Of a DNA stretch of 30,411 nt, positions 1 to 30,411 are shown one piece after another. The stretch spans positions 1-30,411 of the IMG/VR virus record IMGVR_UViG_3300019763_000017. One strand, given 5' to 3'. The DNA is from a virus. Position 1 is the first letter of the stretch. Every line of letters starts with the position of its first letter. The notes under the pieces were generated by a model that saw nothing but the letters and a program-made list of their open reading frames with translations, had not been told where the DNA came from and ran no database searches. The translations under genes were made by a program, and so were the position numbers.

Positions 1-1
1 A

Positions 2-28
2 GAAAGTTCAATAGGAGTAACAGTATGA
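2..28 (+). CDS. 3' end of an upstream tail/baseplate gene (partial)
   Basis: The second frame is open from the left edge and reads ESSIGVTV before a TGA at 26-28. That stop overlaps the ATG of the next gene in an ATGA junction, the coupling used throughout this window. Only eight residues are visible, so no family can be named; its place before the baseplate J-like gene suggests another baseplate component. Confidence 0.45.
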   Translation, partial: ESSIGVTV

Positions 29-909
29 TATATGGATTAGGCATAGATGGATTTAAAAAGAAAAGTTTATCTGTAATAAAAGAAGAAACAGAAGCTAAAT
101 TAAGGGATGCACTAGGGGAGGATATTTCATTTATACCTCAATCAGTATTCGGTGTTATAGTAGGTATAGAATCAGAGGAAAAAGCCTTATTGTGGGAAAG
201 TATAGAGGGCGTATATAATGCTATGTATCCATCAGTAGCACAAGGAAAAAGCCTTGATAATGTAGGAGAGTTTATCGGTATCACAAGGCAAGCAGATGAA
301 ACTTACGAAGAATTTAGAACAAGATACAAGGTGTCAGTTGCAGCAAAAGGTAAAAATAATGCTGATTCTCTTTACGGACAATTATTAGAATTAGCAGATG
401 TAACAGATGCTAAAGTAATTGAAAATAAAACAAACATAGCAGAAAATGGAATCCCTGCACATCAATTCTTATCAGTTGTAGAGGGTGGAACAAATACAGA
501 AATAGCTGAAATTATTTGGAAAAACACACCACAAGGAATAGATAGTTTTGGAGCAATTACAGAACAAGTAACAGATGAACAAGGAGACTTACAAAATGTT
601 AATTTTTCAAGACCTACAGAAATTCCTATTTATTTTGAAATAAATATAACAGCAAATTCAAGTTTCCCAGTTGACGGAGAACAACAAGTAAAAGATGCAG
701 TAGCATTGTATGGAGATAGTAATTTCAATATAAACAAAGAAGTTATATTAAGTAGATTTTACACGCCTATAAATACTGTAGAGGGAGTAGTAGATATTGA
801 AATATTTATGGGTTTAACTGCTAGTCCTATAACAACTGTAAATATTCCTATCGGCATAACAGAAACATCTTTATTTGATGCAGCTAATATAATAGTAAAT
901 GTAAGCTAA
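25..909 (+). CDS. Baseplate J-like protein
   Basis: A 294-residue protein that reads as a baseplate J/gp47 (JayE) family member, a wedge component linking baseplate hub to fibres in contractile and some other tailed phages. The family pattern is visible: an N-terminal region followed by a stretch near residues 75-105 with LDNVGEFIGITR and YEEFRTRYKVS, then a beta-rich C-terminal half ending in paired strands. GGAG at 13-16 precedes the ATG. It is followed after nine bases by the DUF2612-like gene, a normal J-then-I order in tail operons. Confidence 0.8.
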   Translation: MIYGLGIDGFKKKSLSVIKEETEAKLRDALGEDISFIPQSVFGVIVGIESEEKALLWESIEGVYNAMYPSVAQGKSLDNVGEFIGITRQADETYEEFRTRYKVSVAAKGKNNADSLYGQLLELADVTDAKVIENKTNIAENGIPAHQFLSVVEGGTNTEIAEIIWKNTPQGIDSFGAITEQVTDEQGDLQNVNFSRPTEIPIYFEINITANSSFPVDGEQQVKDAVALYGDSNFNINKEVILSRFYTPINTVEGVVDIEIFMGLTASPITTVNIPIGITETSLFDAANIIVNVS

Positions 910-918
910 GGAGAAATA

Positions 919-1605
919 ATGGAATGCAGATTTACAAATTATCAGCCAACTATAAAAGAAAGACTTCCTGAACAGTTTAAATACTCTACATCTATTAATG
1001 GAACTATTGAAGCTTTTATAGATGATGAATTAGAAAAGTCTCAATGTGATTTAATTACTAAAAGATGGTTGAATACAGCAATTGGAAAACAGCTTGATGG
1101 GATAGGGGAGATTGTAGGATATTCACGACCTAATGGAGAGCCAAGCAACGATGGAAATTTTGGCTTTGCAGGTGATCCAACTTCGAGAACATTCGGAGAT
1201 GCGAACAATGAAGAAAGCGGTGGATTTTTAAGCACCGCTTTTCCTGTACTTTTTGCACCAGTAAATGATGATATTTATAGGATATTATTAAAAGCAAAAA
1301 TATTAAGAAATAACAGTTCTTTAAATGTAGATAGTACGCTTGAAATATTAAGTACATTATTTAATGCAAAAGTGTCTTATTTCTTAATCGAAAACTTAAA
1401 GCCTATGTATCAAATAGGTAGAGAATTTTTCTTATTTGAAAGAGAAATATTAAAAATTTTCCCTACTACTTTGTGCATAGAAGAGCCTAAATATGTATCG
1501 TTTAGCGAAAATGGTGCTTTCGGGTTTAAAGGAGACGACACGGCTTTAGGATTTGGAGATGCGAATAATGAAGAAAGCGGTGGCTATTTGTCATCAGTAA
1601 TTTAG
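919..1605 (+). CDS. DUF2612-like baseplate/tail protein with duplicated Gly-rich motif
   Basis: A 228-residue protein in the slot of phage tail protein I or DUF2612, directly after baseplate J. The N-terminal part (residues 1-75) contains LNTAIGKQLDGIGEIVGYSR, resembling the LDxxGxxxGxxR motif of the upstream J protein. Two copies of FGFxGD...FGDANNEESGGxLS lie near residues 81-110 and 200-228. The second copy forms the C-terminus. At DNA level the core of the repeats (1195-1223 and 1555-1583) differs at only one base in 29. A shorter opposite-strand ORF here is a shadow. Assignment to DUF2612 is by gene order and general look. Confidence 0.6.
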   Translation: MECRFTNYQPTIKERLPEQFKYSTSINGTIEAFIDDELEKSQCDLITKRWLNTAIGKQLDGIGEIVGYSRPNGEPSNDGNFGFAGDPTSRTFGDANNEESGGFLSTAFPVLFAPVNDDIYRILLKAKILRNNSSLNVDSTLEILSTLFNAKVSYFLIENLKPMYQIGREFFLFEREILKIFPTTLCIEEPKYVSFSENGAFGFKGDDTALGFGDANNEESGGYLSSVI

Positions 1606-1632
1606 TTATAATTAAAATAAAAAAGGGAAAAC

Positions 1633-2634
1633 ATGCCAAAACCAACAGTACTTCCTCTTTGGGATACCGCAGAAGAAAGAGTATTAGAGCCAAGTATCAC
1701 ACAAAAAACAACTGGGTGGGTATATTCAGGGTCAATTTTTGAAAAACCTGATGCTGAGACATTTAACCATTGGATGAATAATGTATATAGATGGCTTAAA
1801 TATTTCGATGAAGAAGTAGTGCCGTCTTCTCCTATTGCAACATACGAAGAGTATACAGCAACTGGTGGGGAAACATTTATTACAACTACAAGCAATACAG
1901 ATATTCAGGTATATAAAAACGGTACTTTTTTAATTAAAGATACTGATTATACTCTTAATGTCGATGGTGTTACAGTTGATTTCGTAGTAGCTTTAAACGT
2001 GAGTGATTTTGTTCAATGGTATGATTTAAGGAAGTTAGAAAGAAGTTATATTAATAGAGATATTAATGGTTTAACCGATAAAACAACACCAGTTGTTACA
2101 GATAATTTAGTCATTCAAGAAGCAGGTGGAGATTTAAAAAAGTTATCTTTGAATAATTTAACAGCAGCACTAAAAACAAATTTACTACACATTCAAGACC
2201 AAAAACCACTAGGAACAAATGGTGGTAATTTTACACCAGGCTTAACATGGATACCAAGAGTTTTAAATACAATATTAGTAAATGATATTTCAGGTGCATC
2301 ATTGTCTTCAAATCAAATCACACTACCAGCAGGAGAATACTTAATAGATGCATCTTGTCCTGTGCACAGGGTTTCAGATGCTAAATTAAGGTTAAGAAAC
2401 ATAACAGATTCAACAACTATAATTGAGGGTAGAAACGCATATAATTATTTTAATGTAAATATTAGTCAATCTGATTGTAAAATGAATGGAAGGTTTACAC
2501 TAAATAATACTAAGACTATTGAAATACAAAATATATGTAGTGCTAGTAATATCCTCGGTAATGGCTTTGGAGTTGCAGGAAATTTAGGAACACAAGAGAT
2601 TTATTCAGATGTGAAAATTTGGAAGGTAGGATAA
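1633..2634 (+). CDS. Tail fibre protein
   Basis: A 333-residue probable tail fibre. The N-terminus, with PLWDTAEERV, GWVYSGSIFEKPDAETFNHW and an aromatic NNVYRWLKYFDE segment, is the baseplate-attachment type seen in many phage fibres. The middle (about 75-135) is beta-rich with a YKNGTFLIKDTDY segment. The C-terminal 140 residues look like a beta-sandwich receptor-binding head. AAAGGGAAAA lies before the ATG. It is followed after one base by a probable assembly factor, the usual fibre/chaperone pairing. The receptor cannot be guessed from sequence. Confidence 0.7.
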   Translation: MPKPTVLPLWDTAEERVLEPSITQKTTGWVYSGSIFEKPDAETFNHWMNNVYRWLKYFDEEVVPSSPIATYEEYTATGGETFITTTSNTDIQVYKNGTFLIKDTDYTLNVDGVTVDFVVALNVSDFVQWYDLRKLERSYINRDINGLTDKTTPVVTDNLVIQEAGGDLKKLSLNNLTAALKTNLLHIQDQKPLGTNGGNFTPGLTWIPRVLNTILVNDISGASLSSNQITLPAGEYLIDASCPVHRVSDAKLRLRNITDSTTIIEGRNAYNYFNVNISQSDCKMNGRFTLNNTKTIEIQNICSASNILGNGFGVAGNLGTQEIYSDVKIWKVG

Positions 2635-2635
2635 T

Positions 2636-2950
2636 ATGAAATTTGCAAAAATTATAAACGATATAGTAGATCATATTGCATATAAAAAAGAAGATGGATA
2701 TATAGAAGTAAACGATAATGTGTTTGGTGGAATGAAAAAGGTTGGAGATTCTTTTTCATATCCAATTATTAAAGAAACAGAAGCAGAGTTAATAGCTAAA
2801 AAAGTGCTAGATGCTAAAGCCTTTTTAAACAAAACCGACTTTAAAATGACTGTAGATTATTTTGCATCAATGACAACAGAAGAACAATTACAGCTTACTA
2901 ATGAAAGAGCAAGTGCAAGAGCCTATGTAATAGCAAACGAGATTGAATAA
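2636..2950 (+). CDS. Probable tail fibre assembly/chaperone-like protein
   Basis: A 104-residue protein immediately after the fibre gene. The first part (KFAKIINDIVDHIAYKKEDG) and the helical C-terminal part with LDAKAFLNKTDFKMTVDYFASMTTEEQLQLTNERA resemble small fibre-associated proteins, in which a short residue-substitution domain precedes helices ending near an LNxTD..M/V motif. It ends in a TAATG junction with the next gene. Function is inferred mainly from position; it could also be a small structural subunit. Confidence 0.45.
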   Translation: MKFAKIINDIVDHIAYKKEDGYIEVNDNVFGGMKKVGDSFSYPIIKETEAELIAKKVLDAKAFLNKTDFKMTVDYFASMTTEEQLQLTNERASARAYVIANEIE

Positions 2951-3585
2951 TGTCTTTAAAAGAAGAACTTGAGGCAAAACTTGCAAAAGAAAAAGAAGAG
3001 ATGATTAAAAAAACTATATCACTTCCATTAGAAGACGCTCCAATTATTCAAGATGAAGCAGTAGAAGATATAGAAACTATAATCGAAGAAGAAATTAAAA
3101 AAATCCCAAGAGATGAAGCAGTAGAAGAAAAGTTTAATGATGAAGATTTGAGTGAGTTGGAGAAAATAATAGAATCAGCTTCTATTGAAAAAATAGAAGC
3201 TTTTAAAAAAGAAGAGTGCAAAGGGTGTGCAGAATTAAAAAAGGCTTTAGATAGTGTATTACATCCCGATTCTGTAAAAGAGCAATTCTTATCGCTTAGA
3301 GAGTCGCAAATTAACACAAACGAAAATGTGTCTAATGCTAGAACTGATATACAAAACGGAATTACTTCTGAATATAATCACCATAAGAGTAATTATGAAA
3401 TATTAGAATCTATCCATAAGCACATAGGTAAATGGTTTTTTACTGTTTTGATACTAGCATCATTTTTAAGTTTTTCTTTAGGGATAGTGGCAAGCGAAAA
3501 TAAGGAAGTCGTGTATCCAATAGCGGATAAAGTAATAAAAGCTTGGAATGATATAGGACATACGAATAAGGCATTAGGAGATTAA
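2950..3585 (+). CDS. Acidic coiled-coil protein with one membrane segment
   Basis: Not recognised. The 211-residue product has a long charged, Glu/Lys-rich helical N-terminal part (1-100) with a duplicated DEAVE motif, a CKGC pair near residue 94, a second helical region, then one hydrophobic segment (about 162-182, WFFTVLILASFLSFSLGIVAS region) and a short tail. It sits between the fibre genes and the holin, so a role in lysis timing, or as an inner-membrane partner of the lysis proteins, is possible but unproven. The start overlaps the previous stop as TAATG. Confidence 0.6.
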   Translation: MSLKEELEAKLAKEKEEMIKKTISLPLEDAPIIQDEAVEDIETIIEEEIKKIPRDEAVEEKFNDEDLSELEKIIESASIEKIEAFKKEECKGCAELKKALDSVLHPDSVKEQFLSLRESQINTNENVSNARTDIQNGITSEYNHHKSNYEILESIHKHIGKWFFTVLILASFLSFSLGIVASENKEVVYPIADKVIKAWNDIGHTNKALGD

Positions 3586-3586
3586 G

Positions 3587-3946
3587 ATGGCATTTTGGGA
3601 TATATTTGGAGGTACAGTAGCTAAGAGTGTAGAAACTATTGCTAAAGAATGGATTGATACAGATATGGAAAAAGCAGAAGCAAGTGCCTTAATGGTTAAG
3701 ACACTTGATCCAAATGGATTAATGAGGAGAGACATAAGCAGAAAAGTATCTAATTTATATATGCTTTATATCTTATGTACTATGGGATTATTAATATGTT
3801 TTTCTTTTGAAATAGGAAATATAACACAAATAGAAAAAGCGATTAGTAATTTAACAGGTTTATTCATTCCTATAACTACAATGTTTACAGCGATTGTAGG
3901 TGCAAGTTTCGGTGTAAATGGTATTAATGCACATAAAGGTAAATAA
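3587..3946 (+). CDS. Holin (3TM/GTA-holin-like)
   Basis: A 119-residue membrane protein with hydrophobic segments at about 57-74 and 90-110, separated by a short polar loop and preceded by an amphipathic N-terminal region with MRRDISRKVSN. This looks like the holin family found in gene-transfer agents and phages (Holin_3TM type), which permeabilises the inner membrane for release of the endolysin. The gene directly downstream is the endolysin, in TAATG overlap, which strongly supports the call. Confidence 0.65.
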   Translation: MAFWDIFGGTVAKSVETIAKEWIDTDMEKAEASALMVKTLDPNGLMRRDISRKVSNLYMLYILCTMGLLICFSFEIGNITQIEKAISNLTGLFIPITTMFTAIVGASFGVNGINAHKGK

Positions 3947-4503
3947 TGGCTGATTATATACACGCTTATAAAATATTAATGGGTCGTGAGTTTAGCAATA
4001 ATCCCGACAAATTCATCCATAAAAATAAAGGCGAGGATTCTTTAACGGTTGCAGGAATTTATCGAAAATGGCATCCTAAAACATTAGACTGGGATTTCGT
4101 AGATAGGGTAATCTCTATGTGTAGTGGTAACCTTGCAATGGCTTCTAATTTAATTATTAAAGATGTGAAAATACAAGCACAAATATTACAAGGCTTTAAA
4201 GCTCACTACTGGGATAAAAACAGACTAGGAGAAATTGTCCATCAGAACACCGCTAACGAGCTTTTTATATCTGCTACTAACATAGATAGCAAAAACACTA
4301 TTAAACTTGCACAGAAGCTAATAGGGGTTAAAGATGATGGAATCATAGGAAATATAACAATTAAATATTTAAATGACTATGACCCAATAGCATTTGATAA
4401 AGAATTTGACGAAATAGAAATAGAGAACTATGAAAGAATAGCAAAAAATCCAAGACTAGCTCACAACTTAAAAGGTTGGAAAAACAGAGCGAGGAGCGTA
4501 TAA
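3946..4503 (+). CDS. Endolysin, GH108-type muramidase
   Basis: A 185-residue peptidoglycan hydrolase. Near the N-terminus Glu15 in GREFSNNP corresponds to the catalytic Glu of the glycoside hydrolase 108 family (E..YSNNP...G), followed by GEDSLTVAGIYRKWHPK. The C-terminal half, with a KLIGVKDDGIIGNITIKYLN segment, fits the predicted peptidoglycan-binding domain found after GH108 (PG_binding_3). The E-G-G signature is degenerate (E-F), so this is a divergent member. No signal peptide is evident, consistent with holin-dependent export. A small membrane protein follows in TAATG overlap. Confidence 0.75.
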   Translation: MADYIHAYKILMGREFSNNPDKFIHKNKGEDSLTVAGIYRKWHPKTLDWDFVDRVISMCSGNLAMASNLIIKDVKIQAQILQGFKAHYWDKNRLGEIVHQNTANELFISATNIDSKNTIKLAQKLIGVKDDGIIGNITIKYLNDYDPIAFDKEFDEIEIENYERIAKNPRLAHNLKGWKNRARSV

Positions 4504-4661
4504 TGAAAGAAAAATGGAATAACAATAAAAGTAAAATTTACATTTCTACTATTTTAGTATTAGTATCAATAATAGTGTACCAGTCTAAAATGTTACAAGT
4601 GTCATTTCCTGACCGTGCAATTTGTATCGAGCATCAGTTTAATATTGACACAAATCAATAA
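4503..4661 (+). CDS. Small single-TM lysis-cassette protein
   Basis: The 52-residue product has a basic N-terminus, one hydrophobic helix (about 12-28) and a short polar C-terminal part with a single Cys in RAICIEH. The ATG at 4503 overlaps the endolysin stop and has GAGGAG eight bases upstream, so this start is preferred over an earlier in-frame one at 4476. The position suggests a spanin-like or antiholin-like accessory protein. It lacks a lipobox and is too short for a standard Rz, so the role stays open. Promoter P1 lies inside its last codons. Confidence 0.55.
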   Translation: MKEKWNNNKSKIYISTILVLVSIIVYQSKMLQVSFPDRAICIEHQFNIDTNQ

Positions 4662-4673
4662 TTTAGATATAAT
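4645..4673 (+). promoter_or_regulatory. Promoter P1: perfect sigma70 consensus, 17-bp spacer
   Basis: TTGACA at 4645-4650 and TATAAT at 4668-4673 are separated by exactly 17 bases. A TATTGA-N6-TCAATA inverted repeat (4643-4648/4655-4660) covers the -35 box and could be an operator. The expected start is near 4680. No ORF lies between it and the terminator at 4768-4798. Confidence 0.85.
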
Positions 4674-4679
4674 AACTTA

Positions 4680-4798
4680 CTTCATTAGCATACCCTTGTT
4701 AATTTAGTATATCTTTATTTAAAATCTCTAACTTTTGATGTGTTCAAGCTCTCTTAACTTGAATTATAAAAGCTACTTTTAACCGAGTAGCTTTTTTT
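4680..4798 (+). ncRNA. Putative phage small RNA (about 120 nt)
   Basis: The predicted transcript runs from promoter P1 to the intrinsic terminator at 4768-4798. It contains no ORF with a ribosome site. Before the terminator there is a TTCAAG/CTTGAA hairpin (4743-4748/4758-4763) with a pyrimidine-rich loop CTCTCTTAA, and about 30 bases upstream an unpaired AAUCUCUAAC. UCUCU motifs in exposed positions can pair with purine-rich Shine-Dalgarno sequences, so a trans-acting regulator of phage or host mRNA is a reasonable guess. No known RNA family was recognised. Transcription itself is inferred. Confidence 0.65.
4768..4798 (+). terminator. Rho-independent terminator
   Basis: AAAAGCTAC (4768-4776) pairs with GTAGCTTTT (4787-4795) around a ten-base loop, and the right arm runs into a tract of seven T (4792-4798). 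It ends the late tail/lysis transcript and the putative small RNA from P1, and insulates the IbrA/B-like cassette. Confidence 0.85.
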
Positions 4799-4849
4799 AT
4801 TTCCGAAAACACAAATTGGTAAATTCTTTCCCTTTTTAATGTTTTATTC

Positions 4850-4878
4850 TTGACAATGGTTAAATATTACCCTATAAT
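4850..4878 (+). promoter_or_regulatory. Promoter P2: perfect sigma70 consensus, 17-bp spacer
   Basis: TTGACA at 4850-4855 and TATAAT at 4873-4878 are 17 bases apart. The expected start near 4885 gives a 20-base leader carrying AAGGAT before the ATG at 4906. It drives the ParB-like/PP-loop cassette and probably the small genes up to about 8.3 kb. Confidence 0.88.
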
Positions 4879-4905
4879 AACACTATCAAAAAATAAGGAT
4901 ATAAA

Positions 4906-5574
4906 ATGAGAGAAACAATTAAGATTCAAATTAAAGCAATACTTAAAACTGTTAGTAGTTCTAATTTAGATGAAAAAGTAGACTGCATTAATATGATGAG
5001 GGAAATGATACATGAAATAAGTCCATTTAAAAGTGAGCCTGTAGACTATGTAAAATGGGTTAAAAATAATAGTGTTGGAGCAAATGAATATAATCCAAAT
5101 AGTGTAGCACCTCCAGAAATGGAATTATTGAGATTATCTATCGCAAGTGATGGATTTACTCAACCTATTGTAACTTGGCAGCATTCAGACATTGTAGAAA
5201 ATGAAGTAATTGATGGATTTCATAGACATAGAGTAGGTAAAGAATGTCAAGATATTCAAAAAAGAATACATGGTTATCTTCCAATAGTTGCAGTTAGTGA
5301 AGATAGAGAGGGCAGAAATGATAGGATAGCTTCTACAATTAGACATAACAGAGCAAGAGGAAAGCACAAAGTAGAAGCAATGGCAGAGATTGTACTTGAT
5401 TTAAAAAAGCGTAATTGGAGTGATAAGAAAATTTCTAAAGAATTAGGAATGGATCAAGATGAAGTGTTAAGACTTACTCAGATTACGGGACTAATGGAAA
5501 TGTTTTCAGATAGTGAATTTAGCATGGCATGGAAGGCTGAAACATTAGAGGAAATGGAAGATGATAACAATTAA
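4906..5574 (+). CDS. ParB/Srx-fold protein, IbrB-like
   Basis: A 222-residue protein with a ParB-like N-terminal nuclease/NTP-binding fold in the middle (about 65-150): IDGFHRHRVG at the ParB/Srx GxxRxxA position and STIRHNRARGKH further on. A helical HTH-like region follows (DLKKRNWSDKKISKELGMDQ). IbrB proteins of enterobacterial prophages, partners of IbrA, carry a very similar RHNRARG segment. The gene is first in an operon under promoter P2 and overlaps the next gene by 14 bases. IbrA/IbrB were described as affecting expression of immunoglobulin-binding eib genes in E. coli; their chemistry is not established as far as I know. Confidence 0.75.
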   Translation: MRETIKIQIKAILKTVSSSNLDEKVDCINMMREMIHEISPFKSEPVDYVKWVKNNSVGANEYNPNSVAPPEMELLRLSIASDGFTQPIVTWQHSDIVENEVIDGFHRHRVGKECQDIQKRIHGYLPIVAVSEDREGRNDRIASTIRHNRARGKHKVEAMAEIVLDLKKRNWSDKKISKELGMDQDEVLRLTQITGLMEMFSDSEFSMAWKAETLEEMEDDNN

Positions 5575-5962
5575 GCAAATATTTCATCATTTCTCTTTAT
5601 GGGAAGACAATAAAAAAGGATTTTATGACACGGTATGTGCTGATTATTCTGATCATGTACAAAAAAGCGTTAAGCTATTAAGTGACCAAGAAGAATTTAG
5701 AAAGTATGCAGAAAAAGTTATTAAAGAATGGGTTTACAGTTGTGAACAGAATTTAACTGATCCTTCATTAAACAAAATAGCATACATAGGTCAAAGTGCT
5801 TGTTGTATGGCAAATAATACACCTGCGTTTGTAACTCGTAATGCTTGGAGTTATATAGATGAGACAGATCAAAGAAAAGCAAATGAAACAGCTAGAGAAA
5901 TATTAAGAGAATGGCGAAATAAAGAATTAAATAAGGGGTCGTTATGGGAAAAATTCAGTTAG
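5561..5962 (+). CDS. Small conserved partner in the IbrA/B-like cassette
   Basis: A 133-residue protein lying between the ParB-like and PP-loop genes and overlapping both (14 and 19 bases), so the three are likely co-translated. It contains an SCEQNLTDPSLNKIAYIGQS segment followed by a CC pair, then a Trp/Asn/Arg-rich helical C-terminus with QRKANETAREILREW. I recall similar small proteins beside IbrA-like genes in phages and plasmids but know no function. The cysteines (Cys 76, 96 and 97, approximate) could bind metal. Confidence 0.6.
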   Translation: MITIKQIFHHFSLWEDNKKGFYDTVCADYSDHVQKSVKLLSDQEEFRKYAEKVIKEWVYSCEQNLTDPSLNKIAYIGQSACCMANNTPAFVTRNAWSYIDETDQRKANETAREILREWRNKELNKGSLWEKFS

Positions 5963-7158
5963 ACTATAATGTTTTAGATGGTGCAGTACAAAGAATAAAA
6001 GATACTTTTGACAATTTTGAAAAGATATATCTCTCTTTTTCTGCCGGTAAAGATAGTACAGTAATGTTGCATCTAGTAGCACAAGAAGCTCAAAGAAGAA
6101 ATAGAAAAATAGGATTATTGCTAGTTGATTTAGAGGGACAATATCAGCTAACAATGGAACACGCTGAATTAATGATAGCACAATATAAAGATGTACTTGA
6201 TGTGTATTGGATATGCTTACCATTGAGTTTAAGAAATGCTGTTTCCGTTTATGAACCACAATGGATATGTTGGGATGAAGACAAAAAAGAAGATTGGATA
6301 AGACAACCTTGGGAACATTCAATAACAGATTTAGATTATTTTCCTTTCTTTAAAAAAGGTATGGAGTTTGAAGATTTTGTTCCTCAATTTGGCGACTGGT
6401 TTAGTGAGGGAAAAAGTACTGCTTGTTTCGTAGGTATTAGAACAGATGAAAGTCTAAATAGATTCAGAACAATAGCAAGTACAACAAAAGTGAGATTCAA
6501 CGAATGGCAATGGACAACAAAAGTAACAGAAACTGTTTATAACTCATATCCTATATATGATTGGAGAACTCAAGACATATGGACATATCACGCAAAAAAT
6601 AGAGACATGAGATATAACGAACTTTATGAGCTAATGAACAAAGCTGGACTAGCATTGTCCTTACAGAGAATATGTCAACCTTATGGAGATGATCAAAGGA
6701 GAGGATTATGGTTATTCCACTTAATAGAACCAAACACATGGGCAAAAGTAGTAGCAAGGGTGAGTGGAGCAAATAGCGGTAGCTTGTATGTTCAAGAAAG
6801 TGGAAATATTAATGGTTATAACAAGATAACAAAACCAAAAAACCATACTTGGAAAAGTTTTGCAAATATATTTTTAGAATCATTACCCCCTCAAACAAGA
6901 GAGCATTATGAAATAAAAATAAAGACATTTTGTAATTGGTGGGAGGAAAGAGGTTATCCAGATGGAATACCAGATGAAGCAGAAGCAAAATTAGAAATGG
7001 CGAAGAAAGTACCATCATGGAGAAGAGTTTGCAAAAGCTTATTAAGAAATGATTATTGGATGAAAGGATTAAGTTTTACTCAGCACAAGACGGACGCATA
7101 TAAAAAATACTTAGAAATGAAAAAAAGAAAATTAGAAGGGCAAGGGTTATTCGATTAA
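5944..7158 (+). CDS. PP-loop ATPase / PAPS reductase-like, IbrA-like (DUF3440 type)
   Basis: A 404-residue adenine-nucleotide alpha-hydrolase. Residues 31-38 (SFSAGKDS) form the PP-loop that binds ATP in the PAPS-reductase/N-type ATPase superfamily. A conserved DLEGQYQLTMEH follows, then a long C-terminal region with WQWTTKVTETVYNSYPIYDWRTQDIW and an RVCKSLLRNDYWMKGLSF segment typical of the IbrA/DUF3440 type. There is no ECGxH reductase tail, so sulfate reduction is unlikely; adenylation or thiolation chemistry on another substrate is more plausible. It ends in TAATG overlap with a tiny HTH gene. Confidence 0.78.
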   Translation: MGKIQLDYNVLDGAVQRIKDTFDNFEKIYLSFSAGKDSTVMLHLVAQEAQRRNRKIGLLLVDLEGQYQLTMEHAELMIAQYKDVLDVYWICLPLSLRNAVSVYEPQWICWDEDKKEDWIRQPWEHSITDLDYFPFFKKGMEFEDFVPQFGDWFSEGKSTACFVGIRTDESLNRFRTIASTTKVRFNEWQWTTKVTETVYNSYPIYDWRTQDIWTYHAKNRDMRYNELYELMNKAGLALSLQRICQPYGDDQRRGLWLFHLIEPNTWAKVVARVSGANSGSLYVQESGNINGYNKITKPKNHTWKSFANIFLESLPPQTREHYEIKIKTFCNWWEERGYPDGIPDEAEAKLEMAKKVPSWRRVCKSLLRNDYWMKGLSFTQHKTDAYKKYLEMKKRKLEGQGLFD

Positions 7159-7310
7159 TGAAACCAACTAACACAAACATAGCAGAAAAATACGGACTCG
7201 ATAGAAAAACTATCGGCACGTATAAAAACAGTAAAGATAAAAAAGTAAGAGAAAGATACGATGCAATGAAAGCACACTTTATAAAAGCACACGAAGAAAA
7301 GGGGAAGTGA
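7158..7310 (+). CDS. 50-residue HTH-like protein
   Basis: A small ORF beginning in TAATG overlap with the IbrA-like stop and ending in TGATG overlap with the next start. It encodes 50 residues with NIAEKYGLDRKTIGTYKNS, a plausible helix-turn-helix of the Mor/terminase-small type, followed by a charged helix. Coupling on both sides supports translation. A DNA-binding role is inferred from the HTH pattern. Confidence 0.6.
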   Translation: MKPTNTNIAEKYGLDRKTIGTYKNSKDKKVRERYDAMKAHFIKAHEEKGK

Positions 7311-7642
7311 TGAAAGAATTTAAAAAATTAAAAGTAGGTAGTAAAATACAAATTCAATCAAGAAGATTAGGGAGTCTTGAAAGAGAAATATTAAAAGTTG
7401 ATAAAATAACTAAGAAATATTTTAAATGTGGTGGATTTAGTTTTTATAGAAAAGATGGGGTACAAGGAAAAATAAAAAATAATGAAAGTGCCTATGCCTA
7501 CATTAAAACAAAAGAAGAAATAAATGAATTTTTAAAATCTAGTTTGCTTAACAATATAAAGCGAGAAATAAAATATTTTAATTTAAATACTCTTAGTCTA
7601 AAAGATTTAAAAACAATTGATTCGATAATAAGAAAGGTTTGA
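7310..7642 (+). CDS. Hypothetical basic protein
   Basis: Not recognised. The 110-residue product starts at ATG 7310 behind AGGGGAAG. A GTG at 7307 directly before it is the alternative. The N-terminal half is beta-like with KVGSKIQIQSRRLG and KYFKCGGFSFY. The C-terminal half is two helices ending in LSLKDLKTIDSIIRKV. Confidence 0.65.
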   Translation: MKEFKKLKVGSKIQIQSRRLGSLEREILKVDKITKKYFKCGGFSFYRKDGVQGKIKNNESAYAYIKTKEEINEFLKSSLLNNIKREIKYFNLNTLSLKDLKTIDSIIRKV

Positions 7643-7645
7643 AAA

Positions 7646-7861
7646 ATGAAACTAGAACCACTAATAAATAAAGATTTTGAAGATTTCGAAGGACACAATA
7701 AAGCAACAAGTGACGCTTTTGAAGAATGGGCAGAAAAGCACGTTTTTATGTGTCATATGACAGTAATGGGAATAGATGAAGGATATTTTGGAGAAACTGT
7801 TTTTGTATGTAACCATTGCGGTCATACAGTTGATGAAGATGGAATGAAGGTAGAAGTATGA
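7646..7861 (+). CDS. Small putative zinc-binding protein
   Basis: Not recognised. This is a 71-residue acidic protein. MCHMT near residue 35 and FVCNHCGHTV near residue 53 give a possible Cys/His zinc site (CxH and CxxCxH). Its first codons (MKLEP) are the same as those of the next gene at protein and DNA level (ATGAAACTAGAACCA), suggesting a shared translation-start segment or a local duplication. It ends in an ATGA overlap. Confidence 0.6.
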   Translation: MKLEPLINKDFEDFEGHNKATSDAFEEWAEKHVFMCHMTVMGIDEGYFGETVFVCNHCGHTVDEDGMKVEV

Positions 7862-8079
7862 AACTAGAACCACAAGTTAAACGAATTTTAACATACCTAG
7901 AAGCGAATAAAACAATAAACCCACTTACTGCATTGCAACACTTGGGAGTTTACCGCTTATCGTCCGTTATCAACAAATTAAGAAAGTATTACAAAATAAA
8001 CACATTGCAAACAAAAGGCTTTAATAAATTTAACGAGCCTGTGAAGTATGCTACTTATGAATTAAAAGGGAGTAAGTGA
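7858..8079 (+). CDS. Helix-turn-helix protein (HTH_39-like)
   Basis: A 73-residue single-domain protein. VKRILTYLEANKTINPLTALQHLGVYRLSSVINKLRK follows the pattern of the phage HTH_39 family (ILxYLxxGKxITPxEAxxxxGxxRLxxxIxxLR). The C-terminal wing contains FNEPVKYATYEL. It probably binds DNA near replication genes and may regulate the structured region that begins 220 bases downstream. It overlaps both neighbours (ATGA and TGATG). Confidence 0.72.
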   Translation: MKLEPQVKRILTYLEANKTINPLTALQHLGVYRLSSVINKLRKYYKINTLQTKGFNKFNEPVKYATYELKGSK

Positions 8080-8300
8080 TGCAGATAGGAATAGGATACA
8101 CAACATATCATATTTGTAGAAATTGTAGTGGTGCTGAATGTGATAGAGAAACAGCAAAATTATTAGGATTAAAAGTAAACTCAAACTATAAAGTTGTACT
8201 TCCTAGCGTAGACGACTTTATAATATTGATTGCCAAGAAGAACAGGTTAACAAAAGAACAGGTTATGGAACACACTCTTAAAAATCAAGGATGCCATTAA
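8079..8300 (+). CDS. Small Cys-containing hypothetical protein
   Basis: Not recognised. The 73-residue protein starts at ATG 8079 in overlap with the previous stop, with GGGAG upstream; a GTG at 8076 is possible. ICRNCSGAEC near residue 12 could be a zinc knuckle, and the C-terminus carries a further Cys-His. It is the last gene before the 400-base non-coding region. Confidence 0.55.
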   Translation: MQIGIGYTTYHICRNCSGAECDRETAKLLGLKVNSNYKVVLPSVDDFIILIAKKNRLTKEQVMEHTLKNQGCH

Positions 8301-8314
8301 CCACCCAACACTTA

Positions 8315-8344
8315 AAGACAATAAAGGTTTTTAAGTTTTATAAT
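8315..8344 (+). promoter_or_regulatory. Possible promoter upstream of the first structured RNA block
   Basis: AAGACA (8315-8320) and TATAAT (8339-8344) are 18 bases apart. The -10 is perfect and the -35 matches four of six positions. Transcription would begin near 8351, at the first arm of the folded block. Confidence 0.5.
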
Positions 8345-8349
8345 AAACA

Positions 8350-8490
8350 ACTCATTTACCAAAGAGTAAAAAGAGATGAGGTTCTCGCTTCCTCGAATTA
8401 GCGACCAACTAGACTTATTTATCATAATAGCAACACTAAAAAAGGTGGAAGTCCTGCTTATAGCGAAACTAGTGTTTGTTATGATAAAAC
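8350..8490 (+). ncRNA. Structured RNA or DNA block with possible pseudoknot
   Basis: There is no ORF here. A long imperfect inverted repeat pairs 8418-8438 with 8470-8488. Its outer ten pairs (TTTATCATAA/TTATGATAAA) are perfect, and so is the inner CACTA/TAGTG. GACTT at 8412-8416, just outside the left arm, can pair with AAGTC at 8449-8453 inside the loop, giving an a-b-a'-b' pseudoknot order. Upstream, AACTCAT pairs with ATGAGGTT (bulged) and TCGCT (8385-8389) with AGCGA (8400-8404). It precedes the replication genes, so a replication origin, RNA primer or leader regulator are all possible. No known RNA class was recognised. Confidence 0.5.
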
Positions 8491-8543
8491 ATTTAAAATA
8501 GTAAACAATATTAACTTTTATACTCATTTTATAATAATTTTGG

Positions 8544-8549
8544 TATAAT
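8544..8549 (+). promoter_or_regulatory. Promoter -10 element for the replication operon
   Basis: TTTTGGTATAATGG has a perfect -10 and a T-rich upstream stretch, but no TTGACA at the right distance. This is the form common in Campylobacterota. Transcription would start near 8556 and give a 150-base folded leader before the ATG at 8708. Confidence 0.6.
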
Positions 8550-8555
8550 GGTTTT

Positions 8556-8707
8556 ATAAGTTTTTTAAGGTTACCAGTCCAAGGTTACGCTTTTTAGTGA
8601 TAACCTTAAAGAACTTTACTTGAAGTAATACAAAAAGTGGCTGGTAACTCCTTTTTGCATCTTCGCAAAATTGTAATTTTCTTAAATTATGAAAGTACCA
8701 ATGTTAA
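8556..8707 (+). promoter_or_regulatory. Highly structured leader of the replication operon
   Basis: GTTACCAG (8570-8577) pairs perfectly with CTGGTAAC (8641-8648). Inside it are AAGGTTA/TAACCTT (8581-8587/8601-8607) and TTAC/GTAA (8616-8619/8625-8628), giving a three-way junction. Two more hairpins follow: TTTTGC/GCAAAA (8653-8658/8665-8670) and TAATTT/AAATTA (8674-8679/8684-8689). The downstream ATG has only a weak, distant GAAAG as ribosome site, so translation may depend on folding. It is not a tRNA: no T-loop consensus and no anticodon arm. Confidence 0.55.
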
Positions 8708-9301
8708 ATGAAAAATAGAGAAACATTCAATTTTTACCGCAGTTTTTTTGAAGCGGGAAAAGATATGTCAGATGAAGATAGACTAGCATTTTATGATGCG
8801 ATTTTAATATCTTCATTTGAGGGTAGAGATATAGAACTAAGTGGATTATCAAAGATAGTATTTACTGCTATAAAGCCAGTAATAGACAACCAAACAGCTA
8901 ATTATATAAATGGTAAAAAAGGGGGTAGACCTACTAAAAATAACCCCCCTTTAGTTAAAAAAAATAACCCCCCTTTATTGAAAAAAGAAAGCTATAAGGA
9001 GAAAGAAAAGGATAATAATAAATACACTTCTTTTTTTGAGTCAATGTGGAAATGGTACAAAGATAACACAGACAGACCAATTGGAGACAAACAAAAAGCA
9101 AGTAAGTCTTTAGAAAAGAATCTAAAAAAACATAGTGAAGATGAAATGAGAAAAATACTTGTGAATTATATTAACGAATGTAAAAAAACAAAAACTTTTA
9201 CAAAACATTTGGTAAGTTTATTAAATGGGGATTTATCTGAATATTTAAATACACCAATAGAAAAATCAAAAGCTAAAAGAGAACCAAACGTATGTCTTTA
9301 A
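8708..9301 (+). CDS. DUF6291-like replication protein
   Basis: The 197-residue protein begins with ETFNFYRSFFEAGKDMSDEDRLAFYDAI and continues to VFTAIKPVIDNQTANYINGKKGGRP, the pattern of the DUF6291 family found at the head of phage replication modules. A short low-complexity linker with a repeated NNPPL motif (around residues 78-90) leads into a helical C-terminal domain (FFESMWKWYKDN ... KASKSLEKNLKK) like the loader-interacting part of phage initiators. It likely acts in origin recognition or helicase loading together with the next gene, which it overlaps by ten bases. The start has a poor ribosome site beneath a folded leader. Confidence 0.65.
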   Translation: MKNRETFNFYRSFFEAGKDMSDEDRLAFYDAILISSFEGRDIELSGLSKIVFTAIKPVIDNQTANYINGKKGGRPTKNNPPLVKKNNPPLLKKESYKEKEKDNNKYTSFFESMWKWYKDNTDRPIGDKQKASKSLEKNLKKHSEDEMRKILVNYINECKKTKTFTKHLVSLLNGDLSEYLNTPIEKSKAKREPNVCL

Positions 9302-10140
9302 AATTTGAAATACTAAGAAATGTGAAATCTGAGTCAGCGAATTTTATCTTAAAAGACTTTATGCCGATTCCTAAAAATGCAGTAACTCTTTTAAGTTCAA
9401 AAGGTGGTATTGGTAAGACAAGATGTTCTTTAATAATGGCTGATAGATTTATAAAAGAAACTGAAAATAATGTAGCGTTATGGTTAACTGAGGATTATAA
9501 AGGTCAAGTGCGATATACATTTGATGAGATGGTAAAAGCTGGGCTTGTAAGTGAACACTCACTTGATAACATGATACTTATACTAGAAGAGCCGCCGCAA
9601 TTAGCAAAAAGAGAAAACGGCGTTTTTAAAGCAAACTATGAAGAGATAAATAAAATTGGAGAGGTTCTTATAAAAAATGATGTACACTTTGCAGTTTTTG
9701 ACCCTTTACTTGCATTCTACGGTGGAAACGAGAATGACAATAGTGAGGCTAGGGTGTTTATTCAATCGTTCGCTGAGTGGGCTAAGAAAGCACAAATAAC
9801 AACGCTTATAATTCATCACGCTAACAAAGATGGAAATTCAAGAGGAGCTACAGCTTTTCACGATGGAGTGAGAGCAAGATACGAGCTTGACTTTATAAAA
9901 GATGATAATGATGAAGTAGATATGGAAAAGATGCAAAAGGGGCTAAGAATGGTAAAGTTAAAAAAAGACAATTGGGGAATAAGACAGCATTTATGGAAGT
10001 TATCAGATGGAGAAGATGAAGTAGTCCATAAATTAATGCCTGAGATGAGAAATGAATCAAAATATTCAAGTGAGCCAACGATAACAGAATACACACCAAA
10101 CAACGATAATGACTTTCTAGGAGGTTTATTAAATGAATAG
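9292..10140 (+). CDS. RepA-like replicative helicase (AAA_25 ATPase)
   Basis: A 282-residue RecA-fold ATPase of the RSF1010 RepA type. Walker A is SSKGGIGKT (residues 35-43). Walker B is FAVFDPLLAF, with Asp137 followed by Pro as usual in this family. IIHHANKDG...RGATAFHDGVRA (173-194) is the characteristic sensor/arginine region. The C-terminal tail is acidic and ends DFLGGLLNE. It presumably unwinds phage DNA and works with the primase encoded next, whose start it overlaps by eight bases. Confidence 0.82.
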   Translation: MSLKFEILRNVKSESANFILKDFMPIPKNAVTLLSSKGGIGKTRCSLIMADRFIKETENNVALWLTEDYKGQVRYTFDEMVKAGLVSEHSLDNMILILEEPPQLAKRENGVFKANYEEINKIGEVLIKNDVHFAVFDPLLAFYGGNENDNSEARVFIQSFAEWAKKAQITTLIIHHANKDGNSRGATAFHDGVRARYELDFIKDDNDEVDMEKMQKGLRMVKLKKDNWGIRQHLWKLSDGEDEVVHKLMPEMRNESKYSSEPTITEYTPNNDNDFLGGLLNE

Positions 10141-10984
10141 TTTAGTAACGATAAGTATTAGTAAAGACATTACAAAAGACTTTAAAAAAATACAGGTTCC
10201 ATTCAAAAAAATATTAGATTTAGTAAAATCAGATTTTAATTACAGTGCTGGAATTTTCAATAATGGACATAGAAAACAAGAAAATTATGCTAATTATTCG
10301 GATATGATAATTCTTGATATTGATGATGGAATGACAATAAGAGAAGCAAGTGAACTCATGAAACCATTCACACATATAATAGCTACAACTAAGTCGCACT
10401 TGAGAGATAAGAACGGATTAACTTGTGAAAGATTCAGAATATTATTACCAACAGAAACGCCTGTAAATCTAAACAGTGAAGAATACAAAGTATTGATGAT
10501 GGGAGTCTTAAAAAGGTTTAGCTTTTGCGACCAAGTCTGCAAAGACTCATCGAGATTTTATTATCCAGCGAAGGATTCGATTGTAACTTATTGGCAAGGA
10601 TTTATAAATTTCGTATGGGAAGATTTCTACAATGAGGAAAAAAAAGAAATTCAGAAGCAAATAGAGATAAATAGAAGATTAAATAACTTTCATGCTAACG
10701 AAAAAAGAAGAGAGCCGACACACACTTTTGAAGACACAAAAGAAGATTATTTAAGAAAAATTTTAAATACAAACAAGCTTTTAGAATTAATAAAATTTGA
10801 AACCAAATTCGGGGCAGGAAGTCGCAATAATTATCTTTACTCAATCGGTTGTTATTTAAAAGAAAATAATCTGAGCGATAATGAGGTCGCAAGTTCTATT
10901 TTATGGATTAATAGTTGTGGAGATGGAATAACAGAGCAGGAAATAAAATCAACTATTTTTAAAAGCTTAAGGTTATCTTTTTGA
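10133..10984 (+). CDS. Primase/prim-pol-like protein (AEP fold)
   Basis: A 283-residue protein with the archaeo-eukaryotic primase pattern: LDID at 61-64 (metal-binding D-x-D), KSH at 87-89 (s-x-H) and CERFRILLP at 98-106, then KDSSRFYYPA with a possible third acidic residue. The C-terminal part (about 205-283) with GSRNNYLYSIGCYLKENNLS and EQEIKSTIFKSL resembles the PriCT helical domain. It would make primers for the adjacent RepA-like helicase. The gene is compact, with no obvious separate helicase domain. Confidence 0.72.
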   Translation: MNSLVTISISKDITKDFKKIQVPFKKILDLVKSDFNYSAGIFNNGHRKQENYANYSDMIILDIDDGMTIREASELMKPFTHIIATTKSHLRDKNGLTCERFRILLPTETPVNLNSEEYKVLMMGVLKRFSFCDQVCKDSSRFYYPAKDSIVTYWQGFINFVWEDFYNEEKKEIQKQIEINRRLNNFHANEKRREPTHTFEDTKEDYLRKILNTNKLLELIKFETKFGAGSRNNYLYSIGCYLKENNLSDNEVASSILWINSCGDGITEQEIKSTIFKSLRLSF

Positions 10985-11073
10985 AATGGCTATTAAAAAT
11001 ACTAGACAAAAAATGTAAAAAGTGCAAGTGTGCATTAGTTGATATAATGATAAAGATAAAAGGATTAAAGTGA
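10981..11073 (+). CDS. Tiny Cys/Lys-rich ORF, TTG start
   Basis: TTG at 10981 overlaps the primase stop, and the ORF ends in a GTGA overlap with the next gene. The 30-residue product contains KKCKKCKC, a possible half zinc-ribbon. Junctions on both sides support it, but the size and the rare start leave doubt. Confidence 0.35.
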   Translation: MKWLLKILDKKCKKCKCALVDIMIKIKGLK

Positions 11074-11345
11074 GTACAAGAAAACAAGCAGAAACATCAA
11101 TCTATACAAAAAGTGTAATATTAAAAAAAGCAAGAGAAAACAATATAAAAACAAGAAAATCAAAAAATGGTATATTTTTTTACAAAGATTTAAACATTGA
11201 AAATAGAGGTTACTTTTCTGTAACCGCTTACGGAAAAACAACAAAGGAATATCATACAGGATACAAAATTGAGGGATACGTGTCAAATGAAGATTTTAGA
11301 AAAGAAGACGCTATTGAATACTTTAAAAGGATGATGAATTTGTAA
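11070..11345 (+). CDS. Hypothetical basic protein, GTG start
   Basis: Not recognised. The product has 91 residues from GTG 11070, with AAAGGA six bases upstream. A basic helical N-terminus (KKARENNIKTRKSKNG) is followed by a beta segment with GYFSVTAYGKTTKEYHTGYKIEGY and a C-terminal helix. TATAAT at 11043-11048 (TTGATATAAT) could give it its own weak promoter. It is the last gene of the replication operon before promoter P3. Confidence 0.6.
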   Translation: MSTRKQAETSIYTKSVILKKARENNIKTRKSKNGIFFYKDLNIENRGYFSVTAYGKTTKEYHTGYKIEGYVSNEDFRKEDAIEYFKRMMNL

Positions 11346-11363
11346 ATTCTTTTGTAAAAATAG

Positions 11364-11401
11364 CAACTTTTATTGACATACAACAAAAGTTGTGCTATAA
11401 T
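11364..11401 (+). promoter_or_regulatory. Promoter P3 with overlapping inverted-repeat operator
   Basis: TTGACA at 11373-11378 and TATAAT at 11396-11401 have a 17-base spacer (perfect consensus, also TGC before the -10). CAACTTTT (11364-11371) and AAAAGTTG (11385-11392) form an inverted repeat with arms 21 bases apart centre to centre, enclosing the -35. A smaller CAAC-AAAA-GTTG palindrome lies inside. This spacing, two helical turns, suits a dimeric repressor. Confidence 0.85.
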
Positions 11402-11431
11402 TTGGGTACATTAAAAAAGAGAGGTTTAAAA

Positions 11432-12070
11432 ATGAACAAATTTAAAAAATATTATCCTAATGTATTTATTGCAGAATGTGATGAGAGTTACAAGAAAGGC
11501 GATTTAATTAACTTAGAAACAAAGTACGGTAAAGAAGTTGAGTGTAAAGTATATAATTTAATTTCAAATGCAAACGACAAATTTTATTATTCAATAGTGA
11601 GAGTTGAAGAAATGAATTATGCAGAAAGAAAAGCACAGCAAAAGTTAAGAAGTGCAGAAGTAGCAGAAAGAAACAGTAATAAAGCTTATGAAGCTTCAAA
11701 AGAGGGTGCAGACTTTTTAGTACTTGCTGAGCCTATAAAAGTAGGACATCATTCAGAAAGTAGACATAGAGCATTAATAGAAAGAAATTATAAAAGAATG
11801 GGGAAAAGCGTATCAGAATCAGAAAGAGCAGATACTCTTAAAGAAAAAGCGAAGTATTGGGAAGATAAAGCAAAAGAGATAACTTTAGCAATGCCTGAAA
11901 GCTTAGAGTTTTTTACATTTGAATTAGACAATGCAAAAGCACATCACAAAGGATTAAAAGATGGAACAATTAAAAAAGACCACAGTTATTCAGTTGCTTA
12001 CGCTAATAAGAAAGTAAAAGAATTAACTAAAAAAGTAGAAATAGCAAAAAAATTATGGGAAGAGATTTAA
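11432..12070 (+). CDS. DUF3560 family protein
   Basis: A 212-residue protein. ATG 11432 is chosen because the longer reading frame would begin upstream of the P3 transcription start; AGAGG lies nine bases upstream. The DUF3560 signature is clear: ERKAQQKLRSAEVAERNSNKAYE, then ILVGHHSE-like EPIKVGHHSESRHRALIERN (about 102-121), then MGKSVSESERADTLKEKAKYWE. DUF3560 proteins occur widely on phages and plasmids with no agreed function. The His/Arg cluster could be a catalytic or nucleic-acid-binding site. It has its own strong, probably repressible promoter. Confidence 0.78.
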   Translation: MNKFKKYYPNVFIAECDESYKKGDLINLETKYGKEVECKVYNLISNANDKFYYSIVRVEEMNYAERKAQQKLRSAEVAERNSNKAYEASKEGADFLVLAEPIKVGHHSESRHRALIERNYKRMGKSVSESERADTLKEKAKYWEDKAKEITLAMPESLEFFTFELDNAKAHHKGLKDGTIKKDHSYSVAYANKKVKELTKKVEIAKKLWEEI

Positions 12071-12098
12071 AATCTCTTTTAACAAAGGAAAATAATAA

Positions 12099-12488
12099 AT
12101 GAAAAATATAAACATAGACCATAAGATACTATCAAAACATTTCAATCATACAATTGAGGGTATGAGAAAGTTAAAGCGTAAATACGAAGCAACAGGCGAA
12201 AGCTTATGGTTAACATATGTAAAAGCATACAACCACGACACTCAAACGCTAGAAAATAAAACCGACAAAGAGTTATTAACACTACAAGCGGAATTAACAG
12301 GTTTATTAAGCGAAAGAGGTGTTCTAATGAAAAACGAAAGCCACGAAGATAGTTCAAGCTTCGAGCCACAGATTGCAGAAGCATTAGACGTGTCAAACGG
12401 TGCGATTGAGCCAAAAAGAACAATCAGCAAAAAGAAACTTGAAGAGAATGAGAGGTTAGGGAAACGAATTTACCACAATATAGAATAA
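12099..12488 (+). CDS. Hypothetical HTH-like protein
   Basis: Not firmly recognised. The 129-residue product begins with KILSKHFNHTIEGMRKLKRKYEATGESLWLTYVKAY, which looks like a DNA-binding helical domain. A helical ENKTDKELLTLQAELTGLLSERG segment and a basic tail (KRTISKKKLEENERLGKRIY) follow. AAGGAAA precedes the ATG. Confidence 0.6.
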   Translation: MKNINIDHKILSKHFNHTIEGMRKLKRKYEATGESLWLTYVKAYNHDTQTLENKTDKELLTLQAELTGLLSERGVLMKNESHEDSSSFEPQIAEALDVSNGAIEPKRTISKKKLEENERLGKRIYHNIE

Positions 12489-12490
12489 TA

Positions 12491-12697
12491 ATGAAATACA
12501 AAGAGATTGATTTAGACACAGTAAAAATATCTTACGATACACAAATGAGATTTATGGTTTTCTTTTGGCAACCTATGAGAAATGGAATTTATGGAACTTT
12601 GGAAGAAGCAAAGAACAGAATAGAAGAAAGCAACTTGATAACAGAAAGTTTAAGAAAACTGAATTGTAAAAACAATCAAGTTATATGCTACAGATAA
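12491..12697 (+). CDS. Hypothetical small protein
   Basis: Not recognised. A 68-residue protein starting two bases after the previous stop, without a clear ribosome site, so probably coupled. It contains DTQMRFMVFFWQPMRNGIYG followed by a helix; the IYGTLEEAKNRIEE part looks like a compact alpha/beta fold. Confidence 0.5.
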   Translation: MKYKEIDLDTVKISYDTQMRFMVFFWQPMRNGIYGTLEEAKNRIEESNLITESLRKLNCKNNQVICYR

Positions 12698-12707
12698 AGG
12701 TAGAAAA

Positions 12708-12824
12708 ATGAAATACTCAAAAGACTTTAAAAAGAAGCTATGGTGCAAGTGCGAACTACATAAACTACTAAAATATTATAGAGAAAAGAGAGAGAATGAA
12801 AATAATACTAACAAAAAACAATAA
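12708..12824 (+). CDS. Tiny basic ORF
   Basis: A 38-residue Lys-rich peptide with LWCKCEL (CxC) near residue 12. AAAGG lies about eight bases before the ATG. It overlaps the following ORF by 29 bases. Not recognised. Confidence 0.4.
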   Translation: MKYSKDFKKKLWCKCELHKLLKYYREKRENENNTNKKQ

Positions 12825-12957
12825 AGCAATAGGAAACTATGCAACATCAAAAACAGCACGACACGCATTAAAAATAAAAGGCTATAACGACTTACAAATA
12901 GATAGATTATTTATAGGATTGGATAGAAAAAATGTTAATACAATAGAGATAAGTTAA
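12796..12957 (+). CDS. Small hypothetical protein
   Basis: A 53-residue ORF preceded by GAGAGAGA and ending in TAATG overlap with the next gene. The sequence has KAIGNYATSKTARHALKIKGYNDL, compatible with a small alpha/beta domain. Not recognised. The coupling and strong ribosome site argue that it is real. Confidence 0.5.
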   Translation: MKIILTKNNKAIGNYATSKTARHALKIKGYNDLQIDRLFIGLDRKNVNTIEIS

Positions 12958-13490
12958 TGAAAATCCTAAAGCTTAAAACAGTATGTTTCTTAGCATACTG
13001 TCATAATATGCTATTGGAAGCCGAAGAACAAGACAAAGAAGATAAAGGAAAGGTAATCATTGATGATGAACAAGATTTAAAAGAAACACGAGATTTAGGT
13101 ATACAGATAACAAGATATTTGGAATCTATTAATTGCACTAAGGATTATCTATCTTTTAATTTAATGCAACAACTTAAACCACGAGCTAAAAAGTACTATG
13201 AAGAAATAATAAAAGTCTATTACAAATACTTTGATGAAAAAATCGTTCCTTTATTATTTACTATTACAGCACTTGAAGCATTGCAAGAAAAAGGAATCAT
13301 TACAATTGAATTGGAACTATTGGAAAAAATAAAGTCTCACTTTATAAAATCTGATTATTTAGAGAAAGAAGAGTTTTCTTTTATGGGTAAAACAAAAATG
13401 AGAAATGTAGAAGTATTAAAATATAGTGATTGTATAGAAGATATTTTAAGTACATTAGATAAGTCAAAGCCACCAAAAAGAAAAAGATAG
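12957..13490 (+). CDS. Hypothetical alpha-helical protein
   Basis: Not recognised. The 177-residue protein is almost entirely helical: a charged QDKEDKGKVIIDDEQDLKE stretch, then TKDYLSFNLMQQLKPRAKKYYEEIIKVYYKYFDE, and a basic C-terminus (KSKPPKRKR). The start overlaps the previous stop (TAATG) and the end overlaps the next GTG. Confidence 0.6.
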   Translation: MKILKLKTVCFLAYCHNMLLEAEEQDKEDKGKVIIDDEQDLKETRDLGIQITRYLESINCTKDYLSFNLMQQLKPRAKKYYEEIIKVYYKYFDEKIVPLLFTITALEALQEKGIITIELELLEKIKSHFIKSDYLEKEEFSFMGKTKMRNVEVLKYSDCIEDILSTLDKSKPPKRKR

Positions 13491-13666
13491 TGAAAAAGAA
13501 AGACCAATTAAAAATGATAGAGTGTGTCACTTGTATACACTCTATTTCATATCAAGATGAACTCCATTGTAAACTAAGAATAAAATCAAGCACACCTACA
13601 GACTATTCCAAAGTGTCAAAAGTCCCAAATTGTGATTTTGTAAAATTAAAGAACAGAATAACATAA
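13490..13666 (+). CDS. Small four-cysteine protein, GTG start
   Basis: GTG 13490 overlaps the previous stop. The 58-residue product has ECVTC (CxxC), then LHCKL and VPNCDF, a plausible zinc-binding treble-clef or ribbon as in several tiny phage proteins. An internal ATG at 13514 is the alternative start. Immediately after it the message contains a perfect nine-pair hairpin, ATAGAGTGT/ACACTCTAT (13517-13525/13537-13545), which may matter for expression. Function unknown. Confidence 0.55.
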   Translation: MKKKDQLKMIECVTCIHSISYQDELHCKLRIKSSTPTDYSKVSKVPNCDFVKLKNRIT

Positions 13667-13804
13667 TTTAAGATTAATTTAATGTTTGTTAATGTATACT
13701 TCTAAAGTTAAGAAATTAACACGATATTTAAAAACTTAATGTTACAAGATTATTTTTTTAGTTTACATCTGAGAGAGGTGTAAATAGAGAAATAAGGAGA
13801 AAAG
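13667..13804 (+). promoter_or_regulatory. Regulatory gap with leader hairpin
   Basis: These 138 bases hold no ORF. TTTACATCT (13762-13770) pairs with AGGTGTAAA (13776-13784) around GAGAG, nine pairs with one G-U. GTTAA-GAAA-TTAAC lies in the middle, and TTAATGTT-like words recur three times. TATACT near 13695 could be a weak -10. AAGGAGA precedes the next ATG. The layout suggests a weak or regulated internal promoter, but none is clear. Confidence 0.4.
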
Positions 13805-14008
13805 ATGAACAACTACGACACACCACTTGCAAAACAAGAGGACATAAATATCAAAAGAGACAAACTCTTTGATGAAATGATTTATAGGTTAGATGATAGA
13901 TTATGTGAATTTACAGAGAATGTAGAGTTAATGCAAAATGTAGCGAAAGATTATAAAGGGTATGATTTTTCAGCAGAGTTAGATGAACATTTAAGGGAGC
14001 AATTATGA
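13805..14008 (+). CDS. Hypothetical small protein
   Basis: Not recognised. A 67-residue acidic helical protein (ATG behind AAGGAGAAAAG) with KRDKLFDEMIYRLDDRLCEFTENVELMQN. It ends in an ATGA overlap. First gene of a run of small genes leading to the Rad52-like gene. Confidence 0.6.
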   Translation: MNNYDTPLAKQEDINIKRDKLFDEMIYRLDDRLCEFTENVELMQNVAKDYKGYDFSAELDEHLREQL

Positions 14009-14190
14009 GTAAAGACATAAAAGATATACAAGAAATGATTATCGAGGGATTCAGCGAAATAGTTAAGCACGAAGCCCTCAAGACAGAATCTTTAAAGCAA
14101 ATGATACACAATATTAGCGTTGCTAAATTAGAGATAGAAAGCGGTTTAGAAGTGGAATTAAACTTAGGATTATTGGAGTTTGTAAAATGA
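14005..14190 (+). CDS. Hypothetical small helical protein
   Basis: Not recognised. The 61-residue acidic product has IKDIQEMIIEGFSEIVKHEALKTESLKQMIHN, mostly helical. ATGA overlaps on both sides indicate co-translation with its neighbours. Confidence 0.55.
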   Translation: MSKDIKDIQEMIIEGFSEIVKHEALKTESLKQMIHNISVAKLEIESGLEVELNLGLLEFVK

Positions 14191-14360
14191 AATTAACCAT
14201 TATAATATTAAGTGTAATAGGTTGTGCAATAGGAACACTACTAAGTACTCTTATTATAGATTCCGTAACAATAGAGATAGCAATAGAAAGAGCATTTTCC
14301 CAATTATCTGTACTTCTTGCAATAGTGCCGACATACTATTTAACAAAAGAGATAAAATGA
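14187..14360 (+). CDS. Small two-helix membrane protein
   Basis: A 57-residue ORF in ATGA overlap with both neighbours. Two hydrophobic segments (about 3-23 and 38-52) flank a short TIEIAIERAFSQ stretch. The N-terminus with a Gly-Cys could be mistaken for a lipoprotein, but the lipobox is poor. Not recognised; its frame is preferred over a TTG-started frame (14222) in the same place. Confidence 0.5.
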   Translation: MKLTIIILSVIGCAIGTLLSTLIIDSVTIEIAIERAFSQLSVLLAIVPTYYLTKEIK

Positions 14361-14428
14361 ATGACTTAGATTGGTTAATGGATGAAAACTATGTATGGGA
14401 AACTATCACAATATATAAAAATCATTAA
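14357..14428 (+). CDS. Tiny ORF (23 residues)
   Basis: ATG 14357 overlaps the previous stop. The peptide (NDLDWLMDENYVWETITIY) is acidic and aromatic. It is real only if the chain of coupled starts is taken at face value. Confidence 0.3.
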   Translation: MNDLDWLMDENYVWETITIYKNH

Positions 14429-14437
14429 AGGGATATG

Positions 14438-15067
14438 ATGAAATTAGAAGATTTAAAAATACCATTTGAAGAGAGTGAGATCGAATGGAGACAACAAAGT
14501 CAAGGTATTGATAGAAATGAAAACCCTTGGTGTATGGTTTTAGCTTATGTTTCTAATAGAGCTATTATGAATAGACTAGATAGTGTGTGCGGTTTAGGTG
14601 GTTGGCAAAACGAATACCAAACTGGTGCAAATGGTGGCGTTATTTGTGGAATATCTATCAAAGTAGGTGACGAATGGGTTACTAAATATGATGGAGCAGA
14701 TAACACAGCAGTCGAAGCTGTAAAAGGTGGTTTAAGTGGTGCAATGAAACGAGCAGGTGTTCAATGGGGTATAGGAAGATATCTATACTACCTAGAAGCA
14801 ACATTTGCTAAAACTTCATTAACTAAAATTAATGGTTGGAATCAAGGGTATGATAAAAAATCAAATACTAAATATTGGTGGGAAACTCCAACACTTCCAA
14901 ATTTCGCACTTCCTATTACAAGCGAAGCAAGAAAACAAATAGTAGAATTAACCAAGGTAAAAGAAGTTAACCAGGAAGAATTTTTTAAATACTTTCATGT
15001 TACAGATTTAGAGCAACTAAACAGAGAACAATCAATAAAAGCTATTGATATATTACAAAAAAGATAA
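14438..15067 (+). CDS. Rad52-family single-strand annealing protein (Sak-like)
   Basis: A 209-residue recombinase of the Rad52/Rad22 type. The family pattern is clear: MVLAYVSNRAIMNRLDSVCGLGGWQNEY, then ISIKVGDEWVTKYDGADNTAVEAVKGGLSGAMKRAGVQWGIGRYLYYLE, ending about residue 122; a helical C-terminal tail follows. It anneals complementary strands during phage replication and recombination, usually with a partner nuclease; candidates lie downstream. AAAGGG precedes tandem ATGs at 14435 and 14438; the second has better spacing. Confidence 0.85.
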   Translation: MKLEDLKIPFEESEIEWRQQSQGIDRNENPWCMVLAYVSNRAIMNRLDSVCGLGGWQNEYQTGANGGVICGISIKVGDEWVTKYDGADNTAVEAVKGGLSGAMKRAGVQWGIGRYLYYLEATFAKTSLTKINGWNQGYDKKSNTKYWWETPTLPNFALPITSEARKQIVELTKVKEVNQEEFFKYFHVTDLEQLNREQSIKAIDILQKR

Positions 15068-15078
15068 AAGGACACAAG

Positions 15079-15585
15079 ATGAAATACTACGAAATACTAA
15101 AAACAATAGAAGCGATTGAAAATAAAAGAAATGAAGTTGATGAAATTACAGGGGAATTTTTATATACAGATGAAGAGATTGAAAAAGAATTAGCTAAAAT
15201 TGAGTCTACAAAAGAAGATAAAATATTAGCGTATCAACATATAATCAATTTGAAAAATGCAAATATTGAAATATGCAAAGAACAAAAAGCATCTATTGAC
15301 AAAACTATGAAAGATGATGCTAAAGAGATTATCAGATTAAATGATAACTTAGGATTGCTCTTAGGTGGGGAGGGTCTTAAAACTAATCTTGGGAGATTTT
15401 ATTATGCAAAAGAATCTTTATATATAGAAGATGAAAGTAAATTTAAAAAAGACAACCCTGAATATGTAATCGAAAAGCCATCTGTATATAAAAGTATTGA
15501 TAAGACAAAAGTAAAAGAAGATATTGAAAAAATAAAAGGTGTTAGATTAAGAACTGGTGTAACATTTAGAGCTAAAAAAGGATAA
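15079..15585 (+). CDS. Siphovirus Gp157-like / Gam-type protein
   Basis: A 168-residue protein with a long helical hairpin (1-95: TGEFLYTDEEIEKELAKIES ... QHIINLKNANIEICKEQKAS) and a C-terminal beta segment (LKTNLGRFYYAKESLYIED ... PEYVIEKPSVYKSIDKTKVKEDIEKIKGVRLRTGVTFRAKKG). This matches the Gp157 family that sits beside phage recombinases, often described as related to host-nuclease inhibition. AAAAGGACACAAG precedes the ATG. Confidence 0.75.
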   Translation: MKYYEILKTIEAIENKRNEVDEITGEFLYTDEEIEKELAKIESTKEDKILAYQHIINLKNANIEICKEQKASIDKTMKDDAKEIIRLNDNLGLLLGGEGLKTNLGRFYYAKESLYIEDESKFKKDNPEYVIEKPSVYKSIDKTKVKEDIEKIKGVRLRTGVTFRAKKG

Positions 15586-15588
15586 ATA

Positions 15589-15810
15589 ATGACAAATAGA
15601 GTAGAGATTGAATTAGACATAAAAAATATAGTATCTTGTGAAACGGTACTTTCAAGTAATGAAATTACTATTAAGTTAAGTGGCGTTGATGAAGATGTTT
15701 TAATTAGCGAAGTTTTAGACAATGTAGAGATTGAAAAGTTATTGATGCAGATTGACCCATTGAGTTTAGAAAATGAATTAAAAAGAAAAAAAGAAGAATA
15801 TGAAAATTAG
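15589..15810 (+). CDS. Hypothetical small acidic protein
   Basis: Not recognised. The 73-residue product is acidic, with a beta-like first half (RVEIELDIKNIVSCETVLSS) and a helical end. It overlaps the NinB-like gene by 11 bases. Location suggests a recombination accessory role. Confidence 0.55.
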   Translation: MTNRVEIELDIKNIVSCETVLSSNEITIKLSGVDEDVLISEVLDNVEIEKLLMQIDPLSLENELKRKKEEYEN

Positions 15811-16210
15811 CTTTATTAAAAAAGTTGGTCGGTTAATTCCTTATTCAGAAGAGGATAGAGAAAAAATCGACAAGTTTCAAGATGGTGCTACTTATCAAGT
15901 AGATATTAAAAACTTAGATATTAGAACATTGAAACAAAACGCATCTACGCATTTATGGTGTACTCAAATAGCTAAAACGCTAAATGATAGCAATATGTAT
16001 ATAAGCGATACGATTAAAACAGAAGTAAACTGGTCTATGGAAACGGTAAAAGAGATTTTATTTAAGCCAATAGTAAAAGCTTTATATAATAAGAATAGTA
16101 CGACAAAGTTAAGTAGAAATGAATTTGAAAAGATTATCGATACGCTAACTTTAATTTTTGGAAATAAAGGTGTAGTTTTGCCACCTTTCCCAAACAAAGA
16201 AGATTTATAA
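15800..16210 (+). CDS. NinB/YbcN-like recombination protein
   Basis: A 136-residue protein with RTLKQNASTHLWCTQIAKTLN near residue 37 (the NinB-type R-TxxQNxxxH/W motif), then VNWSMETVKEILFKPIVKAL and KLSRNEFEKIIDTLTLIFG. NinB (lambda Orf) helps load recombinases and handles SSB. Its place after Rad52-like and Gp157-like genes agrees. I rate the family as probable, not certain. Confidence 0.5.
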   Translation: MKISFIKKVGRLIPYSEEDREKIDKFQDGATYQVDIKNLDIRTLKQNASTHLWCTQIAKTLNDSNMYISDTIKTEVNWSMETVKEILFKPIVKALYNKNSTTKLSRNEFEKIIDTLTLIFGNKGVVLPPFPNKEDL

Positions 16211-16230
16211 TAGATAAAAAGGATTAGAAT

Positions 16231-16461
16231 ATGTACATAAGATTAGCTATAAGCGATGGTATTATAGATGGTTATAAAAAAAGAGATATTTGCGAAGCTT
16301 TTAACAACAACATAGAGTCAAGTTTCGAACAAAGGGAGCAATACGATGAATATTATTATAAGTATCCTGTTGATGTAGAAATTAATGAGAACCACATATT
16401 GCAATTAACAGATAAAGGATATAGTATATTTTTTAGAAATGATACTGTAGATATAAAATGA
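16231..16461 (+). CDS. Hypothetical small protein
   Basis: Not recognised. A 76-residue protein behind AAAGGATTAGAAT. It contains DGYKKRDICEAFNNNIE and an aromatic QYDEYYYKYPVDVEINE segment. ATGA overlap at its end. Confidence 0.55.
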   Translation: MYIRLAISDGIIDGYKKRDICEAFNNNIESSFEQREQYDEYYYKYPVDVEINENHILQLTDKGYSIFFRNDTVDIK

Positions 16462-16544
16462 AACAACTAATAAAAACATACAAACTACTACACACTTTCA
16501 CGATTAAAGGGAAAAGCGGTTTGTATGAGATAAAAATATTTTAA
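16458..16544 (+). CDS. Tiny basic ORF (28 residues)
   Basis: Starts in ATGA overlap and encodes KQLIKTYKLLHTFTIKGKSG and a short tail. No homology suspected. The junction and the clean ribosome site of the next gene just after its stop are the only support. Confidence 0.35.
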   Translation: MKQLIKTYKLLHTFTIKGKSGLYEIKIF

Positions 16545-16554
16545 AGGGGAGAAG

Positions 16555-16719
16555 ATGAAGAAAATATACATAGTTACTGATGGATGCTATATATACGGAA
16601 TCTTTAAAAGTAAAGACAATGCAATAACAGAAAAACGAATGAGAAGAGTTAACGGAAAAATCAAAGGAATATCTATAAAATATCGTGTTAATAGATATGG
16701 ATATAAAACGGACGATTAA
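16555..16719 (+). CDS. Small basic hypothetical protein
   Basis: A 54-residue ORF behind AGGGGAG, a strong ribosome site. The sequence KKIYIVTDGCYIYGIFKSKDNA looks like a short beta-hairpin domain, followed by a basic end (KRMRRVNGKIKG). Not recognised. Confidence 0.5.
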   Translation: MKKIYIVTDGCYIYGIFKSKDNAITEKRMRRVNGKIKGISIKYRVNRYGYKTDD

Positions 16720-16721
16720 AA

Positions 16722-17126
16722 ATGTACACTAAACAACAACAAACAAAAAAGAATAAAGAGAAAAAAATAGGAACTTTTGAAAAAAAGAAATATACCCTTA
16801 AAAAAAGAAGTCCTAAAAATAAGATAAGCATAAAAGAGCAAGAGTATCTGAATCACTTAAATAGTATTCGTGATACTGTGCCGTGCTTTGTGTGTGGTCA
16901 AAATAGAGCTAACGACCCTATCGAATGGCATCATGTAAAGAATAGGTCGAGCGATAAGAAAAATCATTTTAGGCTTATACCTTTGTGTGGTAATAGACAT
17001 CATAGAAATGGAAATATAAGCCCTCATGGAAATGCTAAAAAATGGCGTGATATCTTTACTTATGAAGATCAACTATTAGAAGGTGCTAGGTATCATCTAA
17101 AATATTTAAATATGAAAGGGGAGTAA
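16722..17126 (+). CDS. HNH nuclease, Ref-like (RecA-dependent nuclease type)
   Basis: A 134-residue protein: a Lys-rich N-terminus (1-45), then CFVCG (Cys55, Cys58), EWHHVKNRSSDKK (His70, His71), HFRLIPLCGNRHHRNGNISPHG (Cys89, His93, His94, His102). This is the pattern of the phage P1 Ref/RecA_dep_nuc family, where a lysine-rich tail binds RecA-DNA filaments and the HNH core cuts at D-loops. It could supply the nuclease for the Rad52-like recombinase. The VRR-NUC gene abuts its stop codon. Confidence 0.7.
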   Translation: MYTKQQQTKKNKEKKIGTFEKKKYTLKKRSPKNKISIKEQEYLNHLNSIRDTVPCFVCGQNRANDPIEWHHVKNRSSDKKNHFRLIPLCGNRHHRNGNISPHGNAKKWRDIFTYEDQLLEGARYHLKYLNMKGE

Positions 17127-17519
17127 ATTAAAAATGAAGAACAAAAACTATCGGAAAATGTAGCAAGATATTTAGCAACTCAGTTTCCTAAATTAATTTT
17201 TAGGTTTGATATAGGTGCTGATATACGATTGACTATAGGGCAAGCTTCAAGGGTTAAAAATAAGCTTTTGCATAAAAGAGGACACCCTGATTTATTTATA
17301 TGTCAATGTGTAGGTGGATATGGTGGATTATTTATTGAGCTTAAAAAAGAAAAATCAGAAGTATATAAACAAGATGGTACTTATAAGAAAAATGCACACC
17401 TAGAAGAACAGATTAAGTATCACGAACAGTTAAGAAAAAGCGGTTATAAAGTAGTTTTCGGATTAGGTTTTGAAGATACTATAATAAAAATAAAAGATTA
17501 TTTAAAAGGAATAAAATGA
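17127..17519 (+). CDS. VRR-NUC nuclease, apparent AUU start
   Basis: A 130-codon frame reading KNEEQKLSENVARYLATQFP at the start, then RFDIGADIRLTIGQASRVKNK. The catalytic core follows: RGHPDLFI (Asp55) and GGLFIELKKEK (Glu71, Lys73), the PD-(D/E)xK pattern of phage VRR-NUC enzymes. No ATG, GTG or TTG exists between the preceding stop (17124-17126) and a TTG at 17229. The N-terminal 34 residues look fully like the family, so the start is taken as ATT 17127, abutting the upstream stop, with GGGGAG at 17118-17123. An out-of-frame ATG at 17134 reads only nine codons. The alternative is the TTG, which would remove the first helix. Confidence 0.7.
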   Translation: MKNEEQKLSENVARYLATQFPKLIFRFDIGADIRLTIGQASRVKNKLLHKRGHPDLFICQCVGGYGGLFIELKKEKSEVYKQDGTYKKNAHLEEQIKYHEQLRKSGYKVVFGLGFEDTIIKIKDYLKGIK

Positions 17520-17854
17520 AAGATATATTAGTAGTAAATAGAGAATATACAAAGCAAGATGGAACACAAGGTGCAGAATTTGTAAAAGTTGGAGTTTTAG
17601 GAGTAAGCCAAAATAATAAAGAGTATATTATACTAGAGCCACATATAAACCTTGCAGGACTTCCAAGAAGCGAAAAAGGTGGTGTAATGTGTAGTGTAGT
17701 TGATAAATCAAACAACGGTCAAACAAATAACAACAGTAATCAAGGCGGTTATCAGCAACAAAACCAACCACAGCAGAATTATAACCAACCAAATCAGCAA
17801 CAACAATATAACCAACCACAGCAAAGTTATAACCCTAATCAGCACCAGCAATGA
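17516..17854 (+). CDS. Protein with Q/N-rich low-complexity tail
   Basis: A 112-residue protein. The first 63 residues (KDILVVNREYTKQDGTQGAEFVKVGVLG ... INLAGLPRSEKGGVMCSVVD) look like a small beta-barrel. Residues 65-112 are almost only Gln, Asn, Pro, Tyr and Gly, with repeats of YNQP and YNPN. The context among recombination genes and the beta-domain plus flexible tail recall single-stranded DNA-binding proteins, but the acidic tip of bacterial SSB is absent and I do not recognise the fold firmly. ATGA overlap with the VRR-NUC gene. Confidence 0.6.
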   Translation: MKDILVVNREYTKQDGTQGAEFVKVGVLGVSQNNKEYIILEPHINLAGLPRSEKGGVMCSVVDKSNNGQTNNNSNQGGYQQQNQPQQNYNQPNQQQQYNQPQQSYNPNQHQQ

Positions 17855-17887
17855 CTAGAACAGATAATACCACACTAAAGGAAAGCT

Positions 17888-18073
17888 ATGGAATATAACT
17901 TAGCAAAAACAAGACCGTCATTAAAAAATATGGCAGTCTTTCACGATTCAACAATACAAAAAATTAGAACTATTCAAGATAGAGATAATAAAAAGTATGA
18001 AAAGATGAAAAAAGATTTTCTTAAAGCAATAAAGAATAAAAAAAGATTAGAAGAATATTTAAACAAATTTTAA
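17888..18073 (+). CDS. Small basic hypothetical protein
   Basis: Not recognised. A 61-residue strongly basic helical protein (KTRPSLKNMAVFHDSTIQKI ... KKDFLKAIKNKKRLEEYLNKF) behind AAAGGAAAG. It ends directly before promoter P4. Confidence 0.55.
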   Translation: MEYNLAKTRPSLKNMAVFHDSTIQKIRTIQDRDNKKYEKMKKDFLKAIKNKKRLEEYLNKF

Positions 18074-18074
18074 C

Positions 18075-18120
18075 ATTTGGAACAAAAACCCTTGACAAAT
18101 ATTCCAAATTGATATATAAT
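18075..18120 (+). promoter_or_regulatory. Promoter P4 with flanking inverted repeat
   Basis: TTGACA at 18092-18097 and TATAAT at 18115-18120, spacer 17, perfect consensus. ATTTGGAA (18075-18082) and TTCCAAAT (18102-18109) are perfect inverted arms on either side of the -35. The expected start is at or next to the ATG at 18127, so the mRNA would be leaderless. Confidence 0.85.
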
Positions 18121-18126
18121 AACATT

Positions 18127-18309
18127 ATGAAAGCACAAATAACAGAAGCAATAAGATTAAGCGGTATACCAAGAACAACATTTTACAGGTTATTAAAGAA
18201 TTACCCAGAGTTTGAGAAATTCGCACTTGTAAGCGTTATAGGAAACAATTTAATTAAAGACGAAGTTATCGAAGCTTTGACAAAAAAACAAAAAGAGGAA
18301 ACAAAATGA
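18127..18309 (+). CDS. Small HTH regulator, leaderless mRNA
   Basis: A 60-residue protein with ITEAIRLSGIPRTTFYRLLKNYPEF, a Cro/HTH-like helix-turn-helix, and a helical dimerisation-like end. The ATG lies six bases after the TATAAT of P4, where transcription normally begins; there is no ribosome site. An upstream in-frame start (18109) lies before the -10 box and is excluded. It resembles the other leaderless 60-residue gene at 20746 in length and in an F-x-R-x-x-K-x-x-P-E motif. It may repress its own promoter. Confidence 0.7.
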   Translation: MKAQITEAIRLSGIPRTTFYRLLKNYPEFEKFALVSVIGNNLIKDEVIEALTKKQKEETK

Positions 18310-18536
18310 ATTTTACAGCAGATGAAGTACAAAAAACAGAAAACAGAGTTGTTACACTAGACTTTAAAGGGTCTTTGGATTTTACAATCGGAGAAGATGG
18401 TAAAGTAGTTGATGGAGATAAAACAGTAACACATCAAGAACTTTATGAAATGATTGCACCTAAAGAAGAAGTTGAAGAAGATGAAACTTTACCAACAGAC
18501 ACTTTAGAATCACAAGAAGCGTGGGAACAAAACTAA
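18306..18536 (+). CDS. Small acidic protein
   Basis: Not recognised. The 76-residue product begins NFTADEVQKTENRVVTLDFKG and ends in a very acidic stretch rich in Glu/Asp (EEVEEDETLPTDTLESQE). ATGA overlap with the HTH gene. DNA-mimic or chaperone-like roles fit such composition, but nothing proves them. Confidence 0.55.
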   Translation: MNFTADEVQKTENRVVTLDFKGSLDFTIGEDGKVVDGDKTVTHQELYEMIAPKEEVEEDETLPTDTLESQEAWEQN

Positions 18537-18561
18537 TGCTACCTATAGTATGAAAAAAGAA

Positions 18562-18696
18562 GCCTCTAAAAAGAAAATATTTTTTCAGAGGATAGAGAAA
18601 GCTTAGGATTAATTTCCTGAGCAATAAGGTTCAAGTGAGTGTATAAGAAGTGCTTAGTTGAAAAACATAGTCAGTTTATACATTCTTTTGAGCTTT
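18562..18696 (+). ncRNA. Triple-hairpin RNA leader or small RNA
   Basis: Three successive stems lie between two genes. First, CCTCTAAAAA (18563-18572) with TTTTT-C-AGAGG (18581-18591), one bulge. Second, GCTTAGGA with TCCTGAGC (18601-18608/18615-18622), one G-U. Third, a long stem AAGGTTCAA-gt-GAGTGTATAA (18626-18646) with TTATACATTC-tt-TTGAGCTTT (18676-18696), about 19 pairs with three G-U. G-U pairs in place of mismatches argue for RNA, not DNA, function. The lipoprotein gene follows 30 bases later. No clear promoter was seen; TATAGT at 18544 is weak. Confidence 0.5.
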
Positions 18697-18726
18697 AAGA
18701 GAGCCAAAAAAAGAGAGGAATTAAAG

Positions 18727-19149
18727 ATGAAGAAATTATTATTAATAAGTGTAGCAGTAGGAGCATTACTACTTACAGGGTGTGGGTCTGATTCACAAGT
18801 AGCTTCACAAAATTTATCAAAAGCAGCGGATATGTTTGAGATAGATAGAAGAGTAGTTTTTTACAATGGTATAAGTGGAGAATATATTTTAAATATAGAG
18901 GGCAGATGTTCAATAACTGATAGCGGTAGACAATTAGAAGTTACTTGCAAAACTCCAAATGGTTTTAAAAAGCACTTCTTAGGATTGTCAGACAATGTCA
19001 CTTATTTTGCAGAACAATTAAATTATAAAAATGTTAGTACTTTACATTATAGAGTTATATTTAAACCTCAAGCAATCGTACCTGATATAGATTTCAGAGG
19101 AAATACTAACGAATTAATAAATGCAGTTACACCAGACAGGAGAGATTAA
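18727..19149 (+). CDS. Phage beta-sandwich lipoprotein
   Basis: A 140-residue lipoprotein. KKLLLISVAVGALLLTGC gives a type II signal peptide with lipobox LTGC (Cys19). The body has NLSKAADMFEIDRRVVFYNG, then CSITDSGRQLEVTCK (two Cys), KKHFLGLSDNVTYFAEQL and HYRVIFKPQAIVPDID, which I recognise from proteins annotated as beta-sandwich lipoproteins in many proteobacterial phages. Function is not settled; surface placement suits superinfection exclusion or host-envelope modification. ATG 18727 with GAGGA upstream is preferred over an in-frame TTG at 18658. Confidence 0.75.
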   Translation: MKKLLLISVAVGALLLTGCGSDSQVASQNLSKAADMFEIDRRVVFYNGISGEYILNIEGRCSITDSGRQLEVTCKTPNGFKKHFLGLSDNVTYFAEQLNYKNVSTLHYRVIFKPQAIVPDIDFRGNTNELINAVTPDRRD

Positions 19150-19150
19150 T

Positions 19151-19252
19151 ATGAAAAATAACGAAAACGTAAAGTTTGATACAGTATATAAAACAAACAA
19201 ACAATTTAGAGACAGAGTAAACAAATTTTTAGGGGTAAAAAATGGCAAGTAA
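19151..19252 (+). CDS. Tiny basic ORF (33 residues)
   Basis: Behind GGAGAGATTAAT. The sequence is NENVKFDTVYKTNKQFRDRV and a short tail. It overlaps the next gene by 11 bases. Not recognised. Confidence 0.4.
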   Translation: MKNNENVKFDTVYKTNKQFRDRVNKFLGVKNGK

Positions 19253-19475
19253 TCAAGAAGTGAAAGAAATGTTAGTAAAGATGGAAAATGTTTTAGAACA
19301 AGCTATCGCGTTAAAAGAAAGAAATAAAGAGCTTGAAATAAAGCTTGCAATTTATGAAGATGCAGATAATGAACTTGATCAAGACCTAAATGACTTTAGA
19401 AACAAGCTAGAATATTTCACAAGCCTTAGAGATGAAACAAGTATCGAGCATAAAATCGCAGAGTTAGAAGATTAA
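19242..19475 (+). CDS. Small coiled-coil protein
   Basis: A 77-residue, almost wholly helical protein with heptad-like LVKMENVLEQAIALKERNKEL and acidic end. AGGGG precedes the ATG. Similar coiled-coil dwarfs are common in phage accessory regions. No function recognised. Confidence 0.55.
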   Translation: MASNQEVKEMLVKMENVLEQAIALKERNKELEIKLAIYEDADNELDQDLNDFRNKLEYFTSLRDETSIEHKIAELED

Positions 19476-19477
19476 TC

Positions 19478-19573
19478 GTGAAACCAATATTAGACAATAG
19501 AGCATCAAAAGGAGACATAATAAACTTTGTCTCTATTTTGATAGTAGCGTGCATTATATTGTCAAAGGGATAA
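19478..19573 (+). CDS. Small one-helix membrane protein, GTG start
   Basis: GTG 19478 opens 31 codons with a hydrophobic segment at about 16-29 (FVSILIVACIIL). It ends one base before the next ATG. Not recognised. Confidence 0.4.
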   Translation: MKPILDNRASKGDIINFVSILIVACIILSKG

Positions 19574-19574
19574 T

Positions 19575-19775
19575 ATGGCAAGAGTTAAATATAAAGCACG
19601 ACACGAACTAGAAAAAGAAATAAAAGAGTTAGAACAGAAGCTAAGAGAATCAGAAAGCTATGACTTAGCACTTTTAACAATGAACGAGCTTATAGAACAA
19701 AGAGCAAAAGCAGATGTAAGAATCACAGCTATTGATATAGAGATTCTAAATAGAGAAGGGATAGGTACAGAGTAA
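19575..19775 (+). CDS. Small coiled-coil protein
   Basis: A 66-residue helical protein with ARHELEKEIKELEQKLRESESY and a second helix. AAAGGG precedes the ATG. Its stop TAA overlaps the ATC start proposed for the next gene. Not recognised. Confidence 0.55.
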   Translation: MARVKYKARHELEKEIKELEQKLRESESYDLALLTMNELIEQRAKADVRITAIDIEILNREGIGTE

Positions 19776-20125
19776 TCAAAACTTTTATTCTTATATTAGC
19801 AACAATACTATTTACAGGATGCGTAAATAAAAGTAAATACAATTATGTATCATTCAAATATGCAACTTGTAAAAATAGCAATGATGTAGGGATAAAGTTC
19901 CATGATGGCATATATAAGTGCTTTTATAAAGAAAACAATAAGATTGTATATCAAAATCCTATAAAGAGAACTACTAGGAAAATCCGAACAGTTGCAAAAA
20001 GTGGATGCGAAACTACAATAACACAAATATATACAAGTAAATCAAGTGGGAAGATAGTCACTTGTCGCGGAAAAATATTAGAGCCTGGACAAAAAACTAG
20101 AATAATCCACATAAAAGGTAAATAA
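19775..20125 (+). CDS. Lipoprotein with apparent AUC start
   Basis: A 116-codon frame (19775-20125) that opens with ATC and reads KTFILILATILFTGC: a lysine, a hydrophobic stretch and a lipobox (FTGC, Cys16), exactly what a lipoprotein N-terminus should be. No ATG, GTG or TTG occurs between the in-frame stop at 19751 and this signal. ATC sits in a TAATC junction with the upstream stop, the same geometry as the TAATG junctions elsewhere, with AGG at 19763. Six further Cys occur, among them ATCKN, YKCFY, SGCETT and VTCRG. It ends in TAATG overlap. Function unknown; envelope location predicted. Confidence 0.65.
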   Translation: MKTFILILATILFTGCVNKSKYNYVSFKYATCKNSNDVGIKFHDGIYKCFYKENNKIVYQNPIKRTTRKIRTVAKSGCETTITQIYTSKSSGKIVTCRGKILEPGQKTRIIHIKGK

Positions 20126-20229
20126 TGAAAAGTGAAGATATTATAAGAACAGCAATTTTAGTAACCATAATTTTTGCTATAGAAACAGCAATTTTTGTAA
20201 ATTTAGAAACTGGATTAATAACAAGATAA
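20125..20229 (+). CDS. Small one-helix membrane protein
   Basis: A 34-residue ORF in TAATG overlap on both sides, with a hydrophobic stretch (AILVTIIFAIETAIFV). Not recognised. Confidence 0.45.
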   Translation: MKSEDIIRTAILVTIIFAIETAIFVNLETGLITR

Positions 20230-20357
20230 TGACGCCATTTGAGATAGCTTTAATGGATTTAACAATACTTGCATACACAACAGCATCAACAGGATTCATA
20301 GTTTTTTCGATGTTATTCTGTATATTTGTAAAAGAAAAGGATTATGATGAAAACTAG
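20229..20357 (+). CDS. Small membrane protein
   Basis: A 42-residue ORF with a hydrophobic segment near residues 13-34 and a charged tail (VKEKDYDEN). TAATG overlap at the start; overlaps the next gene by 11 bases. Not recognised. Confidence 0.45.
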   Translation: MTPFEIALMDLTILAYTTASTGFIVFSMLFCIFVKEKDYDEN

Positions 20358-20694
20358 TAACTGTTGCAACGCTCCCGTAATAGAAGAAAGCGATATATGC
20401 TCACAATGTAAAGAACATTGCGAAGCTATAGAAAACAAGATAAATCAGAAGATAAAAGAAATTATACTAAATAAACTAAAGAACTACACAGATGGTAGTA
20501 ATCGAAGATTATATGCCGAAGATTATTTTAAAATATCTGAAATAATTTATAGAGATATCAAAGAAAGCAAAAGGTTTAAATATCTTGCATTAAGAGACAC
20601 CCTTTATCTTGATTTCACTCTATCTGTTTATAGAAGTACAAACGAAAGAACATTTGAAGAAAGAGTAATAGAAAAAATAGAATCTTTATTATAA
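20347..20694 (+). CDS. Zinc-ribbon-headed small protein
   Basis: The 115-residue protein begins with SNCCNAPVIEESDICSQCKEHCE, a compact CC-C-CxxC-C zinc-ribbon found at the head of several short phage proteins. The rest is helical (INQKIKEIILNKLKNYTDG, then FKISEIIYRDIKESKRF). ATG 20347 has AAAGGA at good spacing; ATG 20344 is the alternative. Function unknown. Confidence 0.6.
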   Translation: MKTSNCCNAPVIEESDICSQCKEHCEAIENKINQKIKEIILNKLKNYTDGSNRRLYAEDYFKISEIIYRDIKESKRFKYLALRDTLYLDFTLSVYRSTNERTFEERVIEKIESLL

Positions 20695-20733
20695 AAGTAG
20701 ATAATTATAAGATAACATTTATATCTCTTTTGA

Positions 20734-20739
20734 TATAAT
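20734..20739 (+). promoter_or_regulatory. Promoter -10 directly upstream of leaderless gene
   Basis: TTTTGATATAAT with a perfect -10 at 20734-20739, no convincing -35, T-rich upstream. Six bases separate it from the ATG at 20746. Confidence 0.55.
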
Positions 20740-20745
20740 TGTATT

Positions 20746-20928
20746 ATGAAAACAATTATTAAAGTGCTTGATAAAGAAGTACAAGAAAAAACAAACATGA
20801 CACCGTTACAGTTTCATAGGATTAAAGAAAAACATCCTGAGTTAATACAACTGGCACAAAAAGCAATGATGCAAGATAAAGCTATCGAAGAGTTTAAAAA
20901 AGTTTATGACGAAATCGAAGCTGATTGA
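20746..20928 (+). CDS. Small HTH-like protein, leaderless mRNA
   Basis: A 60-residue protein, identical in length to the gene at 18127, with NMTPLQFHRIKEKHPELIQLA matching the FYRLLKNYPEFEKFA region of that gene in key positions. TATAAT-N6-ATG places the transcription start on or beside the initiation codon, and there is no ribosome site. Likely a small DNA-binding regulator. It overlaps the next gene by 23 bases. Confidence 0.65.
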   Translation: MKTIIKVLDKEVQEKTNMTPLQFHRIKEKHPELIQLAQKAMMQDKAIEEFKKVYDEIEAD

Positions 20929-21298
20929 TATTTATTATGATTTATTCGACTACTTAGACGAAGTAGATATGTTTGCAGAAGCAATTAAAACGCTATGCAA
21001 GTGTAATCTACGAAAAAGTGTAATAAGAGTAAGCTTGGAAGAGTTACGATTACACCATATAGAAAACGAATTAATCACGATAAATACACTTAGTAAAGAA
21101 GAACTCAATACATTTAATAATACTTACTCAGAAAAGCGTGGGAAAGCTCGTTGTATGTACAAAGCAGGAAAAGATATAAAAAAGATTGTTGTATCAACTG
21201 GAATAACAACAGATGATTTAAAAAAGATGATAAAAGACGAAAACCTTAAACAAGAGAAAAGCGGAATTTATCAAACAACCATAGGAGATTATGAATGA
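20906..21298 (+). CDS. Hypothetical HTH-containing protein
   Basis: Not recognised. The 130-residue product begins inside the previous gene (ATG 20906). The C-terminal region (RCMYKAGKDIKKIVVSTGITTDDLKKMIKDE) looks like a helix-turn-helix with the spacing of small-terminase or transposase HTHs. The N-terminal half is helical with two Cys (TLCKCNL). A later start at the Met near 20969 is possible. Confidence 0.5.
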   Translation: MTKSKLIDIYYDLFDYLDEVDMFAEAIKTLCKCNLRKSVIRVSLEELRLHHIENELITINTLSKEELNTFNNTYSEKRGKARCMYKAGKDIKKIVVSTGITTDDLKKMIKDENLKQEKSGIYQTTIGDYE

Positions 21299-21579
21299 AA
21301 AAGATAGTATTAGCAAGTTTATTAGTAACAGGGCTATTCGCAGTAGACAATAGTAAAAAATGTAATACGGCAGAAGCTGGTTTTGTAGAAAATAGTACGA
21401 AAATGGGTAAAGCAAGAGCAAGAGGATCATTAACGATGTACAAGTATATGAAAGATACAATAAAATACATTGATATGATAAAAAGAGACTGTGTTATTCC
21501 TAAAGAAGCAGATGATTATATTAATGGAGTAAAAAAAGATTTAACTAAAGCTTTAAAGCAAAATGGTCAGTTAAAATGA
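21295..21579 (+). CDS. Small secreted (periplasmic) protein
   Basis: A 94-residue protein with a Sec signal peptide: KKIVLASLLVTGLFA, likely cut before VDNS. The mature part (about 78 residues) is basic and helical with two Cys, which could form one disulfide. ATGA overlap with the previous gene. Exported small phage proteins in accessory regions often act on the envelope, for instance in superinfection exclusion or lysis control. No homologue recognised. Confidence 0.6.
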   Translation: MKKIVLASLLVTGLFAVDNSKKCNTAEAGFVENSTKMGKARARGSLTMYKYMKDTIKYIDMIKRDCVIPKEADDYINGVKKDLTKALKQNGQLK

Positions 21580-21615
21580 TTATAGATAAAATAAAAGATG
21601 ATTTAGGGGTTTAGA

Positions 21616-21738
21616 GTGGATAAAAGAGTAGAACAGATTAAGGATGGATTCTTTATTGGACTAGGAATAGTTTCATCGTATAATTTAACAATATTTGTAA
21701 ATGATTTTTTTACAATATTAATTACTGGTAGTAAATAA
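21616..21738 (+). CDS. Small hydrophobic protein, GTG start
   Basis: A 40-residue ORF from GTG 21616 behind AGGGG, ending on the base before the next ATG, with a hydrophobic segment (FFIGLGIVSSYNLTIFV). A 12-codon ORF (21576-21614) just upstream may serve only for coupling. Not recognised. Confidence 0.4.
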   Translation: MDKRVEQIKDGFFIGLGIVSSYNLTIFVNDFFTILITGSK

Positions 21739-22215
21739 ATGGCAAGATTAACGCAAGATACGAAAGATAGAATATTAGCAGACTTTCATATCGGTAAATC
21801 ACAAAACTTTTTAGCTAAAGAATATGAGTGTAGTCCTGCAACAATTAATAAAATATGTAAGGGTGTAGAGTGTCAGCATAAACATAAATACAAAAGTTAT
21901 ATAAATAAACCATTTGATGGCGACAAAGATGGCTTTTTGTATGTTTTATATCTAAGAGACAGTGCAGGAGAATATTTTTATAAAATAGGATTAGCAAAAG
22001 ATTTAAAAAGAAGGGTAAAAGAACACCAAACATCATCTCCTTTTAAAATATATATAGCAATATCTTATTATGTAGAAGATATGAGAGAAGAAGAAAAAGA
22101 ACTACATAACATTTTTGATGACAAAAGAATACTAGGGGAGTGGTTTAGTTTAAATAAAAAAGATTTAGAAAAAATAAAAGAACGAAGCTTAAGGATATTA
22201 ATAGATGGCATATAG
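21739..22215 (+). CDS. HTH plus GIY-YIG (T5orf172/MUG113-like) nuclease
   Basis: A 158-residue two-domain protein. Residues 1-45 (TKDRILADFHIGKSQNFLAKEYECSPATINKI) form a helix-turn-helix of the resolvase/terminase type. Residues 65-155 match the MUG113/T5orf172 GIY-YIG branch: FLYVLYLRD, then YKIGLAKDLKRRVKEHQTSSPFK, then EEKELHNIFDDKRILGEWF. Such proteins are often found near terminases and may be homing-type or packaging-associated nucleases. It overlaps the small terminase gene by 11 bases. Confidence 0.72.
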   Translation: MARLTQDTKDRILADFHIGKSQNFLAKEYECSPATINKICKGVECQHKHKYKSYINKPFDGDKDGFLYVLYLRDSAGEYFYKIGLAKDLKRRVKEHQTSSPFKIYIAISYYVEDMREEEKELHNIFDDKRILGEWFSLNKKDLEKIKERSLRILIDGI

Positions 22216-22834
22216 TAAAGAGATATGGGATAAAGCAAAATGTCTTTATGAATTAGGAAAATCACTACAAGAAATAGCAGACGATTGTAACTTTAAAGAT
22301 AAAACAACAATATCAAGAAGAGCTAAAAAAGATAATTGGGAAAAGCATAAAATACAACAGCTAAAGACCGATATAATAGGCATTGAGGAAGAAAATACAA
22401 CACTTGAAGCAAAAAAAACAACAGCAGTGCAAAAGTTGGCAAAATTACAAGACTATGAGATAACAATACTTGATAAAGTAATACAAGATGAAACAGGGAA
22501 TAAATCATTATTGTTTAGCACAGCTAATCTATCGCTAATAAGAAAAAATCAATTACTTACAAAGAACACAAAAACAATACTTTCTAAAGAAGATTATTAT
22601 GAAGATGGTAAAAAGATAATGACAAAAGAGATAGAAATAGAAATACCACTAAGTCCAAACGATTTAAAGTCATTAGATGAGGGTATAGAAGTAAACGCAA
22701 AAAGTCTAGAAATAGCACCACGACACGCAAACAGTCAAATAAATGTAAACACTCAGAACAATATGCAACAGAATACAGAACTAAACAAAGAGATAGTATC
22801 TCAAACATTAGAAGCTTTTAATAATGAGTATTAA
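22205..22834 (+). CDS. Terminase small subunit
   Basis: A 209-residue protein directly upstream of the large terminase. The N-terminal HTH (WDKAKCLYELGKSLQEIADDCNFKDKTTISRRAKKDNWEK) is the DNA-recognition domain of phage small terminases. A helical central region (60-130) should drive oligomerisation, and the Gln/Asn-rich tail leads to an acidic end. It recognises the packaging site and recruits TerL, whose start it overlaps by 11 bases. Confidence 0.75.
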   Translation: MAYSKEIWDKAKCLYELGKSLQEIADDCNFKDKTTISRRAKKDNWEKHKIQQLKTDIIGIEEENTTLEAKKTTAVQKLAKLQDYEITILDKVIQDETGNKSLLFSTANLSLIRKNQLLTKNTKTILSKEDYYEDGKKIMTKEIEIEIPLSPNDLKSLDEGIEVNAKSLEIAPRHANSQINVNTQNNMQQNTELNKEIVSQTLEAFNNEY

Positions 22835-24233
22835 CCTTACAGCATTAAGAGAAATACTACTACAGGACTTCATCTTTTATTTAAGATGGTCTTTTAAAAC
22901 TAAATACAATTCAAAGATAATATTAACAACTTCTCATATACAAATATGTAAAAAGCTTATATCTGTATATGAGGGTAACACTAAAAAATTAATTATCAAT
23001 ATGCCACCAAGAAGTGGAAAGACTGAAATAGTAAACACATTTATTGAATGGACTATAACTAAACACCCAGAATCAAAATATATTATGACTTCATATTCAG
23101 ATACATTGGTAGCTAATAGTTCTCAACAAATAAGAGATACTATAAACTCATTAGAACATAAATCAATGTTTGAGATAGAAACTAAAAAAGACACACAGTC
23201 TAAGAAGCTATGGAAAACTAATAAAAATGGTGGAGTATATGCAGTTTCATCATTCGGACAAATTACAGGACACGGAGCTGGATTAAAAAGCATTGAAGAG
23301 TGGGGCGGTTGTATTATCGTTGATGATCCATTAAAGCCTGATGATGCAAACTCATTGCTAAAGCTTGAAAAAGTTAAAGATTGGTATGAAACAACTTTAT
23401 CTAATAGGGTAAATAATCCGAATGTACCAATCATAATAATTATGCAACGATTACATACGGATGATTTAGTAGGGTGCATACAACAAAACCTATTTAAAGA
23501 TAAAGACGAATGGGATTTTTTAAAGATAGAAGCAATGAACGAAGAGACAAAAGTATCTTTTTGGGAAGACTACTACCCTTATTCACGATTAGAACAAATG
23601 AGAAATTCTAATAGTGCTTACTTTTATTCACAGTTTCAACAAGAGCCTATTATCAAAGGTGGTAATTTAATTAAATACGATTGGTTTAATTGGTGGGAAG
23701 TATTACCTACTCTAACATATTTAATAATCACAGTAGATACAGCACAAAAGACAAAAGAGATAAATGACTTTACAGTTATGCAATGTTGGGGAGTAAATAA
23801 AGATAAAGACATTTATATGCTCGATATGATACGAGGTAAATTTGAAGCACCGCAACTAAGACAAACAGCGAAAACTTTTTATTACAAATGGGATAATTAT
23901 AAACAGAATGAAAAGAAAATACCATTAAGAAAAATGCACATAGAAGATAAATCAAGCGGATCAAGCCTAATACAAGATTTAAAATCCGAAAGACTTAAGA
24001 TAGGTGCAATACAAAGAAACACAGATAAAGTATCAAGAGTAATGGACTTTTCGCCACATATTGAAGCGGGAAGAGTATTCGTAAATTCAAATGTTAATCA
24101 GATACAGGACTTAATAGATGAAGCACTAGCCTTTCCAAATTCTAAGCACGATGATACTATTGACCCTTTAATGGATGCGATAGAACTAACACAAGTCAAA
24201 CGCCAAGGATTTAATTCTTCATTCTTTAGTTAA
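22824..24233 (+). CDS. Terminase large subunit (TerL)
   Basis: A 469-residue packaging motor. Walker A is PPRSGKT (61-67) and Walker B IIVDDP (164-169); IIMQRLHTDDLVG (205-217) follows in the coupling region. The C-terminal nuclease domain has ITVDTAQ (Asp305), HIEDKSSGS (Glu374) and KHDDTIDPLMDAIE near the end. All catalytic landmarks are present and the length is normal for Terminase_6-type enzymes. It cleaves and translocates phage DNA into the prohead through the portal encoded downstream. Confidence 0.92.
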   Translation: MSINLTALREILLQDFIFYLRWSFKTKYNSKIILTTSHIQICKKLISVYEGNTKKLIINMPPRSGKTEIVNTFIEWTITKHPESKYIMTSYSDTLVANSSQQIRDTINSLEHKSMFEIETKKDTQSKKLWKTNKNGGVYAVSSFGQITGHGAGLKSIEEWGGCIIVDDPLKPDDANSLLKLEKVKDWYETTLSNRVNNPNVPIIIIMQRLHTDDLVGCIQQNLFKDKDEWDFLKIEAMNEETKVSFWEDYYPYSRLEQMRNSNSAYFYSQFQQEPIIKGGNLIKYDWFNWWEVLPTLTYLIITVDTAQKTKEINDFTVMQCWGVNKDKDIYMLDMIRGKFEAPQLRQTAKTFYYKWDNYKQNEKKIPLRKMHIEDKSSGSSLIQDLKSERLKIGAIQRNTDKVSRVMDFSPHIEAGRVFVNSNVNQIQDLIDEALAFPNSKHDDTIDPLMDAIELTQVKRQGFNSSFFS

Positions 24234-24249
24234 ATTAAGATACTTTATG

Positions 24250-24265
24250 ATATAATTTTATATCA
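24250..24265 (+). promoter_or_regulatory. Palindromic promoter element
   Basis: GATATAATTTTATATC is a perfect palindrome with two central T, and it contains the -10 TATAAT (24251-24256). AAAGGAATATTAA precedes the ATG at 24283. The palindrome could be a repressor site on the -10 itself. Confidence 0.5.
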
Positions 24266-24282
24266 AAGAAAAGGAATATTAA

Positions 24283-24735
24283 ATGAATAAAATAGAGTTT
24301 ACACAATCGCAAATAAAAGCTTATGAGAACAACGCGACAATGTTTATAGTGCCAATACCACGGGAGAGATTAGAATATATAAGATTATACTATTCAGAGT
24401 ATTCGGAAACAGAAATACTAATGGATGATTCACTAATACAAATAGGAGATAAAGATATATTTGTACAAGAACTTCAAAAACATTATTTAGATGATGATGA
24501 AATATCTTCTATGGGGTGTGCTTATAGTGGAGAAGATTACACTACTGAATTAGCAAGGATAGGCAATTTTAAAGAATGTATTGATAGTAGAGTTGTGAGG
24601 GTCAAAGAAATAACAATAGATGAAGTATCAAAAATATACAATCTAGAGCATAAACAAGCACTAGAATTATTTAAAAAAGAATATTATGATGATATGAAAA
24701 ATGACTATGTATTTTTAATGGAGTTTAATAGATGA
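24283..24735 (+). CDS. Hypothetical protein, possibly ASCH-like
   Basis: Not firmly recognised. The 150-residue product has EFTQSQIKAYENNATMFIVPI, then IQIGDKDIFVQE and CIDSRVVRVKEITIDEVSKI. This order resembles phage ASCH/PUA-like proteins (mv.aileg.KtqTRr, GD.iwVrE, sRi.l.I..v), though TRR is lost. It lies between terminase and portal genes under its own promoter, so it may be a later insertion. Confidence 0.45.
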   Translation: MNKIEFTQSQIKAYENNATMFIVPIPRERLEYIRLYYSEYSETEILMDDSLIQIGDKDIFVQELQKHYLDDDEISSMGCAYSGEDYTTELARIGNFKECIDSRVVRVKEITIDEVSKIYNLEHKQALELFKKEYYDDMKNDYVFLMEFNR

Positions 24736-24923
24736 GTAAAGATACAATAAAATCAATTTTTGCAACATTTATAATACTTGGAGCAGTTATGTTTTTTTAT
24801 TATATGATTAAAGAGGATATGAAAAAAGATAAAGAAATGGATAAACGAAAAGCACTTATAGATAAACAGAATGAAGCATTGATAGAAATAGCAGATAAAC
24901 ATATTAAAGTCAAGGAATTATAG
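24732..24923 (+). CDS. Small one-helix membrane protein
   Basis: A 63-residue protein with a hydrophobic helix (about 9-26, FATFIILGAVMFFYYMI) and a Lys/Asp/Glu-rich tail that is a likely coiled coil. ATGA overlap with the previous gene. Not recognised. Confidence 0.5.
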   Translation: MSKDTIKSIFATFIILGAVMFFYYMIKEDMKKDKEMDKRKALIDKQNEALIEIADKHIKVKEL

Positions 24924-25067
24924 ATGAGTAAACAAAAAATAAGATTAAAAAATAAGCATAAAGTTTCTCTAAGAAGATATAAGGGAATCGACTTAGAGTA
25001 TATCATTAATTCAATAGCATCTGCATTTCAAATACCTAAAGCAATGCTTATGGGTAAAAAGAGTTAG
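24924..25067 (+). CDS. Tiny protein with portal-like motif
   Basis: A 47-residue ORF behind AAGGAATTATAG. The N-terminus is very basic; the C-terminal part IINSIASAFQIPKAMLMGKKS resembles the iA.aFgIP..lL.g motif of phage portal proteins. It lies just upstream of the true portal gene. It could be a remnant of another portal or coincidence. Confidence 0.4.
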   Translation: MSKQKIRLKNKHKVSLRRYKGIDLEYIINSIASAFQIPKAMLMGKKS

Positions 25068-25076
25068 ATAATCAAA

Positions 25077-25111
25077 GCCTTTTTATTTTGCTATAATAAA
25101 GATAAAAAGGC
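25077..25111 (+). promoter_or_regulatory. Portal operon promoter inside a 10-bp inverted repeat
   Basis: GCCTTTTTAT (25077-25086) and ATAAAAAGGC (25102-25111) are perfect complements flanking TTTGCTATAATAAAG, whose TATAAT (25092-25097) has TTGC before it. No TTGACA-like -35. The arms suit a dimeric regulator bound on both sides of the -10. The right arm also carries the AAAAAGG ribosome site of the portal gene. Confidence 0.6.
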
Positions 25112-25116
25112 AACTG

Positions 25117-26439
25117 ATGAGCGTACAACAACGAATCACTAACTCCAAGGTTACGGATGGATTTAAAAACATTCATAAGTCTATCGGTAGTAGTCATGAT
25201 GTAACTACTAACACAGCATTTAGGCGCAACCCTTACCTATCATTAAACTACTATACTACTAACAGCTTATATTCTAATTCTTTAGCGGGAAAAGCAGTAG
25301 ATATTCCAACAGAAGACGCTTTTCGTGGTGGTCGTGAATTTGAATGTGAAGATACTGAAAAGCTAGAAGAGTATCAAGAGTTTTTAGTAGACATTAAATT
25401 AGAAGAAAAACTTCAAAACTTGATGAAGTGGGGTAAGGTGTTCGGTTCAGCAGTTGCAATAATAATCTCAGATGATGATGAAATGGGAGAGCCTTTAATA
25501 GTAGAAAATCTAAAACAAGGCGATATTAAAGATATTGTTATCCTTGATAGATGGCAACTATACACTATGGACATTAATCGTAACCCTTTGTCGAGTAAAT
25601 TCTTAGAGCCACACTACTACAATGTTACAAGAGCATCAACACCTATACATCATTCAAGAGTTATTAAATTAGATGGACTAAGCACAACTATTTATGATAA
25701 AGAAGTTATGAACGGATGGGGATTGTCTATCTACGAGCGATTATATAAAGAATTAATGAACGCTCAATTAAGTCCTGATTTACTTATTAATTTATTAGTT
25801 CAATCAAACTTAGATGTATTTCACATAGATAATTTAAACGATTCTATTGCTGATGGAAACGATTCTTTTGCCATAAGCAGATTACAAACAATAATGGACG
25901 GAAAATCTATTTATAATGGATTCGCATTAGATAAAGAAGATGATTATTCAAACATTAGTAAATCATTTGCAGGACTTGGAGAAGTTCACGACAAATTTAT
26001 TGAGCTATTATGTAGTAGTGCAGATATTCCTAAAACAAGATTTATGGGCGAACAATCAGCAGGGCTTGCAAATGATGGTAGTGGAGATATGAAAATATAC
26101 TACGACAGAATCGAATCAAGAGAAAGAGCAACGCTTAGAACGATTTACAATATACTTGATCCAATACTTACTAAGTCATATTTTGGCGAAACTTTAGACT
26201 TAAAATATAAATTTGCTTCATTATTCCAAATGACAGACGAACAAAAATCAATTATTCAAAATAGGGATGCTCAAACAAAACAAATTTATTTAAATTCAAA
26301 TGTGATAACTGAATACGAAGCAAAAGCGAGCTTGATAGATAATCCATTGTTTCCAACAATTACAGCAGAAAGTTTAGAAGAAGAAAAAGAGTTATATTCT
26401 GAAATGGATAATATAAATCAAGGAACAGAAAATGATTAA
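25117..26439 (+). CDS. Portal protein (DUF1073 type)
   Basis: A 440-residue protein with the DUF1073/HI1409-type portal pattern: YYTTNSLYSNSLAGKAVDIPTEDAFRGGREF near the N-terminus, MKWGKVFGSAVAIIISDDD, then a central VIKLDGL segment and FIELLCSSADIPKTRFMGEQSAGLANDGSGDMKIYYDRI, followed by the clip/crown helices. The dodecameric portal is the DNA channel for packaging by TerL. Length is ordinary. It overlaps the next gene by eight bases. Confidence 0.85.
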   Translation: MSVQQRITNSKVTDGFKNIHKSIGSSHDVTTNTAFRRNPYLSLNYYTTNSLYSNSLAGKAVDIPTEDAFRGGREFECEDTEKLEEYQEFLVDIKLEEKLQNLMKWGKVFGSAVAIIISDDDEMGEPLIVENLKQGDIKDIVILDRWQLYTMDINRNPLSSKFLEPHYYNVTRASTPIHHSRVIKLDGLSTTIYDKEVMNGWGLSIYERLYKELMNAQLSPDLLINLLVQSNLDVFHIDNLNDSIADGNDSFAISRLQTIMDGKSIYNGFALDKEDDYSNISKSFAGLGEVHDKFIELLCSSADIPKTRFMGEQSAGLANDGSGDMKIYYDRIESRERATLRTIYNILDPILTKSYFGETLDLKYKFASLFQMTDEQKSIIQNRDAQTKQIYLNSNVITEYEAKASLIDNPLFPTITAESLEEEKELYSEMDNINQGTEND

Positions 26440-26701
26440 AAACATAGGAAGATTTTTAAGAGCATTAAAAATACAAACTCCAAGAACTGGGCGAATAATA
26501 ACAGAAGACGGTGGATATATAAATGAAGCAGATATATTGCTTAATGCTTTCACCACTGAAAAATTATACACAAGTGGATTACAATCTTTATTTAGTAGAA
26601 TAAGAGTCGTTCAGAGTAGAAAACTATTTGATAATCAATTACAATATGATAAACAGCCTTTATATTGGGATGAAAAAATAATAGGAATACAAGAAGAATG
26701 A
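26432..26701 (+). CDS. Small protein between portal and MuF genes
   Basis: Not recognised. The 89-residue product is basic at the N-terminus (KNIGRFLRALKIQTPRTGRI) and then contains DGGYINEADILLNAFTTEKLYTSG. Overlaps with the portal and MuF-like genes point to a head-assembly role. Confidence 0.55.
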   Translation: MIKNIGRFLRALKIQTPRTGRIITEDGGYINEADILLNAFTTEKLYTSGLQSLFSRIRVVQSRKLFDNQLQYDKQPLYWDEKIIGIQEE

Positions 26702-27561
26702 AAATACAAGAAATAAAACAAGCTGCAGGAACTAAAAAAGATATTAAGCTAAATCCTATAAAAGAGTCTAGAAAAATACAGCTTGAATACTATCGTGAAT
26801 TAAAGAAACTAACTAAGGAATTAAAGGAAGCAGTTAATAAGGAGCTACTTCCTGCACTTAAAGGTACTTCAATAACAAAAGATAGTGTTGTAAGTGTATT
26901 GGGTATTATGGAGAGCATAAGGCAACGATTCAGCAGTATTACAGGCTTTGCGACTAATGTATCTAACAATGTAGTAAATGCAGTTAATAACAATGGTAAA
27001 CAAAGACTTTTAAAATCTGTAAATGCAAATATGGGAGTAGATATAACCAATGTATTAAACGAGCAAGGGATTAACGAAGTCGTAGCACTTCAAAGACAAA
27101 AAAACAAAGTCTTAATTAAATCTATCCCCGAAGAGTTTCTTAAATCAGTTGAGGTCGTAATCACAAATGGTATAGCAAATGGGGAAAGCTATAAGGAAAT
27201 GGAAAGGCAATTAAAAGGTATTAAAAATATTTCATCAACTTTTGGAAAGCTAGAAAATAGAATAAAAATGATTGTTAGAAATGAAACATCATCTATAAAT
27301 GCAAGTATAAATCAAGCACGATACGAACAGTTAGGTATAAGCCTTTATGAGTGGGAAACTTCACAAGACGAGAGGGTAAGAGAAAGTCACGATGTAATGC
27401 AAGGAAAATATTGTACATATAATGATGCTTCTGTATACGCAGATACACTTGAAGATGCGAAAGCTGGAAAATGGAAAAAGAGAAGTTCATTAAAAGGAGT
27501 ACAAAAAGCACCTGGAATCGATTTTTCGTGCAGATGTATCGCATTAGCTATCATAGATTAG
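26698..27561 (+). CDS. Phage head morphogenesis protein (MuF/SPP1 gp7-like)
   Basis: A 287-residue protein. The C-terminal domain has the MuF pattern: MIVRNETSSINASINQARYEQLGI, SLYEWETSQDERVRESHDVMQGKYC, and KAPGIDFSCRCIALAIID with the final conserved Cys pair. A long helical N-terminal part (20-120) comes before it. MuF proteins are minor head proteins carried in the capsid. The gene follows the portal region, the normal place. Confidence 0.8.
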   Translation: MKIQEIKQAAGTKKDIKLNPIKESRKIQLEYYRELKKLTKELKEAVNKELLPALKGTSITKDSVVSVLGIMESIRQRFSSITGFATNVSNNVVNAVNNNGKQRLLKSVNANMGVDITNVLNEQGINEVVALQRQKNKVLIKSIPEEFLKSVEVVITNGIANGESYKEMERQLKGIKNISSTFGKLENRIKMIVRNETSSINASINQARYEQLGISLYEWETSQDERVRESHDVMQGKYCTYNDASVYADTLEDAKAGKWKKRSSLKGVQKAPGIDFSCRCIALAIID

Positions 27562-27568
27562 CTATAAT
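27562..27568 (+). promoter_or_regulatory. Promoter -10 element (GCTATAAT family)
   Basis: GCTATAATAAG at 27561-27571 lies in the short gap after the MuF-like gene. The -10 is perfect; no -35. It shares the GCTATAATA word with three other gaps in the head operon. Confidence 0.45.
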
Positions 27569-27585
27569 AAGAATAAAGGACACAC

Positions 27586-28380
27586 TTGAGAAATATAAAC
27601 TTTTTAGGTTATACAAACAACATAGAAACGCTTGACTCTTTTTTATCATTGGGTTATATGGAAGAAGCACATGGAATAAAGATAGATAAATTCGCAAGAG
27701 CTTCATTACAAAACAATGTAGTAGCAACTATCGCAAGTTTTAATGAGGGAATATCAGTAAATACTTTCAAACCTTTTAATGATGCTTTAGTAGATTTAAA
27801 CATTGTTTCAAGTTCCGCATTAGATACTCACGACATAACAGTTTATTACATTAATGGAGATAGAGACTTAAAAGAAGCTACTATTTCATTAACTGGTCTA
27901 ATTCCAATTAATTTATCAGTAGCATTTAGTGATACTATTTATTGTATATGGAGAATGTTAAACAAAAGCAATGTTGACAATACTGGAACAATAGAAGTTA
28001 AAAGTCTTGCAGGGGATATTTACTGTAATATGCCCGTTACAAGTGGGATACAAGCTAATACATCATTAACAAGTATCTTTTCAATTCCAAGAGGTTATAT
28101 AGGATTAATCACTAAAGTATCTATTTCAACAGATAAGGGAGCAGATGCAAAAGGTGCAATATTTATCAGAGGAGATGGGCAAGTATTCAGATATGTTAAA
28201 GCTTTAGCAAGCTATCAAAGCCAATCCTTATACAATGATATTTACGCAGTAGTAACAGAAAAAACAGATTTATTACCAATAGCAGTTGCTCAAACTGGCG
28301 GAGTTCTTTATTTAGATTATACTGTACTGTTATTGAAAAAAGAATTTGTAGGAAAAAATATAAAAGGGAATATATTATGA
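27586..28380 (+). CDS. Unknown structural protein, TTG start
   Basis: A 264-residue beta-rich protein starting at TTG 27586 with AAAGGA five bases upstream. Segments such as ASLQNNVVATIASFNEG, IPINLSVAFSDTIYCIWRM and IPRGYIGLITKVSISTDKGA look like a jelly-roll or fibre-like virion protein, and the C-terminus VLYLDYTVLLLKKEF fits a buried strand. Its place between MuF and protease genes suggests a head or head-decoration role. No family recognised. Confidence 0.6.
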   Translation: MRNINFLGYTNNIETLDSFLSLGYMEEAHGIKIDKFARASLQNNVVATIASFNEGISVNTFKPFNDALVDLNIVSSSALDTHDITVYYINGDRDLKEATISLTGLIPINLSVAFSDTIYCIWRMLNKSNVDNTGTIEVKSLAGDIYCNMPVTSGIQANTSLTSIFSIPRGYIGLITKVSISTDKGADAKGAIFIRGDGQVFRYVKALASYQSQSLYNDIYAVVTEKTDLLPIAVAQTGGVLYLDYTVLLLKKEFVGKNIKGNIL

Positions 28381-28409
28381 TTACATTCGATAAAGGGTTT
28401 ATTGGTTAA
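28377..28409 (+). pseudogene. Ten-codon ORF, possible remnant at the HEG boundary
   Basis: ATG 28377 overlaps the previous stop (ATGA) and reads ITFDKGFIG before TAA. The start of a normal gene is apparent, but it stops five bases before the 11-bp inverted arm that precedes the homing endonuclease. It may be the stub of a gene disrupted on insertion. Confidence 0.3.
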
Positions 28410-28414
28410 TTAAT

Positions 28415-28456
28415 CTCAACTAAGCTATAATATAAACTGTTATTAGCTTAGTTGAG
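28415..28456 (+). promoter_or_regulatory. HEG promoter inside an 11-bp perfect inverted repeat
   Basis: CTCAACTAAGC (28415-28425) and GCTTAGTTGAG (28446-28456) are perfect complements. TATAAT (28426-28431) abuts the left arm, so the transcription start (near 28438) would fall between the arms. Read-through RNA from upstream would contain both arms; RNA begun here would contain only the right one. Confidence 0.55.
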
Positions 28457-28464
28457 GACTACAT

Positions 28465-28500
28465 CCCCAGCTAGTCTTCTACTAAATTAATAGGCTGGGG
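28465..28500 (+). promoter_or_regulatory. Hairpin sequestering the HEG ribosome site
   Basis: CCCCAGC (28465-28471) pairs with GCTGGGG (28494-28500). The right arm carries most of the Shine-Dalgarno GGGGAG (28497-28502) of the gene at 28509. When paired, the ribosome site is closed. The stem is unusually GC-rich for this genome. Confidence 0.65.
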
Positions 28501-28508
28501 AGCTTACA

Positions 28509-29024
28509 ATGAAACTTATTCAAAAACATAAATATTTAAACACTATCGAAAAATCAAACAATGCTAGACATGGCGATTCAACTACAAGACTATATAATAT
28601 ATGGAAAGTAATGAGAGGAAGATGTCTAACAAAAACAAGCAGGGATTATCCAAACTATGGAGGAAGGGGGATATTGATAAGTGCAGAATGGAGAGAATAT
28701 GAAGATTTCAAGATTTGGGCTTTAAAAAATGGGTATAACGATAAGTTAACTATAGATAGAACAGACCCTAACGGAAATTACGAGCCTTCCAATTGCAGAT
28801 GGACTACGCACACAGTACAAAATAGGAACACTAGGAAGCTTCAAAAAAATAATACTTCAGGATATAGAGGTGTTTCGAGATTCGGTAAAAAAAGATGGCA
28901 AGCAAGAATAACAGTAAACTATGAAGAGATAAGAGTATTATCTGATGAATGCAGATTAAAATGTGCGTATGCCTATGATAGATATGTAAGGCTTAATAAT
29001 TTGGAACATACTAAGAACTTTTAA
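28509..29024 (+). CDS. HNH homing endonuclease with AP2-like DNA-binding domain
   Basis: A 171-residue free-standing homing-type endonuclease. The N-terminal part has TTRLYNIWKVMRGRC and YGGRGILISAEWREYEDFKIW; the HNH core is LTIDRTDPNGNYEPSNCRW followed by TTHTVQNRN; the C-terminal NTSGYRGVSRFGKKRWQARIT is an AP2-type domain. Such genes spread by cutting HEG-less alleles. It sits between two head genes with its own promoter and a ribosome-site hairpin, as for intron-encoded I-TevI type control. Confidence 0.85.
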   Translation: MKLIQKHKYLNTIEKSNNARHGDSTTRLYNIWKVMRGRCLTKTSRDYPNYGGRGILISAEWREYEDFKIWALKNGYNDKLTIDRTDPNGNYEPSNCRWTTHTVQNRNTRKLQKNNTSGYRGVSRFGKKRWQARITVNYEEIRVLSDECRLKCAYAYDRYVRLNNLEHTKNF

Positions 29025-29036
29025 AAGTGCTATAAT
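29017..29036 (+). promoter_or_regulatory. Promoter with palindrome, upstream of the DUF2213 gene
   Basis: ACTTTTAAAAGT (29017-29028) is a perfect 12-base palindrome overlapping the HEG stop codon, directly followed by GC and TATAAT (29031-29036). No TTGACA -35. Its ACTTTT/AAAAGT half-sites match those of promoter P3. It would restore expression of the head genes downstream of the HEG. Confidence 0.55.
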
Positions 29037-29055
29037 AACATAAAAAAGGAATAAT

Positions 29056-30201
29056 ATGAATTTAGTCGATAATGTCTTATTTAAAGATTTTAGTAAGCGA
29101 ATAGATAAGGATACTGGATTTCTTCATGTAAACGGTGTAGTATCGCGTACAGGCTTACAGGCTTACTATGGGATAGAATTAGGAGATACTGATAATCCTA
29201 CTAAAACATTTAATATCTACAGACCTAAAGAGGAAGTGCTTAGTCAAGAGAGTTTAGACACTTTTATAAATTCTCCTATATGCGATAATCATCCTGAAGA
29301 GTTTGTAACAGTAGATAATCAGAAAGAATTAATCAAAGGAAGTCTTTCAAGTATAGAAACTTATAACAAAGATGGAATAGATTATGTAAAAGCTAAAATT
29401 GTAGTTCAAGACAAAAATCTTATAAATAAAATAATGAGCGGTAAGGTAGAATTGAGTGCTGGATATCAGCAAGATTTAATCAAAGAAAAGGGCGAATTTA
29501 AAGGAGAGCAATACGACTACAAGCAAACCAATATAAAAATAAATCATGTCGCATTTGTAGATAAGGGAAGATGTGGAAATAACTGTAAAATAACAGCAGA
29601 TAAAAATAGTATAATAGTCAATAGTAAAAAAAATAACAAAGGAAAATCAATGAAAGTAACGATTGATGGTGTAGAGCATGAAATTACGGATTGTGTTGGA
29701 AGACACATAGGTAGTCTTAATTCTAAAATCACGTCTTTAGATGAAGATATGGAAGTGAAAAAGAAAGAACTAGAAGAAAAAGATATGGAGCTTGAAAAAG
29801 AAAAAGGCGAAAAAGCCAAAATGAAAGAAGATATGGAAGAAGAAAAAAAGAAAACTTCTGATTCTACAATCGATGCTTTAGTTTCTGAAAAAGTTGAGTT
29901 AATGAAAACAGCTGATACTTTAAAAGTTGAAGTTAAATCAACTGATTCTACTTTGGATATGAAAAAATCGATTATTGCTGCAAGTTCTAAAATTGATTTA
30001 AACGATAAAACTCCTGAATTTATTGATGGTGTATATCAAACAGTAGTTGATGGTGTAATTTCTAAACAAGTAGCAGTAAAAGAAAGCCAAAAAACAGCGT
30101 TCGATGGCTTAGATGGTAAACAGCAAGTAATAACAGATGCACAAGTGTCTGCAAATATGCACAATAGAAGAAAAGAATCTTTTAGAAAGGTAGGTAAATA
30201 A
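29056..30201 (+). CDS. DUF2213 prohead protease fused to scaffold
   Basis: A 381-residue protein. Residues 1-180 follow the DUF2213 pattern: GFLHVNGVVSRTGLQAYYGIELGD, FINSPICDNHPEEFV, KIMSGKVELSAGYQQDL and KINHVAFVDKGRCGNNC, giving candidate catalytic His (NHP) and Ser (ELSAGY). From residue 199 on, a short beta part leads to a highly charged coiled coil (about 222-270), typical of a scaffold, and a C-terminal helical region. AAAAAGGAATAAT precedes the ATG. Confidence 0.78.
   Translation: MNLVDNVLFKDFSKRIDKDTGFLHVNGVVSRTGLQAYYGIELGDTDNPTKTFNIYRPKEEVLSQESLDTFINSPICDNHPEEFVTVDNQKELIKGSLSSIETYNKDGIDYVKAKIVVQDKNLINKIMSGKVELSAGYQQDLIKEKGEFKGEQYDYKQTNIKINHVAFVDKGRCGNNCKITADKNSIIVNSKKNNKGKSMKVTIDGVEHEITDCVGRHIGSLNSKITSLDEDMEVKKKELEEKDMELEKEKGEKAKMKEDMEEEKKKTSDSTIDALVSEKVELMKTADTLKVEVKSTDSTLDMKKSIIAASSKIDLNDKTPEFIDGVYQTVVDGVISKQVAVKESQKTAFDGLDGKQQVITDAQVSANMHNRRKESFRKVGK
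29650..30201 (+). CDS. Nested in-frame scaffold start within the protease gene
   Basis: Met199 of the protease-scaffold protein (ATG 29650) has its own AAAGGA (29638-29643) six bases upstream, in frame. Translation here would give a 183-residue product starting KVTIDGVEHEITDCVGRH and containing only the coiled-coil scaffold. This parallels lambda gene C/Nu3 and similar protease/scaffold genes. The upstream linker (NSKKNNKGKS) is disordered-looking, as expected at such a junction. Confidence 0.6.
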   Translation: MKVTIDGVEHEITDCVGRHIGSLNSKITSLDEDMEVKKKELEEKDMELEKEKGEKAKMKEDMEEEKKKTSDSTIDALVSEKVELMKTADTLKVEVKSTDSTLDMKKSIIAASSKIDLNDKTPEFIDGVYQTVVDGVISKQVAVKESQKTAFDGLDGKQQVITDAQVSANMHNRRKESFRKVGK

Positions 30202-30203
30202 TT

Positions 30204-30411
30204 ATGGGTGATTCAGTACAATCAGGTGTTTATGCACAATATATGGATGAGGTTTTAGCAGGACAAATCTCTAAAGCTTCTGTAGGTAATAATATTTCAA
30301 TGGTATTAAAAGATTCTAATGTTGGTTTTGGATTAGCAGTGGTTCAAGGAACAAATGATAATGAAGCAAAAGTTCCAACAGCAGCAAGTGGAAAATTCAG
30401 AGGTGTTACAG
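30204..30411 (+). CDS. Capsid-associated/cement-like protein (partial)
   Basis: Runs off the right edge; 69 residues are visible. GDSVQSGVYAQYMDEVLAGQ is followed by beta-like SMVLKDSNVGFGLAVVQG and KVPTAASGKFRGVT, which resembles structural cement or DUF2190-type head proteins found between scaffold and major capsid genes. AGGTAGG precedes the ATG. Confidence 0.55.
   Translation, partial: MGDSVQSGVYAQYMDEVLAGQISKASVGNNISMVLKDSNVGFGLAVVQGTNDNEAKVPTAASGKFRGVT

Follow-up and report, generated by a model that had tools for sequence, protein, structure and literature searches.

A conserved RNA hairpin before changing genes in a phage group, a possible intercistronic processing and protection signal

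What does a structured RNA between two small phage genes do, and does it belong to the gene that follows it? The question arises in the virus record IMGVR_UViG_3300019763_000017, analyzed here as a single stretch of 30,411 bases (the window). Its genes, which lie almost exclusively on the + strand, include those for terminase, portal, head protease, replication, and tail proteins, and the encoded terminase, PAPS-reductase-like protein, and head protease have no close match among named phages or plasmids. A structured RNA (18562–18696, + strand) sits between a gene for a 76-aa protein and a lipoprotein gene. The initial annotation described it as three consecutive stems under selection as RNA, possibly a leader that controls the lipoprotein, or else a separate RNA. 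The features of the region are listed below; L050, L042, and L045 are related loci discussed further on.

18092..18120, + strand: predicted sigma-70-type promoter, TTGACA-17-TATAAT, 12/12 consensus matches; the nearest good one upstream
18306..18536, + strand: gene for the 76-aa protein, immediately upstream of the RNA (open reading frame)
18563..18591, + strand: hairpin H1, private to the window phage (minimum free energy, MFE, fold)
18601..18622, + strand: hairpin H2, 8 pairs, loop UUAAUU (MFE fold)
18625..18697, + strand: hairpin H3, the conserved core, with 11 pairs, a U.U mismatch, 11 pairs, and a 27-nt loop (MFE fold and alignment)
18636, + strand: U of the U.U mismatch, partner U18686; kept in the window, L050, and L042, U-A in L045
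18712..18719, + strand: Shine-Dalgarno sequence (SD) AGAGAGGA, outside the hairpin (read from the sequence)
18727..19149, + strand: lipoprotein gene, PF25682 Phage_VG64 / phrog_478 (Pfam and PHROG matches)
19151..19252, + strand: gene for a 33-aa protein; its L050 homolog (64% identity over 28 aa) immediately follows the RNA there

The MFE fold of 18540–18730 (+) contains H1, H2, and H3, bearing out the three consecutive stems. It has an energy of −48.5 kcal/mol and a z of −5.4, and none of 200 shuffles folds as well; the − strand has a z of −2.0, with 5 of 200 shuffles equally good. When the whole window was tiled on both strands (135-nt tiles, 30 shuffles per tile), the z of −6.8 found for the 135-nt target 18562–18696 (+) was reached by 0 of 674 other tiles. 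H3 is formed by pairing of 18625–18635 with 18687–18697 and of 18637–18647 with 18675–18685, giving 22 pairs and one U.U mismatch instead of the approximately 19 pairs with a 2x2 internal loop first described. Above the 22 pairs, a small internal loop leads to an apical stem of 3+3 pairs. The H3 fold is stronger on the + than on the − strand in the window (−24.9 vs −9.2 kcal/mol), L050 (−14.9 vs −4.0), and L042 (−28.0 vs −22.9); a longer region of L050 has no strand bias by z (−2.2 on +, −2.5 on −). Stem length alone is unexceptional, as an equally strong stem is held by 1/20 shuffled sequences for the window, 1/20 for L042, and 2/20 for L045. Sequestering of the SD was considered and rejected, since the drawn fold leaves it outside the stem, 14 nt from H3.

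A transcript from the promoter at 18092–18120 would span two small genes and then the structured RNA. At the matching place, L050 carries TTGACA-17-TATACT, with the same spacing as read from its sequence, and a 69% identical homolog of the 76-aa protein, which itself has no PHROG or Pfam match, is encoded upstream of the RNA. Terminator-like sites are absent from 17800–19300, and H3 is followed by AGAGAGCCAAAA, not by the U-run that would complete an intrinsic terminator. Promoter-like sites occur in the region at chance level (6 found vs 6.5 expected), and the regional scan placed none directly upstream of H2–H3. Because the upstream promoter is a perfect sigma-70 consensus and no terminator-like site follows, the RNA probably lies within a longer message.

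H3 is found in four lineages: the window phage, L050, L042, and L045/L047, the last three comprising four contigs beside the window's own phage. L002 and L038 are the same phage as the window (99.99% over 13,160 bases) and are not independent. L050, whose terminase is 96% identical to that of the window, keeps H2 and H3 with 100 of 112 aligned positions identical, its five compared genes standing at 0.78–0.87. H2 is present only in these two phages, with 1 one-sided change in its 8 pairs in L050, and L050 lacks H1, the stop codon of its upstream gene abutting the core. Model R1, built from the window and L050, recovered L042 (E 0.0076 over 58 sources), which had no part in its construction. 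H3 of L042 has the same 11+U.U+11 architecture and a 69-nt loop, and a tRNA-like sequence occupies the place of H2; the R1 match forces helix 1 onto the end of this sequence, and that helix was not counted. The sequence itself (3721–3812, +) is tRNA-Ser-like (RF00005, 36.1 bits) and lies directly 5′ of the H3 homolog, outside H3; it has no good anticodon stem by eye and is not called by ARAGORN. No tRNA or tmRNA is recognized in the window by ARAGORN or RF00005.

Model R2, built from the window, L050, and L042, gives 14.6-bit matches in L045 and L047 that are weak alone (E 0.28 and 0.22, respectively). There, H3 is a perfect 17-pair hairpin lacking the U.U; it is identical to L042 over its first 14 bases, and an SD and a GTG start follow immediately. 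In a sequence-blind scan, the top + strand stem is the H3 homolog in the window, L042, and L045. Across the window, L050, and L042, the arms are fixed at 22 positions plus the U.U, while the loop takes lengths of 15, 27, and 69 nt. The 5′ arm motif GUUnWAGUGARU is kept in all four lineages, and in all four the hairpin is on the coding strand, with an SD and start codon immediately downstream; in L042 and L045 it adjoins the SD. Of the three-stem element originally proposed, it is thus H3 that is conserved in four lineages, H1 being private and H2 confined to two phages.

The pattern of changes within H3 argues for selection on the RNA. In the window, L050, and L042, 63 of 66 H3 cells pair (95.5%), and registers slid by 1–3 give at most 54.5%. 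These cells comprise 53 Watson-Crick pairs, 10 G-U pairs, 0 A-C, and 3 other combinations; G-U occurs at six positions and A-C at none, which agrees with the frequent G-U pairs noted at the outset. A decaying DNA repeat would be expected to yield G-U and A-C about equally. Five of the 22 pairs are changed on both sides with pairing kept, a number reached by 2 of 500 column shuffles, which is not a probability given three related sequences. L045 was aligned by hand, as the four-sequence MAFFT alignment misplaced it; with it, 6 of 23 positions are double-changed with pairing kept, and 6 cells are unpaired, three of them U.U. The window forms 22/22 pairs plus the U.U, L050 20/22, L042 21/22, and L045 only 17. 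Selection at the RNA level, as initially proposed, is supported by the difference between strands, by the presence of G-U but not A-C cells, and by the compensatory changes.

The gene directly behind H3 differs in each lineage: the lipoprotein in the window and proteins of 31 aa in L050, 77 aa in L042, and 78 aa in L045. These four proteins show no mutual relation by tblastn at E 0.05, and those of 77 and 78 aa have no Pfam match. In L050, no lipoprotein lies behind the RNA; the 31-aa gene, a homolog of the window gene next after the lipoprotein, follows directly. Conversely, 34 lipoprotein loci, one of them (L002) the same phage, were inspected by eye over 230 bases upstream, and the RNA was compared with 51 loci by blastn. 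The RNA is found in 0 of the 33 other lipoprotein loci, and beyond the window phage L050 is the only one of the 51 to carry it. Given that the downstream gene differs and that the RNA is missing from the other lipoprotein loci found, specific control of the lipoprotein, a function first suggested for the leader, is not supported. The lipoprotein is the present cargo and not part of the conserved element, and the RNA looks like a leader for whichever gene follows. The PF25682 / phrog_478 family occurs in phages of several hosts; PHROGs labels it a recombination directionality factor, a poor fit with the lipoprotein signal.

Further members were sought by motif, fold, duplex, and model. Rfam 15 has no match in the window at gathering score, and at E up to 10 a search of 18080–18760 returned one chance-level match and none that is credible. 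Motif scans of viral contigs found 5 stretches with GAGCTTTAAGAGAGCC, 56 with TTAGGATTAATTTCCT, 117 with GTTNWAGTGAGTNNATAA, 60 with AGTGAGTNNATAA combined with a gap and TATNNANTCT, and 11 with TAGTTTTAGTGARTAGA. Checks by fold, duplex, or model left no members other than the window phage, L050, L042, and L045/L047. Duplex formation was checked for 121 motif matches across all loci collected. The R1 search covered 58 loci, including only part of the 56 TTAGGATTAATTTCCT stretches; for GTTNWAGTGAGTNNATAA, 79 of the 80 loci listed for the 117 stretches entered the model search, the omitted one being L042's own contig; and for AGTGAGTNNATAA/TATNNANTCT, 57 loci from the 60 stretches did so. L166, L181, and L189 form good duplexes and were set aside after inspection, having no matching context. 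L166 scored E 0.66 in one model search and its record E 0.045 in another, L189 scored E 0.11 at another place in the locus, and L181 is not among the matches listed. CRISPR-repeat mimicry, prompted by GUUUUAGU in L042 and L045, was dropped, as the motif is not kept in the window or L050. Named phages gave matches to the lipoprotein gene only, the RNA returning chance matches. Among genome contigs, terminase alignment yielded no relative, and the hairpin pattern occurs in 5 contigs, none with model support. In the portions of the literature on RNase III, phage, and structured RNAs that were available, no paper on the H3 RNA was recognized.

Other structured sites occur in these phages. A second structured leader is found at 8555–8690 (+) of the window and at 142–295 of L046, the two being 83% identical. 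It consists of a long-range GGUUACCAGUC/GGCUGGUAAC helix around a hairpin, plus a third hairpin; among its 31 consensus pairs, some one-sided changes are kept, none is broken, and none is changed on both sides. In the window it is followed by the gene of a DUF6291 replication-like protein, in L046 by that of an AntA/ANT antirepressor; both copies share a short reading frame that starts MKVPMLN, and the leader has no Rfam match above chance. Upstream of the portal gene, at 25075–25112 (+), lies a hairpin whose loop carries the extended −10 sequence TGCTATAAT; this is possibly a late promoter. L050 has a similar hairpin, and L045 a more divergent one. Long hairpins, of 17 pairs in L048 (3672–3748) and 18 pairs in L042 (1853–1896), each stand just ahead of another gene's SD or start codon and are unrelated to H3 in sequence.

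H3, together with H2 in two phages, is tentatively proposed to be an intercistronic processing and 5′-protection hairpin of a polycistronic phage mRNA, the reading we favor at somewhat less than even confidence. H3 lies between same-strand genes with a promoter upstream and no terminator. We infer transcription, cutting, protection, and the choice of nuclease as follows. Transcription from the upstream promoter would read through the hairpin, because no U-tract of a terminator follows it. The stem-loop would then mark a cut site in the long transcript for a host nuclease, which may be RNase III, with the two-turn helix as its substrate, or a different endonuclease that cuts beside the stem. 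After cutting, it would remain as a 5′ protective structure right before the SD of the next gene, making the downstream message more stable or less dependent on the part upstream. Such a hairpin would act on whichever gene fills the slot, so that four lineages can carry four different genes behind H3. Arms fixed in three lineages, a free loop, and a position just ahead of the SD while the gene itself changes fit a cis-acting signal for cutting and protection. RNase III substrates comprise about two helical turns of near-perfect duplex, and the 17-pair helix without U.U in L045/L047 is a weak candidate for a strict substrate. The conservation of GUUnWAGUGARU in the 5′ arm also counts against this proposal, as a generic processing hairpin would not need it. 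Intergenic stem-loops are reported to mark cuts and to stabilize processed operon transcripts (PMC10311766, PMC4423207), and a 5′ hairpin can stabilize downstream mRNA (PMC3997798, PMC4843948).

Because the 5′ strand is conserved beyond the need of pairing, the main rival, albeit an unlikely one, is an operator hairpin at which a phage or host RNA-binding protein reads the 5′ strand or the U.U and governs the translation or stability of the next gene in step with infection. The motif in four lineages, the U.U in three, and the contact between hairpin and SD in L042 and L045 all fit an operator; however, no candidate binding protein was found, the window SD stands outside the stem, 14 nt away, and the mismatch is lost in L045. 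Less probable again is a portable leader of the phage group, in which a phage or phage-recruited factor would read the conserved 5′ strand and recombined cargo would join a timed post-transcriptional programme; the second leader at 8555–8690 would then be another slot. A stand-alone small RNA acting in trans ranks below this and is doubtful. Its independence of the downstream gene, stable fold, and patchy yet conserved distribution would suit such an RNA, but promoter-like sites are at chance number with none directly upstream of H2–H3, a terminator is lacking, and trans action does not need a constant place before an SD and start codon.

Two further explanations lie at the level of DNA. The leader might be kept as a short homology for exchanging small cargo genes, its fold being secondary, as four lineages with differing downstream genes, the second leader likewise kept while its gene changes, and the PeSL cassettes of T4-like phages (PMC4503421) as a precedent would allow. 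This is improbable, because compensatory changes and the G-U bias demand RNA selection beyond DNA identity and the arms of L042 and the window have diverged. Still more strongly disfavored is a DNA inverted repeat (a mobile-element relic or a replication/recombination site) or a tRNA-locus relic. The palindromic character of the helix suffices to give model matches on the − strand, and the RF00005 match of 36.1 bits lies just 5′ of H3 in L042, yet 10 G-U against 0 A-C cells fixes the strand, and ARAGORN finds no tRNA signal in the window, L050, or L045. A metabolite-sensing or attenuating leader of riboswitch type is the least probable reading of all: a structured 5′ position with two to three stems is what it would predict, but Rfam yields nothing at gathering score and nothing credible up to E 10, the downstream genes have no common function, no terminator or SD-sequestering alternative is shown, and the loop is not conserved.

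H3 defines an RNA family that Rfam does not contain, backed by compensatory changes across four phage lineages, and it offers a clear case in which the leader stays and the gene behind it changes. If the processing and protection role is confirmed, the leader would allow one to predict how orphan cargo genes of this phage group are expressed. It also provides a concrete way to test how separate mRNA levels are set in phages whose many small genes share one strand.

In the early mRNA of phage T7, the RNase III processing sites are hairpins between the genes of a polycistronic RNA. Like H3, these sites are intergenic and precede the SD of the next gene; unlike them, the H3 helix shrinks to 17 pairs in L045, and the likeness considered here is one of position. 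The 5′ stem-loop of the Helicobacter pylori vacA 5′ UTR raises mRNA half-life (PMC4843948); it serves a single host gene, is not intercistronic, and is unrelated to H3. The PeSL cassettes of T4-like phages are likewise reported to be conserved stem-loops tied to gene shuffling (PMC4503421). However, PeSLs join a promoter and a terminator, whereas H3 has no terminator and its promoter lies about 0.5 kb upstream; no promoter stands beside the stem-loop within the element, the nearest strong one being at 18092–18120. In the cip-cel operon of Ruminiclostridium cellulolyticum, an example of selective RNA processing and stabilization in bacterial operons, a stem-loop that is not a terminator likewise lies between operon genes (PMC10311766, PMC4423207). 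H3 differs in being a phage family conserved in both sequence and structure, with downstream genes that change and a cut that is a proposal.
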